Positions 1 to 64,000 of a stretch of 64,000 nucleotides of DNA are shown piece by piece. Every line of letters begins with the position of its first letter. Position 1 is the first letter of the stretch. The stretch is taken from contig SYHD01000084.1 in the NCBI GenBank assembly GCA_005799265.1, positions 1-64,000 of the forward strand. Reading direction: 5' to 3'. The DNA is from Planctomycetia bacterium. Lineage in GTDB: Bacteria; Planctomycetota; Planctomycetia; Gemmatales; Gemmataceae. A program made the translations under genes and the position numbers. The notes under the pieces were generated by a model, which did no database searches, had not been told where the DNA came from, and saw only the letters and a program-made list of their open reading frames with translations.

Positions 1-2
1 CC

Positions 3-119
3 GAAGCGATCCTGCAACTGCGCGCCGATCACCTGAGCGACGATGAGCCGCTCAAACTTTTTTGGCAAACTCGGCAAACCGAGCAAAACGGACAACGCGC
101 CTACCGCAAGGCCGCGTGA
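3..119 (+). CDS. C-terminal end of a CDS truncated by the window edge (reads ...EAILQLRADHLSDDEPLKLFWQTRQTEQNGQRAYRKAA*)
   Basis: Frame 3 is open from the window start to TGA at 117-119. Confidence 0.5.
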   Translation, partial: EAILQLRADHLSDDEPLKLFWQTRQTEQNGQRAYRKAA

Positions 120-268
120 TTACAAACCGTGTCGTACACCCGAAGCGTCCTTGCCTCTTCCGACAGAATCGGCTATGGCCGTCCGCCGCGTGCGGGTGAG
201 CGTTCGTGTAGCGCTTGGCGAGCGCCAAGCCGCAGGCTGCAAAAAAGAGGGAATGGGAGAAGTAGCGA

Positions 269-1015
269 ATGATGGGCTGGCGGCTCTTGATTCTGATGGC
301 CCTTGCGCCGACCGGCTGCGTCGCCGTCGCGCCGCGCGACATCGAACTCTTGCCGCCGCAGACGCCTGCCGTGCCTGCCACCGTGTTTGTCGCCGACGGC
401 GCGGGCAACTATCAACTCTTGAGCAAGGCCCTCCGCGGCGTCGTCAAGAAAGACGGCCGGGCGATCGACGTGGTGACGCACGAATGGTCGCACGGCAAAT
501 ATCGCATCCTCGCGGACTATCTGCACCATGAACACGCCTGTGAGGAAGGCAAGCGCCTGGCCGACAAGATGCGCGAACACCGCGTTGCCTACCCGGATCG
601 CCCCATCCACCTGATCGGACACAGTGCCGGCGCGACGGTCGTTATGGCGGCTCTGGAAAACTTGCCAGTCGATTTCGTCGAACGCGCGGTTCTCCTGGCC
701 CCCGCGCTGTCGGCAGAGTACGACGTTCATCCCGCCCTTCGCTCGGTGCATCAAGGCCTGCACGTTTTTTGTAGCCCCTACGACTACGTCATTCTGGGAT
801 TCGCCACGCGCCTGCTCGGCACTCCGGATCACCGCTGGACGGCGATGGCCGGCTGTCAGGGCTTCCGAGCCGCCGATCGGAAACTCGTGCAGCAACCGTG
901 GCGTCCCGCCGATTGCGCCCTGGGCAACACCGGCGGCCACTTCGGCGCGTATCAGCCGGAATTCCTGCGTGCTCACGTCATGCCGCTGTTTCAACCGGGG
1001 ACGATTGCGCGATAA
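269..1015 (+). CDS. Secreted/lipoprotein alpha/beta-hydrolase (serine esterase-like)
   Basis: N-terminal hydrophobic segment with Cys (MALAPTGC), GHSAG nucleophile elbow, C-terminal GGHFG. Confidence 0.65.
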   Translation: MMGWRLLILMALAPTGCVAVAPRDIELLPPQTPAVPATVFVADGAGNYQLLSKALRGVVKKDGRAIDVVTHEWSHGKYRILADYLHHEHACEEGKRLADKMREHRVAYPDRPIHLIGHSAGATVVMAALENLPVDFVERAVLLAPALSAEYDVHPALRSVHQGLHVFCSPYDYVILGFATRLLGTPDHRWTAMAGCQGFRAADRKLVQQPWRPADCALGNTGGHFGAYQPEFLRAHVMPLFQPGTIAR

Positions 1016-1144
1016 TCCTGGTTTGCTTCGCTAATCTCTTGCTGTTCACGTGCCGATGTGATATAAACTGTGCAACCGCGCTATAACTGCGCCCCGGACT
1101 CTTACCCCCGCCGGCAACCCTACCCGCCTCACCCGGAGACGTTC

Positions 1145-2512
1145 ATGCTAACCATCTTCTCGAAGCCGCACAAGACTGGCGGTTTCTGCGACGGGCTCAA
1201 TCGCCGCGACTTCCTCACCATCGGCGGCTCCGTCGCCGGCGGGCTCATGCTGCCCGATCTGCTCCGCGCCGAAGCCGAGCAAGGCCGCGGCACCCAGCAC
1301 AAGGCGATCATCAACGTCTATTTGCCGGGCGGACCTCCCCATCAGGACATGTGGGACATCAAGACCGAAGCCCCGCGCGAAATCCGCGGCGAGTTCGATC
1401 CGATCCACACCAACGTCCCCGGCATCGACATCTGCGAACTCTTCCCGCGCATCGCCCGCAACGCCGACAAGTTCGCCTTCATCCGCTCGCTCGTCGATTG
1501 CGACGGCGGCCACGATTCGTACCAGTGCATGACGGGCCGCAAGAAGAACATGCAGCAAATCGGTCATTGGCCGATGATGGGCTCGTGGGTGTCGCGCTTC
1601 CAGGGCCCGACCAACCGCTCGATGCCCCCCAACGTCGCCTTGATGTACGCGACCGGCGAATCGCGCTGGGGCGATCCGTATCACGGCGGCTTTTTGGGCA
1701 TGGGCTACAACCCGTTCAACCTCATCGCGGGCCGAGGCAACAACGCCGGCGCCAACATGACCCTCAACGGCGTCACCATGGATCGCCTCAACGATCGCGT
1801 CGGCCTGATGCGCTCCTTCGATTCGCTCAACCGCGAAATCGACCGCGCCGGCACCATGGACGGCATCGACTCCTTCCAGCAGCAAGCCCTCGGCATCCTG
1901 ACCTCGTCGCGTTTGGTTGACGCGCTCGACCTGTCGAAGGAAGACCCGCGCGTCGTCGCTCGCTACGGCTTCAACGACCCGGCGTTCGAGCGCGACGGCG
2001 CCCCGCGCATGGTCCGCAACTTCTGCATCGCGCGCCGCCTGGTCGAAGCCGGCGCCCGCGTCGTCACCATGAACTTCAGCCGCTGGGACTGGCACGGCCC
2101 GGACGGCAAGAACTTCGTCGAAAGCCGACGTAACATGCCGCTCTTGGACGCCGGCGTTTCCTCGCTGGTCGAAGACCTGCACGTGCGCGGCATGCTCGAT
2201 GACGTCTCGATCGTCGTCTGGGGCGAGTTCGGCCGCACGCCAAGAATCAACAACACCGAAGGCCGCGACCACTGGCCGCAACTGTCGGCAGCCCTGTTGG
2301 CCGGCGGCGGCATGCGTACCGGCCAAGTCGTCGGCGCCAGCGATCGCATGGGCGGCACCGCGGCGCGACGTCCAGTCAAGTTCCAGGAAGTCTTCGCGAC
2401 CTTGTATCGCAACATCGGCTTGAATCCGGGCTCGACGCGCATGTTCGACCTGAACGGCCGGCCGCAGTATCTGGTCGATCAGGGGACGGAGCCGATCAAC
2501 GAGTTGTATTAG
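1145..2512 (+). CDS. DUF1501 domain-containing protein (Tat-type N-terminus)
   Basis: NRRDFLTIGGSVAGG Tat-like signal, GGPPHQDMWDIK, GEFGRTPRIN..GRDHWP motifs typical of DUF1501; internal ATG at 1145. Confidence 0.9.
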   Translation: MLTIFSKPHKTGGFCDGLNRRDFLTIGGSVAGGLMLPDLLRAEAEQGRGTQHKAIINVYLPGGPPHQDMWDIKTEAPREIRGEFDPIHTNVPGIDICELFPRIARNADKFAFIRSLVDCDGGHDSYQCMTGRKKNMQQIGHWPMMGSWVSRFQGPTNRSMPPNVALMYATGESRWGDPYHGGFLGMGYNPFNLIAGRGNNAGANMTLNGVTMDRLNDRVGLMRSFDSLNREIDRAGTMDGIDSFQQQALGILTSSRLVDALDLSKEDPRVVARYGFNDPAFERDGAPRMVRNFCIARRLVEAGARVVTMNFSRWDWHGPDGKNFVESRRNMPLLDAGVSSLVEDLHVRGMLDDVSIVVWGEFGRTPRINNTEGRDHWPQLSAALLAGGGMRTGQVVGASDRMGGTAARRPVKFQEVFATLYRNIGLNPGSTRMFDLNGRPQYLVDQGTEPINELY

Positions 2513-2612
2513 CCCGCCAAGCCCCGCCATGAGCGCAGCGAATGGCGAGGGGCGAAGCTCGAAAAACATGAACCCCTGGAGGCGCATCGTCGTATCCTGG
2601 GGTTCTTCATTT

Positions 2613-2822
2613 TCACGATACGCCAAGAAACCGCGCGATTCTTCGCCGTAGCGAATCCACTTTGCCCGCACAAATCTCGCGTTCCCAAATAACCAACACC
2701 TTCCAGCCAGCGCGCCGCAATTGCCTGATGCTTGCCTTGTCTCGACACGCATTCCGCTGTAATTTCGTCAGCCAATACGAACGCCGAGACGCGGTAATGG
2801 TCTCGCGGTCGCGGCAGCCGAC
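2613..2822 (-). pseudogene. vsr: Truncated very-short-patch-repair (Vsr) endonuclease, C-terminal half only
   Basis: Frame not in the ORF track (no ATG): VGCRDRETITASRRSYWLTKLQRNACRDKASIRQLRRAGWKVLVIWEREICAGKVDSLRRRIARFLGVS*; matches the Vsr pattern GCR..TxP...YW..K..RN..RD......L...GW.VLV.WE.E; the N-terminal half is absent, upstream in-frame stop at 2823-2825. Confidence 0.7.
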
Positions 2823-2831
2823 TCACGTCGG

Positions 2832-3254
2832 CTAACTTCGCTCCGATTTACGGACATACACGAATGGATCGGGCCGCATAGTCGGAATTGCTTCGGCCCA
2901 TTCACACAGAACGAGCTTGACCTCAAGCGGACTACTGTCCGCCGGGCGTGCCTCCCTTACGTAGTCTTGGATATCTTCCTCTTCGGGGCACTCGCCGCTA
3001 TCGAGCCCAGCCCAGCCGACAAAGTCCTCGATGAGCCAATCAGGCGAATACGTCCGGTATTCGACCAGGTTGTATCCCCCAAGGGCTTCGACTAATGCGA
3101 AAAGGGCATCATGTTCGTCGTCGTTGGAATCGCCGGCGAGAGCTTCTTGGGCACATTTGAACGCGTCGATTACCGCCGGCGAAAACGGGAATTGCGGAGT
3201 TGCATCGCGCCGAGTCGAAGGCATCGCGAACCCTTCCATCTTAGATTTTTCCAT
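2832..3254 (-). CDS. Hypothetical acidic protein (140 aa)
   Basis: ORF divergent from the XRE gene. Confidence 0.5.
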   Translation of the reverse strand: MEKSKMEGFAMPSTRRDATPQFPFSPAVIDAFKCAQEALAGDSNDDEHDALFALVEALGGYNLVEYRTYSPDWLIEDFVGWAGLDSGECPEEEDIQDYVREARPADSSPLEVKLVLCEWAEAIPTMRPDPFVYVRKSERS

Positions 3255-3311
3255 CGCTTGCTCCTTGAGTCGTTTGCTCCCAATTTGGGATCATTCTAGC
3301 TCGCTCCCATA

Positions 3312-3590
3312 ATGAGAGCAATGGAAAAATCGACTTTCACGCCGGAATACGCGATCCTCCGCGCGGCACTGGTCGGCGCACGCAAGAAAGCCGGGCTGAC
3401 GCAACGCGAATTAGCCAAGCGGCTGAACGTGCCCCACAGCTGGGTTGCCAAAGTCGAATGCGGTGATCGTCGTCTTGATTTCGTTGAGCTGTATTGGCTT
3501 CTGGCAGCGTGCGGAGTAGAACCGATACCCGTGTTGAGGAGATTGTTGAGAAGTTTCTCAAGAAGCAAGGACCGGCGATCCAAAGAGTGA
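3312..3590 (+). CDS. XRE-family helix-turn-helix transcriptional regulator
   Basis: ARKKAGLTQRELAKRLNVPHSWVAKVECGDRRLDFVELYWL, classic HTH_3. Confidence 0.85.
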   Translation: MRAMEKSTFTPEYAILRAALVGARKKAGLTQRELAKRLNVPHSWVAKVECGDRRLDFVELYWLLAACGVEPIPVLRRLLRSFSRSKDRRSKE

Positions 3591-3597
3591 CTCTTGG

Positions 3598-4308
3598 TCA
3601 ACCCGAGCTCACAATCACAGTGGCTTTCCAGGAGATGACGCTGGTTTGCCGAATGGAGGAAGTGACGCTCAACAAGCTCGCTGGATGCCTGATGAGCATT
3701 GCTCTGGGCTGATCTGGAATTCCGCCCACGATCACCAGCCAGTAATTCGCCGCGCGACGATTCGCTTGGTTCCATTCATAGTCTGTAAAGAGAATCGCCC
3801 CTCGCATGGATTTGATGCCTTTCACTTCGATTGCGAGAGCGCTTTGGTCCACCACGCCGAAGTCGAAGCCACAGGCTTGATCGCGGCAATCAAGAAGCGA
3901 TTTCGTCGGTATCCCGCAAATACGCTCACTGTTCTCAATGAAATGTCCCTCGGCCAGACGTCCTGTCCTCAGACGTTCTGCCACGTTTTCAATCCGGCGC
4001 TTCTCTTCTGTCATCGGCTTTGTGATCAAATCTTCCACCTCCTTGTCGCCGGAAAGTAGGCGGGCAACGATGTCCATTACCGCCTCATCGCTGGCATCGC
4101 AGAACTCTCCCAAAACCCGCTGACGATTCGGCCGCAACGGCCGCTTGTGCCAACCCCTGCGACTATTGGGATGTATCGGATCGAACTCATCGCGCAGGTT
4201 CTTCATGCTCGCCGACGCGACCTCAAGGCGTTCCCCGGTCGAGGTGAACGCCTCTCGCCATGAAGAGAAGCCGAATCTTCGCAGAAACAACTCGTCCAGC
4301 CGACTCAT
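3598..4308 (-). CDS. Putative restriction endonuclease-like protein (DUF3883 / PD-(D/E)XK-like C-terminal domain)
   Basis: CGFDFGVVDQSALAIEVKGIKSMRGAILFTDYEWNQANRRAANYWLVIVGGI resembles the D...(E)xK nuclease core of DUF3883-type proteins; ATG at 4308. Confidence 0.55.
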   Translation of the reverse strand: MSRLDELFLRRFGFSSWREAFTSTGERLEVASASMKNLRDEFDPIHPNSRRGWHKRPLRPNRQRVLGEFCDASDEAVMDIVARLLSGDKEVEDLITKPMTEEKRRIENVAERLRTGRLAEGHFIENSERICGIPTKSLLDCRDQACGFDFGVVDQSALAIEVKGIKSMRGAILFTDYEWNQANRRAANYWLVIVGGIPDQPRAMLIRHPASLLSVTSSIRQTSVISWKATVIVSSG

Positions 4309-4435
4309 GGCATATGCCACGATGATTGCTTCGGTTTCGATTAGGCTCCGCGAGCGTGTGGTTTGAGGTGTTCGGTCGTTCGTATCACCTGATTTCCCGC
4401 TCACGGTCTTTGCCTCCCATGTGATCGCTGAAGCG

Positions 4436-4729
4436 TCAGCACATCCCCGCCACAATCCCATGATGCTCGAAAAACGCCCCCACCCAATCGCGCCGCCGAA
4501 AGAAGCGCGGCTTGCCCGTTTTCGCGTCCACGCAGATGTCGGTTTCGATCACCTGGTTCAGGCCATCCAGGACGAGCTCGATGGCTTTGCCCTTCCTGGC
4601 GCGGCCCACGCAATCGGGCGGGAAAAAGTCGAGAGGCTCGCGGACGTAGAGGTGCTTGTACTTGATGTTGCCCGCGGTCACCTTGAGCAGCCGTCTGGTG
4701 GATTCGAGCGTTTCCTGAATCATGGTCAT
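4436..4729 (-). CDS. Hypothetical protein (97 aa)
   Basis: ORF with ATG; no motif recognised. Confidence 0.4.
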   Translation of the reverse strand: MTMIQETLESTRRLLKVTAGNIKYKHLYVREPLDFFPPDCVGRARKGKAIELVLDGLNQVIETDICVDAKTGKPRFFRRRDWVGAFFEHHGIVAGMC

Positions 4730-4874
4730 GCTCTCCGCCGACGGACTCCGTTCGACCTCGCCTTATCATCCATGATACCGATTCGGGACGTCCAAAGAAA
4801 TACATCTGGCTCGTTCTCAACCGTGGCGGATATAATACAAATCTCCTGACTCCATCGACGCGGAGATTTGTGCC

Positions 4875-5069
4875 ATGGCGACAATCCAGATCAAGGACCA
4901 TAAGAAATACGCCAAAGCCATCGGGCTGCTTTACGAGATGGGTGGTCTTTTTCACACGAAGCCGACTCGGCAGATCGTGGTCGGTCCGTATCAGCTTCAA
5001 GTCCTTCGCCAGGCAGGCCTGGTGCCACAAGCTAACGGAGCGAAAAAACGTGCCAAGGGAAAATCGTAG
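4875..5069 (+). CDS. Hypothetical protein (64 aa)
   Basis: Compact ORF MATIQIKDHKKYAKAIGLLYEMGG..., overlapping the next ORF. Confidence 0.45.
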   Translation: MATIQIKDHKKYAKAIGLLYEMGGLFHTKPTRQIVVGPYQLQVLRQAGLVPQANGAKKRAKGKS

Positions 5070-5505
5070 CGTGGCGCGATTGGCGGCCGAATTGCGAGCG
5101 TTGAACGAGCGCATCGAGGCGGACTTGTTCTTGCCGAGCCTTCGCGAGAAACCGCCGCGCGTACACGGATACGCTTTCAAGTTCTCGCTGACATTGCCTC
5201 TGTTTTCAGGCGATGGCAATCGTGTCTTCCTCCACGAACATCTCGGCCACCTTCACGAATTCTTCGACCGCCGATTCGGCGGTTGCTCGGGGGCGTCCTA
5301 TCGGTCCGGCGCGCCCTATTTCGGCGAATATCTGCCGCCCGGCGAGAAGCCGATGCGTGACAACAATACGATAACGTTTGTCTACGCCAATCCCATCGAG
5401 GCGTGCGATCGATTCTTCACCGAGTTGAAGCAACTCCCTCGCCGCGCGCCGCTCATCCCGCAGGACGAGATCCTCATCGAGCGTTCGGAAGTATATCTCG
5501 TCTAG
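5050..5505 (+). CDS. Hypothetical protein, probably GTG start (5050 or 5071), translationally coupled to the preceding ORF
   Basis: Protein-like frame ...VARLAAELRALNERIEADLFLPSL...EILIERSEVYLV; the ATG at 4870 in the track lies in a non-coding-looking frame. Confidence 0.4.
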   Translation: MPRENRSVARLAAELRALNERIEADLFLPSLREKPPRVHGYAFKFSLTLPLFSGDGNRVFLHEHLGHLHEFFDRRFGGCSGASYRSGAPYFGEYLPPGEKPMRDNNTITFVYANPIEACDRFFTELKQLPRRAPLIPQDEILIERSEVYLV

Positions 5506-5516
5506 GCGACGCCGAT

Positions 5517-7037
5517 TTACCCGCCCGCCGCCCCCTTTTTGTTCACTTTCTGCCGCCCAAACTCCTGCCCCAGCCAGCGGAAGCCGCGCACGCCCGCGTC
5601 GGCCTCGAACGTGAACACCAGCATTTCGTTTTCCAGCACGTACTCGCCCGGCGCGATGGTGCGGAACGTGTCGTGGTGCCAGTGCTCCATCGGCAACTTG
5701 AAGCTGCTCCACTGAATCGACAGGCCGTCCTTACTCGCGCTGATGATCGCTTTGCCGTAGGCGGGGTGATCGTACGTGCCGGCGAATGACTGCAATTCGC
5801 GCGACGGCTTCGTGTCGGCAACGCGCTTCGCCTTGATGCCGGCGTCCTTCTTGTCCTTCTCGGCACGCTGCTTCTTGTCGAGCTTCACGTAGTAATCGTT
5901 CCAGTCCTTGTCGGGCAAGCCGAGATAGCGATCGATGACGGTCTTGGCGACGGCTTCGGTCAGGAAGCTCGGATTGCGATTGGTCAGGACGACGACGCCG
6001 AGCTTGGCCTTGGGGGCGAGCATCGTCTGGGCGCGATAGCCGGGGAGCGAGCCGCCGTGCGAGAGGATGTGCTGGCCCTGATGGTCGTAGACGAACCAGC
6101 CCAGGCCGTAGCTGACTTGATTGACGCCGGGGTAGGCGTCGCGCGTGGTTTCGTTCATCTTGAGGACCATTTGCGGCGCGTGGGTTTCGCGGAAGTGCTT
6201 GATCGGCACGAGACGCTTGCCGTTGAAGGTCCCGTCCGCGAGCTGGAAGCGCAGCCATTGGCCGAGGTCGCGCACCGAGGCGCTGATGTCGCCGGCGCCG
6301 CGCGAATCGTAAATCAATGGCGGGACCAGCTCCAGCTTGCCCTTGTTGTCGCCGCGCGTGTAGCCGATGGCGCGATTCTTGGCCTTGAGGAAATCGTCCG
6401 CGTTGCCGCTGGCGGTCTTCATGCCGAGCGGCTCGAAGATGCGCTTCGTGAAGCTGTCCGCGAGCGAGCGTTTGTCGGCGAGCGCCGCGGCCGTGCCGGC
6501 GGTAATGAAGGGAATGTTTGCGTATTCCCAGTTCGAGCGGAACGACGTCGTCAGCTTGACGTGCCCGATCTTGCGGATGACCTCTTCCGGCGCGAGCGGC
6601 GATTTGAACCAGAGGAGGTCGTGCCGGCTCAGGCCCGTGCGATGGCAGAGCATGTCGCGAATGGTGGCGTTCTGATCGGCGAGCGGATCGGCCAGGCGGA
6701 AATAGGGGACGTGCTTGTGGACCGGATCGTCCCAATCGACGAGGCCGTCGCCGCATAGCATGGCGAGCAGCATGGCGAGAAAGGCCTTGGTGCAGGAGGC
6801 GATTTGGAAAATCGTGTCTTCCGTCATGGCGTCGTCCTTGCCGAGTTCCCGGACGCCGGCTCCTTTCAGGTAGACGATTTTGTCCTCATGAACGATGACG
6901 ACCGCTGCGCCGGGTGCGTCGAATGTCTTGAGCGCCTGCGCGACGATGGCGTCGAGCTGTTTCTCGCTCGGCGCTTGTCCATGAACGAAGAGGGGTACGA
7001 TCAACAGAGCGAGCATCGGACATAGCCAGCGTTTCAC
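5517..7037 (-). CDS. Serine hydrolase, beta-lactamase class C / penicillin-binding-like, secreted
   Basis: SxxK motif IASCTKAFLA, YANI (YxN), HGGSLPGY; GTG start before VKRWLCPMLALLIVPLFVHG signal peptide. Confidence 0.85.
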   Translation of the reverse strand: MKRWLCPMLALLIVPLFVHGQAPSEKQLDAIVAQALKTFDAPGAAVVIVHEDKIVYLKGAGVRELGKDDAMTEDTIFQIASCTKAFLAMLLAMLCGDGLVDWDDPVHKHVPYFRLADPLADQNATIRDMLCHRTGLSRHDLLWFKSPLAPEEVIRKIGHVKLTTSFRSNWEYANIPFITAGTAAALADKRSLADSFTKRIFEPLGMKTASGNADDFLKAKNRAIGYTRGDNKGKLELVPPLIYDSRGAGDISASVRDLGQWLRFQLADGTFNGKRLVPIKHFRETHAPQMVLKMNETTRDAYPGVNQVSYGLGWFVYDHQGQHILSHGGSLPGYRAQTMLAPKAKLGVVVLTNRNPSFLTEAVAKTVIDRYLGLPDKDWNDYYVKLDKKQRAEKDKKDAGIKAKRVADTKPSRELQSFAGTYDHPAYGKAIISASKDGLSIQWSSFKLPMEHWHHDTFRTIAPGEYVLENEMLVFTFEADAGVRGFRWLGQEFGRQKVNKKGAAGG

Positions 7038-7185
7038 GGTAATGTCTCCGGCGAGGAACGATTGATACCTGAGCGTCCATGCTACCGGGCGGCCCGCGCA
7101 GGTCAACGAATTTCCGGTTTACGATATTGCGTTCGTCGGCGGAGCGGTATGATGCTCCAAGAACGCATGGCCCCGAATGAAGCAA

Positions 7186-7323
7186 AGAGAAATGAGCCAC
7201 GGATCAAACACCGATGAAACACGGAAAGGACCCATCCGATTGCGTCAGTGATTGCTTGATTCCTGAGTCTTTTCCACGTTTCATCCGTGTTTGATCCGTG
7301 TTTGATCCGTGGCTCATTTCTCT
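7186..7323. repeat. Long inverted repeat with 11-bp internal periodicity (unit CACGGATCAAA)
   Basis: Left arm 7186-7229 agagaaatgagccacggatcaaacaccgatgaaacacggaaagg is the reverse complement of right arm 7268-7323 apart from one extra 11-bp unit. Confidence 0.85.
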
Positions 7324-7359
7324 GCGCAGACGGCGCGCTTGCTCGTCGAGAGGAAACGC

Positions 7360-8298
7360 ATGAAGACGATCCGATGGATGACCCTGGCCGCGATCTTCTG
7401 CACGCCGCCGCCCGCCTTCGCGTGGAACAAGGCCGGGCACATGCTGACCGGCGCGATCGCCTATCAGAAGCTCAAGGCCGACGGCGACGAGCAAACCATT
7501 CTGCGCGTCATCGTATTGCTGAAGCAGCATCCGGACGCGGCCCGCTGGGACAAGGGGCTGCAAAAATTCGCCAAGGATGATCGGGACCTTTACCTATTCA
7601 TGCAAGCTGCCCGTTGGGCCGACGATGCCCGCGACGATCCGACGTTTTACCCGCCCGATGCACATTACGACAAGCATCACTACATCAATCTGCCTTTCAA
7701 GCCGAAAGGGCAGCCCGACTCGGTCAAGACCAAGGGGCCGGACGATCTCAACATCTTCCGCGGTTACGCCGACCGGCTCGCCATCGTCAAGAGCAAGGAG
7801 GACAACGACATTCGCGCCGTCGCCCTGTGCTGGGTATTCCATCTGATTGGCGACGTCCATCAGCCGCTGCACACGACCAGCCTGTTCACGACGCAATTCA
7901 AGAACGGCGACCGCGGCGGCACGATCTTCTACATTCGCGCCAAGGAAGGCAAGTTCCCGATCACGCTGCACAAATATTGGGATGACCTGCTGCTCTCCAG
8001 CGAGAACTTCCCGAACGTCAAGAACTACGCGATCGAACTGCGCAATCGCCAGGAGTTTACCGCCGACAAGCTGACCGAGTTGGCCGCTACGAGCTTTCAA
8101 GATTGGGCCATCAAGGAGAGCTTTGAATTGGCGAAGTCCGCGGTCTATCGCGACGGCAAGCTCGAAGGCGGCGCATCGATGAAGCAGGCGAAGGTGCTGC
8201 CCGACGATTACGCGAAGACGACGCAGCCGATCGCCGAACGCCGAGCGGTGCTGGCGGGCTATCGCATCGCGGCGGTGCTGCGCGAGGCGGTGAAGTGA
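7360..8298 (+). CDS. S1/P1-type nuclease family protein, secreted
   Basis: Mature N-terminus AFAWNKAGHMLTGAIAY (W at N-terminus plus GH), HLIGDVHQPLHT zinc-binding motif. Confidence 0.9.
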   Translation: MKTIRWMTLAAIFCTPPPAFAWNKAGHMLTGAIAYQKLKADGDEQTILRVIVLLKQHPDAARWDKGLQKFAKDDRDLYLFMQAARWADDARDDPTFYPPDAHYDKHHYINLPFKPKGQPDSVKTKGPDDLNIFRGYADRLAIVKSKEDNDIRAVALCWVFHLIGDVHQPLHTTSLFTTQFKNGDRGGTIFYIRAKEGKFPITLHKYWDDLLLSSENFPNVKNYAIELRNRQEFTADKLTELAATSFQDWAIKESFELAKSAVYRDGKLEGGASMKQAKVLPDDYAKTTQPIAERRAVLAGYRIAAVLREAVK

Positions 8299-8306
8299 CG
8301 AATTCC

Positions 8307-8380
8307 CCGCGTGCGGTTAAGCGCTCGCGTTGCTGCGCCTGCGGCTTGGCGTTACTCTGCGAGCGCTAAACCGCACGCGG
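8307..8380. repeat. Dispersed palindromic element (copy R2)
   Basis: ccgcgtgcggttaagcgctcgc ... gcgagcgctaaaccgcacgcgg arms. Confidence 0.8.
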
Positions 8381-8540
8381 CAACAAAATCCCGCAACTGA
8401 CCTCACACATCTACGTATTTCAATTTAAGATACATAAGTACACTTAACGATCAGGGCCGACGCCTTCGCGGTTAAAACCACTCGCGCGCGTCGCCTGGCG
8501 ATCGCGTCACGGAACCATTAACCTTCAAGAGAACCAACCT

Positions 8541-9854
8541 ATGTTCGTGCAACTCACCAAAGACTTTCTCGGCAAACCGGCCGGCGAACGCATCGACGTC
8601 GCCGAGCACGATGCCGATCAGCTCATGCGCCAGGGCTGGGCGCAGCCGATTGACGAAGACCTGATGACGCCCATGATCGCGCGGGCGGTACAGAGCGGAC
8701 TCGATGACGCCGTCGAACGTTCACTGCAGAGCTTCCTGCGCAAGCAACCCAAAAACAGCCGTCTGCCGTTCGCGGGCCTCGGCGATGCGGCGCTCGACGA
8801 TCCGCGCGCCGGCTTCAAGCACTTTGGCGAGTTCGCCCTCGCCGTGCGCGACGCCTGCCAGCCGGGCAAACGGCCCGACGATCGGCTCGCCCTCATCACC
8901 AAGGCTGCGTCCGGCATGGGCGAAAACACCGGCGCGGACGGCGGCTTTTTGGTTCCGACCGAGTTCGTGCAAAAATTGCTCGACCGGGTCTACTCTCCCT
9001 CGAACCTCCTGGGCATGACCGATTCGTACACGGTCTCCTCGAACGTCATTGCCTTCCCGCGCAGCGCGGAAACGTCGCGCGCCAACGGCTCGCGCTGGGG
9101 CGGCGTCCGCGCCTACTGGCGCGACGAGGGCGAGCAAGCGACCGCGACCAAGGCCGCGTTTGGCCGACTCCAGCTCACGCTGCGCAAGCTGTTCGTCATG
9201 ATCAACGCCACCGACGAACTCTTGAGCGACGTGCAGGGCATCGCATTGGAGCAATATCTCTTTCGCGTCGCCTCGGAGGAAATCAACTTCGTCGTCTCCG
9301 ACGCGATCCTCAACGGCTCCGGGGCCGGGCAGCCGCTCGGCATCCTCAACTCGGCGCCGCTCATCACGGTCGCGAAAGAAGGCGGACAAGCGGCCGCTAC
9401 CGTCGTCACCGCCAACATCCTCAAGATGTGGTCGCGTCTGTGGGCCCCGTGTCGGCAGAACGCTGTCTGGCTCATTCATCAGGACATCGAGCCGCAACTG
9501 CACACGATGACGATCGGCTCCGGCGGCGCCGATATCGTCGCCTACCTTCCGCCCGGCGGCCTGTCGGATCGCCCCTACGCCACGCTCATGGGTCGGCCCG
9601 TCATCCCGGTCGAATGGTGCTCGACGCTCGGCACCGTCGGCGACATCGTGCTCGCGGATCTGCGGCATTACGTGACCGCGACCAAGGGGCAGATCGAGTC
9701 GGCGATGTCGATCCACCTGCGTTTCGATTACGACGAATCGGTGTTCCGCTTCATCTTCCGCGTCGACGGCGCCCCGTGGTGGACTGCCGCGCTCACGCCG
9801 TTCAAAGGCTCGAACACGCAGTCGTGCTTCGTGACGCTGGAGACGCGAGCGTGA
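8541..9854 (+). CDS. Phage major capsid protein, HK97 family
   Basis: GADGGFLVPTEF, TDELLSD, AILNGSGAGQPLGIL motifs typical of HK97-fold capsids. Confidence 0.9.
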   Translation: MFVQLTKDFLGKPAGERIDVAEHDADQLMRQGWAQPIDEDLMTPMIARAVQSGLDDAVERSLQSFLRKQPKNSRLPFAGLGDAALDDPRAGFKHFGEFALAVRDACQPGKRPDDRLALITKAASGMGENTGADGGFLVPTEFVQKLLDRVYSPSNLLGMTDSYTVSSNVIAFPRSAETSRANGSRWGGVRAYWRDEGEQATATKAAFGRLQLTLRKLFVMINATDELLSDVQGIALEQYLFRVASEEINFVVSDAILNGSGAGQPLGILNSAPLITVAKEGGQAAATVVTANILKMWSRLWAPCRQNAVWLIHQDIEPQLHTMTIGSGGADIVAYLPPGGLSDRPYATLMGRPVIPVEWCSTLGTVGDIVLADLRHYVTATKGQIESAMSIHLRFDYDESVFRFIFRVDGAPWWTAALTPFKGSNTQSCFVTLETRA

Positions 9855-9931
9855 GCAGTGGTCAATGGTTAGTGGTTAGTGGTCAATGAATACCAGTGCA
9901 TTTTCTGACCACTGGCCACTGCCCATTGCCT
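9855..9931. repeat. 7-bp-period inverted repeat element (copy B)
   Basis: gcagtggtcaatggttagtggttagtggtcaatga / tgaccactggccactgcccattgcc immediately after the capsid stop codon. Confidence 0.8.
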
Positions 9932-9938
9932 TCCCCCC

Positions 9939-10012
9939 AGCGAGCGGGGTCGCCTCGACGGTGTCCCCTTCCGCCGGCGAGAAGCAATCGCCCCGCTCGC
10001 TTCTTTTTTCAA
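9939..10012 (+). terminator. Probable Rho-independent terminator after the capsid gene
   Basis: gcgagcgggg...ccccgctcgc stem followed by cttcttttttc. Confidence 0.5.
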
Positions 10013-10013
10013 C

Positions 10014-10074
10014 GTGGCGGCGAGACTCGGATCTTGCCGGTTGTCGAATCGGCAAGATCGGAGTCTCGCCGCCA
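10014..10074. repeat. Near-perfect hairpin (26-bp arms, 1 mismatch)
   Basis: gtggcggcgagactcggatcttgccg-gttgtcgaat-cggcaagatcggagtctcgccgccac. Confidence 0.85.
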
Positions 10075-10092
10075 CCAATCAGGAGAGATGCC

Positions 10093-10416
10093 ATGCACCC
10101 GATGGAACGCGAACTCGCTCGACTGCAACGCTGGCTGATCGCTCACGAGATTCGGGTGCGCTGCGTCTTGTGGAATCCCGGCCTGTCGCCGCCGCTTGAC
10201 ATCATCCTGGAGGCGGATGCGACGCTGAGGGATCACCACCGCGTGAATTTATTGCTTATCGAATTCATTCATCCAGATCCCCAGGAATCGCTGCGCTCAT
10301 CCTGGGCCCCAGACGGTTCACCACCATGGCAAATCTCATCACCCGCGTGCGCGCCATCTACAACTTGGCCAACCGAGCGACTACTTCGGACGAGGACGAC
10401 ACCCTCGACGCCCTGA
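10093..10416 (+). CDS. Small hypothetical protein within the phage cassette
   Basis: ATG within ORF 9886..10416 after the hairpin; overlaps the connector start. Confidence 0.35.
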   Translation: MHPMERELARLQRWLIAHEIRVRCVLWNPGLSPPLDIILEADATLRDHHRVNLLLIEFIHPDPQESLRSSWAPDGSPPWQISSPACAPSTTWPTERLLRTRTTPSTP

Positions 10417-11162
10417 TCGCGGCCGTCTCGAGATCGATCGAGAACTATTGCTGGCGATCCTTCTCTGCCACCACGCACGACGAGCTCTACCCCGGCAACG
10501 GCCGGCGCGAACTCGTATTGCGAAACTATCCCACGCTCAACGTCGAGCGCGTCGCGTTCGCGCCGTCGCCGGTCATACGTGTGACCAACACGTCGTCGAA
10601 CAATCAACGCGCGACGGTCAAGGTCACTGCCACCGGCGTCGAACTGATTCGCGTTGCATCGGGTATCGCGTCGAGCAGCACGATCAACCTCGCCGATCAA
10701 GTCACGCTCAGTGCTCTGGCGTCGGCGATCGCGGCGCTGGGCAATGGCTGGTCCGCCGCGGTGATCGACGCACTTGACGACTTGCGCGCCTCGGCCGACC
10801 TGCGTGCGCTGCAAGGCGCCTTTCACGCAAAGGACGTGGACGCCGAATTGAAGCTGCACGTGAGCGAGTTGTCGAATTTCAGCGTGCATGCCGAGCAAGG
10901 CTGCTTGACACGCGGGGACGGCGCCTGCTGGGAGGGGGGAGTCCATTACTGGCGCGTGATCCATCGTGCTGGTTTCAACACGGTCCCCGACGATGTGCAA
11001 GAAGCGTGCGCTCAGTGGGTCGCCCAGCTCTTTTGGCTGACGAAGCGCGATCCGGGCATTGCCTCGGAATCTATCCCCGGCGCCCTGTCACGCGTCGTCC
11101 TGCGCGAGTTGCCGACGTCGGTCAAGCTGCTCCTGGACCCGTATCGCAACTGGCGTGTGTGA
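10326..11162 (+). CDS. Phage head-tail connector (gp6-like) protein
   Basis: LDALIAAVSRSIENYCWRSF..ELYPGNGRRELVLRNYP typical of gp6-like connectors; C-terminal ACAQWVAQLFW. Confidence 0.7.
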   Translation: MANLITRVRAIYNLANRATTSDEDDTLDALIAAVSRSIENYCWRSFSATTHDELYPGNGRRELVLRNYPTLNVERVAFAPSPVIRVTNTSSNNQRATVKVTATGVELIRVASGIASSSTINLADQVTLSALASAIAALGNGWSAAVIDALDDLRASADLRALQGAFHAKDVDAELKLHVSELSNFSVHAEQGCLTRGDGACWEGGVHYWRVIHRAGFNTVPDDVQEACAQWVAQLFWLTKRDPGIASESIPGALSRVVLRELPTSVKLLLDPYRNWRV

Positions 11163-11198
11163 CGCTCGTTCCGAGACCTCCCACTCCCGCGGATTACC

Positions 11199-11570
11199 AT
11201 GACGCTTCCCATTACTCCCAACACCACCTGTGATGTCTACCGCAAGATAAACGCCCCGCCGGCCGCGCCTGATGTGGCGGCGGTCTCCTGTTATCTGCAG
11301 GCCGACTGGCGCGGCGGACTGGAAACCAGCGAGCGCGATCCGTTGCTGACCTGGACTCATGTCATGCTCATTAACGTCAGCATTGACATTCGCGACGCAT
11401 ACGGCGGCCAAGGAGTGACCGGCGCCGAGGACAAAGTCTACGTGCCGGATCAAAATGGCACGAGCTTCAAAGTCATGTTCATCGAGCGCGTCCAGCGCGG
11501 CACGGCGCACGAACACAAACGCGTTTATCTCGATCGCCTCAAGCCGACCTGGCCGACCAATGAACTCTAA
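11199..11570 (+). CDS. Putative phage head-closure/minor head protein
   Basis: Size, order after the connector, beta-rich sequence. Confidence 0.45.
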   Translation: MTLPITPNTTCDVYRKINAPPAAPDVAAVSCYLQADWRGGLETSERDPLLTWTHVMLINVSIDIRDAYGGQGVTGAEDKVYVPDQNGTSFKVMFIERVQRGTAHEHKRVYLDRLKPTWPTNEL

Positions 11571-11631
11571 GCAGTGGTCAGTGGTCAGTGGCGAGAAAAT
11601 CCATGGGCATTCACTGACCACTGACCACTGC
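11571..11631. repeat. 7-bp-period inverted repeat element (copy C), perfect 20-bp arms
   Basis: gcagtggtcagtggtcagtg ... cactgaccactgaccactgc immediately after the TAA stop codon. Confidence 0.9.
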
Positions 11632-11645
11632 TTTTGGAACAAACC

Positions 11646-12203
11646 ATGAGACCCATCCGCAATCGCATCATCAAACACGTTCGCATTCGCGCCGCTGAGC
11701 TGGTGCCGCACGAGCTCAATCCGCGTGTTCACTCGGACGCCCAGCGCCGTGCGCTGCGAATGCTTTACGAGGAGATCGGCTTCGCGCGCAGTTTGCTTGC
11801 GTATCCGCTTCCGGACGGACGATTGAAGCTGATCGATGGGCATCTTCGCGCGACGATGGATCCGGAGCAGGAAGTGGACGTGGAGGTGCTCGACGTCAAT
11901 GAATCCGAGGCGCGGGCGCTCTTGCTGGCGATCGATCCGCTGGCGCAGCTGGCGGGCTATGAGAGCGATACGCTCGAGAAGCTTCGCGCCACGGTTGAAG
12001 CCGACTCCGCCGCGGTCAAGTCGCTCTGGCAGACGTTGCAGGAAGCGAGCGAACGCACCAAGCGCGCCATGAAACGCGACGGTGCCGAGGAATTGCCGGA
12101 GCAGTTCTTCGTGCTGATTGAATGTGCGGACGAAGAACAGCAGCGCGCGTTGCTGGAGCGATTCACGGCCGAAGGATTGCAATGCCAGGCGAAGCTGAGT
12201 TGA
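11646..12203 (+). CDS. ParB-like N-terminal domain protein
   Basis: ELVPHELNPRVHSDAQRRALRMLYEEIGFARSLLAYPLPDGRLKLIDGHLRA. Confidence 0.75.
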   Translation: MRPIRNRIIKHVRIRAAELVPHELNPRVHSDAQRRALRMLYEEIGFARSLLAYPLPDGRLKLIDGHLRATMDPEQEVDVEVLDVNESEARALLLAIDPLAQLAGYESDTLEKLRATVEADSAAVKSLWQTLQEASERTKRAMKRDGAEELPEQFFVLIECADEEQQRALLERFTAEGLQCQAKLS

Positions 12204-12256
12204 CTGTCATTCGTCGCGTGTGTGTTTGCCAAGGACCACGAACAACGGATCTCATC

Positions 12257-13348
12257 ATGCTAATCTCTGTCGAAACTCCCATCGTGGAATCGCCGCGCGT
12301 CAAGCAAGTGCGCGGCATGTTCGATCTGACGCCGGCGAAGACCAGCCGACTGACGTGGGACGTGCATCTGCCGCTCGCTGAGAAACCCTGGCACATCGGC
12401 CTGATCGTCGGCCCCTCCGGCAGCGGCAAGACTACGATCGCGCGGCGCCTCTTCCCGACGCCGCGAGCACTGCCCGACCTCACGTCCGGCAGCGTGCTCG
12501 AAGCGTTTCCGGACGACATGTCAATCAAGGACATCGTCGCCCTCTTGAGCGCGGTCGGCTTCGCGTCGCCGCCGGCGTGGCTGCGGCCGTTCGGCGTGCT
12601 TTCGACCGGCCAGCAATTTCGCGTCACGCTGGCGCTTCGGATCGCTGCGACACCCGCGCGAGAGTGCATCGTCTTCGATGAATACACGAGCGTCGTCGAT
12701 CGCACGGTCGCCCAGATCGGCTCGGCCGCGGTCGCGAAGATCATTCGGCAGCGCAATCGACAGTTTGTTGCCGTCACCTGCCATGAGGATGTTGAGGCCT
12801 GGCTGCAGCCCGACTGGGTCTTTCGTCCCGCGGAGAATTGCTTCGCCTGGAGGCGGCTTCGGCGACGTCCTGCCGTTGCACTCGACATCGTTCGCGTCGC
12901 GCCATCGGCGTGGCCTTTATTCGCACCGCATCACTATCTGAGCCACGCCCTCGCCCGCAGCGCCGTGTGCTTTCTGGCATCATGGCGCGCGCAGCCGGTC
13001 GCGTTCTCGGCGTGGTTGCCATTCGTCGGCGCCGGCCCGAAGACGCGCCGCGAACACCGCACCGTGAGCTTGCCCGACTATCAAGGCATCGGCATTGGCA
13101 ACGCTCTCAGCGATTTCGCGGCGTCCTTGTGGGCCGGCCTTGGCCATCGCGCCATCTCGACAACGACGCATCCCGCCATGATGCGCGCTCGCCTGCGCTC
13201 CGCCAACTGGCAGATGCACCGCGCCCCCAGCTTCGCGAGCCGTCACGAAGGCCGACTGCGCCATGCCACGACTCGGCTCACGGCGGGGTTTCGCTACATC
13301 GGCCAGGCGCTTCCCTATGCGGCAGCGAAGGCGCTGCTCGAATCGTGA
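12257..13348 (+). CDS. ABC-type ATPase domain protein with possible C-terminal GNAT-like domain
   Basis: Walker A GPSGSGKTT, LSTGQQFRV signature, ECIVFDEYTSVVD Walker B; C-terminal LPDYQGIGIGNALSD resembles the GNAT acetyl-CoA loop. Confidence 0.65.
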   Translation: MLISVETPIVESPRVKQVRGMFDLTPAKTSRLTWDVHLPLAEKPWHIGLIVGPSGSGKTTIARRLFPTPRALPDLTSGSVLEAFPDDMSIKDIVALLSAVGFASPPAWLRPFGVLSTGQQFRVTLALRIAATPARECIVFDEYTSVVDRTVAQIGSAAVAKIIRQRNRQFVAVTCHEDVEAWLQPDWVFRPAENCFAWRRLRRRPAVALDIVRVAPSAWPLFAPHHYLSHALARSAVCFLASWRAQPVAFSAWLPFVGAGPKTRREHRTVSLPDYQGIGIGNALSDFAASLWAGLGHRAISTTTHPAMMRARLRSANWQMHRAPSFASRHEGRLRHATTRLTAGFRYIGQALPYAAAKALLES

Positions 13349-13495
13349 CACGCACATTCGATGAACCACGGGGGCACGGGGAACACGGGGAGAAGAGTGA
13401 GGAATCACGGAATCTTCTCTGGCCCTGATGTAAAGTTCGAGTCGCTGGATGCTCAGTCAAGGATCCCCCTTGGTTCTTCTTCTCTGGATTGGCCC

Positions 13496-14017
13496 ATGTC
13501 GCAGACGAGATTCCGCCTGACGCCTGGCTTGCGCGAGCAGATCATTTCCTCGATTCGCGCCGGCGGTTATCCGCATGTGGCCGCCGAGGCGTGGGGCGTG
13601 CCCAAGGATGTCCTCGAAGATTGGCTGAAGCGCGGCAATGACACCGACGCGCGCGAACCTTATCGCTCCTTTGCGCGCGAAATTCGGCAAGCATTCGCCC
13701 AGGCGAGGCTTTGCGCGGAGATGGCGGTCTACAAGGAGGAACCCAAGATCTGGCTCATGCACGGACCGGGCCGCGAGTGCGAGGATCAACCCGGTTGGAG
13801 CGTGTCGGTGAAGCCCGCGGAGGCGTCGGCGCAGGCACGCAACGCGCTGTGCGATCCCGAGTTGATGGCGCTCTTTCGCGCGGTGCTGCAAGCGCTCACG
13901 CCGTTCCCCGAAGCGCGCGGCAAAGTCGCCGAGACGTTGATGAGCCTCGGCATTGCGCAGAGGGAGCCACAGATGAACACAGATAGGGAGACAGGCAATG
14001 TTCCGGAGAAACGGTGA
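13496..14017 (+). CDS. Putative small terminase subunit-like / HTH protein
   Basis: LREQIISSIRAGGYPHVAAEAWGVPKDVLEDWLKRG...SFAREIRQAFAQARLCAEM, typical TerS-like HTH. Confidence 0.5.
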   Translation: MSQTRFRLTPGLREQIISSIRAGGYPHVAAEAWGVPKDVLEDWLKRGNDTDAREPYRSFAREIRQAFAQARLCAEMAVYKEEPKIWLMHGPGRECEDQPGWSVSVKPAEASAQARNALCDPELMALFRAVLQALTPFPEARGKVAETLMSLGIAQREPQMNTDRETGNVPEKR

Positions 14018-14255
14018 GGCAATCCGCCATGTCGATGACGAGACGTTCGAACCGATGAGACCGCGCGACAAAGTCAGCATCCGCCAGGCGCAAGAGGAAT
14101 CCGCCATCGCGCGTTGTCCATTGTGTCGTGCGATGCTCATTGCCCGGCAAGGACGCGCGGGGCCGTACTTCTTTTGCGCGTGTGTGAAAGGCGTCAGCGG
14201 GCGCCGGGACCGATATCGAGAGGGACCGCTTTCGGCAGCGACAGATCGACCTTGA
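13998..14255 (+). CDS. Small zinc-ribbon-like protein
   Basis: CPLC...FFCAC; overlaps the preceding gene end. Confidence 0.4.
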   Translation: MFRRNGEAIRHVDDETFEPMRPRDKVSIRQAQEESAIARCPLCRAMLIARQGRAGPYFFCACVKGVSGRRDRYREGPLSAATDRP

Positions 14256-15546
14256 CACGATCGGACGTGATCGCCTCGCCGACGTTGCCGGCGCGATCGA
14301 AGGCTTCGACGCGGAGGAAGAACTGGAACGGCAGCTCTTGCGGCAGGGTCCAAATGTGCTTGCCGCCGTTGCCAAGCTTGTCGGCGAAAGTCGTCCACGG
14401 GCCGTCTTTTTGCTCGGCATAGGACAGGCGGATCGGCGTGGGGCCGAGATTCTTGTCGAAGGCGGCCCAGACGATGGAGAGCTTGCCCTTGTCGAGGCCG
14501 GTGTCGCCGACGTGAACGCCTTTCAATTGGACCACGGGCTTGGTGAGATCGACTTCAATCCAGAACTGCGGCGCGTCGCCGGGTTGCGGCGGCCGCTCGC
14601 CCAGGCCCACGCCGCTCTTGGCAACCAACGTGATGCCGTAGACGCCTTCATCCTGCACATCGAATGTCAGTCGCTTCGATTGCCCCGGCTCGGCATTCTT
14701 TTGCTCCAGCGGATACTCGGTGAGCTTGTTCCACGCCCGGCCCTTGTAGAGGGTGTACCAGAGTTCGACGCTGGAGACGCCGGAGGGGCCGACGTCTTTG
14801 AGGTCGAAACCCACGGAGATTTGCTTGCTGTTGACGAACTTGCGCGGCAGATCTTTGGGCCCATCGAAGGGTTGCTGGATGGGATTTTGGAACGCGTTGG
14901 CGCCGCCGCCGGCCTGGAGGCTGACGGTGGTTTTTTCTTCGCCGACGTTGCCGGCGCGATCGCGAGCCATGACGCGGACTTCGACCTGGGCGTTGGTTTG
15001 CGGGTTCCAGTAGACCTGGTTGGTTCCCGCGGGGACGGCAAGCGGAATCCACGCCGGGTTGCCGACAATGCGGTATTCGACGCGCACGGAGTCGGGCAGG
15101 GTGGTGTCGAGATTGTCGTCGCGCACCAGCCAGGCGACGCCGACTTCCGTGACGCGCGGCTGCAAGGGTTGCAGCTGGATCGTCGGCGGCAGGGTGTCCA
15201 CAATCACCTTCAGGCTGGGCTTGAGCTCTTCGACCTTGTCGGGATAGGTCTTGCCGAGCGTATCGACGGTCTGGACCGCGAACCAAAACGAGCCATCGTT
15301 GGGCGTGGCGAAACGGAAGCTCGGCTCATCGGGCAAGGCGTTGGCGGTAAATTGCCAACGTCGGCCTTGCTCGGTGGAGACATAGAGGCGCACCTGGGCG
15401 ACGTTGAGTCCCTTTTGATCGTTCTTGAAGGGGATCTTGAACTGGCGATGCTGGAAGTAGATGACGCCGGGCTCCTGGGCGCGCGCAACCGCCGCCGTGA
15501 GCGCACCGGCGAGCAGGCACCAAACAAACACGGACGGTTTCCGCAT
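14194..15546 (-). CDS. Secreted Ig/fibronectin-like multi-domain protein
   Basis: Signal peptide MRKPSVFVWCLLAGALTAAVARA; repeated ...VRVMARDRAGNVGEEKT / VEAFDRAGNVGEAITSDRV modules. Confidence 0.6.
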   Translation of the reverse strand: MRKPSVFVWCLLAGALTAAVARAQEPGVIYFQHRQFKIPFKNDQKGLNVAQVRLYVSTEQGRRWQFTANALPDEPSFRFATPNDGSFWFAVQTVDTLGKTYPDKVEELKPSLKVIVDTLPPTIQLQPLQPRVTEVGVAWLVRDDNLDTTLPDSVRVEYRIVGNPAWIPLAVPAGTNQVYWNPQTNAQVEVRVMARDRAGNVGEEKTTVSLQAGGGANAFQNPIQQPFDGPKDLPRKFVNSKQISVGFDLKDVGPSGVSSVELWYTLYKGRAWNKLTEYPLEQKNAEPGQSKRLTFDVQDEGVYGITLVAKSGVGLGERPPQPGDAPQFWIEVDLTKPVVQLKGVHVGDTGLDKGKLSIVWAAFDKNLGPTPIRLSYAEQKDGPWTTFADKLGNGGKHIWTLPQELPFQFFLRVEAFDRAGNVGEAITSDRVKVDLSLPKAVPLDIGPGAR

Positions 15547-15768
15547 GAGAAACTCAACCTCGCGGGAGATAATCGGAGGTTCTCCACGGCCATGCACGAG
15601 CGCAGGAGAGGATCGCATCTTCATGATTCGGCAGGGTAGGGGATATGATTGAAGGAAAAATAGCGCGCCGCGCCAAGAATTCGAGGCGGAGATGCCGAGA
15701 GCGCGGATTGCATCGAATACCGTGGGATCGCGCGGCAACAGCGCTGCCGCCGCGCGAAATCGCCTGCG

Positions 15769-17235
15769 TTATTTTGACTTGGACGCTCCGGCTGCGACCA
15801 CGGGTTCGCTGCGGATGAGGCCAATGCGGCGCATGCCCCAGAGCGCTTCCTCCTTGCGCAGGAAGGCCATGTTCATGACGAGCATGATGAGCGAGAACGT
15901 CTTCAGCCCCAAGAATAGCCCGATGCCGCCGTGCAAAAGAATCGCGCTGCCCAGGATGACCCAGCGCACCTTCGGCCGCCAGACGAGGTAGGGGTAGCTG
16001 ATCTCGAAAGCGAGCGTGAAAAGCCCGCCGCAGGTCGTGAAGATGCCATAGACCAGCTGATTGCTGGCGAGCAAGCGCAGGAACGCGAGGTAGGCCTCGT
16101 ATTGCATCGGGGCCATTTGGTAGTTGCCAAGGACGAACCACAGGGCGGAGCCGTTCCACCAGGTATGGCCGAGCAGCTTTGACACACCCGAAACGAAATA
16201 AATGAAGCAGACGTGGATTTGCAGGAGCCGAATGGCGACGTTGGCCGCCACGCTGGGCCCGACGGTTTCGCTCCACGCCGACGGGGCGATCTCGTCGACT
16301 CTGGGGATCGGTTGCCGCCAGAATCGGCACCACGCCTGGATGACGCCGGGCTTGGCGGTGTGCCACCAGCGTGCGATCAGGCGATCGACCGAGAACGCCG
16401 CGCCGCTCGGGCCGATCATGAGGTAAAGAAGCAGAATCATGGTCATCGTGTCCACGCCGAAGAGAATGGTCGGATTGCGCTGGACATAGCACATCGTCGC
16501 GAACCAGCTCAGAGCGGCGGTAAAGCGCGTGCAGAAGCCGATCGTCAGCAGGAAGGCGCAGAGCGTGAACAGACCGTGAATGACGGCCATCGCGATCGGG
16601 TCGGTGACGTGAAACCACAGCGACGTGATCGGCATGCCCTTGGTGTAGATGAGGCGCGGATCATGGCCGTTCCAATACCGCATGTATTGCTCGATCGCCA
16701 TGTCCTCTTCGTCCGTCTTCGGATAGGCGGGGGGCGGCACGCCGTACTTCAGCGTGTATTTTAAGGCATACTCCTTGTCGAGCTCGGTTGGCGGCGGCTT
16801 CAGACCCAGCTTGCGCAGATCGAAGTTGAAGCGGGCACGATAGTCGTCCAGGAACTTCACCTGGTCCCAGTCTTCATCTTCCGGATACGGCGCGGGAGGC
16901 GCGGTCTTCCATCTGTCGAAATAGGCGATCAAGTAGTCCGTCTCGAACTTGGTCTTGGGCGGCAGCAGCGGTTCGACTTCACCCCAATCGAGCGTTCCGG
17001 AAGGGACCGGTCGTTCGCGTATCAACTTGAGCCGGAAGGCGAGGTTGTGCCAGCCGTGTTCGCCCATGAAAGCTTGCAGGCTGAAGCTGTAGGCAAGCAA
17101 CGTGTAGACGACGATCAGGCCGCACAGGATGCGGATCAACGCCAGCACCGTGGGATCCGCGGGCGTGAACCAGAACTGCTCCCAGCGGCATAGCCAGCTC
17201 GGCAGAACGGTGGTGTCGGTCGTGGTCGGTTTCAT
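15769..17235 (-). CDS. HTTM domain (vitamin K-dependent gamma-carboxylase-like) membrane protein
   Basis: PTVLALIRILCGLIVVYTLL...FMGEHGW, LLQIHVCFIYFVSGVSKLLGHTWWNGSALW. Confidence 0.8.
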   Translation of the reverse strand: MKPTTTDTTVLPSWLCRWEQFWFTPADPTVLALIRILCGLIVVYTLLAYSFSLQAFMGEHGWHNLAFRLKLIRERPVPSGTLDWGEVEPLLPPKTKFETDYLIAYFDRWKTAPPAPYPEDEDWDQVKFLDDYRARFNFDLRKLGLKPPPTELDKEYALKYTLKYGVPPPAYPKTDEEDMAIEQYMRYWNGHDPRLIYTKGMPITSLWFHVTDPIAMAVIHGLFTLCAFLLTIGFCTRFTAALSWFATMCYVQRNPTILFGVDTMTMILLLYLMIGPSGAAFSVDRLIARWWHTAKPGVIQAWCRFWRQPIPRVDEIAPSAWSETVGPSVAANVAIRLLQIHVCFIYFVSGVSKLLGHTWWNGSALWFVLGNYQMAPMQYEAYLAFLRLLASNQLVYGIFTTCGGLFTLAFEISYPYLVWRPKVRWVILGSAILLHGGIGLFLGLKTFSLIMLVMNMAFLRKEEALWGMRRIGLIRSEPVVAAGASKSK

Positions 17236-17267
17236 GGCTGATCCCTGACAGCGAATTTCCAAGCCGC

Positions 17268-18869
17268 CTAATCTTGCCCGACGTGCCCGCGTTTTGGATG
17301 CTTTTGCCAGATCCGAGTCTTTCCTTCCCGAAACCAGTTTTCATCTCCGGCGTGCAGGCGCAGGTAGTCCTCGATATCCGATTCGGGATTGTTCGGATCA
17401 AGGCGCAGGCTCGGCAACATCCAGTACAGATACGGATCCTGTTCAAAGCGCTGTTCTCCGTCCGCGTCGTAGAGACCCGAATAAAAGGAACGATACAGCA
17501 CCGGATCGGTCGGCGGAATGCGCAAGCGATACCATTTGACCTCGGGAATGTAATGGGTGACGCGATAAACCTTCACGTGCTTGAATTCCCAGTCGGGATT
17601 TTCCGGATGAACCGCGAACTTGCGGGCGACGAAGCGCGTGTAGGATGACAGCAGCATCTTCGCCTGATCGTTGGGAATGCGCACTTGCTGTGCCCACGGA
17701 AGCACCGGGCTGAGCGGGATGCGCCAATGATCCGACAATCGCTGGCCGAGCAGCGGCGCCAGCTTGCGGTCGCGTGGATGCAGATTTTTCCGTTCGGCTA
17801 GCAGGCTGAGATTCAGCCGGTCCGCCATGAGCGGCGCACCGACCCACATGTCCTTCGAATTGTCGAACCAGACCCCCAGCGACGGCAAACTCCCGTCAGG
17901 CTCGACCGACGCCGTCATCGCCAGGAAACGCTGATACTCCAGCGCGACCGGATGCTTGATGTTGCCGTCCTCGTCCAGATCGGGGACCTTGTACCAGAGG
18001 CCATGATCTTTCCCTTGCGGCGTCGTGAAGATGACGCGAAACCACAGATAGCTTGACGGCCCCGGATCGGGCGCGAAGAAGTGGTACGCATTGTTGAGAT
18101 ACATGAACTCTAGATACGGACGGAAGAGCCGCACCCACGATTGCTTGATCAGCCACGGCGACGGATCGACCGTCATGCAAGCGTTGCTGATGGCGCAGAA
18201 GTGCAGGAAAAACAGGATGCTCAAGGTCACGCGCCGCAGCATCATCGAGGCGAGGACCAGCGCGGCCCCGAGCAGGCACACGCCGGCGAGGGCGCGCAGA
18301 AAGAGCCGCATCGTATCCCAATCGTCGGCCAGCGTCGGACCGAGGTAGAGCGCGTACCAGCCGAGTACGCAGACGCCGCCGGCCAGCATCAGCGACAAAG
18401 CGATTTCCTCATCGACATCGAGCTTCCATTGCCGATCGTTCGGAAACAAGCAGCGCCGCGCCGCGCGCAGACTCGCGGGTGCGACGCTGATGCAAAGCAG
18501 AAACGTGGCGCCGGGAAACCAGCCGGGCAGGTTGCCATACCAACACGAGACGCCGAAGTAGACAATCAAGCCCAGCCCGGCCGCGAGGAAAACGCCGCCC
18601 ATGATGAAGCGGGCGCCGATGCCTGCCTGTGTCGCCCGGCCTTGTAGATACACCGTTTCGCGATCGTGCCAGCGCAGGTGCACGCCGACGCCGGTCGCCA
18701 ACATGCCCAGCGCCAGAACGATGACGCGCAGATCGCTGGCGTTGCCGCCGTGGATGCGCGCGGTCGACCATGAAGCAATCGTCAGCGCAAGACCGAGACC
18801 CAGCCACAGCCAGGGATTGGCGAGCAGCCAGTCTTTCTTGAGCGCGACGTTCAGGGTTCCGTTCGCCAT
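17268..18869 (-). CDS. Polytopic membrane protein paired with the HTTM protein
   Basis: Several TM segments; gene immediately upstream of the HTTM gene on the same strand. Confidence 0.6.
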   Translation of the reverse strand: MANGTLNVALKKDWLLANPWLWLGLGLALTIASWSTARIHGGNASDLRVIVLALGMLATGVGVHLRWHDRETVYLQGRATQAGIGARFIMGGVFLAAGLGLIVYFGVSCWYGNLPGWFPGATFLLCISVAPASLRAARRCLFPNDRQWKLDVDEEIALSLMLAGGVCVLGWYALYLGPTLADDWDTMRLFLRALAGVCLLGAALVLASMMLRRVTLSILFFLHFCAISNACMTVDPSPWLIKQSWVRLFRPYLEFMYLNNAYHFFAPDPGPSSYLWFRVIFTTPQGKDHGLWYKVPDLDEDGNIKHPVALEYQRFLAMTASVEPDGSLPSLGVWFDNSKDMWVGAPLMADRLNLSLLAERKNLHPRDRKLAPLLGQRLSDHWRIPLSPVLPWAQQVRIPNDQAKMLLSSYTRFVARKFAVHPENPDWEFKHVKVYRVTHYIPEVKWYRLRIPPTDPVLYRSFYSGLYDADGEQRFEQDPYLYWMLPSLRLDPNNPESDIEDYLRLHAGDENWFREGKTRIWQKHPKRGHVGQD

Positions 18870-19389
18870 CGGTTTCCTCAGAAATCCTGGTGAGGCTCGA
18901 CTTGCCGAGGACCTTTCAATCGATCATATCCATTCCATGCGGGCAATGAAAGGAGACCCCCAAGCTTCGATCTGGGCCAGAGTACGCCGGTACGGGAACG
19001 CAGGCAGAGGGAAAGCTTGCGTTCAGAGAGGCGTGAAATCCGTCGTTCCACCCCAGATCAATCAATACTCTATCGGCAATACAAATTATCCATCTTGCCG
19101 ATATTTTCCCGTTTTATAAGTTGATAACGCGTTCCAAAGCGATAAAATCGGTCAAGAGGTCTAAAAAAACCGTATCCTTCCCAAACTGCTGTTGACTCTT
19201 GTCTTGACTATCTTTACTATTCCTCAAAGACGGCGAAGTCGGAACGGTTTAACAGAGCGAATGAGCCATCATTCTCCCAACGGATGATAGGTTCTCATAC
19301 CTCGCAGCCCTACTTTGACTCCAGGCTCTCGAAGTTTTCCTAAATCTAGCGTGGGTTGGCTTCCCTTTTTTTTGCAGGAGGTTTGAACA

Positions 19390-20019
19390 ATGTATTCCGC
19401 AGTGTTGATGCTGGCTGTCATGGCCGGCAATGATTCGGTTGATTTCGGTGGTCGTAATCGCGGTTGCTCGACTGCAAGTAAAGCTTGCACGGCCAGCAAG
19501 ACCTGTGCTCGCAGCGGTGGCCATGGCCTCGGCCTGTTCAAGCATGGTTGCACGACCACGGCTCGGCCCGTCGCCACCGGTTGCGCCAAGTCTGGGCACG
19601 GTTGCGCCAAGTCCGGTCACGGTTTGTTCAGCGGCGGCCTGTTCAAGCGCGGTTGCTGCGGCACCACCGCCCCCAAGGCTGCCTGCACGACAGCGGCCCC
19701 GGCCAAGAAAGACATGCCCAAGGGCGAACCCGTTCCCGATCCGAAGCCCAAGAAGACCGTCTCCGCGCCGGCGACGATCATCGTCAACCTTCCCGCGAAT
19801 GCCCGTCTTATCGTAGACGGCAACCAGACGACCTCGACGGCTGAGATCCGTACTCTCGTCACCCCGAACCTCGACTTCGGCACCACGTACGCCTACACCA
19901 TGCGCGCCGAAATCGTCCGCGACGGCATCACCGTCGAAGAAACGCAGATCGTGAATGTCGTTGGCGGCCAGACCTCCAACGTCCGTTTCAATTTCACCCA
20001 GACCGTCGCGAGCCGCTAG
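19390..20019 (+). CDS. TIGR03000 domain-containing protein with Cys/Gly/His-rich N-terminal repeats
   Basis: ATIIVNLPANARLIVDGNQTTSTAEIRTLVTPNLDFGTTYAYTMRAEIVRDG...VVGGQTSNVRFNF. Confidence 0.85.
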   Translation: MYSAVLMLAVMAGNDSVDFGGRNRGCSTASKACTASKTCARSGGHGLGLFKHGCTTTARPVATGCAKSGHGCAKSGHGLFSGGLFKRGCCGTTAPKAACTTAAPAKKDMPKGEPVPDPKPKKTVSAPATIIVNLPANARLIVDGNQTTSTAEIRTLVTPNLDFGTTYAYTMRAEIVRDGITVEETQIVNVVGGQTSNVRFNFTQTVASR

Positions 20020-20108
20020 AGCGATGGCGGCGCGAGCATAGTTCCCGCCTGGAGCATGCTTTCGTCGGTTTCGTTCCGTGGGCAAGAGATGTTTTGGCAC
20101 AGATGAAG

Positions 20109-20141
20109 GGGAGGACCACTTTGGTTCTCCCTTTTTTTTTC
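20109..20141 (+). terminator. Rho-independent terminator
   Basis: ggggaggaccactttggttctccctttttttttc stem plus T-run after the TIGR03000 gene. Confidence 0.7.
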
Positions 20142-20190
20142 GCCCTGTTTAGCCGCGGCGCGCAGAGCCGCGCGGGTCCACGACCCCCGG

Positions 20191-20796
20191 CTAAACCAAG
20201 TCCATGAAACGCCGATAATCCTCCGGCGTATCCAAATCCCTTAACACCTCGTCGCTTGGCCAATCCATTTCGCGTGTCGCGCCAGTGTGCTGGCGAATAT
20301 ATGTGTTCAAGCCGACCCCGCTCGCCAGCTTGCGAATGCCCGCGATATGCGCCCAGCTTAGCCAGGTCGGATGCCCGCGGCGCCCTTGATGCGTGGGGAC
20401 CACAATCGTCGCCTCCGGGTTTCCCTGAGCCGAGATCAAGATGGCCCGCACGATCTCGGCGTCCACGGTCGGATGATCCGCAGGCAAGAGCAGCCAGCCG
20501 TCGTCGCTGCGCGGTTGCAAGCGTTCCTCGATCCATGCCAATCCGCAGAGACAACTCGCCCGCATGTCCGGGGTGTCCTCCGTGAGCCGAACGACGTGCG
20601 CCCCTGCTTTCGATGCGATCTGCACCAGCGCATCCGCGTCGGGCGCCGCCACCACGACGACCTCGTCAACTCCGGCGGAGCGAACCGCCGACACGACGCG
20701 CTCAAGGACGGTCTGTTCGCCCAGCGGCAAGAGCAGTTTCGGCCGCCCCATCCGCTGGCTCTTCCCGGCCGCGGGGATCAATCCGAATGTTCGCAT
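20191..20796 (-). CDS. MobA-like NTP transferase (molybdenum cofactor cytidylyltransferase family)
   Basis: LIPAAGKSQRMGRPKLLLPLG, LLLPADHPTVD, HQGRRGHP. Confidence 0.85.
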   Translation of the reverse strand: MRTFGLIPAAGKSQRMGRPKLLLPLGEQTVLERVVSAVRSAGVDEVVVVAAPDADALVQIASKAGAHVVRLTEDTPDMRASCLCGLAWIEERLQPRSDDGWLLLPADHPTVDAEIVRAILISAQGNPEATIVVPTHQGRRGHPTWLSWAHIAGIRKLASGVGLNTYIRQHTGATREMDWPSDEVLRDLDTPEDYRRFMDLV

Positions 20797-20819
20797 CGTC
20801 GCTCCGTTCGCCACGATTC

Positions 20820-20879
20820 TTGTGGTCCGGTCACTCCATGACCGGCTATTCTTCCGGTCACGGAGTGACCGGACCACAA
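20820..20879. repeat. Near-perfect hairpin (arms ttgtggtccggtcactcc[a/g]tgaccgg)
   Basis: One mismatch across about 25-bp arms, loop ctattctt. Confidence 0.85.
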
Positions 20880-20947
20880 TTGCACCAACGCGCCGCCGTT
20901 TACGTCGGGGCCTGTTTACCGTACCATCATCATAAAGGAGCCTGGCC

Positions 20948-21502
20948 ATGAATCTCTACGACAAATACAAACTTGGTCTGACCTCTCGTGACTTCCTGCA
21001 GCGCTATGCGAGCGACGCACACAAGCCGCGCTGGGCGCAGATGTTCGAACAAGTCGCCCTCACCGAGGCGCAGAAGACCCTCTTGAAGTCGTTCAAACGT
21101 GTAACGCCGGCGTTGTGCCTGGCCGGCGCGTGGTGCGGCGATTGCATCAATCAATGCCCAATCTTCGAGCACTTCGCCGCCGTGGCTCCCGTCATCCAGA
21201 TACGCTATATCGACCGCGATGAGCACGCCGACGTCCAGCAAGCGTTGCAAATCTGCGGCGGCAATCGCGTTCCTGTCGTCGTCTTTTTTACCGAGGATGG
21301 ACACGAAGTCGCGCGCTACGGTGAACGCACTCTCAGCAAATATCGCGCTCTAATGAAAGATCAGGCCGGCGCGACGTGTCCCACGGGCATCGGTACGGAT
21401 GGTCTCTTGCCCCAGGTGACGCAGGATTGGTTGAACGAATTCGAACGCGTGCAATGGATTCTGCGTTTGTCGCCGCGTTTGCGCAAGATTCATAACGATT
21501 AA
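20948..21502 (+). CDS. Thioredoxin-family protein
   Basis: GAWCGDCINQCP active site region, RVPVVVFFTEDG. Confidence 0.75.
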   Translation: MNLYDKYKLGLTSRDFLQRYASDAHKPRWAQMFEQVALTEAQKTLLKSFKRVTPALCLAGAWCGDCINQCPIFEHFAAVAPVIQIRYIDRDEHADVQQALQICGGNRVPVVVFFTEDGHEVARYGERTLSKYRALMKDQAGATCPTGIGTDGLLPQVTQDWLNEFERVQWILRLSPRLRKIHND

Positions 21503-21514
21503 AGTTCCGATCTC

Positions 21515-21570
21515 GCCGCTTGCGGCTTGGCGCTCGCCATTCGCCGCGCGAACGCTAAACCACAAGCGGC
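21515..21570. repeat. Dispersed palindromic element (copy R3), ends about 20 bp before ATG
   Basis: gccgcttgcggcttggcgctcgc...gcgaacgctaaaccacaagcggc. Confidence 0.8.
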
Positions 21571-21590
21571 AAAACGACTCGAGGTCCACC

Positions 21591-22658
21591 ATGCGCCGCT
21601 TCCTTGGTTTCTCACTCGTTCTGCTAATCCCTTTCTTTGTCCAGGCTCAAGACGCCCCCAAATACGCGCCCGCCGAACAGGTCCGCGCGTCCTTCAAGAA
21701 ACTCCTCGACCGCCCCAAAGTCCCGCTTGACGCAAAGGTCGTCTCGAAGAAGCGCCACACCGACGGCTCGGACCACGAATTCCTCACCTTCGCGTCCGAG
21801 AAAAAAGCCGACGGCTCCATCGAACGCGTGCCGACCTTCATCAAGCACCCGGCCAAAGCCAAGGGCAAGCTCCCCGCTGTCATCGTCCTGCACGGCACCG
21901 GCGGCTCCATCAACAACGCCGGCGTCATGAGCTTCATCAATGATCTCGCCAGCCGCAACATCATCGGCATTGCGATTGATGCCCGCTATCACGGCAGCCG
22001 CGTCGAGAAGGGCGGGACCACGTATCAGCAGGCCATCGCCAAGGCCTGGAAGGCCAAGCCCGGCGAGACGATGGAGCATCCCTTTTACTACGACACCGTC
22101 TACGATCTCTGGCGCCTCGTCGATTATCTTGAAACCCGCGACGACATCGACACGAAAAACCTCGGCATGATCGGCTTCAGCATGGGCGGCATCCAAACCT
22201 ACCTGGCCGCGTCCGTCGATCAACGCATCAAGGTCGCCGTCCCCGCGATCGGCGTACAGAGCTTCCGCTGGAGCCTCGAGAACGAGCAATGGCAAGGTCG
22301 GGCGAACACCATCAAGCTCGCCCATCAGGAAGCCGCCAAGGACCTCGGCGAAAAAGAGATCAATCAAAAAGTCTGCCGCGTGCTGTGGAACAAGATCATC
22401 CCCGGCATCACAGACGATTACGATTGCCCGAGCATGCTGCGTCTGTTCGCCGGCCGGCCGCTGATGATAGTAAGTGGAACCAAGGACGGGAATTGTCCCT
22501 ATGGCGGCGCCAAGATCGCGATCGCGTCGGTAGAGAAGGCCTACAAGGACGCCGGCGCCGCGGAGCGTTTGAGCGTGCTCGTCGAGGAAGTCGGCCACAC
22601 GGTGACCGCGAAGCAACGCACGGCCGCGCTGGATTGGTTCGAGAAATGGCTCAAATAA
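21591..22658 (+). CDS. Secreted alpha/beta hydrolase (dienelactone hydrolase-like)
   Basis: Signal peptide; LHGTGGS oxyanion, GFSMGG nucleophile elbow. Confidence 0.85.
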   Translation: MRRFLGFSLVLLIPFFVQAQDAPKYAPAEQVRASFKKLLDRPKVPLDAKVVSKKRHTDGSDHEFLTFASEKKADGSIERVPTFIKHPAKAKGKLPAVIVLHGTGGSINNAGVMSFINDLASRNIIGIAIDARYHGSRVEKGGTTYQQAIAKAWKAKPGETMEHPFYYDTVYDLWRLVDYLETRDDIDTKNLGMIGFSMGGIQTYLAASVDQRIKVAVPAIGVQSFRWSLENEQWQGRANTIKLAHQEAAKDLGEKEINQKVCRVLWNKIIPGITDDYDCPSMLRLFAGRPLMIVSGTKDGNCPYGGAKIAIASVEKAYKDAGAAERLSVLVEEVGHTVTAKQRTAALDWFEKWLK

Positions 22659-22683
22659 GCCGGAACCGGTTTGGAGATCCCCC

Positions 22684-23655
22684 ATGCTCCGTTGGCGCCT
22701 GTTCGGCATCAGTTTCTGCATTGAGCCGTCGTTCTGGCTCATGAACGCGTTATGGGCGTACATTTTGTACGTGCCGTTGATGGGGCCGCGCGAGCGTGGC
22801 CAGCTCATTACCCGTGAGCTCCTGTTAATGATGCTGCTCTGGGTTCTCTGCATGCTCGTTACCGTCATGGTTCACGAACTCGGGCATGCCATCACGGGGC
22901 GCATCTTTGGACAGGTTGGCAATATCACCCTAACCGGCCTGGGGGGACAGGCGGTCGGCGGTTACGGGGCACTGGCCCCCTGGCAACGCATCCTCACGAT
23001 ATTCGCCGGGCCGGGCGCCGGTTTCCTTTTCGTGGCCGTCATTGTTGCTCTCGACGGCAGATCGTGGAATTTTTGCATGGAGTGGTTGGAGCTCACCTTG
23101 CAGATGCCGATCTTCGACGCTCTCAAATGCAAGTGGAATCTCATCGACAAGATCAACCCGCTGCTGCGCAGGGGCGATTCCCCTGTCTACATCCTGGTGA
23201 TGCTGCTTCTCTTCATGATGAATCTATTCCTCAACATCATGAACCTCTTGCCCATCATTCCGATGGATGGCGGCATGATCTTCAAGGAAATCTGCTGCCT
23301 GGTCGCGCCGCGCGCCGGGCTGAAATTTGCATTTGGCTGGTCGTTCTTGCTGGCCGCCGGCTGCACGGTTTACCTGCTGGTGGTCGTGCTCGAGCAATAC
23401 AAGTTCATCGGCAAGATAGGCTTGTACTATCCGTTTGCGTTACCCGAATTCAGCTTGCTGATTTTCGCGTCGTTGGCGTACCAATCGCTGCAAACCTTTC
23501 GGCAACTTTCGATAATGGAGCGGCATGCGGCCTACATGCAGGGTGACGATATGTCCGGCCCGCGGCGCCTGTCGCACGGGGTCGTCGAGGTTGAACCGAA
23601 GGACCCGGATGACTTTGCACCGCGGGCGCCGGGCAGCGAACGGCCACGCCGCTAA
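22684..23655 (+). CDS. Site-2 protease (M50) family protein
   Basis: VHELGHAITG HExxH motif, LLPIIPMDGG. Confidence 0.85.
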   Translation: MLRWRLFGISFCIEPSFWLMNALWAYILYVPLMGPRERGQLITRELLLMMLLWVLCMLVTVMVHELGHAITGRIFGQVGNITLTGLGGQAVGGYGALAPWQRILTIFAGPGAGFLFVAVIVALDGRSWNFCMEWLELTLQMPIFDALKCKWNLIDKINPLLRRGDSPVYILVMLLLFMMNLFLNIMNLLPIIPMDGGMIFKEICCLVAPRAGLKFAFGWSFLLAAGCTVYLLVVVLEQYKFIGKIGLYYPFALPEFSLLIFASLAYQSLQTFRQLSIMERHAAYMQGDDMSGPRRLSHGVVEVEPKDPDDFAPRAPGSERPRR

Positions 23656-23691
23656 AGTGGACATGCTGTAAGTGTCAAGCCGCAAGCGGCA

Positions 23692-24831
23692 TCACGTTGC
23701 CGCCGCGTAGCGATGCGTCGGCGTCGGCCGGCCGGGACGGAAGCTCTGTGTCTTCGCCTCCGCCGGCTGTGCGCCGCGTTCAGCGCACACCGTTTGTATC
23801 ACCTTCTCGACGTGCTCGCGCAGGATCGCCGGATCGATGGCGACGCGGGCGTTCACGATCAGGTCCGTCTCCTTCACCTGACAGCGCGACGGCAACGACA
23901 ACGTCGCCACGCCGTCCGAGCTGACGAGATTGGCGACGCCGAAGAAGCCTTCCCAGAGCCCGATCGCCTTCAGGTGCGCCACCTCCGCGCCGGTGCCCTT
24001 GAGCGAGCCTTGCAGACGCGTCACCACGTCGAGCAAGAATTGATCGAGATCAAACGCGTTCGCCGCCGAAACGCGCACGCTGGTGTTGAGCCAGCCCAGC
24101 TCCGCTTCCCCCTCGGCGTAGACGTCGTAGTCGATATCGAGGATCTTGCGGCCAAAAGCGCCTTGCTGATTGAGCAATTCATGGACGGCATCGAAACCGG
24201 CGCCGGTCTTGGCGGAGACGCGCAGCACGGGCACGCCCGGGTGCTGTTTACCGACGAGCCCAACGATCTCGTCGATCTGGCTCGGCGTCAGCTCGTCGAT
24301 GCGATTGAGTAGGATGGCGTCCGCCTCTTCGAGCTGCTTCTTGAAGATGTACGCGGCTTTAGGTGAAAACCCTGATGTTCCCCCCCCTCCCTTTCCGGGA
24401 GAGGGGTTGGGGGTGAGGGATTCTCGAAGAATCTTCAGGCCATGACTCGGCTTGAAAAGGACGGGATATGGCGCGACGGAAAAACGCGCGCCGTAGAGGT
24501 CCTTCAACGGCTGCACGACGGTCGCGACCAGATCGGTGCAGCTGCCGACCGGCTCCGCCAAGATCACGTCGGGCTGCTGGGCCGTTTCGAGCGAGCCGAC
24601 CTTGTCGATGAGGTCGGTGAACTTGCAGCAAAAGCACGCACCGGCGACCTCCTCGACGGGGAAGCCCTGTTCGCGCAGCGTGTGCGTGTCGACGAGGTCC
24701 TCGGCCTGGTCATTGGTGACGATGCCGACGCGCCGGCCTTGCGTCATGAAGTGCCGCGCCAGCCGGGCCATCGCGGTGGTCTTGCCCGCGCCCAGGAAAC
24801 CGCCGAGCATGATGAAACGTATGGTGGTCAT
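23692..24831 (-). CDS. CobW/HypB/UreG-type (COG0523-like) GTP-binding protein
   Basis: [12 protein letters not shown] Walker [10 protein letters not shown] (CxCC metal site), LLNRIDEL. Confidence 0.85.
24377..24420. repeat. G/C-strand-biased repeat inserted in-frame in the GTPase gene (encodes [13 protein letters not shown])
   Basis: ccccccctccctttccgggagaggggttgggggtgaggg, the widespread [10 protein letters not shown] type intergenic repeat. Confidence 0.75.
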
Positions 24832-24920
24832 GATCGTTCTCGCCTAAAACGGAAGGAATCGCGTGAGAACGTATTGTACATGCGTTTGAATGATCCGACG
24901 CGATGGGGTAGACTGTTTCT

Positions 24921-24973
24921 GCCGCTTGCGGCTTAGCGCTCGCAGGCGAACACGCGCGCTAGGCCGCAAGCGG
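24921..24973. repeat. Dispersed palindromic element (copy R4), ends 9 bp before ATG
   Basis: gccgcttgcggcttagcgctcgc...gcgcgctaggccgcaagcgg. Confidence 0.8.
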
Positions 24974-24982
24974 TTGATCATT

Positions 24983-25918
24983 ATGCCCGCATCCCCTCCC
25001 ACCATCGGCTGTCTTGCACAAGTCGCGTGTACCTGGGAAGTGCTCGCGCGCAAGGCGGGCAATGTCTGTCCGGGGCGCGAGTTTCCCGACCTCACTGTCA
25101 ACGATTTTCTCGTCAGCGCCGCCGCGATTGCGCCGATCCTGAATGAGGCGCCGACGCAGCCGCTTGGCGTCACGATCTTGCGCGCCATCGAGGCGACGCG
25201 CCGGGTAGTCAAGACCAACACCAACCTGGGTATCGTGCTCCTGTTGGCGCCGTTGGCGTCGGTCCCGCTCGGGGAGCCGCTTTGCTCCGGCCTGTCCAGG
25301 GTGCTCGAACAGACGACCGTGGAGGACGCACGCAACGTCTTCACGGCGATTCGGCTCGCGAAGCCGGGCGGACTCGGAACGGTGCAGGAGGCGGACGTTT
25401 ACGACGAGCCGACGCTGCCATTGCGCGACGTGATGGCGTTGGCCAACGAGCGCGACCTGATCGCGGCTCAGTACGAGGACGGTTTTCTATTCGTCTTCAA
25501 TCAGGTGCTGCCGCAGCTGGCACGGCGCGTCGAGCAATACAAAAATATTGAAAGGGCCATCGTCGAAACGCAGATGGAGGTCTTGCGCATCGCGTGTGAC
25601 AGCCACATTCACCGCAAGCTCGGCAGCGTGGCCGCGACGGAAGTGAAGCTGGCGGCACAAGCGATCGGGGGCTTGGAAACGCCGGCGGGCCGCCGCGCCT
25701 TCGGCGAATTTGACGCCTGGCTGCGTGCGGACAATCACGCGCGCAATCCCGGCACGACGGCAGACCTGATCGCCGCCGGCCTCTTCGCGGCCCTGCGCGA
25801 GAAGCGCATCGCCATCGATGCGCCGTTCGTGTGGGAGGATCATCCGTTTTCAACCGCAGACGAACACGGCGCGGCTGAGCCGCAACTGAAACGAGGAAAA
25901 GATTGCTCCCGGGAATAG
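24983..25918 (+). CDS. Triphosphoribosyl-dephospho-CoA synthase family (CitG/MdcB-like)
   Basis: KAGNVCPGREF, TNTNLGIVLLLAPLA, KPGGLGTVQEADV, KxG...NPGTTADLIAAGLF. Confidence 0.85.
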   Translation: MPASPPTIGCLAQVACTWEVLARKAGNVCPGREFPDLTVNDFLVSAAAIAPILNEAPTQPLGVTILRAIEATRRVVKTNTNLGIVLLLAPLASVPLGEPLCSGLSRVLEQTTVEDARNVFTAIRLAKPGGLGTVQEADVYDEPTLPLRDVMALANERDLIAAQYEDGFLFVFNQVLPQLARRVEQYKNIERAIVETQMEVLRIACDSHIHRKLGSVAATEVKLAAQAIGGLETPAGRRAFGEFDAWLRADNHARNPGTTADLIAAGLFAALREKRIAIDAPFVWEDHPFSTADEHGAAEPQLKRGKDCSRE

Positions 25919-25961
25919 ATTGGGAAGTATCTCGCAACCAGATCCAAACCAAGGAGCAATG

Positions 25962-26150
25962 ATGGATTCTTTGGTACGACCTTTCGGGCATCTCGTCGCG
26001 GGAGTCTTGTGCGGTCTGGACAAGTTGCGGTTTCGCGGCAGTAAGCGGCAGATGTGCCATGTGACGGGAATGATGAGCTGGCTAGGGGCCATGCGGATTC
26101 TCCTGAACGATAAGGATAAGCTGCCGGGGCCGCCTGCAACACCTTCATGC
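25962..26150 (+). pseudogene. N-terminal fragment of a multicopy transposase-like family (GVLxGxDxLxxRGxxR type)
   Basis: MDSLVRPFGHLVAGVLCGLDKLRFRGSKRQMCHVTGMMSWLGAMRILLNDKDKL then no recognisable continuation; recognition is from memory of the family. Confidence 0.35.
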
Positions 26151-26214
26151 CGCGCGAAACCAGAATGGCGGCCCCGGTCAGCTTCATCCGTTGGTTCGGC
26201 GGCGCTACGCGATG

Positions 26215-26640
26215 TCACGACCACGGCGAAAGTTCGTCAACCGAAACTTTGTCATCCTTGCCATCGGGAAACATAACTCGGTGGTTTTTCTCGCCGCGGT
26301 TGAGGATGCACACTGGAATTGTTCGCCCAGAGCGGGTCCACGCCATTACCTCACGTTGGCCTCGCGCCACGTTTCGCTCGTCCAAGCGAGCATGGAGCTG
26401 ATTCAATTGTTCGTCCTGCACTACCGTGAGTTCGGATTGAAGCCGTGTGTTCTCGCTGGTTTGCTTCCCAAGTTCTGCTTCAAGAGAACGAATGGTCTTC
26501 CGCAAAGGGGCGTCGCTTCGGCGGCGAAGCGCCCAACAGGCGGTAAAACCGAGCACGAGCCCAGTGACCAAGGCGCCCACACGGTGAGGCTCCCACTGGA
26601 AAAGTTCTTCAACGAACTTACCGATGTCGAAAGGACCCAT
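26215..26640 (-). CDS. Small membrane-anchored coiled-coil protein
   Basis: GALVTGLVLGFTACWAL TM segment followed by SLEAELGKQTSENTRLQSELTVV. Confidence 0.5.
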   Translation of the reverse strand: MGPFDIGKFVEELFQWEPHRVGALVTGLVLGFTACWALRRRSDAPLRKTIRSLEAELGKQTSENTRLQSELTVVQDEQLNQLHARLDERNVARGQREVMAWTRSGRTIPVCILNRGEKNHRVMFPDGKDDKVSVDELSPWS

Positions 26641-26669
26641 CGCGCCTCCACAAGCGGGTTGAGGCCGGC

Positions 26670-27170
26670 TTAACGTAAGAATGGCTTTTGCCATGCACCG
26701 TCTCGAAACGTGAAATTGTCGATGGCAAACTCCCTGGAGTCGCGCTCGCCCGTGATGTTGTGGACTCTAGCACACTTGATTGCAGCCACGAACTGGTTGG
26801 GCACCATTTTGCCTTCTTTGTCGTATTTCTGCACGACTCGGAGGACTTCCATGCTTTGGATTTTATATCCCACCGCCCAGATCCCGATTGTCCCGCCCAA
26901 CAAGTCATTGAGAGATTGGCCACCCAGGCAGCGGTCAATCCGGGCTTGAAGCTCTTCCCGAGCCTCCTTAGCAGTTTTCTCCGTTCCCTTTGGCTCTGTG
27001 GGGGTAGGCTTGCTTTCTTCCGGCGTCTTCTTGGGCAGTTGTTCCGCCACCGGCGGGCTCTTTTGGGCGACCGGCTTTGAATCTGGATTGGGCTCGCTTT
27101 TCTTATCTGGTGAAGAGTTCGAGCAACCGACAAGCGCCGCCGCAAAGACGAAGCAAAGGCATCGGGTCAT
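26670..27170 (-). CDS. Lipoprotein of unknown function
   Basis: Lipobox ALVGC, low-complexity Pro/Lys/Glu linker. Confidence 0.6.
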   Translation of the reverse strand: MTRCLCFVFAAALVGCSNSSPDKKSEPNPDSKPVAQKSPPVAEQLPKKTPEESKPTPTEPKGTEKTAKEAREELQARIDRCLGGQSLNDLLGGTIGIWAVGYKIQSMEVLRVVQKYDKEGKMVPNQFVAAIKCARVHNITGERDSREFAIDNFTFRDGAWQKPFLR

Positions 27171-27411
27171 GAGGTGCCCCTTTCTGGTGCTGAATGCGCT
27201 GCCGAACTTAAATTAGGGATGCGCACCGGCACTCTAACAAGGAAAACGGCACTCTAACACGGCTGCGCACGCTAATGCGGTCCAATGGAGCAGAATGGGG
27301 ATGCGCGGTCAAGCAAAAAAGAAAAACAGGTGATTTTCTTGTTGCAATCGATATGTGATCGTATGTGCACTTTTGAGAAGTAACACATTCTTCAATGGCG
27401 GGAGGCTCAAC

Positions 27412-27771
27412 ATGACTACAGCAACGGCTGGCAACAAGCAGGCGCCGCGCTTGCTCGAGCAGGTTCGGGCGGCGGCGCTTACCCGTTACGGGCGGCCGGA
27501 GCCGGGGGAGCGGTTTGTCAAATGGTCTCTGGCGTACATCCTGTTTCACAGCAAGCGGCATCCGCGCGAGTTGGGGCGGTCCGAAGCGGGACAGTATCTG
27601 GAGCACGTCGTCAAGAGCGAGAAGGATCCGCTGCGGTGTGTGGAGGCGGCGCGCGCGGCGCGCAAGGGGCCGGCGGGGGTGACGAGTCCGTTGGATGTGC
27701 TGGGCGATGTCGATGTCGAGGGACTGCGTGCGGCAGTAGCGCGGACGGAAATGGTAAATGGTAAATGGTAA
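27412..27771 (+). pseudogene. Integron/phage integrase N-terminal SAM-like (core-binding) domain fragment, ended by the 7-bp array
   Basis: RLLEQVRAAALTRYGRPEPGERFVKWSLAYILFHSKRHPRELGRSEAGQYLEHVVKSEK; stop codon provided by (AAATGGT)n. Confidence 0.6.
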
Positions 27772-27879
27772 ATGGTAAATGGTAAATGGTAAATGGTAAA
27801 TGGTAAATGGTAAATGGTAAATGGGGAATGGTAAATGGTAAATGGTAAATGGTAAATGGTAAATGGGGAATGGGCAATG
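27749..27879. repeat. 7-bp tandem repeat (AAATGGT), about 18.7 copies with few variants
   Basis: Directly read; interruptions aatgggg. Confidence 0.97.
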
Positions 27880-27917
27880 ATCGTGAGCGCGCTGGTGTTC
27901 GCCAAACGATGGCAATC

Positions 27918-27962
27918 AATCATTAGCCATTAACCATTAACCAATGTCCATTGACCATTTTC
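27918..27962. repeat. Short inverted-orientation 7-bp arm (CCATTAA)n facing the 27749 array
   Basis: cattagccattaaccattaaccaatgtccattgaccattttc. Confidence 0.85.
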
Positions 27963-27977
27963 TTTGAGAGGTGAATC

Positions 27978-28346
27978 ATGACTTCGGAAGAACTGTCCAC
28001 GCGATTGCTGAATTTTGCCGTCCGCGCGGGCAAAGTGGTCGATGCCTTGCCCGACACACGTTTGGGGCGACATATTGCTGGGCAACTCGTGCGCTGCGCG
28101 ACTTCGCCGCCGCCGAATTACGAGGAAGCGTGCGCTGCCGAGAGTCGCAACGACTTCATTCACAAACTTGCGATCGTCCTGAAAGAACTGCGCGAGACGC
28201 GCTGCTGGCTGCGCATGATCGTCAAAGGAGAGTTATTGCCCGAGGAACGACTGGAGCCTCTGCTGGATGAGGCGGAGCAACTACGGAAGATTATCGGGCA
28301 GTCGATCAACACGGCCAGAGAGAATCGAGATCGTGATAACAAATGA
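27978..28346 (+). CDS. Four-helix-bundle protein of the S23 / 23S rRNA intervening-sequence (IVP) family
   Basis: LGRHIAGQLVRCATSPPPNYEEACAAESRNDFIHKLAIVLKELRETRCWLRMI, hallmark of this family. Confidence 0.85.
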   Translation: MTSEELSTRLLNFAVRAGKVVDALPDTRLGRHIAGQLVRCATSPPPNYEEACAAESRNDFIHKLAIVLKELRETRCWLRMIVKGELLPEERLEPLLDEAEQLRKIIGQSINTARENRDRDNK

Positions 28347-28545
28347 TCAATGGCTAATGGCCAATGGTTGATGGGCAATGGCTAATGGCCAATGGCCAAT
28401 GGCCAATGGCCAATGGTTGATGGGCAATGGGCAATGGCTAATGGCCAATGGTTGATGGCCAATGGTTAAAGGCCAATGGTCATTGGTTCACGGCGATCCA
28501 TCATTGTCCATTAACCATTGACCAATGTCCATTTTCCATTTCCGA
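28344..28545. repeat. Second 7-bp degenerate array (AATGGCC/AATGGCT) plus inverted right arm
   Basis: gatcaatggctaatggccaatggttgatgggcaatgg... then ttgtccattaaccattgaccaatgtccattttccatttcc. Confidence 0.93.
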
Positions 28546-28594
28546 TCGCGTCGCTGCCGCATCAATCGCTGATGGCGGCGTTTGGGAGTACGGT

Positions 28595-31500
28595 TTACTT
28601 CACCGGCATCTTCAGGACGTAGGCGGCGTTGTAGTCGGCGCTGGCGCCTTTACGGTCGCGGTTGCCGGCCGTCACCGTGAGCGTCTTTTCGTCGGGCGCG
28701 AGGGCGAGGCCGTAGAAGACGCCCAGGGGAGCGGTGCTTTCGTAGGTCATCTTGCCGGTCTGCCAATCCCAGATTGCGAGGAAGCCTTTGTTGCCGGGCG
28801 AGTCGCCGATGGAGATCAGATTTTTGCCGTCCTTGGTGAAACGCAGGTTGGCAACGGCGCCGGGGTGCGACGCGGCCGGAAAGCCGGGCGAACTCTTGTA
28901 GTTGGGATTGGCGAGATCGCGCACCACGTTGCCGTCGAGGCTCCAGATCTTGATGATGCGTTCCAGGCCGCTCGACCCGGACGCGATGAACTTACCGTCG
29001 GGGCTGAACGCGGCGGCGTAGACCGGCTCCTGATGGCCCTTCTCGAACTCCTTTTCCTTGTGCGCCTTGAATTCCTTGACGAGGTCCCCGTTGGCGGTCC
29101 AGAGCTTGAGGCTGTTGTCGTAGCTCGATGTCAGGAATTGTTTGCTGTCGGGGGAGAAGACGAGCGCGTAGATCGGCTGCGGCACGTTGTTCTTGTTGAT
29201 GACGCTGACGTGGGCCGTCACCGCTTTGACCTGGACGTTCTTGACGAGATCGAAAATGCGGACCTGGCCGTCGTGGCAGGCGCTCAGGAGAAGATTGGCG
29301 CCGCCGGGTTGAAACGCGACGGCGTCGATGCTCTGCGGATGCGCGAAGTTGCGTGTCGGCGCGGGTGAAGCGACGCGCCAGACGTGCAGCGCCTTGTCCT
29401 GGCCGGCGCTGTAGATCGATGCGTTGTCGGCCGCGATCGTGAAGTCGCCGAGCACGTCGATGGTCGTCCAGGTTTGCGCGGGGGTCAAGAAATCTTTCGG
29501 CAACGGCTGCCCCGCGGTAAAGGGGACGCTCCAGGCGCCGAGCGTCTTGCCGGCGCTGGAGCCGACGAGCGCGAGGTTATTCGGCGTGAAACTAAGAGCG
29601 CGGACCTCGCCGGGGAGCTTGACGGAGCCGATTTCCTTGGCGTCGACGAATTGATGGACGCGCACGACCGAGTCAGTCCCGCCGGAGGCGAGCAGCAAGG
29701 CGTTCTTCGAAATCGCGACGGAGCGAACCGGGCCGGTCGCGCCGGGGAATTCACGTTCCTTGGCGCCGGTGGCGATGTTCCAGAGCTTGACCGTCTTGTC
29801 GGCGCCGCCGGTGAGGACGTGGGTATTCGCGGGGACGATCGTGAGCGCGTGCACCGGGCCGACGTCGGCGGGAATGGCACGCAGAATCGATGCCGTGTCG
29901 AGCCGCGTCACCTTGCCGGCAGCCGAGAGAATCACGTTGGCCGGCAAATGCTGCACGGCGTCAACGGCGTCGTCCTGGGCGAAGAATTGCAGCTCCAGGC
30001 CGGTGGCGACCTCCCAGAGGCGCGTCTGCTTGTCGGCGGCGCCCGTGGCGATGCGCGTGTTGTCCGTGCTGAACGACAGCGACAGCACATCGACGGCGTG
30101 GTTGAGCGTGACGACTTCCTTGCCGTCGACGAGGTTCCATACCTTCACGATTTTGCCCGCGGCGACGCCAACGCGCGTGAAGTCTCGGCTGAAGACGACG
30201 GCCTTGATGGGATCGACGACGGGGCCGAATTCCTTGAGGACGCTCGCCTTGGCCAGGTCCCAGTGCTTTACCTTCTTGTCGGCGCCGGCCGAGACGAGTT
30301 GCGTGCCGGCGGCGTTGTACTGCGCGAACATCGGACCTGCCGGATGGGCGACCAGCGCGGAAACGATGTTCACATCGAGCAAGCGCGCGGTCTTGTCCAT
30401 CGACGCCGTCATGAGCGTGCGGCCATCGGCGAGATACTGCAGGGTCTTCAACGGGGCGGTGTGCTCCTCGAAGATTTGCACGTCCTTGCCGAGCGTGATG
30501 TCATGAACGCGGATGACCTGCTTCGGCCCGTCGGCGAGGGCGACGGCGATCCGCTGGCCGTTCGGGCTGAGCGTGAGGCTTTGCAGCGGCGCCGTCATCG
30601 GGATCGTCGCGGTCGTCTTGCCGTCGGCGACGGTCCAGATCTTGACGTTCTTGTCGGCGCCGGCGGTCGCGATCTTCGTGGCATCGCTGTTCAGGCTGAC
30701 ATGCGTGATCGGGCTTTCGTTGGTGAGCGCCTTGACTTCCTTGCCGTCAGCGGCGTTCCAGATCTTGATGAGCTTGTCGTCGCCGGCGGAGACGATCTGA
30801 TCTCCCTTGGGCGTGAAAAGCGCCTGCCGGACCGGGCCTTGATGTTGGCGTTGAAACACGAGTGACGAGGTCCACACGCGCGCCAGCTTGTCAGCCCCGG
30901 CGGTGACGGTGCGCTTGGCATCGACGAAGGCGACGCTGCCGACGATACCGTCGTGCGGCAGCGTTTCCAGCAGGGTGCCGTCGAGGCCGTAGATGCGCGC
31001 CAGCTTGTCGCTGCCGCCGACGATTAGCCGCGTGTTGTCGGGGGACAAGGCGATGCCTTTGGAATTCGACGCGATCTTGATCGTGGCGACTTCCTTGCCG
31101 TCGGCAGTGTTCCAGATCTTGACGACCTGATCGGCGACGGCGGCGAGGCGCGTGCCGTCCTTCGAGAGCGTGATGGCGGAAACGGCCGCGACGTGATCGA
31201 ACTTCAGCTTCGGCGCGCCGTCGGGGAGGGCGGCAGTACGGATCGTCTTGTCGGCGCTGGACGAATAGAGCATGTCTCCCTTCGGACTCAACGCGAAGCC
31301 GAGAATCGCGGTCTGTTGCTGGGCGGGGAGCGTCTTGATTTCCTTGCCATCGGCGGTCTTGATCTGCTTGATGGAGCCGTCCGCCAGGCCGACGAAAACG
31401 CTTTGTGCGTCCGCGGCGAAGACGACCGCCTGCGGAGTAACCGTCATCGGCAGCTTCTGCAGCACCTTGGCGTCGGCGGCGTTCCAGAGCGTCACCGTCT

Positions 31501-33190
31501 TGTCGGCCGAGACGGCGGCGATCGTCGCGGCGTTGCTGCTCATGGCGAAGCTGTTGATGGACAGCGTTGGCCCGGCGTATTCTTTTTCTTTCACGCCAGT
31601 TGTCAGGTTCCATAGACGAACGATCTTGTCGCTGCCGGCGGTCAGCACCTTGGCTGCATCGGGCGTGAGCGTCAGGGACGCGATTTGATCGGGATGGATG
31701 AACGTTTTCGGCGCGACCAGCGGCAGCGCCCAGAGCTTGACGGCGCCGTCCTCGGACGCGGACAACATCTGCGTGCCGCCGGCGTTGATGCCGAGCGCGG
31801 TCAGGGGGGCGGTGTGAGCGAGCAGGACATCGGACTCTTTCGCGGTCGTTTGATTCCACAGGCGGATCGTGTTGTCCGCGCCGCCCGAGGCGAGAATCTG
31901 CAGGTTCGCGCTGACGGCAACGGCGGTCACAGGCCCGGCGTGGCCGACAAGCTGCTTCTCCATGGCGAGCTTCGTCGTGTCCCAGACGCGCACGAATTTG
32001 TCGCTCGAACCGGTGAAGAGCTTCTTGCCGTCGGGGCTCGCGACCGCGGCGAGCACGGCGTCGGGATGCGTTAACGTCCGCGGCGCGATTTGCGGAATTG
32101 TCCAGAACTTGACAAGGCCGTCGGCGCCGGCTGACATGAGCTGGGTTGCCTGCATCTGCATGCTGTGCACGGCACCTGCGTGAGCGAGCCATTGTTGCGG
32201 GATCTTCGGATCGGCGCTGTTCCAGAGGAAGACGCGATTGTCGGAGGTGCCCGCGGCGATGAACGTGTTGGCCGGGTGCGTCGCGACGCTGGTGATGCCC
32301 GCTTGTGGGCCAGTGAGCGTGCGTACTTCCTTGGCGCCGGCGATGGCGAACTGACGCACGGTGCGATCGTCGCTGCCGGTGTAGTAGTTGGCATTGTCGG
32401 CCGTCATCGCCAGGGCGCGGATCGGCGCGCCGTGGCCGGGAAGCGTTTTCGGCAGCGCCGGCGGTGGGAACTGCCAGAACTTCAGGAAGCCATCGTCGCC
32501 GACCGTGTACGTCGCGGTGTTGTTCGGATTGATGGCGACGTTATTGACGCCGCCGATGTGGGCGCCGACCGTTGACAGGAGTTGGCCGTTGGCGACGTTC
32601 CAGAAACGCAGCGTGCGATCGACGCCGACCGACGCGAGCGTCAGGCTATTGGCGCTGAACGAGAGGCTGGTGATCGCGCCCTGATGCCCGGCTTCGAGCT
32701 TGACGAGTTCCTTGAACTCGACGGGCGTGACGAGCTTGAGCGAGCCATCCTTGCCGCCGACGGCGAGCTTGAGCCCGTCGGGGCTTAGGGCGACGGCACT
32801 GACGGCATCGTTCGTTTTCAGTGTGCGGATCGGGGCGTTGATCGGCACGTCCCAGGTTTTCAGCGTATTGTCGGTGCTGCCCGAGGCGATCATCGAGCCG
32901 TCTTGACTGAAGCCGACGGAGATGACTTGCTTGGTGTGCCCGCCGGTGCCGCCGTAGGTCTTGATCTCCTTGCCGCTGGCGGCGTCCCATAATTTCAGCG
33001 TGTTGTCGAAGCTGGCGGTGACGAGGAATTTGCCGTCGGGGCTGTAGGCGACCGCATAGACGGCATCGGTGTGTCCCTTGAGATGAGCGACGATGTCCGG
33101 GGCCGCATTCTTTTCCTGGGCGAATGTCGGCAGCCAGAGGATGGCGCCGAGCGCCAACAGACCAACGATAGCCAGAAGACGTCGAGCCAT
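28595..33190 (-). CDS. Very large secreted WD40-repeat (multi beta-propeller) protein, about 1531 aa
   Basis: Signal peptide MARRLLAIVGLLALGAILWLPTFA; dozens of SPDGK...SGSxDxTxxxWD repeats. Confidence 0.9.
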   Translation of the reverse strand: MARRLLAIVGLLALGAILWLPTFAQEKNAAPDIVAHLKGHTDAVYAVAYSPDGKFLVTASFDNTLKLWDAASGKEIKTYGGTGGHTKQVISVGFSQDGSMIASGSTDNTLKTWDVPINAPIRTLKTNDAVSAVALSPDGLKLAVGGKDGSLKLVTPVEFKELVKLEAGHQGAITSLSFSANSLTLASVGVDRTLRFWNVANGQLLSTVGAHIGGVNNVAINPNNTATYTVGDDGFLKFWQFPPPALPKTLPGHGAPIRALAMTADNANYYTGSDDRTVRQFAIAGAKEVRTLTGPQAGITSVATHPANTFIAAGTSDNRVFLWNSADPKIPQQWLAHAGAVHSMQMQATQLMSAGADGLVKFWTIPQIAPRTLTHPDAVLAAVASPDGKKLFTGSSDKFVRVWDTTKLAMEKQLVGHAGPVTAVAVSANLQILASGGADNTIRLWNQTTAKESDVLLAHTAPLTALGINAGGTQMLSASEDGAVKLWALPLVAPKTFIHPDQIASLTLTPDAAKVLTAGSDKIVRLWNLTTGVKEKEYAGPTLSINSFAMSSNAATIAAVSADKTVTLWNAADAKVLQKLPMTVTPQAVVFAADAQSVFVGLADGSIKQIKTADGKEIKTLPAQQQTAILGFALSPKGDMLYSSSADKTIRTAALPDGAPKLKFDHVAAVSAITLSKDGTRLAAVADQVVKIWNTADGKEVATIKIASNSKGIALSPDNTRLIVGGSDKLARIYGLDGTLLETLPHDGIVGSVAFVDAKRTVTAGADKLARVWTSSLVFQRQHQGPVRQALFTPKGDQIVSAGDDKLIKIWNAADGKEVKALTNESPITHVSLNSDATKIATAGADKNVKIWTVADGKTTATIPMTAPLQSLTLSPNGQRIAVALADGPKQVIRVHDITLGKDVQIFEEHTAPLKTLQYLADGRTLMTASMDKTARLLDVNIVSALVAHPAGPMFAQYNAAGTQLVSAGADKKVKHWDLAKASVLKEFGPVVDPIKAVVFSRDFTRVGVAAGKIVKVWNLVDGKEVVTLNHAVDVLSLSFSTDNTRIATGAADKQTRLWEVATGLELQFFAQDDAVDAVQHLPANVILSAAGKVTRLDTASILRAIPADVGPVHALTIVPANTHVLTGGADKTVKLWNIATGAKEREFPGATGPVRSVAISKNALLLASGGTDSVVRVHQFVDAKEIGSVKLPGEVRALSFTPNNLALVGSSAGKTLGAWSVPFTAGQPLPKDFLTPAQTWTTIDVLGDFTIAADNASIYSAGQDKALHVWRVASPAPTRNFAHPQSIDAVAFQPGGANLLLSACHDGQVRIFDLVKNVQVKAVTAHVSVINKNNVPQPIYALVFSPDSKQFLTSSYDNSLKLWTANGDLVKEFKAHKEKEFEKGHQEPVYAAAFSPDGKFIASGSSGLERIIKIWSLDGNVVRDLANPNYKSSPGFPAASHPGAVANLRFTKDGKNLISIGDSPGNKGFLAIWDWQTGKMTYESTAPLGVFYGLALAPDEKTLTVTAGNRDRKGASADYNAAYVLKMPVK

Positions 33191-33363
33191 GATGCGGACT
33201 CCTTGATGAGACGGCAAAGGCGGACTAATAGTGTCGCATGGCGGTGGGTGAGTGTCAAGCAGCAGAAGAGATGTTGTATGCAATACCGCTGGGTTTTGCA
33301 GGGAAATGTCTGTCCCCGTGTTGCGCTCACAGGATGCCGAGCGAGCGCCAAACGTGATTCCGC

Positions 33364-34464
33364 TTAGCGCAAATTGGCCTGATTGACGACCGGCGTGACA
33401 TGGAAATCGAGTGACTTGCGCGCGACGCGCGGCCGCTCCGGATTGGTCGTCTCGTCTGCGATCTCGATGATGAGTTGATACTTGCCTGCCGGGAGCGCCG
33501 GCACGTAAAAGCAGTACGCGCCGTGCAGATCGTTGAGCCGAGCCTGGCGCCGCATCGTTGTTTGATTCTTGTCGAAGGGGCGCGACCAGACGCTCTCACC
33601 CTTCGCGTTCTTGAGTTCGAGGGAACACGCCAGGCGCGTCACGTAATCGCCATCCTTCGACAGTTCACTCGCGAAGTTCTTCAGCTCGACGTATAGTTGC
33701 ACCCACTCGCCTGGGCGTTCCTTCGACGCCGTCAGGAAGGCATGTGTGTCGGGAACGGGGACGTAATTCGCGAACCCGAGAATTTGTTTGCAGCAGCACA
33801 TCTTGCCGATCGTCAGCTCGCTGCGGGCGCGCACCGTCCAGCGCAGGCCGTCGATCTGCTCGATCAGCACCGCGACTTCTTGCGGCGACATCTCGGAAAT
33901 CGACTTCTTGAGAAACATCGTCAAGGGGGGCAGCAGGCGAAGGAGAAACTCCTGCGTCGCGTCGTCGTAAGCGCGTAGGTGCTGGATCGCTTCCTGGTGT
34001 CGGCCGTCGATCATGTCCTGCATCGCCTTGACCGCTGGGGCGTAATCGGTTTTGTCGGACTTCTCAAACGTTCTCGGCAAGAATTGCGGTTGGATGACAC
34101 CTGGCAGGAACGTCTTGGGTGGCGCGAGTTTGTCGCCGGCTTGAGTATCGCCGATCGTGACCACGCCGGAGTCGCCGCGTTTGGGCGGGTCCTTCACGTC
34201 CGCCGGTCGCAGCGCGTGGTCTCCCATTGCCGAGCTGGCGTTTCCGGTAGGCTCGGCGATCGATTTGGGCTGTGTTTCTTCGGTAACGAAGGCTGTCGAG
34301 AAGTTGCGATCGTCCGGCGGGCAACGCTGGGCAAGTTCGCGCAGGCGCTTTGAGCCGACCAGTGGATCACTGGCGATACTGGGGAACTGCGCGCAGCCCG
34401 GCAAAATCGTCAAACTGGCGAAAGCGACAAGTAGGCAACTAAATAAACTGCGCACCATCGGCAC
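33364..34464 (-). CDS. Lipoprotein, unknown function, C-terminal beta domain
   Basis: Lipobox ILPGC; KYQLIIEIADETTNPERPRVARKSLDFHVTPVV. Confidence 0.6.
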   Translation of the reverse strand: MPMVRSLFSCLLVAFASLTILPGCAQFPSIASDPLVGSKRLRELAQRCPPDDRNFSTAFVTEETQPKSIAEPTGNASSAMGDHALRPADVKDPPKRGDSGVVTIGDTQAGDKLAPPKTFLPGVIQPQFLPRTFEKSDKTDYAPAVKAMQDMIDGRHQEAIQHLRAYDDATQEFLLRLLPPLTMFLKKSISEMSPQEVAVLIEQIDGLRWTVRARSELTIGKMCCCKQILGFANYVPVPDTHAFLTASKERPGEWVQLYVELKNFASELSKDGDYVTRLACSLELKNAKGESVWSRPFDKNQTTMRRQARLNDLHGAYCFYVPALPAGKYQLIIEIADETTNPERPRVARKSLDFHVTPVVNQANLR

Positions 34465-35117
34465 CTCAAGATCCGTAAGCCGATCCGCGGCGAACGGCAG
34501 GGGTCGGCGTGATACCGCAAGCGATTTGGAAGGTCAAGCGCATCTGTCCATGGGGCAGGTTGGCAACATGCCCCTCAAAACTTGACTTCTTGACTTCTCC
34601 GGGCCTGTGAAGACTCTTGAGTCAGGAAAGCGGGTTGGGTATAATTCCAGGGCTAGCGCGCACTCTGGGCGATTTGGGTCGACTTGCGCCCGGGCCTGAT
34701 CGATTCATATACCGTCCTTCGTGTGGTCTCTTGTTACCACTCTTGGAGGACGAATGTATTGTTTCACCCGATCCGGCACAAAACAGCCTCAGTCGGAAGC
34801 AACCTTCTCCCTCGCCTTGAACGGTAGCGTAGCCTGCTCCAAGCCCGGGTTTCTTTCCCTTCGGCGATGCCTCGCCTCCACCAATTTCTTCCGACGCTCG
34901 GCATATCGAGTTGCCGGATCGCCGGCGCGGGCGAACTCCGACAACAGGGAGACCAACGTCAGCAGGGCGATGCAGACTTGTTTCGACCTGTCGAGCCTCC
35001 TGGGCGATTACTCACCTTCGGCAGCCAGATGGGAATTGTCCTATAGTAATGTTCAACCGGAGAGCTCGCAATATTCGCTTCATCGCTTTTCCCCGGCTTC
35101 CCGCTGGAGACGCTCGG

Positions 35118-36254
35118 ATGTCTTGCTTCTGTCCGAAAAAACTCCAGGCCATGCAGGCAGACTTCAAGCTGCCCAAGATCGATTTCGCGCTGCCGGCCGG
35201 CAGTATCGGCGCCATGGCGAAACTGTCCGCACTGATGAGCGCGAAGGCGTCAGCCTCGGCAACTGCCGCGCTGTCCGCGAAGGCGATGGCGGATTTACGC
35301 GTGACGTTCTCCGCCACGGCGAACATGAAGTTGTCCCTGCTCGCATCCGTCATGGCCAGCTTCAAAGCGAGCGGGAGCCTGTCGATGGGTGCAGGCATGG
35401 GCGGCATGCTCGGTTCACTCAACATGCACTGGCCGCATCTGAAGGGATTGCTCCTCCCCAATCTTCCTCACCTTCCCGCCATCAATGCCCTGGGGCTGTT
35501 AGCCGCCCTGGTGGGCAATCTCAAAATGAATTTGAAGGTTGACCTCACTTCCCCGAAAGCGCTGATGGAACTGAAGGCGAAACTCGAAGCGATCATCGTG
35601 GCCAAGGCGGAACTGGAGGCGAAAGCGGCATTGGCAGCGCAGGCGCGCGTCAGCGCGAGCGCCGCCCTCGCGGCGAACCTCAGTGCGACCGCGGCGCTGG
35701 CCGCTTCCGCCCAGGCTTCGTTCGCTGCCGACATGGCGGTCTTGATGAAAGGCTCGCTGGCGTTGAGCCTCCCCTTCAAGCCCCCGGATCCGCTGAGCCA
35801 GCTGGGGGCGATGATCCAGGCCATGCTCGATCTCAACTTGCCGGCCATGACCGTCCCGCCGTTGGAACTGGCGCAGCTATCCGGTTTGTTGGCAGCGGTT
35901 GCGTCGATCAAGACGGGGCTGGGTATCAACCTGCTCGCGTCAGGTTCGGCCTCGCTGGTCGCCAGCTTCCTCGCCAAGGTCGACTTGAAGGCGGTGATCG
36001 CTCTGGCGGCCTCCCTCGACATGAAGGCGAGCGCGGCGATGTCGGTCCAGGCCAAGGCGGCGGCCAGCGCAGCGTTGGCCGCACAAGCCAAAGTCGCCGG
36101 AGCGCTATCGGCCAAGCTGGACGCGATGCTGAACCCCCTGAGCGTGGGGCAGCTGGGTTCCTTGTCGGTCGCCATGCTGCTGGGCGGCCTGCTTGGGTTG
36201 TCCGGACTCAAGCTCCCGAAAAGCCCCTGCGAGATTTGCGTTTTCTTGAAGTGA
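35118..36254 (+). CDS. Ala/Leu/Ser/Lys-rich low-complexity protein with terminal Cys pairs
   Basis: MSCFCPKK...KSPCEICVFLK*; about 378 aa of AKASASATAALSAKAM-like sequence. Confidence 0.55.
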   Translation: MSCFCPKKLQAMQADFKLPKIDFALPAGSIGAMAKLSALMSAKASASATAALSAKAMADLRVTFSATANMKLSLLASVMASFKASGSLSMGAGMGGMLGSLNMHWPHLKGLLLPNLPHLPAINALGLLAALVGNLKMNLKVDLTSPKALMELKAKLEAIIVAKAELEAKAALAAQARVSASAALAANLSATAALAASAQASFAADMAVLMKGSLALSLPFKPPDPLSQLGAMIQAMLDLNLPAMTVPPLELAQLSGLLAAVASIKTGLGINLLASGSASLVASFLAKVDLKAVIALAASLDMKASAAMSVQAKAAASAALAAQAKVAGALSAKLDAMLNPLSVGQLGSLSVAMLLGGLLGLSGLKLPKSPCEICVFLK

Positions 36255-36684
36255 TCTTGTAAAGGTGCCTGGGGAAGATCTCTACACCTTTTCGACGATC
36301 GTGTCGGAGACCGGGTCAAACAGGCCTGAGCCGATGCCGTCGGCCATGGTGTCATAATGCGATGGCCTCCTGCGTTTGGGATAAAGACCTTGTGGCAACG
36401 TCTTTATGCCAAATTAGGGGCCATCGCGCCAGGGTATCGGTGAGAATTGCGGGCTAGGCGTTGCCGAACAATCTGCTGCAGCAGCCGGCGGCTCTTTTAT
36501 CGGTTTCCACAGTATCATGCCCAGCAGGCCGCCGCTGCTGAGCTTTGGCGTGCGATCAATAGTGTGCAAACGACCATTTTTCATCGCAAGCGGAAAACGA
36601 ATAAGATCCGCGCGTCCTTGCAACGCCACGCGCGCGCGTTATAATCGGTGCGTCCTTTCCCTCTTCCCTTCGAGGCCCTCAGCC

Positions 36685-38073
36685 ATGAACCGATCGCTAC
36701 TTTGGACGCTGCCGCTCGTGCTGATCGGCATTCTTAGCTCGCGCCAGGCCGACGCGGCGTGCTGCTACTTCTCGGCCAAGAACGCCGACATCTTGCAGCC
36801 GGCGCAGAAGGCGTACATCACCTGGGACCCGGTCGAGAAGAAGGAGACCTTCACGGTGCAGCCCAAGTTCGAAGGCAACGCCCTCGACTTCGGCATGGTG
36901 ATTCCGACGCCCAGCCAGCCCAAGCTCAACGAGATGCCGCGCGATTTCTTCAGGCACTTCGCGATCTACTCGATCATGAAACGCCGCGAAATGCCGCACT
37001 CGAAGCTGCTGCACATCATCGATCCTGCGCCGAAAAAGTTGTTCAAAAGCGGTGGATTACCGCCTAGTTCGCCGGATCCCACCACGAAGAAGGATGGCAC
37101 GCCGCCGCCCAAGGTCATCGTGCTCGAGGAAGGCGTGGTTGGCACGCTCGATTACAAGATCATTACGGCCGAGCGCGCGGACGATCTCTATCAATGGCTG
37201 AAGGATCACAAGTACAACTACTCGGGCGACGAGGCGACGCTGAACCATTACGTGCAGAAGAAATGGATCTTCACGGTGATGAAGATCGACACCGCGCAGA
37301 TGAAGCGCAACAAGGACGGCACATTCGCCGGCGAGGTGTCGCCGACGCGCTTCAGTTTCACGACCGAGAAGCTCGTCTATCCGCTGAAGATCACGCAGAT
37401 CTCGGTGAAGGAAAAGACCGAGGCGCTCTTTTATGTGCAGGCGCCGTTCAAGGTCGATCTGCCGGGCGACATGACTTACCAGTACACCTGGATCCCGTCG
37501 CTGCAAGGCGCGATCGGCTGCACGCCGGACGGCATCCCCGGCGGCGGCGACGATTGGCTGAAACGCTTCGGCCCGCAGATCCCGCCTCTTTTGACGCGCG
37601 CCCAGGAACTCGGCTTCCGGTTCTTCCCCGGCCAACGTCCGCAACCCGGCAAAGACGGCAAGATCCCGACCACGATGGAGTGGGCCCGCAAGCTTTCCAA
37701 GAACGACATCGACATCCTTACAGGTAAATTCACCTATAGCGAAAAAGTCCCCGACGTCGACGCCGGCTTTACCATCGCCGACACCAAAGACCCGGTGCGC
37801 GCCAAGGCGATCGCCAAGGTCATCCGTGAACGACTCGCCAAGGCGTTCAAGGAGCGCCCCTACGGCTACCTCGTCCGGCAAGCCCCCGCGAAGGAAGTTC
37901 AGGACTTGCAGCACCTCGCCGGGCATCTCACGGAAGGCCTGTTCATCACGAAGTTCCGCAAAATCTTCACGCGCGGCGAAATGAACGACGACCTGCTCAT
38001 CGTGCCTGCGCGGTACAATGACACGGAGGATCGCTCCGAATACGAAGAGATGCTGCCGACGTCGCCGCCGTGA
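36685..38073 (+). CDS. DUF2330-like secreted protein
   Basis: Signal peptide ...ADAACCYFS, KAYITWDPVEKKETFTVQPKFEGNALDFGMVIPTPSQP. Confidence 0.7.
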   Translation: MNRSLLWTLPLVLIGILSSRQADAACCYFSAKNADILQPAQKAYITWDPVEKKETFTVQPKFEGNALDFGMVIPTPSQPKLNEMPRDFFRHFAIYSIMKRREMPHSKLLHIIDPAPKKLFKSGGLPPSSPDPTTKKDGTPPPKVIVLEEGVVGTLDYKIITAERADDLYQWLKDHKYNYSGDEATLNHYVQKKWIFTVMKIDTAQMKRNKDGTFAGEVSPTRFSFTTEKLVYPLKITQISVKEKTEALFYVQAPFKVDLPGDMTYQYTWIPSLQGAIGCTPDGIPGGGDDWLKRFGPQIPPLLTRAQELGFRFFPGQRPQPGKDGKIPTTMEWARKLSKNDIDILTGKFTYSEKVPDVDAGFTIADTKDPVRAKAIAKVIRERLAKAFKERPYGYLVRQAPAKEVQDLQHLAGHLTEGLFITKFRKIFTRGEMNDDLLIVPARYNDTEDRSEYEEMLPTSPP

Positions 38074-38133
38074 TTTTGGTGAGTGGTGTTTCAAGCCTGC
38101 AGGCGACAAAGGAGCCTGCGGGGTTTCTTCTCC

Positions 38134-39069
38134 ATGAATCCGATCGCGCCATTCTTGGAACGCTCCAACGTCGTCATTCTCGACGGGGCGCTCGCGACCG
38201 AACTCGAACGGCGCGGGGCGGATCTGCGCGATCCGTTGTGGTCCGCGAAATTGCTGATCGAGAATCCCCATCTGATTCGCCAGGTGCATTACGATTACTT
38301 CTCTGCCGGCGCCAACGTCGCCACCACCGCCAGCTATCAGGCGACCATCCCCGGCCTGACGCGGCGCGGTCTGAGCGAAGCGCAAGCGGCCAATGTCCTG
38401 CGCCTGAGCGTTCGCCTGGCTCAGCAAGCGCGTGACGAGTATTTTCTCCCCTCCAATCGGGAGCGCCTCAAGCCGCTCGTCGCTGCATCGATCGGCTGTT
38501 ACGGCGCTTCTCTCGCTGACGGCTCGGAGTATCGCGGCGACTATGGCCTGACCCTCCAACAACTCATCGACTGGCATCGCCCGCGCGTCGAGATCCTGGC
38601 CGACAGCGGCGCCGACCTCTTCGCCTGCGAAACGATCCCGTGCCTGCTCGAAGCCGAGGCGCTGGTGAGGCTACTCGGCGAGTTTCCGCACATGTCCGCC
38701 TGGCTGAGCTTCAGCTGCAAGGACGAGCGCCATCTCTGCCACGGCGAATCGTTCCGCGACGCCATCGAATTGGCCAACGCAGCGCCAAACGTCATCGCGG
38801 CCGGCGTCAATTGCTCGGCGCCTCGTTTCATCGACGGCTTGCTCACAACGGTCGCCGAGGTCTCCACGATACCGCTCGTCGTCTATCCCAACCGTGGTGA
38901 ATCATGGGACGCAAAGCAGCGCTGCTGGCAAGGCGCGACTGCAGAGCCCGAATGGCGCGACTGCGTCCAGCGCTGGCACAAGGCGGGCGCAAGGTTGATA
39001 GGCGGTTGTTGCCGCACCACGCCCGAGACGATTCGACATATCGCGACGGCCCTTCGTCCAGGCGTGTAA
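38134..39069 (+). CDS. Homocysteine S-methyltransferase family protein
   Basis: [33 protein letters not shown] (Zn-binding GGCC). Confidence 0.9.
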
Positions 39070-39141
39070 AGAGTCACTCCTGACTTTGACACAAATCGCT
39101 CTTGCCTGTATGATGCTGAAGCCCACATTGAAAGACCGCGC

Positions 39142-40077
39142 ATGTTCAAATGGCTGAGCCGATTGTTTGGTTGGTCGAAGCGCACCAAGGAGAAGCAGGC
39201 AACGCTTGCGAGCGTGGGCCTTGCGTCTCTCGAGCGCATCGTGCTTACCGATGGCGTCGCCCGCACGCTGTTCGAGGATTTCGCCGAGCATCGCCGCTCG
39301 GCGCGCGGCGACGAAGAGATCGGCTGGGTGCTGATGGGCCTACGCCAAGGCACCGAGGCGGTCGCTCTGGCCGCCCTGCCTGCCGGCGCCGAGCGCGACG
39401 CTGGCGCCGCGCACGTGCAATTCAACAGCGAAGCTCAGGCCCTGGCGAGCCGCATCATTCGCCAGTCCGACAAGCGGCTCGCGATCATCGGCGTCGTCCA
39501 CACCCATCCGGGCAGCATGCGCTCACCCAGCAGCGGCGATCTGCACGGCGACAGTCAATGGGTCGCCAATCTCCGCGGCGGTGAAGGCGTCTTCGCCATC
39601 GGCACGGCCGACGCGCGTACCCAGGGGCGAATCGACGCCAGCAATATTCAGGCGTATGGCGATCTCTGCTTCAGTTGGTGCGCACTGGGCAAGGGGGATG
39701 CGCGTTACCGCTCGCTGCCGGTGCAGGTGGCGATCGGCAACGATCTCGCGTCTCCGTTGCGCCCCGTGTGGAACGTGATCGAATCCCATGCGGAGCCTTT
39801 GAACAAGCTGAGCCGGCTTTTCGCAAAGGTGGAATATGAGGCGGCCAAAATTGCGGACGCCCCGACGCTGGTCGTCAAGATCGCCCTCGCCGAGCCGCGC
39901 CAGCAAATTCACCTCTTGTTAAGCGATACGGGCGCGCGGTATTATTGGAGTGTCGACAAGGAGCTGATCGCGGTCGGCGCCGACGAAGGGCAACTGGACC
40001 GCGCCGTGTTTCTCATCCTCGCGGAATTGGCCAAGGGGCCGATCATCAAGACCGCGGCGATGCCAACGTTCGTTTGA
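39142..40077 (+). CDS. JAB/JAMM (MPN+) metalloisopeptidase-like protein
   Basis: DEEIGWVLMG Glu plus VVHTHPGSMRSPSSGD = HxHx7Sx2D JAMM motif. Confidence 0.85.
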   Translation: MFKWLSRLFGWSKRTKEKQATLASVGLASLERIVLTDGVARTLFEDFAEHRRSARGDEEIGWVLMGLRQGTEAVALAALPAGAERDAGAAHVQFNSEAQALASRIIRQSDKRLAIIGVVHTHPGSMRSPSSGDLHGDSQWVANLRGGEGVFAIGTADARTQGRIDASNIQAYGDLCFSWCALGKGDARYRSLPVQVAIGNDLASPLRPVWNVIESHAEPLNKLSRLFAKVEYEAAKIADAPTLVVKIALAEPRQQIHLLLSDTGARYYWSVDKELIAVGADEGQLDRAVFLILAELAKGPIIKTAAMPTFV

Positions 40078-40108
40078 GAACAAGTCGAACCCCGCAAGGA
40101 GACCCAGC

Positions 40109-40309
40109 ATGGACTTTCGAGCCGTCAACACCGAAGAACGCCAAAAATTAATCGACGCCCTGCGCGGCAACGCCCAGGACAGCCTCGCGATCCTGATGGA
40201 TCGGCGCGACACCTCGTTCGTGGGCGCCAGCGAGGAGATCAGCGACGAGGAGGTCATCTCCGCGATCCAGTCGGTGCCGTGCCATTACGCAGTGGTCAGT
40301 GGCCAGTAG
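40109..40309 (+). CDS. Small protein of the ubiquitin-like operon; C-terminus read into the repeat element
   Basis: MDFRAVNTEERQKLIDALRGNAQDSLAILMDRRDTSFVGASEEISDEEVISAIQSVPCHY then AVVSGQ* encoded by the element. Confidence 0.5.
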   Translation: MDFRAVNTEERQKLIDALRGNAQDSLAILMDRRDTSFVGASEEISDEEVISAIQSVPCHYAVVSGQ

Positions 40310-40365
40310 TCAGTGGTCAGTGACCATTGAACCCTCACCACTGACAACTGACTACTGGCAACTGC
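40289..40365. repeat. 7-bp-period inverted repeat element (copy D)
   Basis: gcagtggtcagtggccagtagtcagtggtcagtg ... ccactgacaactgactactggcaactgc. Confidence 0.9.
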
Positions 40366-40367
40366 TT

Positions 40368-40793
40368 ATGAGCCTCCTCGACAGCGAAACCGGCAAGAGA
40401 CGCCTGCTGACTATCGAGATCCCGATCCTCGAGCGCTACAATGGGGAGCGCGCCGAGGAGTACAAGATCAAGGTCGTCAAGCACGGCAAGAGTTTGTTGT
40501 TGCGCTATGCTCTCAAGCCGATGCACAACATCTATCAGCTGGAGACGCGGCTGCCCACGGAATACCCACTCCTGGCGCCGGAGACGCGCGTCTTGACGCC
40601 GTTGAAGATTTGCCCTCATCTTCTGGAAGGGCAGCTCTTGTGCATGTGGCGGCAAGGCAGCACGCGCGAGACGAGCCGTTGGGACCCGGCGAAGTTCACC
40701 TGCGTGTTCGCCGTGCAGGCAGCCTGGCGCTGGCTGGCGTGCTATGAGGTCTGGCACGAAACCGGCGAATGGCCGTTGCCCGAGGCCGTGTAG
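40368..40793 (+). CDS. E2/UBC-like ubiquitin-conjugating-enzyme fold protein
   Basis: LPTEYPLLAPETRVLTPLKICPHLLEGQLLCMWRQG...WDPAKFTCVFAVQAAWRWLACYEVWHETGEWP: bacterial E2 pattern with H..(x)LC catalytic-Cys region. Confidence 0.75.
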   Translation: MSLLDSETGKRRLLTIEIPILERYNGERAEEYKIKVVKHGKSLLLRYALKPMHNIYQLETRLPTEYPLLAPETRVLTPLKICPHLLEGQLLCMWRQGSTRETSRWDPAKFTCVFAVQAAWRWLACYEVWHETGEWPLPEAV

Positions 40794-40802
40794 AAAGCTT
40801 TC

Positions 40803-41606
40803 ATGGCGCACCTCTTCCAGGTCGGCGCGGGCTCGGGCGGCATGACCGTCCTCGATATCGTGTGCCGCGATCCGCGCCTCACGCACGTCACGCTTGTTGA
40901 GCCCGATATCTACAAAGCGCACAATGTGATACGCCATCCATTTCCCATGTCCGCCGTCGATTCGTTCAAGGTCGATTTCGCCAAGAATTGGCTTGAAGAA
41001 CGCCGGGCCGATTTGCATGTCAAGACTCTGCGCTGCAACCTGATGGATTCGGCGTTCGGTGAGCCAATCGAAGAAGCCGTCCGCTCGTGCGATCTTGGTA
41101 TCTGTGCCGCGGACAACGAGCCGGCGAAGTTTTTCTTTGACGCCTTGATGCGGCGGCACAAGAAGCCGTGGACGCTCGGCGAAGTGCTGTCGGGCGGCAT
41201 CGGCGGGTTCGTGCACTGGTTCGTCTCCGACGGGCCGTGCTATGGCTGCGTCGCGAGTCATCTGCGCCGCACGGTCAAGGTTGACGACGGCAAGCCGCCC
41301 GATTATTCCGCGCCGGGCGGGCCAGCGCCGGAGACGACGATTCCCGCGAGCCGGGCGTCCATCGAAACGATCGCCGCCTTGCACGCCCAGATCACGCTGC
41401 AGCTCTTGACGCACGGCAAAGACTATGCTCCGGGCTTTTCCAGTCTGCTGTTCACCCTTGAAAAGGTTCCGGGCATTTTCGACGAGGCCTATCGCGCCCA
41501 TCGCTTTCGCGTCGCGCGCGCCGCGGACTGCTTGATCTGCCGCGAGAACGTGAATCCGCACGATCTTGATCGCGCTCTTGACGACGCGCTGGCACGTCTG
41601 CAATGA
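40803..41606 (+). CDS. E1/ThiF-like adenylyltransferase
   Basis: FQVGAGSGGMTVLDIV nucleotide-binding loop, VEPDIYKAHNVIRHPF, Zn Cys pairs CYGC...CLIC. Confidence 0.85.
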   Translation: MAHLFQVGAGSGGMTVLDIVCRDPRLTHVTLVEPDIYKAHNVIRHPFPMSAVDSFKVDFAKNWLEERRADLHVKTLRCNLMDSAFGEPIEEAVRSCDLGICAADNEPAKFFFDALMRRHKKPWTLGEVLSGGIGGFVHWFVSDGPCYGCVASHLRRTVKVDDGKPPDYSAPGGPAPETTIPASRASIETIAALHAQITLQLLTHGKDYAPGFSSLLFTLEKVPGIFDEAYRAHRFRVARAADCLICRENVNPHDLDRALDDALARLQ

Positions 41607-41669
41607 TCGTGAGATAAGAGTGTGGGCCGGATTGGCAACCCGGCCTACGGTCCCACGATACCATTGACC

Positions 41670-42854
41670 ATGACGCAATCGACTACACGCAACGCCGGTC
41701 TGCACGTCCGCTATGAGAAGGCGGGGCTGGTGCTTGACGCGCTGCCGATCCCGTGGAACGCCGACGCGGTGATCGTCGAGGCGAATGTGCTTCTCCCGGC
41801 GAATGCCGCGCGCGATAAGCACGACTTCACGCTGTGCCTTGTTGCCGATGGACCCTCCATGCCCGCGGAGCTCATCGTGCCCGGCAAGAAAATGGCGCCC
41901 GTACGCGTTCTCTTTCGCGTGCCGACGCCGGCGCAATCATCTACCGCCCATGTTTCTTGGCGTGAGCATGCCCTCGGGCAGGTCGAGATGCCGATCATCG
42001 CCAAGGCCGCGTTCGTGGACGGCGTTGGCGTCGAGCTGGCGAGCGTTCATGCGCTACTGGGCGCGGATACGGTCGCGGGTCGGGCGTTCGTGAATACGCA
42101 GGTGAAACACCTGTTCGCGTCCGCCATCGTGCGGAGCGTGGGTCCGTTGGCGGCGGCGCAGGATCTCGATCTGCGTGTCGCAATCGAACCCGAGGATGGC
42201 GGCGGCGGTGAGACGTCCATCTCGTTCACGAGCGAGCAACGCCTGGCGAGGCAAGCTCTTGTGATCGCCCCCTTGCCCAAGTTGCGCGGGGTCGGCGCCT
42301 ATCGCATATCCTGGCACGTTGCCGATCGCTTGCTGCATACGCAGCTCGTGCGCTGTGTGTCGAAGAAAACGTTCCAGCGTTCGCTGCGCATCTCCGCGAC
42401 GCGCTTCATGGTCGAGCAGGATGACGATTCGATCCACACGCTACGCAGCCTGCCCGCGCGCGACGGCAAGCTGATCGTGGACGGTTTCCGCCGTGTCGTG
42501 CCGTGTTTCTTGGTGTCGAGCGGCGAAGCGGGCATGGCCGGTATCGCGCCATTCACCGTGCGCGCTCTCGTCGATAACGTGCCGACAACGCTCGGCATCG
42601 AAGAAAGCCTCATCATCACGGACGGCCCGACTCCCGTTCTGCTCGGCTCCGTTGCGGCCAACGAACTCGGCCGCATCAAACACTTCACGCTTGCGACCGG
42701 CGATACGAATCTCGGCAACCTCGCGCTGCTGCCCGCTCCGCCCGCTGATTTCACGTCCGAGGGAGGCTTCGTGCCGATGGACGATTACCTGTGGACCCCC
42801 GCTGCCGAGGAACAACTGGGCGAGCGACTTGGGAAATTGCTTGACGAGGGGTGA
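41670..42854 (+). CDS. Unknown protein, last gene of the ubiquitin-like operon
   Basis: ATG at 41670, about 64 bp after the E1 gene, same strand; no family recognised; ends ...KLLDEG*. Confidence 0.6.
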   Translation: MTQSTTRNAGLHVRYEKAGLVLDALPIPWNADAVIVEANVLLPANAARDKHDFTLCLVADGPSMPAELIVPGKKMAPVRVLFRVPTPAQSSTAHVSWREHALGQVEMPIIAKAAFVDGVGVELASVHALLGADTVAGRAFVNTQVKHLFASAIVRSVGPLAAAQDLDLRVAIEPEDGGGGETSISFTSEQRLARQALVIAPLPKLRGVGAYRISWHVADRLLHTQLVRCVSKKTFQRSLRISATRFMVEQDDDSIHTLRSLPARDGKLIVDGFRRVVPCFLVSSGEAGMAGIAPFTVRALVDNVPTTLGIEESLIITDGPTPVLLGSVAANELGRIKHFTLATGDTNLGNLALLPAPPADFTSEGGFVPMDDYLWTPAAEEQLGERLGKLLDEG

Positions 42855-42868
42855 TGTGGTATAGTCTT

Positions 42869-42923
42869 TGTTTAGCGCTCCCTGTGCCGCTTGCGATCGC
42901 GTGGGATACTGCGAAGGCTAAAC
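42869..42923. repeat. Dispersed palindromic element (copy R6), ends about 22 bp before the DUF1501 start
   Basis: gtttagcgctcc...gaaggctaaac. Confidence 0.65.
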
Positions 42924-42947
42924 GAAGACGGATTGGGGTTCCTCATG

Positions 42948-44312
42948 ATGCTGCATCGACGCGGTCTCTTCCAGTTCGGCGGCGTCTCGCTGCTCTCCGG
43001 CGGGCTTTTGCACACGCTCGCAGCCCAGACCGCGCCGCGCTCGGCGAATATCCGCCCGCGCGCCAAGGCATGCATCCTTCTCTTTCAGGTGGGCGGGCCA
43101 TACCAAGCGGAGACCTTCGATCCCAAGCCCGACGCTCCCGCAGAGATGCGCGGCATCTTCTCGACGATCGCCACGCGCGTCACCGGCATCCGCATGACCG
43201 ACGCGCTTTCGCGCGTCGCCATGCACACGGACAAGATCGCGATCCTGCGCGGCGTGCATCACACGATTCGCTGCCACAATCCGGCGATCTATTGCAGTCT
43301 CGTCGGCCGCGAGGCGACCGATCCGATGGCGATCTCCAATCGCACGGCCGCGCGGCGCACGGATCATCCGCATTACGCCTCGGTCGTCGCGCGTCTGCGG
43401 CCGCCGGAAACGTCGATGCCGTTTCACGTCATCATGCCGAATACGACGAACAACGGGCCGGCGAAGTCGCCGGGCCTTCTGGGCGGCTACCTCGGCGCGG
43501 CATACGATCCGTTTGTCCTCGGCGCCGATCCAGGCGAGCCTGACTTCCGCGTCGAGAGCCTGGCCGCGCCGGGAGATGTAGATGGGCATCGCCTGGAATC
43601 CCGGCAATCGTTGCTGGATCGCTTCGACAGCGCTCGCCGCGCGGTGGATCGGGCCAGCGTCGAATCGATGCACACGCACTACCAGCGCGCGTTCAATATG
43701 CTGACGGCGCCGCAGACACGCACCGCTTTCGATTTGAGCCGCGAACCCGATCGGCTGCGCGATCGCTACGGCCGACATTCCCAAGGACAAAGCGCTCTGC
43801 TGGCGCGGCGGCTCGTTGAAGCGGGCGTGCCGTTCGTCTCGGTCTTTTCGCACGTCGATGTCGATCGCGGCAGCTGGGATACGCATCAAAACCACAACGT
43901 CCGCGTGCGCGAGCAGCTCTGCCCCCCGGCGGATCAATCGTTCAGCGCGCTCCTGGACGATCTGCACACGCGCGGCATGCTCGACGACACGCTCGTCATC
44001 TGGATGGGCGAGTTCGGCCGCACGCCGCGCGTCGGCGTGCAGTTCTCGAATAACACGAACAATGCGACGGGCCGCGACCACTGGTGCAATTGCTATTCGG
44101 TGGTGCTGGCCGGCGGCGGCGTGCGCGGCGGGCAGGTGATCGGTTCGTCCGACGGGCACTCGGCGTATCCGCGCGAACGCCCGGTCCACGTCAGCGAACT
44201 GTCCGCGACGCTCTTCCATCTCTTCGGCATCGACCCACGGGCGCAACTGTACGACATCCAGGGACAGTTCCACACGATTTGCGACGGCAATCCGGTGACG
44301 GAGTTATTCTAG
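42948..44312 (+). CDS. DUF1501 domain-containing protein
   Basis: MLHRRGLFQFGGVSLLSGG, GGPYQAETFDPKPDAP, GEFGRTPRVG...GRDHW. Confidence 0.9.
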   Translation: MLHRRGLFQFGGVSLLSGGLLHTLAAQTAPRSANIRPRAKACILLFQVGGPYQAETFDPKPDAPAEMRGIFSTIATRVTGIRMTDALSRVAMHTDKIAILRGVHHTIRCHNPAIYCSLVGREATDPMAISNRTAARRTDHPHYASVVARLRPPETSMPFHVIMPNTTNNGPAKSPGLLGGYLGAAYDPFVLGADPGEPDFRVESLAAPGDVDGHRLESRQSLLDRFDSARRAVDRASVESMHTHYQRAFNMLTAPQTRTAFDLSREPDRLRDRYGRHSQGQSALLARRLVEAGVPFVSVFSHVDVDRGSWDTHQNHNVRVREQLCPPADQSFSALLDDLHTRGMLDDTLVIWMGEFGRTPRVGVQFSNNTNNATGRDHWCNCYSVVLAGGGVRGGQVIGSSDGHSAYPRERPVHVSELSATLFHLFGIDPRAQLYDIQGQFHTICDGNPVTELF

Positions 44313-44349
44313 ATTTAACCGGACGCGGCCGGGCCGCACCAAAAACCTT

Positions 44350-44434
44350 ATCACGAAAACACGAAAGAATGAAAACACGAAAGGAATCACTTGGGTTCCT
44401 TTTTCGTGTTTTCATTCTTTCGTGTTTTCGTGAT
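44350..44434. repeat. Long inverted repeat with CACGAAAA-type internal units
   Basis: atcacgaaaacacgaaagaatgaaaacacgaaa ... ttttcgtgttttcattctttcgtgttttcgtgat. Confidence 0.9.
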
Positions 44435-44487
44435 TCGTATTGTTGAATTTGGTCGAACGAGGGACTCACCATGCGAGATATTCGCGC

Positions 44488-45744
44488 TTATTTGATCGCC
44501 GAGGGTTGAATCTTCTTGACCGCTTCGCGCGCCGATTGGCTCACGAGGCGATTCTTGTCCTTGGTCATTTTCAAGAGCGCCGGCACGGCCGCGCTTGCTG
44601 GGGGACCGATGCGCCACAGCGACTCAATGACCGTCTGGAGGATCCTGCGTCGCGCTTCACCGTCCTCGATATCGGTGGCACGCTTGTCGTCGAGAAGCTG
44701 AATCAAGACCGGGACGACGTCGTCGGTTTTTTTCGTGATGTTCCAGAGGCCTTTGGCGGCCTCAAGGCGGATTTCCCAGTCCTTATCGCGCAGCGCGGTC
44801 ATTAGCGCGGGGACGGCGTTCGCGCCGAGTTCACCGAAACAAGCCAGAATGCGCGCGGCCTTGACGCGGACCGTCGCGTCGCCGCCGCCCAGCGCCAGGA
44901 TCAACGCGGGCACGGCCGGCTGACCGGTCTTGCGCAGCGCCGCTTCGGCATGGAGGGAATCTTTCAGCTGCTTCGCGCACAGATCGATGGCTTTTTCGTT
45001 GGAGAGCTTCAGATGGTCGAGGGCGTTCTTGGCGATCTGGCGGACGTCCTCATTCTTGTCGTTCAACGTCGACGTGACCAGGGCCGGGACCACGTCGAGA
45101 TCGTTCTTGTTGCACCAGCTCAGGCCTTCCGCGGCCGATTTGCGCAGCGCTTCGTCCTGGCTGGCCAGCAAACGGTTCGTCAAGAACGGGACCAGACCGA
45201 CGGCATCGATCTTGAGCTTACACAAGGCGATCGCCAGTTGGATCTGATTGTTCTGGGATTGAATCGGCGCGTTCCAGAGCTGGATCAGCGCGGTGCGGAC
45301 ACGGTGGTCGGCGCAGCCGATATCGCGCAAGGCCCGCACGGCATGAACGCCGAGCGACGAGGGCACGCTGGAAATCGCGATCAACGATTCGACGGCGCTC
45401 TTGGCGTCGCTGCCGAATTTGCCGAGGACGGTTGCCGCGGCTTCGCGGATGGAATCGGGAGTTCCGTCTTGTAGGAACTGGATGAGTTGCGGAATCGCCG
45501 ACTTGGATCGGGTGCCGACGTTGCTGATGAGCGCGGCGATTTCCTTGTGCACGACCGGCGGCCGGGGCCCGCTGAGAATCTGCTGTTGCAGCGCCTCGAC
45601 GAGGGAATTCACGAGGGCGTTGGGCGCGGTGCTCCAGTTTTGTGCTTCGATGTTTCTCAAGGTATGCAGCGCTTGCCGCTGGGCGGCGTCATCGCCTGAA
45701 TCCAGGATATGGAGCTGCTTGTTGACCTGGTCGACGTTCAGCAT
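44488..45744 (-). CDS. HEAT-repeat protein
   Basis: Repeats such as AVPALMTALRDKDWEIRLEAAKGL. Confidence 0.85.
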   Translation of the reverse strand: MLNVDQVNKQLHILDSGDDAAQRQALHTLRNIEAQNWSTAPNALVNSLVEALQQQILSGPRPPVVHKEIAALISNVGTRSKSAIPQLIQFLQDGTPDSIREAAATVLGKFGSDAKSAVESLIAISSVPSSLGVHAVRALRDIGCADHRVRTALIQLWNAPIQSQNNQIQLAIALCKLKIDAVGLVPFLTNRLLASQDEALRKSAAEGLSWCNKNDLDVVPALVTSTLNDKNEDVRQIAKNALDHLKLSNEKAIDLCAKQLKDSLHAEAALRKTGQPAVPALILALGGGDATVRVKAARILACFGELGANAVPALMTALRDKDWEIRLEAAKGLWNITKKTDDVVPVLIQLLDDKRATDIEDGEARRRILQTVIESLWRIGPPASAAVPALLKMTKDKNRLVSQSAREAVKKIQPSAIK

Positions 45745-45806
45745 GGATTACACCTGACGTTGGAACCTCGTCAGCCGACAACGGCTGAGGCCAAACCGGC
45801 GCGTGG

Positions 45807-46019
45807 TTACCGGAAGGTTGGCGGCTTGGCGGGTAACTTGGCTTTGCGGATGGCGCTTTTCTTGCGCATTTCGGCGCGCCGACGGGCCTCGCAAGGTTTC
45901 TCATAGTGCTTGCGTTTGCGGAGTTCCTTGGTCAGACCGCTCCGTTCGAGCAGTTTCTTGAAGCGGCGCAGAGCGGCTCCAATGGGTTCGCGATCGTGGA
46001 CGCGCATTCGTAAAGGCAT
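45807..46019 (-). CDS. rpsU: 30S ribosomal protein S21
   Basis: MPLRMRVHDREPIGAALRRFKKLLERSGLTKELRKRKHYEKPCEARRR. Confidence 0.9.
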   Translation of the reverse strand: MPLRMRVHDREPIGAALRRFKKLLERSGLTKELRKRKHYEKPCEARRRAEMRKKSAIRKAKLPAKPPTFR

Positions 46020-46153
46020 GCGTTCTCCTTGGGGGTTTCATGGTCATTCAATTGGCGAATATCCCCGCGCGTCGAATAATAGGCGTGCGGAGATAAAGGC
46101 GGCCTGAACGGTTCAAGGGCCAGGCCGCCGATTACTGTCACGTTGCGAGTTTG

Positions 46154-46483
46154 CTAGTAGCGCCGGCCACCGCCGCCGCCACCACCGCCGTAACCGCCCC
46201 GGCCGCCGCCGCCACCGCCACGGCCGCCGCCTTCGGTCTTCGGTCTGGCCTCATTCACGGTCAAGGCGCGGCCGCCGACTTCCTTGCCATTCAGGCCGGT
46301 GATGGCCGCCTGAGCTTCTTGATCGCTGCCCATTTCGACGAAACCGAAGCCTTTGGAACGGCCCGTGTCGCGGTCCATGATGACTTGCGCCGACTGCACG
46401 GTCCCGAAGGCCGTGAACATCGACGACAGATCGCTGTCGGAAACCTCATAACTCAAGTTGCCGACGTACAACTTCTTACCCAT
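46154..46483 (-). CDS. RRM-domain RNA-binding protein with Gly-rich tail
   Basis: KKLYVGNLSYEVSDSDLSSMF...GRSKGFGFVEM RNP motifs; GGGRGGGGGGRGGYGGG. Confidence 0.93.
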   Translation of the reverse strand: MGKKLYVGNLSYEVSDSDLSSMFTAFGTVQSAQVIMDRDTGRSKGFGFVEMGSDQEAQAAITGLNGKEVGGRALTVNEARPKTEGGGRGGGGGGRGGYGGGGGGGGRRY

Positions 46484-46520
46484 TCGCAAACTCCTAAAAA
46501 AACTCCAGAGATGGAAAGCG

Positions 46521-46802
46521 CTAATACTGCCTTTTGATACTTGGCGTCGCTGCGACGATAATGCCCGCGGCATCGGTCCTCAGGAAGTAGCTGTGGGCGA
46601 CGTGCGTGCAAACGGCATCGCCACCGACGAATATATTGACGCGATAATGGTCGTCCCAAACCTTGCGTACCTGAATGCTGTGCAATTGTCCGGGCTGACC
46701 CAACAGGTGCATTACCTGTTCGCCGATGATTAGGTCGAGTCGCTTTTCGACCTGCTTATCGCGTTCGGCCCGCGGTTGTTTTTCTTGCTGTTGTGCTGGC
46801 AT
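46521..46802 (-). CDS. Small hypothetical protein (93 aa)
   Basis: ORF upstream of the RRM gene on the same strand. Confidence 0.5.
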   Translation of the reverse strand: MPAQQQEKQPRAERDKQVEKRLDLIIGEQVMHLLGQPGQLHSIQVRKVWDDHYRVNIFVGGDAVCTHVAHSYFLRTDAAGIIVAATPSIKRQY

Positions 46803-47353
46803 AGTTTCTCTTTGGCACCACTGAGGAAATACCCTAATTACGCGGGGAAGTCAGCCACGGTCTGGAACAGGTGGATGTTCGAGTGGTGGGAAATCCTGTC
46901 GATCGCAGAACGTCGCTATCGTGTCGCCTCGATTCCCAATACGCCTCGCCTGACCCATGACGAAATTCCCGGTGCCCGTAAATACGAAGCGTCCCGCCAT
47001 CACTGCGCACGTGGTTGTGTGGAGAAAAAGCGGCCTGGGTCGGCGTCACCGTGCACACGAGGACGAGCAATACGTCCTACTCCGCAAGCTTGATGTCCGC
47101 CAGGTCCAAAAGTGTAATTCTGGGGAAAAGCAAGGCATCAGGGCTGTAGAGGAACAGTGGGATTATTCTAGCCGCTGCGGGATGGAAAGGCCAGCCCAAA
47201 GGCGAAATATACGGAACCTTGGCCGTGGCGGTGGTTTCCTCCTCTGCCATTGGAGTTGAACCGCGCGGCGCTCGTTGGACACAAGCGGCCAGTTGCTAAT
47301 AGGTGATGCAAATTCAATCGGCCTCATACGGGTTCGGCCCGCCGATATCGTTG

Positions 47354-48175
47354 CTACCGCCCCTTATATGGCAAATCCGTATCGGCCAGAAAGCCGAGCT
47401 TGTTCGTGACTCGGGAGTCGATGAATGGTTGCGGGACAAACGACGGATTGGCGACGGGGACTTCTTTGCGCGACTCGACATGCCCGTCCGCGAATGCCAC
47501 GTTCGCGGTGCCGGCGCTGAAGCGGAAGTGCGTCAGCTGGAAGCCGCTGAAACCCCACGCGGGGGGCGTCTGAAAGTCCGAAAGCGCCTTGAAGTAACCT
47601 CCGTACGGCTCCTCCATCGCGCCATCGGACTTGACGAAGGTGGTGTCCTTGAACAGGAACACCTGGCTGCTCGGGAGGATCGCCAGCTGGGCGTTCGACA
47701 TGTAATAGTTGTACGCATACCCGGCCGTGAGTCCGTTGTAGACCTTGGTTATGGGGTAGCCGCTGAACTTGGGACATTGCGTGACCTTTGTGTTGCCCTG
47801 GTAGTACGGACTGAGAATTCCGTTGGTCGCATCGGAGGAAATGACCGCCCAGGGAGAAACGGTTTGCGACACCGTTGTGCCGAACCAGTAGCGTCCCGCA
47901 GGCCAGGCGGCGGCGGCATCGACCGCTGGGGGAAGCTCCTTGAACGAGAATTCGTAATTGTGGGCTGCGAGGACGAGCTGCTTGAGATTGTTGACGCCTT
48001 GAATGCGGGCCGCAGCCTCGCGCACCCTTTGCACGGCGGGGACCAGGATCCCGATCAGAATGGCGATAATGGCGATCACGACCAGCAGTTCGATGAGAGT
48101 GAACGCGCGGCGCCTCTCGGAGAACGGGGTCGAAAACGTCAGCTTGCGGCGGCGCGACTCGATTCGATTAAACAT
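47354..48175 (-). CDS. DUF1559 / type II secretion prepilin-like protein
   Basis: [47 protein letters not shown]-terminal motif. Confidence 0.9.
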
Positions 48176-48291
48176 GTGCAAGTCCTTGTCTGCCAGGCTC
48201 GGGCAGGAAAATCTGCTTGGGACTTGCGCGCGGCGGTACGAGGACCTGTCCACGCGCCGGCTTGAGTCCGAAGCAGCGAGTGTTGACGCGA

Positions 48292-48516
48292 CAGGCAGGT
48301 CTTCTGGCTCTCGGCTGATAACGGCTTGCCAGCGCCTTCCCGGATGCGTTCGCATCCAGTGGCGTGCCTCTTCGGTTAGCGTTCACATGGGTCATGCGAA
48401 CGCTAAACCCCGAGCGGCAATTGGCAAGCCTCGCCGATTACAGCGGCGGCCCCGCAACGGATTTGCACCGTTTTCCCTATTGTCCCCAGCGACATGCTGA
48501 GGCACCTGTCGAACCA
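48292..48516 (-). ncRNA. Cobalamin (B12) riboswitch upstream of the DUF1559 gene
   Basis: Minus strand reads gggaaaacggtgcaaatccgttgcggggccgccgctgtaatcggcga ... ccactggatgcg..cgggaaggcgc ... ccgagagccagaagacctgcc; B12-box conservation. Confidence 0.9.
48371..48417. repeat. Dispersed palindromic element (copy R7) inside the riboswitch variable region
   Basis: ttcggttagcgttcacatgggtcatgcgaacgctaaaccccgagcgg. Confidence 0.7.
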
Positions 48517-48607
48517 TTTTCATGGTACCAATTTGGTGGTCGATCGGCCAATTCACCCACGCCCTGTCACCGCACGTTGACTTTCGTTTCGCAGTTATTA
48601 CAATTCC

Positions 48608-49414
48608 ATGAATCGTAATACCAGGGGACGCGATATGCCGCGCCGTCGCGCTGCCTTCACGCTGATTGAAGTGCTGGTCGTTATCACCATCGGCGCCATT
48701 CTGATCGCTCTGCTAGTGCCGGCCGTTCAGCGGGTGCGCGGGCTGGCGGCGCGCACGCAGTGCCAGTATCACCTGCGTCAGATCGGGTTCGCGGTACATC
48801 AATATTACGACGTGACAAATGGGCAGTTCTTTCTCCACCATCCCTACGATGCCGACGTGGCCTCGAACACCCAGCACAGCAACTCCTTCGCGGAGATCTA
48901 CTGGGAAGACAAGCTGATGCCCCATATCGGCGGCGCTCAGGAGGCGGACGAGAATCTCTCCCGCCAAGGAATCCTCTTGCCCAGCGAAGCCATTTATCGC
49001 TGTACGATCGATGCTACCTACCGCGTACCTTTTGTCGAGAATGGCCTAATTGACGGCGTCGAGCATCGTGCCAGCTACTTGATGAACTCGTTGCTGAGCC
49101 ATCAATCGCGCCGCTACGGCACATGGACTCGACAGCGCTTCAGCAGTGAGGTCGGCATGTCGAACTTCATCGCCTTCGTCGAACGCCGGGGCGAGATGCT
49201 TACCGTGGCCAACGGCGAAGACCCGCGTCAGGACGATTTCGACATCTGGCTCGGCACGCAAAGCTTTCAGCCGTGGGTCGCCCTTGATCGCCATGCGAAT
49301 TCGGCGAACTACCTCTTCCTCGACGGCCGCGTCGAGACCCTAATCTGGAATGATGCGGCGCCGCGCCTGTTCCCCGATGGCGTCGTGCTCGTTCAAGACA
49401 GCAGCTATCCTTGA
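48608..49414 (+). CDS. DUF1559-like prepilin protein
   Basis: [43 protein letters not shown]. Confidence 0.85.
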
Positions 49415-49709
49415 TTCGTGACGCGCCGCTCGCCCCTAAAATCCCCTCATTCGCGACAATCGGCATAACCCGCGCAGTCGGCCTCGAAATGGGGGAATTT
49501 GCGCAGATTCACTTCAGGTAAAATTTGAGTTCTAGAGAAGATGGGCAATACTCAAGTGTCATGACAAAGCGTCATGATGAAAATCGGGGTAGTGACTGGG
49601 TGGTGCTCGCGTTGAGTCACTGCCTCGCGCTGGGAGTCGCTACCTCGATTTTTTTTCTTTTTTGCGCTCGATCACCTTTCCACAACAGCTGCTGCGTCCG
49701 TCCCTCTCC

Positions 49710-50675
49710 CTAAACTTCGTGTGGCTTCAGTGGCTTGAACGCCTTCAACACCAACACCCGACCCATCAAACGCGCCAAGATCGGCAACGGAATCCAACGC
49801 CAAACGTGAGGAACCTCGGGCCGACGCAGTTGCCGTTTGCGCACGCGGATTTCCGTGAACCGCGCGAACAGCCGCTTGACTTCCCAGGCGGAGAGTCGGT
49901 GTTGGCAGCGCAGTGGGTTCTGGCCGCGCTGGGGCCGCAGCCAGCGGTTCCAGAAGAAAAGCGTGCGTGTCCAGAAGTCCACGGCATAATAGGCGGGCGT
50001 GACAGCCAGGACTTTACCGCCAGGTTTCAAAACGCGGTGAACTTCCTCGATAACCTTTTCCGGATCGTCTATGCCGTGATGTAGACTGCTGATGCACACG
50101 ACATCAATACTATTCGATTCCAGAGGCAGCAACGTCGGCCGCGCTTGAATGAATCGCCCTTGCAAACCGCGCAATTCAAAGTTGCGCCGCACCAACTCCA
50201 GCTGCGCCGTCACGGGACTACATACAATCACCGACGCGCCGTTTTGTGCATATTGTGCCCAATCTGTGCCCAAGCCGTGACCCAGACCCAGCAGCTTTTC
50301 ACCTGAATGTTTGGCGAATTCGAGCAGCTTCGGAATCCAACGGCCGTGCCTGCAAAGGCGTTGATTTTCGATGTCGAGAAACCATTGCAACGAATACGGC
50401 TCCGGCGGATTCGCGCGCGCGGCCGAAGGCAGCAGCGATTCGAGGCTATAGAGCTTCTGGGCAAACTCGTGCGGATTGTGAGGCCCTTGCAGATGTTCGG
50501 GTCGAGCTTCAAGTGCCGCATCGAACTCGGGCCGTCCGAAGATGGCCTGCAGAGAAACGGCCGGATTCTCCAGCACATTCGTCCTGTAGGGATGCAATTC
50601 CTGCATGGCGCTGTGTCTCCGTACACGCTCGCCCGGCGTAAGGATTGAAACGACCCAACCATGATCCGCTTGCAA
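49710..50675 (-). CDS. Class I SAM-dependent methyltransferase
   Basis: LLGLGHGLGTDWAQYAQNGASVIVCSPV, VVCISSLHHGIDDPEKVIEEVHRVLKPGGKVL. Confidence 0.85.
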   Translation of the reverse strand: MQADHGWVVSILTPGERVRRHSAMQELHPYRTNVLENPAVSLQAIFGRPEFDAALEARPEHLQGPHNPHEFAQKLYSLESLLPSAARANPPEPYSLQWFLDIENQRLCRHGRWIPKLLEFAKHSGEKLLGLGHGLGTDWAQYAQNGASVIVCSPVTAQLELVRRNFELRGLQGRFIQARPTLLPLESNSIDVVCISSLHHGIDDPEKVIEEVHRVLKPGGKVLAVTPAYYAVDFWTRTLFFWNRWLRPQRGQNPLRCQHRLSAWEVKRLFARFTEIRVRKRQLRRPEVPHVWRWIPLPILARLMGRVLVLKAFKPLKPHEV

Positions 50676-50722
50676 ATGGGCACTTAGCCCTTTTCACGAA
50701 AAGAATCAAGCCCAACTTGCAT

Positions 50723-50775
50723 GCCGCTTGCGGCTTGGCGTTCCCAATCGAGCATGCGAACGCAAAACCACAAAC
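50723..50775. repeat. Dispersed palindromic element (copy R8)
   Basis: gccgcttgcggcttggcgttc...gcgaacgcaaaaccacaaacg. Confidence 0.65.
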
Positions 50776-50902
50776 GACAGAGGGCCCCTCGCTATTGTCC
50801 GCCGCGCCTTACGCTCTACAACAATACGATTGCAAACCAAACCCAGGTTTGCATCGTATTAATCCCAACAAGCGTCTTGGTGGGCATGGCTAGGCGGGCA
50901 TT

Positions 50903-52690
50903 ATGCTGGGGCCGATCTTCATTCGCGAATGGCTCACCCTGCCCCGCCGTTCCGGGCACTACTTCGCGCGCGCCCTCTATCTGGGCGCGCTGTGGATCCT
51001 GCTGCTGACGGCCTGGCAAACGTCCGTCGGCTGGGAATACACCGCCACGCTCGGCGATCTCGCGCGCTTCGGCCTCATCGGCTTTCGCGTGCTCGCCTAC
51101 GTGCAACTCGTCCTCCTGCTCTTCTTCTCGGCCCTGTCCGCGGCGAGCACCATCGCGCTGGAAAAGGATCGCCGCACGTTCCTCTTGCTGCTCTTGACCG
51201 ACTTGCACAACTACGAAATCGTTCTCGGCAAGCTCTTCGGCAGCCTGTTGCAGATGGGCATCCTCCTGGCGGGTTCGATCCCGGTGTTCGCGCTGCTGAT
51301 GATTCTGGGCGGCGTCGATGTCTCCCAAGTACTTGAAACGATGCTGATCCTCGCCACGACGGCGCTGGCTGCGGGTTCGCTCGGCGGCCTGGTCGCGCTC
51401 TGGCGCGACAAGACGTTTCAGGCGCTGGCGATGACCGTGCTCTTTGTGGTGCTTTATCTGTGCCTCGTGCAGGCGCTTGCCCTGATCCCATACTTCTCCG
51501 CGGCGCTCGACACAGCGACGGTCCGCACCTGGCAGGCCGCGCTCGATCCCTTCCTGGCCCTGGGTGAGGTGCTCGATCCGCCCGCCGTCGTCGCGGGGCT
51601 CAGCGCGGCGCACATCTACGGCATCGTCATGCTCTTGATGAGCGTGCTGCTCAACGGCCTGGGCATCATGATGTTGCGCGTGTGGAATCCGAGCGGTGAA
51701 CCGATCATGCAGCGCGAGGTCGCCGGCGCCGAACCGGTCGAGCCTGACCGCATCCACGCCGCCCCCGGCCGAGTCCGCGCCGTCTGGGAGAACCCGATCC
51801 TGTGGCGTGAGATCCTCACGCGCGCCTACGGCCGACGGCCGCTGATCGTCAAGACCGCCTACTTCATCGTGTTGGCGCTAGTCGCCTATTACGCGCTGTT
51901 CGTTATGCCGCCGGGCGAGTTCGTCGCCGCCTACGGCCTGGTGCCGATCACGATCCTCAGCCTGCTGCTCATCAGCGCGCAAGCAGTGACGTCGATCACC
52001 TCTGAACGCGATCTCGGCGCCCTCGATCTGCTCCTCGTCACCGATTTGTCGCCCAAAGAATTCATCTTCGGCAAGATCTTCGGCATTCTCTACAACACGA
52101 AAGAGTACATCGTGCCGCCGTTGATCTTGATCGTCGTCTATGCCGTGCGTCTGCAGCTCGGCAAGCCAGCGCAGCCCTATTTGGCGGCCTGGAAAAACAC
52201 CGAAGCCGCGCTGTGCATGAGCCTCGCAGTCGTGGTGTTGATGGCATTCACGGTCATGCTCGGCATCCATGTCGCCCTGCGCGCGGACAACAGCCGATTC
52301 GCGGCCATCAACGCCCTGGGCACGGTCTTCTTTCTCTCCGTCGGCACGCTGGTGTGCATCTACTTGATCCGCATCACGGGGCGCTTCGAGTATCAATGGC
52401 TCAGCTTCGCGGGCTTCATCATCGCGGGGATCGGTGGCCTCTGGTGGGTGCTGAGCGCCGAGCGTCCGTCGGCGGCGCTCAACCTGGCCAGCGTCATTTT
52501 GCCCATCGCGGTCTTCTACACGATTACCAACGTCCTCATCGGCAAGTCCGGCACCGCCGAGTCGAGCGATCCATTGATTCCGCTCGTCGTCACCGGCGGC
52601 GCGTTCACCTTCGCCATTTTAGCGATGGCGATCCCGCTAATGAGCGAGTTCGACGTCGCCGTTGGCCGCACGAGCGTTGTTGGCGAATAG
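50903..52690 (+). CDS. ABC transporter permease-like membrane protein
   Basis: Multiple TMs, FALSAASTIALEKDRRTFLLLLLTDL and ITSERDLGALDLLLVTDLSPKEFIFGKIFG motifs of ABC-2 permeases. Confidence 0.8.
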   Translation: MLGPIFIREWLTLPRRSGHYFARALYLGALWILLLTAWQTSVGWEYTATLGDLARFGLIGFRVLAYVQLVLLLFFSALSAASTIALEKDRRTFLLLLLTDLHNYEIVLGKLFGSLLQMGILLAGSIPVFALLMILGGVDVSQVLETMLILATTALAAGSLGGLVALWRDKTFQALAMTVLFVVLYLCLVQALALIPYFSAALDTATVRTWQAALDPFLALGEVLDPPAVVAGLSAAHIYGIVMLLMSVLLNGLGIMMLRVWNPSGEPIMQREVAGAEPVEPDRIHAAPGRVRAVWENPILWREILTRAYGRRPLIVKTAYFIVLALVAYYALFVMPPGEFVAAYGLVPITILSLLLISAQAVTSITSERDLGALDLLLVTDLSPKEFIFGKIFGILYNTKEYIVPPLILIVVYAVRLQLGKPAQPYLAAWKNTEAALCMSLAVVVLMAFTVMLGIHVALRADNSRFAAINALGTVFFLSVGTLVCIYLIRITGRFEYQWLSFAGFIIAGIGGLWWVLSAERPSAALNLASVILPIAVFYTITNVLIGKSGTAESSDPLIPLVVTGGAFTFAILAMAIPLMSEFDVAVGRTSVVGE

Positions 52691-52759
52691 CGTCTGGTGC
52701 TACTCCCCTCTTCCCTGTTGGACTGCTGAAGAAGTGGAGCACTCGCTCCGGCGCGGGCA

Positions 52760-54034
52760 CTAGCATCCAACATACGGCAACACATACGGGCCCTTCGGAA
52801 TGACGGCGATCTTCGCGTTGGCGCCGTACTCCGTCAGACATTCCGCGACCGCCTGCTCGACCGACGGCGCCAGTTCAACGTGGCACTTCTTCAGCGTCTC
52901 CGCGCTCAGGCCCTGCGTCACCACCTTGACCTTACAGCGTTTGAAGACCTTGACGAACTCCTCGAGTTGCCATTGGTCCATCACGAAGTAGTCCTTGCCC
53001 AGGATGCGTTTGATGAACGCCGGCAGGTCGGGATTGTCAGAGATGAGATGCTGAAACTCCGGCGAGCCGATGCCTTCCGACAGACTCGCGGCCAGAACGA
53101 TGGTGCCGCCTTGCTTGACGATCGGCAGGCAGCCCGTCAATCCCTTGATCGCCTGGTACCACGTCGTATCGAGCGGATAGCCGGCGCTCGACGTGACGAC
53201 GACATCCATCGGCTCCGCCACTGGCACGCGCACCACGTTCTCGACGAAGCGGACGCCCTCGTGCCACGCCTTTTCCATATCGCCGGCGCCGACCCACAAC
53301 ACTTGGCGTTGCCCATCGATGCAGACGTTGACGATGAAGTCGCAGCCGGCCATCTTGGCGATGCGCGTGTTCTCCTCGTGAACGGGATTACCTTCGACGA
53401 AGCCGCAGTCGGCCTTGGGATGTTCGAGGAATTTCGGCCCGTGCCAGATCTTGACCGTTTCGAGGGCCGCGATGCCGGGGCAGATGACCTTACGGCCGCC
53501 GCTATAGCCAGCCATTAAGTGCGGCTCGATGAGGCCGGTCGTGATCTTGAGGTCGGCGTGGACGTAGCGTTTGTCGATGTACGCGGGGACGTCGTTCGGC
53601 GTGATGCCGAGGAACGCGTGATCGCTCAGGCGTTTGCCGAAGTGGTTTTCGATGCGATAGTGTTTGACGATGTCGGGGCCGACCATCTCCTCAAGCTCGT
53701 TGCCTTGATTGGGTCGGTGCAGGCCGGTGGCGACGAGGATCATGATCTCATCGCGCGGGATGCCTTGCGTTTCGAGGATGCGCAACAGTGGCGGCAGGAT
53801 CAGCTTGTTCGGCACAGGGCGCGTGATGTCGCAGATGAGGATGCACGCGCTTTTGCGTCCCTTCGCCAACTCGGCGAGCGGCGGCGAACCAATGGGATGG
53901 TCGATCGCGTCCACGATCGCCTGCTCCGGATTCGCGAGCGGCTGAGCGGCGCGGATGTGCAGCGGGCCGACGACGTTCTTATCAGGCAGGTTGACCTCGA
54001 GGCCGGTGCGGCCGTAGTCGAGTTTGATGCGCAT
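52760..54034 (-). CDS. LarA-like (DUF2088) nickel-dependent lactate racemase family protein
   Basis: [61 protein letters not shown]. Confidence 0.88.
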
Positions 54035-54052
54035 GAATGTTCCCCGATATTT

Positions 54053-54107
54053 GTTTAGCGCTCGCAGTATCCGTTCAGCGGCCAACGTCTGTCGGCAAGC
54101 GCTAAAC
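54053..54107. repeat. Dispersed palindromic element (copy R9), 19 bp upstream of the larA-like start
   Basis: gtttagcgctcgc...gcaagcgctaaac. Confidence 0.75.
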
Positions 54108-54166
54108 GAAGACAGTATTTATACTACTCCCCTACCCCCGGTACTCATGGGAGAGAGGAGGAATAG

Positions 54167-54439
54167 CTACCAGTCGTACGGCGCATCGGCGACACGCGCC
54201 GGTTTCTCTGCCTGCCGGCGCGTCTCATCTAGGGCCGCCACGCTGACGCGCGCGGCCACGGCGACCTTCAAAAGATGGATGCCGCCGCGAAAGAGAAAGA
54301 CGCCGATCACCGTGTGATACGACGCTTCGATGATGCTCGGCTCCGGGGGCAACAATATTTGCAGACAGCGGGCGAAAACGTACAGCCCCATAAGGACGAG
54401 CATCCAGCCGGCCAACTCGCGAATCCAGAAGCGGATCAT
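54167..54439 (-). CDS. Small membrane protein (90 aa)
   Basis: Hydrophobic segments MLVLMGLYVFARCLQILL. Confidence 0.55.
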   Translation of the reverse strand: MIRFWIRELAGWMLVLMGLYVFARCLQILLPPEPSIIEASYHTVIGVFLFRGGIHLLKVAVAARVSVAALDETRRQAEKPARVADAPYDW

Positions 54440-54475
54440 GACTCACCTCGTTGGGTTATCATACAAGCGACTTTC

Positions 54476-54530
54476 GTTTAGCGCTCGCGGCGAAGCGCCA
54501 GCATTCTAGCGCTTCGCCGCGAGCGCTGAC
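54476..54530. repeat. Dispersed palindromic element (copy R10), about 37 bp upstream of the start at 54439
   Basis: agcgctcgcggcgaagcgc ... gcgcttcgccgcgagcgct. Confidence 0.8.
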
Positions 54531-54535
54531 CGAAT

Positions 54536-55249
54536 TCAAGGTCCTTTTTGCCTGCGCCACACGATCCAGCGCGCGATGCGCCGCTGATCGTCGCGCGTCT
54601 CGTTCCACAAAATGTCTTGCAGCGCCAGCAGAGCCAACGGCCGCGTCATCTGCAAACGCCGCCAGAACCGAAACAGATGGCCGGCCACGAACATCACGAC
54701 GATCACGACCCACATCAGGACGACAAGCTGCTTCCAGCGCTGCGGCAGACCGAGTAGCTCCCATTGCAGCTTGAGCAACAACGCCGCGAGCTCGGCCGCC
54801 AGAACGCTCAAAGGGACGGGGAAGATTAGCGCCGCCAGTTCGACGGCGTTCAATGACTCCTCCGAGCGCGGCCGTTCCTTGCCCGGCAATACGCCGAAGC
54901 GCAGAGTGAACAGGCGATAGTGGGCGATCACGTACGTCAACACCGCCATGCACAGGAACACGTCGTTTGGAGCCAGGAAACGCACCGAACGAAAGTCCGG
55001 GTTGAAAAGTTGATTCGATTGATGCTGATCGAGTAGATGTGTCGTCGCAAGAATGATCAGGACAAGAGGCGGACTCAAGAGCCGACTGCGCAGCGCGATC
55101 CCGGCCGCGCCGACCACGAACAGGACGATGTGCATCGGTTCGGGCCCATTGTCCTGGATTTGCAACAGAAAAATCGCCGTCAGCGCCAGACCGCACAGGG
55201 CCTGGTAATGGCGCGTCGTGATTTTCGTGCCGGCGGCAGGTTGGCTCAT
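54536..55249 (-). CDS. Membrane protein of unknown function
   Basis: ATG at 55249 overlaps the end of the DUF58 gene; several TMs. Confidence 0.7.
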   Translation of the reverse strand: MSQPAAGTKITTRHYQALCGLALTAIFLLQIQDNGPEPMHIVLFVVGAAGIALRSRLLSPPLVLIILATTHLLDQHQSNQLFNPDFRSVRFLAPNDVFLCMAVLTYVIAHYRLFTLRFGVLPGKERPRSEESLNAVELAALIFPVPLSVLAAELAALLLKLQWELLGLPQRWKQLVVLMWVVIVVMFVAGHLFRFWRRLQMTRPLALLALQDILWNETRDDQRRIARWIVWRRQKGP

Positions 55250-56997
55250 CGCACGCCCCTTTCCTGAACGCGCAGGCGGCGCATGCGTTGCAGAATCAAA
55301 TCGACGCTGTCCCCTTCGGCGGCGCAAATAACCGATACGCCTAGCCGGCCGAAAACGCGCTGCACCTTTGCGAAGGCGTCGTGCAGTTCCTTGGTCGCGA
55401 GCTGTTGCAAGAGCACGTGCAGATCGTCCACGCGAAACGGCGTGCTCGGCGACGATGTCCCTCGACGCGACGGCGGCGCGACCCCCTGCGGCCAAGGACA
55501 CACCACGATCACCTGATGATGCCGCGCCTTCGCCACGCACACCGCGCGCTCGAGCGGACCCAGGTCGTCGGCCAACTCCAAGAGGTCGACGCACAGGACG
55601 AACAGCTCGTTGTCCTTACCATGCAGGATCGACTTGAGCAACGCGGCCGCCAACACCTTGACTTTCTCCGGCGCGGCGAACACGTAACGCCCGGCCTCGT
55701 CGAAGAGCGGCAAAGGCACGGCGATCTGATGCTCGGCCAGGAAGCGTTGCAAGTAATCAGCGCACATCCGATCATCTTCCAGCAGGAGCGCCAGGCCGCC
55801 GGGCCCCAGGCGATAACGAACGGAAAGGATGGCTGACATCTGCTTGCGCCAGCGATAGGCGCTCGGATAATGCCACGGCGACGTCATCCAGCGCAGCCGT
55901 GGCGCCCAGTACGGCAGCCAGGTGGGGAAGGAGTTGACGTCGTCCTCCAGCCATTCCGGATATACGTCCTGGGCCAGTCCATACGCATACGGCATGAGCG
56001 CCTGCACGTAGGCGCGCGGGGCGTGCGGCAGCCGATTGGCGACGCCGGTCAGCAAGTCGAGCATCTTGAGGAGATGCCCGGAGCCTCGCCCGGGGCGCAT
56101 GAGCGCTTCGACGCCCGCCTCGCCGAACAGGCACAAGCCGGTCAGATCGCGCTCCGAGGCGTTGGCCTGGGCGACGCCGGCCGCAAGTTCGACGAGCCGG
56201 CACAGCGCCGTCGCGCCGACCGGTCCGACCCGCACCGAGTTCGACGTGTCGACAAAGAGCGTACAGCGGATCGGCACTTCGCTCTCGAAGACGCGCGTGA
56301 TGAGCCGATCGCGCCGCGCCGACACCTTCCAGGCAATGAGCTTGGGCGGATCGCCAGTAAGGTAATCGCGCAGATCGAGCAATTCGCTCGACCCGCCAGG
56401 CCGAGCGTGCCGGTGCGTGCCCAGGAGCGGCAGAATGTTGTGCTGCTTGACGAACGGCGTCTGCGAAGCCTCCACGACCAACGGCGGCAAGACGCGGTAC
56501 TCGTGCGGCGCGCGCACAAACGTCGCGGCGACGAAAAACCCCTGCAGGTCCGCCAGCTCAACCTTGACGCCCTCGAAGCGCAAACGCCCCGCCGCCTTGC
56601 CTTCGATCGTGTAGGTGAGCGCCAACGGTTGTTCAACCGACAGCGTGCCGTCCTGTCGCAACGTCCCCTCGTGGAACTGCGCCAGCGCCGGCAACCGTTC
56701 CGACACGACGACGTAAGGCAAGCCCAGCAAGCCGTGCGACGAAAGCTTGACGGCAACTTCGACTTCTTGCCCGGCCCAGACCGTCTCGACTTCGCCGCGC
56801 GCCGTGCGCAGGATTCGTTCCAATGTCAATCGTCGTAAGGCAAGGCGCACGCGCAGTTGAAACAGAAACCACTGCGCGAGGAACCAGAGAAGCAGCGTCG
56901 CGCCGACGAGGGTCAGCTGGGTCGCCCCGTAGCCGACCGCCAGGGAAAGCGACGCCAGGACGACAATGAAGAACCAGAAACCGCGCTGGGTGAGCAT
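55246..56997 (-). CDS. DUF58 domain-containing protein
   Basis: LLDLRDYLTGDPPKLIAWKVSARRDRLITRVFESEV, LFVDTSNSV. Confidence 0.88.
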   Translation of the reverse strand: MLTQRGFWFFIVVLASLSLAVGYGATQLTLVGATLLLWFLAQWFLFQLRVRLALRRLTLERILRTARGEVETVWAGQEVEVAVKLSSHGLLGLPYVVVSERLPALAQFHEGTLRQDGTLSVEQPLALTYTIEGKAAGRLRFEGVKVELADLQGFFVAATFVRAPHEYRVLPPLVVEASQTPFVKQHNILPLLGTHRHARPGGSSELLDLRDYLTGDPPKLIAWKVSARRDRLITRVFESEVPIRCTLFVDTSNSVRVGPVGATALCRLVELAAGVAQANASERDLTGLCLFGEAGVEALMRPGRGSGHLLKMLDLLTGVANRLPHAPRAYVQALMPYAYGLAQDVYPEWLEDDVNSFPTWLPYWAPRLRWMTSPWHYPSAYRWRKQMSAILSVRYRLGPGGLALLLEDDRMCADYLQRFLAEHQIAVPLPLFDEAGRYVFAAPEKVKVLAAALLKSILHGKDNELFVLCVDLLELADDLGPLERAVCVAKARHHQVIVVCPWPQGVAPPSRRGTSSPSTPFRVDDLHVLLQQLATKELHDAFAKVQRVFGRLGVSVICAAEGDSVDLILQRMRRLRVQERGVR

Positions 56998-57012
56998 TCG
57001 GAAAGCATCCTC

Positions 57013-57058
57013 GCGCCGCTTGCAGATTAGCGCGTCGCCATCAAACCGCGCGCGGCGT
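57013..57058. repeat. Degenerate dispersed palindromic element (copy R13), 16 bp upstream of the DUF58 start
   Basis: ccgcttgcagattagcgcgtcgccatcaaaccgcgcgcggcg. Confidence 0.5.
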
Positions 57059-57250
57059 GAAGTTCATTGTGAGGATTTGCGCGGCGTGTGGAAACAAGAA
57101 CATCACCGATCCAGCCTCTCCCCAGATCGGCGCGATTCGATTCCTCACTGCTGGAATGGCCAATTGTTGCTTTCCCGCCAAGGGAATCCACACTATACTC
57201 GTCCTTTGGACAGGACCGCCCGTCAACTCTCAAAGGGAAGGATTGCCTCC

Positions 57251-59488
57251 ATGCGTTGTATCATTGCCGTCGTGATCTTGCTTGGCGTTTCGGTTCCGTG
57301 CAGCCGCGCCGCTCAGGGCAAGGGGACGGTTCAGGAAATGATCGCGGAATTGAAAAAAGGGGAACCCGAACAACTGAAAGCGTTGGAGGCGCTGGAAGCC
57401 CTGGGCGAAAAAGCGGCGGAGGCGACGCCGGCGCTGATCGAGTTGTTCGCTCAGAAGAACGAATCGGTGCGTCTGCAAGCGGCCATCACGCTCGGCAAGA
57501 TCGGCGCCGTTGCAGTCGCCCCGTTGACCAACACTCTCGAGGCCCATTACGCCGACAAACCCAAGGACGCGACCACGCCGGCGCGATTTTATCTGGTGTG
57601 GAGCCTGGCGTTCATCGGCCCGTCAGCCAAAAGTGCGACGCCGACCGTCGTCAAGGCGCTCGCCGATCCCGCTCCAGACGTGCGCCGCAAGGCCGCCTAC
57701 GCGCTGGGCCGCATCGACGCCGAGCCGGCCAAGGTCGTCAACGCACTCGTGTCGGCTCTGGCTGACAGCGACAACGACGTGCGCCAGACCGCTGCCGAGT
57801 CGTTGCCCAAAATGAGCACGGCGGCCGTTCCCGTCTTGATTCAAGCGTTGCAAACAGGCAAAGACGAGTTGCGGCCCGTCGCGATCCGCATCCTCGGCCA
57901 AATCGGCGCGGAATCGGCGCCGGCGATCCCGGAATTGAAAACGCTGCTGCTCGAAGGCAAGACGCTCGCCGACCCCGCCGCCGACGCGCTCGCGGGTATC
58001 GGCGCCAAGGCCCTACCCGAGTTGACCGCCGCCGCCGCCAGCGCGAACGGCAACGTCCGCATGCTAGCGATACGCGCGCTGCACAAGCTCGGCGCCGCCG
58101 CGGTGCCGTCCTTCGTCGATCTCCTCGGCTCCAAGCATCTCGATGTGCAGCGTCAGGTCGCGGCCCTTCTGGGTGGAATGCAGGTCCAGGATAAATCGGT
58201 CGTCATCGCCCTCGGCTACACCACCAAGGACAAGGACTTCCAAGTCCGCAACAACGCGCTCAACTCGCTGCGGCAAATGGGCTCCGGCGCGAAACTCGCC
58301 GAACCGTACATCATCGCGCTCTTGACCGACCTCGATCCGAACATTCGCGTCAACGCGTTCCAAACGCTGCAAGGGCTCAATATCGACGCCCGCCCCGGCT
58401 TGAAGAAGGCGCTAGGCAATCCCGACTCGGCCGTGCGCATCACGACCGCAAGCCTGATGGTGCAGCTCAATTTCGAAGTCGAACTTGCCGTGCCGACGCT
58501 CGTTGAGGGGCTCAAGGAGAAGAACAGCGACCTCAAGATGCAGGCCGCCCATGCGCTTTCCTTGCGCGGCTTGCGCGAGGACGAAGTGCTGCCGATCTTC
58601 CTGGACGGGCTCAAGAGCGCCACTGCCAGCATCCGTCGTCAAGCGATCGAGTCGATCCAGCGTTACGGTGTCAAGGCAGCGAAGGCCGCGGGACCGGCGC
58701 TCATCAACGCCCTCGACGATGCCGACGATAGCGTGTGCGGCCAGGCGATGGCGGCGCTCAGGATAGTCGGCGCCCAACCAAAGGAGCTATTTCCCGCGAT
58801 GGTCAAGGTACTGCGCCGCAAGGACACGAGCCTGCACCAGGCCGCGTCGCAGATCATCTTCCAGGTCGGCCCGACGGCGATCGACGAACTCGTGACGCTC
58901 TTGAAGAAGGAAGACGCCCCCGGCGTTCGCCTCGCGTGTTTGCAGACGCTGGCAATGGTCGGACCGCCGGCGAAAGACGCGCTCCCCGAACTCGTCAAGG
59001 CGCTCGACGATCCCGCCGCACGCGCCCGCATGACCGCCGCGCGCGCCCTGGGAAACATCGGCCCCGCCGCCAAGAACGCCGAAGACGCCCTCAAGAAAGC
59101 CGCGCAGGACGCCGACGTCAACGTGCAGCAGATCGCCAGGGCCGCACTGGTGCAAATCAAGGCCGATCCGAATGCGAAGGACTTTCAAGTGCAAGGCGTG
59201 CTGACGCCGGGCGATCCGTTCGATCGCGCTCGGCAAGGCCATTTCCATGTCGTGCACACTTACCCGATGAAGAAGGGACAACGCTATCAGATCGACTTGA
59301 CTTCGCCATGGGACAATTACTTGCGTCTGGAAAATCCGCGCGGCGACCAGCTCGCCCAGGACGACGACGGCGGCGGCTTCCCGAACGCCCGCATCATCAT
59401 CGTTGCGCCGGAAGACGGCTGGTATCGCATTATCGTCACCACCTACAGCGGCGGCGCGTCGGGGCCGTACACGCTGAAGGTGAAGTGA
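57251..59488 (+). CDS. Secreted HEAT-repeat protein with C-terminal PPC-like domain
   Basis: Signal peptide, many HEAT repeats, C-terminal YQIDLTSPWDNYLRLENPRGDQLAQDDDGGG...YRIIVTTYSGGASGPYTLKV. Confidence 0.88.
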   Translation: MRCIIAVVILLGVSVPCSRAAQGKGTVQEMIAELKKGEPEQLKALEALEALGEKAAEATPALIELFAQKNESVRLQAAITLGKIGAVAVAPLTNTLEAHYADKPKDATTPARFYLVWSLAFIGPSAKSATPTVVKALADPAPDVRRKAAYALGRIDAEPAKVVNALVSALADSDNDVRQTAAESLPKMSTAAVPVLIQALQTGKDELRPVAIRILGQIGAESAPAIPELKTLLLEGKTLADPAADALAGIGAKALPELTAAAASANGNVRMLAIRALHKLGAAAVPSFVDLLGSKHLDVQRQVAALLGGMQVQDKSVVIALGYTTKDKDFQVRNNALNSLRQMGSGAKLAEPYIIALLTDLDPNIRVNAFQTLQGLNIDARPGLKKALGNPDSAVRITTASLMVQLNFEVELAVPTLVEGLKEKNSDLKMQAAHALSLRGLREDEVLPIFLDGLKSATASIRRQAIESIQRYGVKAAKAAGPALINALDDADDSVCGQAMAALRIVGAQPKELFPAMVKVLRRKDTSLHQAASQIIFQVGPTAIDELVTLLKKEDAPGVRLACLQTLAMVGPPAKDALPELVKALDDPAARARMTAARALGNIGPAAKNAEDALKKAAQDADVNVQQIARAALVQIKADPNAKDFQVQGVLTPGDPFDRARQGHFHVVHTYPMKKGQRYQIDLTSPWDNYLRLENPRGDQLAQDDDGGGFPNARIIIVAPEDGWYRIIVTTYSGGASGPYTLKVK

Positions 59489-59502
59489 TGTCGGCTAACC
59501 AT

Positions 59503-59568
59503 TCTCACGCAAAGGCGCAAAGCCGCAAAGAAGAACTCTCCTTTGCGGCTTTGCGCCTTTGCGTGAGA
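59503..59568. repeat. Perfect 28-bp inverted repeat with 8-bp units (CGCAAAGS)
   Basis: tctcacgcaaaggcgcaaagccgcaaag-aagaactctc-ctttgcggctttgcgcctttgcgtgaga. Confidence 0.95.
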
Positions 59569-59615
59569 CTTGTGTGCATGGTGCTCGATCACCGGGCGCG
59601 TTGCGTCCGCTTGCC

Positions 59616-60458
59616 CTACGAGAAGAAAACTCGCGCTGCGGTCTTGTACAGCAGCCAGTCTTTGTCATCGTTCGACAAGAACTCCAGGCGATGCCGCACG
59701 AGATCGAGGCTCGCCTGATACGCATGCGGGCTTACGACCTGAAACGGGCTGTCGCTTTCCCACATGCAGCGTTCGGGGCCGAAGGCAGTGACAACGCGCT
59801 CGATGAGCGGCGCGAGATCGGTGTACGGCGGCTTCTTTTTACCGAGCGCGTAGAAGCCGCCGACCTTGCACAGGACGCTCTTGTGCCGGGCCATGCCGCA
59901 CAGGGCGTTGACGTCGGCGGCGCGGATGATGCCGTCGGCGCCGATGCGCGCGAGATGATCGATGACGACTGGCGTGTCGGGATAGGCGGAGCACATGCGG
60001 TCGAGTTCGGCGAGACAATCGGGATCGATCAGGCAGCTCATGACCTGACGGGAACGAGCCGCGGCGGCGAACATCTTGCGGTAGCCGTCGGGACGCAGCC
60101 AGGTCGCTCCCGGCTGCTTGCTCAAGCGTGGATGGATGCGAAAGCCGCGGATGCCTTTTTCGCCGAGCTGGCCCATCGTACGTTCGATATCCGCCGCGAA
60201 CGGATCGATCACCGCGGTGCCGACGAAGACGCGCGGATATTTCGCGATGGCGTCGAGCATGTACGAATTGTCGAAGCCGTAGAAACGAATCTGGATGAGG
60301 TTGATCCGCTCGACGCCGGCGGGTTTGGCGTGCGTGAACAGGTCCTCCGGCGTGAACGACGGCGGCGCGACCGGATCGCGCGGCGGGGCGCCGGGAAATT
60401 CCGGATAGCGCGGGTCAGCGCCGGCGTAGACGTGAACGTGGGCGTCGATGATGTCCAT
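59616..60458 (-). CDS. Amidohydrolase family (TIM-barrel metal-dependent hydrolase)
   Basis: MDIIDAHVHVYAG, GIRGFRIHPRL, VVIDHLARIG, WESDSPF. Confidence 0.88.
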   Translation of the reverse strand: MDIIDAHVHVYAGADPRYPEFPGAPPRDPVAPPSFTPEDLFTHAKPAGVERINLIQIRFYGFDNSYMLDAIAKYPRVFVGTAVIDPFAADIERTMGQLGEKGIRGFRIHPRLSKQPGATWLRPDGYRKMFAAAARSRQVMSCLIDPDCLAELDRMCSAYPDTPVVIDHLARIGADGIIRAADVNALCGMARHKSVLCKVGGFYALGKKKPPYTDLAPLIERVVTAFGPERCMWESDSPFQVVSPHAYQASLDLVRHRLEFLSNDDKDWLLYKTAARVFFS

Positions 60459-60475
60459 GGCGGCTCCCCGATTCG

Positions 60476-60528
60476 CCGCTTGCGGTTTAGGTTCGTGCGG
60501 CGCCATGCGAGCGCTAGACGGCAAGCGG
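60476..60528. repeat. Dispersed palindromic element (copy R11), 18 bp upstream of the amidohydrolase start
   Basis: ccgcttgcggtttaggttcg...gcgagcgctagacggcaagcgg. Confidence 0.75.
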
Positions 60529-60532
60529 TGCT

Positions 60533-61774
60533 TCACTTCGCCTGGATGCGATACAATTGCGTCTCGGTACGCAGGTAGATCGCGCCGTCGGCGACCGCAT
60601 ACGACGCGAAGGTGCGCTCCTTCATGTCGCTTTTCGCCAGTTGCTCGAATGTCTTGGCCGCGCGGACGACCGTGGTCGCGCCTTGCTCGCTCTGGAAATA
60701 GATCTTGCCGTCGGCGTAGAACGGCGACGCCGAAAAGTTGCCGCCGATGCGTTCCTGCCAGTGGGCTTTGCCGGTCTTGGCGTCGAGACAGCTCGCGACG
60801 CCGTTGTCGGAGACCGCATATAACTCGTCGCCAATCAGGAGCATGGACGGCGTGTGCGGCGCCGCCTTGGACAACGTCCAGGCGGTGTGGCTCTTGGTCA
60901 CGTCACCCTTGCCGTCGACGCGCACGGCATGAATGGCGGGAAAATCATAGCCGCTCGACAGGAAGACCATGCCATGCCCGAAAACGGGGCGCGGGATGAC
61001 GGAGTAGCCGTCGTAACCGGCGCGCCACAACTCTTTGCCGTCGGCGGGATCGTAGGCCACGACCGCGTCGCTGCCGGGACTGACGATCTGCTTCTTGCCA
61101 TCAACGTCGATCACGAGCGGCGTGCTGAACGAGAACTTCCTCATTGCCGTACTTTTTCGCGGCGTCTTCCAGGCCGTCTTGCCGGTGCCGGCGGCGAGAG
61201 CGATGACGAATTGCGTGCCGCCGCCGTCGGCGGAGTAGATGAGGCGATCATCGACGAGGATGGGCGTGCCGCCAGCGCCGTGCACGGGCGCGTATTTATG
61301 TTCGGTCGAGCGCCAAATCACTTTGCCATCGAGATCGAGCGCGGCCGTGCCTTGATGGCCGAAGTGGACAAAAATGCGTTTGCCGTCGGTCAGGGGCGTC
61401 GGGCTGGCGTGGCTATTCTTGCCATGGATCTTCGGAGCCTTGGCGCTGTCTTGCTTGAAGACCTCGACCTTCCAGAGGAGCTTGCCATCGTCGGCGCCGA
61501 GGCACATGGCGACGAGCGATAGGTCCTTCGTATCGGGCTGCGGCTCAGCCGAAGTGAGGTAGATTTTTCCGTCCTGCACAATGGGAGACGACCAGCCTTT
61601 GCCGGGAATCGGTTGTTTCCAGGCGACGTTCTTGGTCGGGCTCCATTCGAGCGGCAGGTTCTTGCCGGGATAATGGCCTTGCCCGGTCGGACCGCGGAAT
61701 TCGGGCCAGTTTTCGCCCGGGGCCCGGACGGCGAGGATCAGCAAGAACAGGACGACGATGGCAACACGCGGCAT
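60533..61774 (-). CDS. PQQ-binding-like beta-propeller repeat protein, secreted
   Basis: NWPEFRGPTGQGHYPGKNLPLEWSPTKNVAWKQPIPGKGWSSPIV. Confidence 0.9.
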   Translation of the reverse strand: MPRVAIVVLFLLILAVRAPGENWPEFRGPTGQGHYPGKNLPLEWSPTKNVAWKQPIPGKGWSSPIVQDGKIYLTSAEPQPDTKDLSLVAMCLGADDGKLLWKVEVFKQDSAKAPKIHGKNSHASPTPLTDGKRIFVHFGHQGTAALDLDGKVIWRSTEHKYAPVHGAGGTPILVDDRLIYSADGGGTQFVIALAAGTGKTAWKTPRKSTAMRKFSFSTPLVIDVDGKKQIVSPGSDAVVAYDPADGKELWRAGYDGYSVIPRPVFGHGMVFLSSGYDFPAIHAVRVDGKGDVTKSHTAWTLSKAAPHTPSMLLIGDELYAVSDNGVASCLDAKTGKAHWQERIGGNFSASPFYADGKIYFQSEQGATTVVRAAKTFEQLAKSDMKERTFASYAVADGAIYLRTETQLYRIQAK

Positions 61775-61949
61775 GGCAGGATCTCGCAAAAAGGCGGTAG
61801 GGTGGCTGAGGTGGGAAGTATCTTATCGCGCAAGGTCGGCGCTTCAATGCTCGCAGGTCGCTCGTAAACCCGTAGCATCTCTCCAGGGGCGTCGCCTATT
61901 TTTCACTTGCCCCGCGCGTGCGCTGAGCCGTAAGCGACTGACGATTCAC

Positions 61950-62687
61950 ATGAACGAACCATGCATCCTTTTCGCCATGCGTCGGGAAAGCGCCGCACTG
62001 CGGCGCCAATTTCGGCCGCACCGTGCGTTTGATGGGGCGCCGTGTTGGGCATCCTTCTGTAAAGCGGACTCGCTGCGCGTGCTCATCGTCGAGACCGGTA
62101 TCGGCCAGGCAAACGTCGCCCGCGCTCTCGATTGGCTGCTCGCGAAGCCGCGGATAGGTAATGTTGCGTATGTGCCGCGCTCGCTCGTTTTCGCGGGATA
62201 CGCCGGTGCGCTGATCGATTCGTTGCGCGTTGGTGATATCGTCTACGCGGAGGAAATCGTCGATCGGCACGGCGGCCGCTGGCCATCGACCTTCGGCGCC
62301 GAGGGGCCATGGCAGCGCGGCCGCGTGCTGACGATCGAACACCTGAGCGCGACGCCGGCGGAGAAACGCGTGCTGGCCGCGGAACATCAAGCGATTGCGG
62401 TGGAGATGGAGTCGGCGATTTTCGCGGCGCGCTGCACCGCGGCGAGGCTGCCGTTCGCCTGCGTGCGGGCGATCTCCGATGAAGTTTCGACCACGCTATC
62501 GCCGAGCCTGACGACGCTCTTGGCAGGCGGAACCGTATCGCCGTGGCGCGCCCTCAAAGCAGTTGTTCGGCATCCGAGCCTCGTGCCCGAATTCTGGCGG
62601 CTGGCGCGCGATACCAAACGCGCGTCCGAACAGCTCGGCATCGCGCTAGGTAAATTACTTACTCTGCCAGTGCCGGGCGAGCTGTGA
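61950..62687 (+). CDS. Phosphorylase/nucleosidase superfamily (MTA/SAH nucleosidase-like) protein
   Basis: ILFAMRRESAALRR, VETGIGQANVARAL, AVEMESAIFA, CVRAISDEV. Confidence 0.85.
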   Translation: MNEPCILFAMRRESAALRRQFRPHRAFDGAPCWASFCKADSLRVLIVETGIGQANVARALDWLLAKPRIGNVAYVPRSLVFAGYAGALIDSLRVGDIVYAEEIVDRHGGRWPSTFGAEGPWQRGRVLTIEHLSATPAEKRVLAAEHQAIAVEMESAIFAARCTAARLPFACVRAISDEVSTTLSPSLTTLLAGGTVSPWRALKAVVRHPSLVPEFWRLARDTKRASEQLGIALGKLLTLPVPGEL

Positions 62688-62697
62688 GCAGCGACGG

Positions 62698-63444
62698 TCA
62701 CTTCGGCAACACGAAAGCCTTGGCATCGACCTTCGGATCGAGCCTGAATTCATGGTAGTTCTCGACGATGTGAATCGGACCGCCCTCGAGGACGAAGGTA
62801 CGCTTGAGCGGCAGGAGCGTGTTGACGTCGATCCAGAGTGTAATGTCCGCGTTGTCTTTGCCGCTGCCGCCGTCGCCGAAGCGGAAACGAATGACTTTGG
62901 CGTCCTTTGTGCCGACTTTCTCCATGCCCGCCAACTTGAAATCGTAGGCATTCATCCGCGATCCCTTGTCGTCGAGATCAATGTCGCCAGCGCTCCCCTG
63001 CAGATAGGGCATCAGGAAGATCGTGTACCACATGCCAGCGCGGCTCACGATGCCGCCAAGCGTCGCGTGAAACTTCTTGGGCGCTTGCCATTCGGATTGC
63101 CCGCCCGGCTCAATGCCGGGCCGGCCGTTGGACGCGACAAAGAACTTCGCCCCTTTCGTCTTGACCTGCTTGCCGTCGGAGATCAGCTCGAAGCCGGCTT
63201 TCGGCTTCTCGGTAAAGTGGCCTACGACCTTTAGCCGCAGCTTGTTGTCTTGCGTTACGAGCAGTTCACCCTTGGCCTTGCGCTTCTCGACCTGATAATC
63301 AAACGTGATCTCGAAGGCCTTGGCGGCCAGGAGCTTCTTCTCCATGCCGCGAAACAGTTTCTCCGCCTCGTTGTCCTGGGCCAAGGCCGGCGACGGCAGG
63401 GCGGTTGCGATCCAGCCGAACGTGAATAGCGCGATATATTTCAT
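62698..63444 (-). CDS. Secreted LolA/DUF2092-like protein
   Basis: Signal peptide; FEITFDYQVEKRKAKGELLVTQDNKLRLKVVG; outer-membrane-lipoprotein-carrier-like pattern. Confidence 0.55.
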   Translation of the reverse strand: MKYIALFTFGWIATALPSPALAQDNEAEKLFRGMEKKLLAAKAFEITFDYQVEKRKAKGELLVTQDNKLRLKVVGHFTEKPKAGFELISDGKQVKTKGAKFFVASNGRPGIEPGGQSEWQAPKKFHATLGGIVSRAGMWYTIFLMPYLQGSAGDIDLDDKGSRMNAYDFKLAGMEKVGTKDAKVIRFRFGDGGSGKDNADITLWIDVNTLLPLKRTFVLEGGPIHIVENYHEFRLDPKVDAKAFVLPK

Positions 63445-63650
63445 GATTCGACGCTCATTGTGTGGAACTTGGGTGGACTTCTACTGCCGATTCTCGCGGA
63501 ATGCCGACGGGTCGTCAAGCAGTGAGGAAGACGAACGGGTCGAGATTTTCTTGTTTTCTGCGAATATTCTCTTCCATCCAACCTGCCCCAGGCGATAAGA
63601 TACCTGTCGTCCGCACCGCAAGTTTCCCACCCGCCGCCTCACGGAGAACG

Positions 63651-64000
63651 ATGATGTCGCATTCTCTTCCTCGCCGCAGTTTTCTCAAGATCGGCGGCCT
63701 CGGCGTCGCGGGGCTGGCTTTGCCGCAATTGCTCAAGGCCGAGGACGCGGCCGGCATTCGCTCGTCGCGCAAGTCGGTGATTCTGATCTACCTCGTCGGC
63801 GGGGCGCCGCATCAGGATATGTTCGATCTCAAGCCGGACGCGCCGCGCGAAATCGCCGGGCCGTGGCGGCCGATCGCGACCAACGTCAACGGCATCCAGA
63901 TTGGCGAAGCGTTTCCGAAGCTGGCACGCATGATGGACAAGCTCGTCGTCGTGCGCTCGCTGGTCGGCAACCAGGCGGATCACGATGCGATTCAGGTCTT
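63651..64000 (+). CDS. DUF1501 domain-containing protein, truncated by the window end
   Basis: LPRRSFLKIGGLGVAGLALPQLLKAED, GGAPHQDMFDLKPDAP. Confidence 0.88.
   Translation, partial: MMSHSLPRRSFLKIGGLGVAGLALPQLLKAEDAAGIRSSRKSVILIYLVGGAPHQDMFDLKPDAPREIAGPWRPIATNVNGIQIGEAFPKLARMMDKLVVVRSLVGNQADHDAIQV

Follow-up and report, generated by a model that had tools for sequence, protein, structure and literature searches.

An E1-E2-JAMM operon of Gemmatales with a conserved 60-residue protein as its proposed modifier

Genes at the locus

Five open reading frames (ORFs) lie on the + strand at 39142-42854 of the window (the whole 64,000-nucleotide stretch of planctomycete DNA that was analysed), in the order JAMM protease, small ORF, E2, E1/ThiF and 394-aa protein. 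The first-pass annotation had placed five same-strand ORFs at about these positions, and its layout was kept with two corrections: the start codon of the last ORF is most likely ATG 41670, rather than GTG 41622, and the small ORF encodes 60 aa in most relatives. A sigma-70-like promoter sequence (TTGACA-17-TATGAT; 39086-39114, + strand), assigned by consensus match only (11/12 positions), ends 28 bases 5' of the JAMM start codon.

The JAMM/JAB metalloprotease (39142-40077, + strand; 311 aa) matched Pfam Prok-JAB at 2.8e-10. Its catalytic residues are conserved: the HxHx7SxxD motif already read from the single sequence (H120, H122, S130 and D133), together with the upstream Glu (E59), shows little or no variation among 33 aligned orthologues. 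The motif was intact in 38 of 41 loci, with two of the remaining three interrupted by contig ends. JAMM was found in 54 of the 75 genomes bearing the small ORF and was not found in the other 21, which was counted against the mechanism proposed below.

The small ORF (40109-40309, + strand) is followed by the gene for an E2-like protein (40368-40793, + strand; 141 aa, putative active-site Cys92 at 40641-40643). This protein matched PADLOC E2 models, down to 5.6e-9, and gave no Pfam match; its profile returned sub-significant matches only among PDB sequences, mostly eukaryotic E2s. The active-site Cys and His region is invariant, including across distant relatives, one of which gave a weak UQ_con match. 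The E2 identity proposed earlier is probable, resting on the profiles, the invariant His/Cys region and the relative's UQ_con match.

The E1/ThiF-like adenylating enzyme (40803-41606, + strand; 267 aa) matched Pfam ThiF at 1.3e-12. Both of its Zn Cys pairs (four Zn cysteines), pointed out in the first-pass annotation, are invariant, and the residues aligned with MoeB N70, R73, K86 and D130 are all kept. The crossover-loop cysteine is absent in every E1 aligned; the MoeB SCVEAG region aligns with PETTIPAS.

The last gene (41670-42854, + strand) encodes the 394-aa protein, modelled by AlphaFold2 (AF2; pLDDT 90) as three beta-sandwich domains and a C-terminal helix with Ig/macroglobulin-like PDB matches. 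It carries a conserved C-terminal motif. A hidden beta-grasp domain in this protein was ruled out by the model, and a role as scaffold, target or E3-like partner is perhaps to be considered. Neither the small ORF nor the 394-aa protein gave a family match. With no such match and no beta-grasp in the AF2 models, the description of a compact conjugation-type E1-E2-JAMM operon without a recognisable beta-grasp ORF was upheld. That description had weighted the 394-aa protein equally with the small ORF; on the evidence, the small ORF is the key part of the operon.

A conserved 60-residue protein

The conserved part of the small protein is encoded at 40109-40288 and measures 60 aa, the full length in most relatives. 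The window copy has 66 aa because a palindromic repeat (40297-40364, no strand assigned; DNA hairpin z -5.4, second copy at 11572-11630) occupies its stop codon; the extra 6 aa are AVVSGQ. Judging by codon substitutions, the protein is under purifying selection (median dN/dS 0.16, most variation at third codon positions). This value and the conservation in 75 genomes ruled out a spurious ORF.

All 75 small proteins carry the tail SVPxHY, with x being C in 60, V in 9, S in 5 and T in 1. The tail codons (SVPCHY in the window; 40271-40288, + strand) include synonymous change. Conservation of the last six residues was 0.97, compared with 0.10 for JAMM, 0.46 for the 394-aa protein and 0.81-0.83 for E1 and E2 (fewer sequences); the N-terminal residues of the small protein reached 0.98. 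The protein stops exactly at Y60 in 61/75 genomes, and 14/75 add 1-6 variable residues (AVVSGQ in the window; A, G, AG, AGI, AGV, GR, KL or NL elsewhere), giving Tyr, Gly, Leu, Arg and others as C-terminal residues. JAMM is present in all 14 genomes with an extension, and the small protein ends at Y60 in all 21 genomes in which JAMM was not found. Confinement of the extensions to JAMM-bearing genomes is the pattern predicted for a trimming protease. The association (Fisher p = 0.008) is suggestive only, because the count ignores shared ancestry and members lacking JAMM occur in four genera only.

AF2 predicted helix 8-24, strands 28-30 and 37-40, and helix 46-54. The pLDDT of 71 and pTM of 0.42 make this a moderate model, also counted against the mechanism below. 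The predicted fold is, with moderate confidence, not a beta-grasp. A PDB fold search with the model gave nothing at E <= 0.001, and no Pfam Pup match was obtained among 57 members of the family. A 60-residue protein with an invariant tail suggests an unrecognised protein tag.

Inheritance in the Gemmatales

Homologues of these genes co-occur in other genomes, one of the points by which the first-pass annotation had proposed to judge its reading. Of 105 genomes from the window's order (Gemmatales), 75 have the small protein, and E2 and E1 were found in the same 75, with one additional weak E2 match of another kind and one additional genome with E1 on a 1.7-kb contig. The E2 profile, run against named genomes, gave 61 loci, and the small ORF lies directly 5' of E2 in 61/61. 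This adjacency and the co-presence of small ORF, E2 and E1 over the 105 genomes are far beyond chance. The loci are mostly titled Gemmataceae, Gemmatales or Planctomycetota and include Limnoglobus roseus, Zavarzinella formosa and a Gemmata isolate; two titled Bacteroidales and Kuenenia are probably misassigned MAGs. The window itself probably belongs to an uncultured member of Gemmatales.

Carrier genomes nearly always have a single small ORF, a single E2 and a single E1, and E2 identity declines with kinship, matching the expectation for vertical descent. Some genera hold both carriers and near-complete genomes without the three genes. The small-protein profile found nothing in 398 other sampled planctomycete genomes, and no informative relatives came from viral contigs or phages. 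The operon is a vertically inherited, single-copy, near-core module of Gemmatales.

All five genes were found together in 33 of the 61 loci, contig ends accounting for part of the remainder. Six genomes with E1 missing from the E2 locus keep it elsewhere, next to the 394-aa gene in all five of these that were read. No sixth conserved gene, Ub-like or other, was found near the operon among the loci; conserved neighbours in Gemmatales include no defence gene, toxic effector, exporter, tailoring enzyme or PafA-type ligase. Fixed gene context was rejected as a clue, with homocysteine methyltransferase and DUF1501 neighbours recurring in few loci only, and the one large additional cluster of neighbours is apparently a widespread paralogous pseudopilin family translated from the opposite strand.

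Related operons outside the order

Distant operons were reached through E2-like matches elsewhere in the phylum. L137 comprises JAMM, a 65-aa ORF ending FARHYAGR, E2 and E1; in L139, a 74-aa ORF whose product ends in RRHGG precedes E2 and E1. The two small proteins are mutually related, and the Gemmatales family is linked to them through L137 (hhalign E 8e-5 and 3e-4). An ORF after the L137 E1 matched the 394-aa protein at E 0.017, and its homology is unproven.

L138 and a Mesorhizobium plasmid share another layout. In addition to a small ORF, E2, E1 and JAMM, it includes a further E2-like protein that carries a fused Phd-like domain. The L138 cluster adjoins a STAND NTPase, and the plasmid cluster also has MBL and patatin genes; both relatives look defence-like. 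Their small proteins (ending GGEYYIEG in L138 and GGEY in Mesorhizobium) showed no homology to the Gemmatales family that sequence comparison could detect, with a shared layout and terminal Tyr only.

In L124, L140 and L141, no separate small ORF accompanies E2 and E1, an observation also counted against the mechanism proposed here. A small domain fused to the L140 and L141 E2 was not significant. Other weak E2 matches, judged from ORF sequences and positions, were CBASS-type E2s adjoining nucleotidyltransferase or patatin genes, and a Vibrio plasmid match was an ordinary MoeB.

Relation to described conjugation systems

Type II CBASS (Cap2 E1-E2 fusion, Cap3 JAMM, CD-NTase) was among the closest comparisons. 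It shares E1, E2 and JAMM chemistry with the operon, for which the E2, E1-E2 and JAB models of PADLOC scored best, and it conjugates a non-beta-grasp cargo through a conserved C-terminal residue, as is proposed here. Conjugation of such a protein by Cap2 has been described (PMC10097602; PMC12355090). Operons that have a full Cap2/Cap3 conserve the C-terminal residue of the cGAS protein, and the same residue gets conjugated (PMC10097602). Replacement of the terminal Gly by Ser, Val, Arg or Trp blocked conjugation, and only Gly/Ala were tolerated among the residues tested (PMC10097602). Unlike type II CBASS, the operon has E1 and E2 as separate genes, in the window and in relatives, with no Cap2 fusion. 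It contains five conserved genes only, with no CD-NTase or effector and with a dedicated 60-aa partner; its E1 is without the crossover-loop cysteine, and its inheritance is core-like. Standalone CBASS-type E2s (L092, L125, L126, L154-L157) are weak relatives of the E2 from the same order and phylum, but adjoin no JAMM, no small ORF of the Gemmatales family and no credible E1.

Pup/UBact, a bacterial tag of about 60 aa without a beta-grasp fold, resembles the small protein in these features. Pup has a Gln/Glu end and is attached by a glutamine-synthetase-like ligase, whereas the partners here are E1, E2 and JAMM, and the small protein is without a Pfam Pup match.

BilABCD follows the same four-part logic of E1, E2, JAMM and modifier, and the modifier precursor is trimmed by the JAMM (PMC11354881). 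BilA has two Ub-like domains, and BilD pairs a Cys domain with two adenylation domains (PMC11354881), whereas the operon's E1 is one 267-aa domain without the BilD-type cysteine, and no two-domain Ub-like BilA is present. The BilC model matched the operon at E 0.027 only. Genes of E1, E2 and JAB type also cluster in the classes 6a-6e that Iyer et al. defined in 2006 (PMC1779556). Class 6a combines an MBL gene with an E2-E1-JAB fusion, 6b and 6c contain E1-E2 fusions, 6d includes a beta-grasp Ubl and a helical protein, and 6e a polyUbl. None of these classes is described with a small ORF of the Gemmatales type.

By their defining features, the operon belongs to none of type II CBASS, BilABCD and Pup. 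No named subtype among those tested fits, in agreement with the undescribed subtype suggested in the first-pass annotation; the novelty is placed in the small protein, which is probably a non-beta-grasp modifier. No prior account of such an operon was found in the searchable literature, preprints and most subscription papers lying outside the search.

Interpretation

Our preferred reading, which we regard as moderately probable, is a chromosomal conjugation system in which a dedicated 60-residue non-beta-grasp protein replaces ubiquitin. JAMM would trim any residues after Y60, and the small E1 would adenylate the free C-terminal carboxylate, normally that of Tyr60. E2 Cys92 would attack the adenylate directly to form a thioester, because the E1 is without a catalytic cysteine, and E2 would hand the small protein to a target amine. 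The 394-aa protein would perhaps assist, and JAMM, where present, would also reverse conjugation. We infer the activation and conjugation of the small protein, its direct transfer from adenylate to E2 and the part given to the 394-aa protein. The observed basis consists of the gene families, the intact JAMM, E1-adenylation and E2-cysteine residues, the near-obligate co-occurrence and the invariant tail. Remote operons that repeat the layout, as JAMM-small-E2-E1 (HYAGR) and as small-E2-E1 (HGG), were counted in support. Since the E1 cysteine is missing, the textbook E1-to-E2 thioester relay is ruled out, a point counted against the mechanism.

The argument from an invariant C-terminus has a precedent in CBASS, and the same analogy raises the main difficulty, a bulky terminal Tyr set against the CBASS tolerance for Gly/Ala (PMC10097602). 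This Tyr, in which the tail mostly ends, would suit an unlikely alternative in which the small protein associates stably but non-covalently with E2 as its partner (activator, adaptor or chaperone), its tail serves as a binding motif, and a beta-grasp modifier is encoded elsewhere. The strict adjacency of the small ORF to E2, not E1, and the wider relatives without a separate small ORF also fit such a partner. However, the neighbourhood holds no further conserved gene of Ub-like or any other kind, and a partner role leaves unexplained the variable residues after the invariant end, their restriction to JAMM-bearing genomes and the HGG and HYAG ends of relatives.

The first-pass annotation had drawn an analogy to anti-phage systems. 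A defence system of Bil/CBASS type would agree with E1, E2 and JAMM matching defence-database models best and with the patatin, MBL or STAND genes beside distant relatives. For the Gemmatales form the analogy was not supported: this form is near-core, single-copy and vertical, tracking kinship, and its conserved neighbours include neither a toxic effector nor defence genes, which makes a defence system quite improbable here. This alternative concerns purpose and is compatible with the conjugation mechanism proposed. A RiPP-like pathway, in which E1 would act on a precursor C-terminus in the manner of MccB, JAMM would cleave and the product would be a small molecule derived from the tail, draws on the match of the E1 profile to MccB (1.4e-4), on MccB also adenylating a peptide C-terminus other than Gly and on the C-terminal residues of the small protein being its most conserved, but is very improbable given an obligate E2 with intact cysteine, an N-terminus as conserved as the tail, and conserved neighbours that include no exporter and no tailoring enzyme.

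Under the conjugation reading, the operon is a concrete candidate for a system with its own small protein, not an enzyme, as cargo. It raises the question of E1-E2 chemistry without an E1 cysteine, and represents an E1-E2-JAMM system kept as a near-core planctomycete trait, as opposed to mobile defence. The wider claim, put forward tentatively, is of a dedicated 60-aa modifier with no relation to Pup or the ubiquitin fold, which E1 activates through a C-terminal Tyr and which passes straight to E2 without an E1 thioester, near-core in Gemmatales and with mobile relatives elsewhere. The model is readily testable, with small proteins and a sharp prediction for the tail. As speculation, the HYAG and HGG tails of the distant relatives may be the older form.

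Variants and relatives of the system in other genomes

A natural version of the system without JAMM is provided by g287, a genus within the order of the window: JAMM was not found among its 16 genomes with the system, and the small protein, E2 and E1 were all retained.

Fusions of a Phd/YefM-antitoxin-like domain to an E2-like domain, each flanked by E2 and E1 genes, are encoded at L138 (6370-6882), a distant-relative locus, and at L145 (4344-4874), the Mesorhizobium plasmid locus. The motif LCIF of the L138 protein is replaced by LSIF in the plasmid copy, whose E2 cysteine therefore seems to have been lost.

In two loci of wider relatives, L140 and L141 (G073, G111), CRISPR Cas2 directly adjoins the genes for E2 and a JAB-E1 fusion protein, a ubiquitin-type enzyme pair within a CRISPR neighbourhood. 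A RAMP gene also lies near this pair in L140.

Other features of the window

A putative 447-aa ORF (34911-36254) with a high content of Ala, Ser, Leu and Met had no match in Pfam; its reality is uncertain because ORFs on the opposite strand overlap it. The CAGTGGTCAGT-type palindromic repeat is present in two copies (11572-11630 and 40297-40364), the second of which lies at the end of the small ORF and displaces its stop codon.
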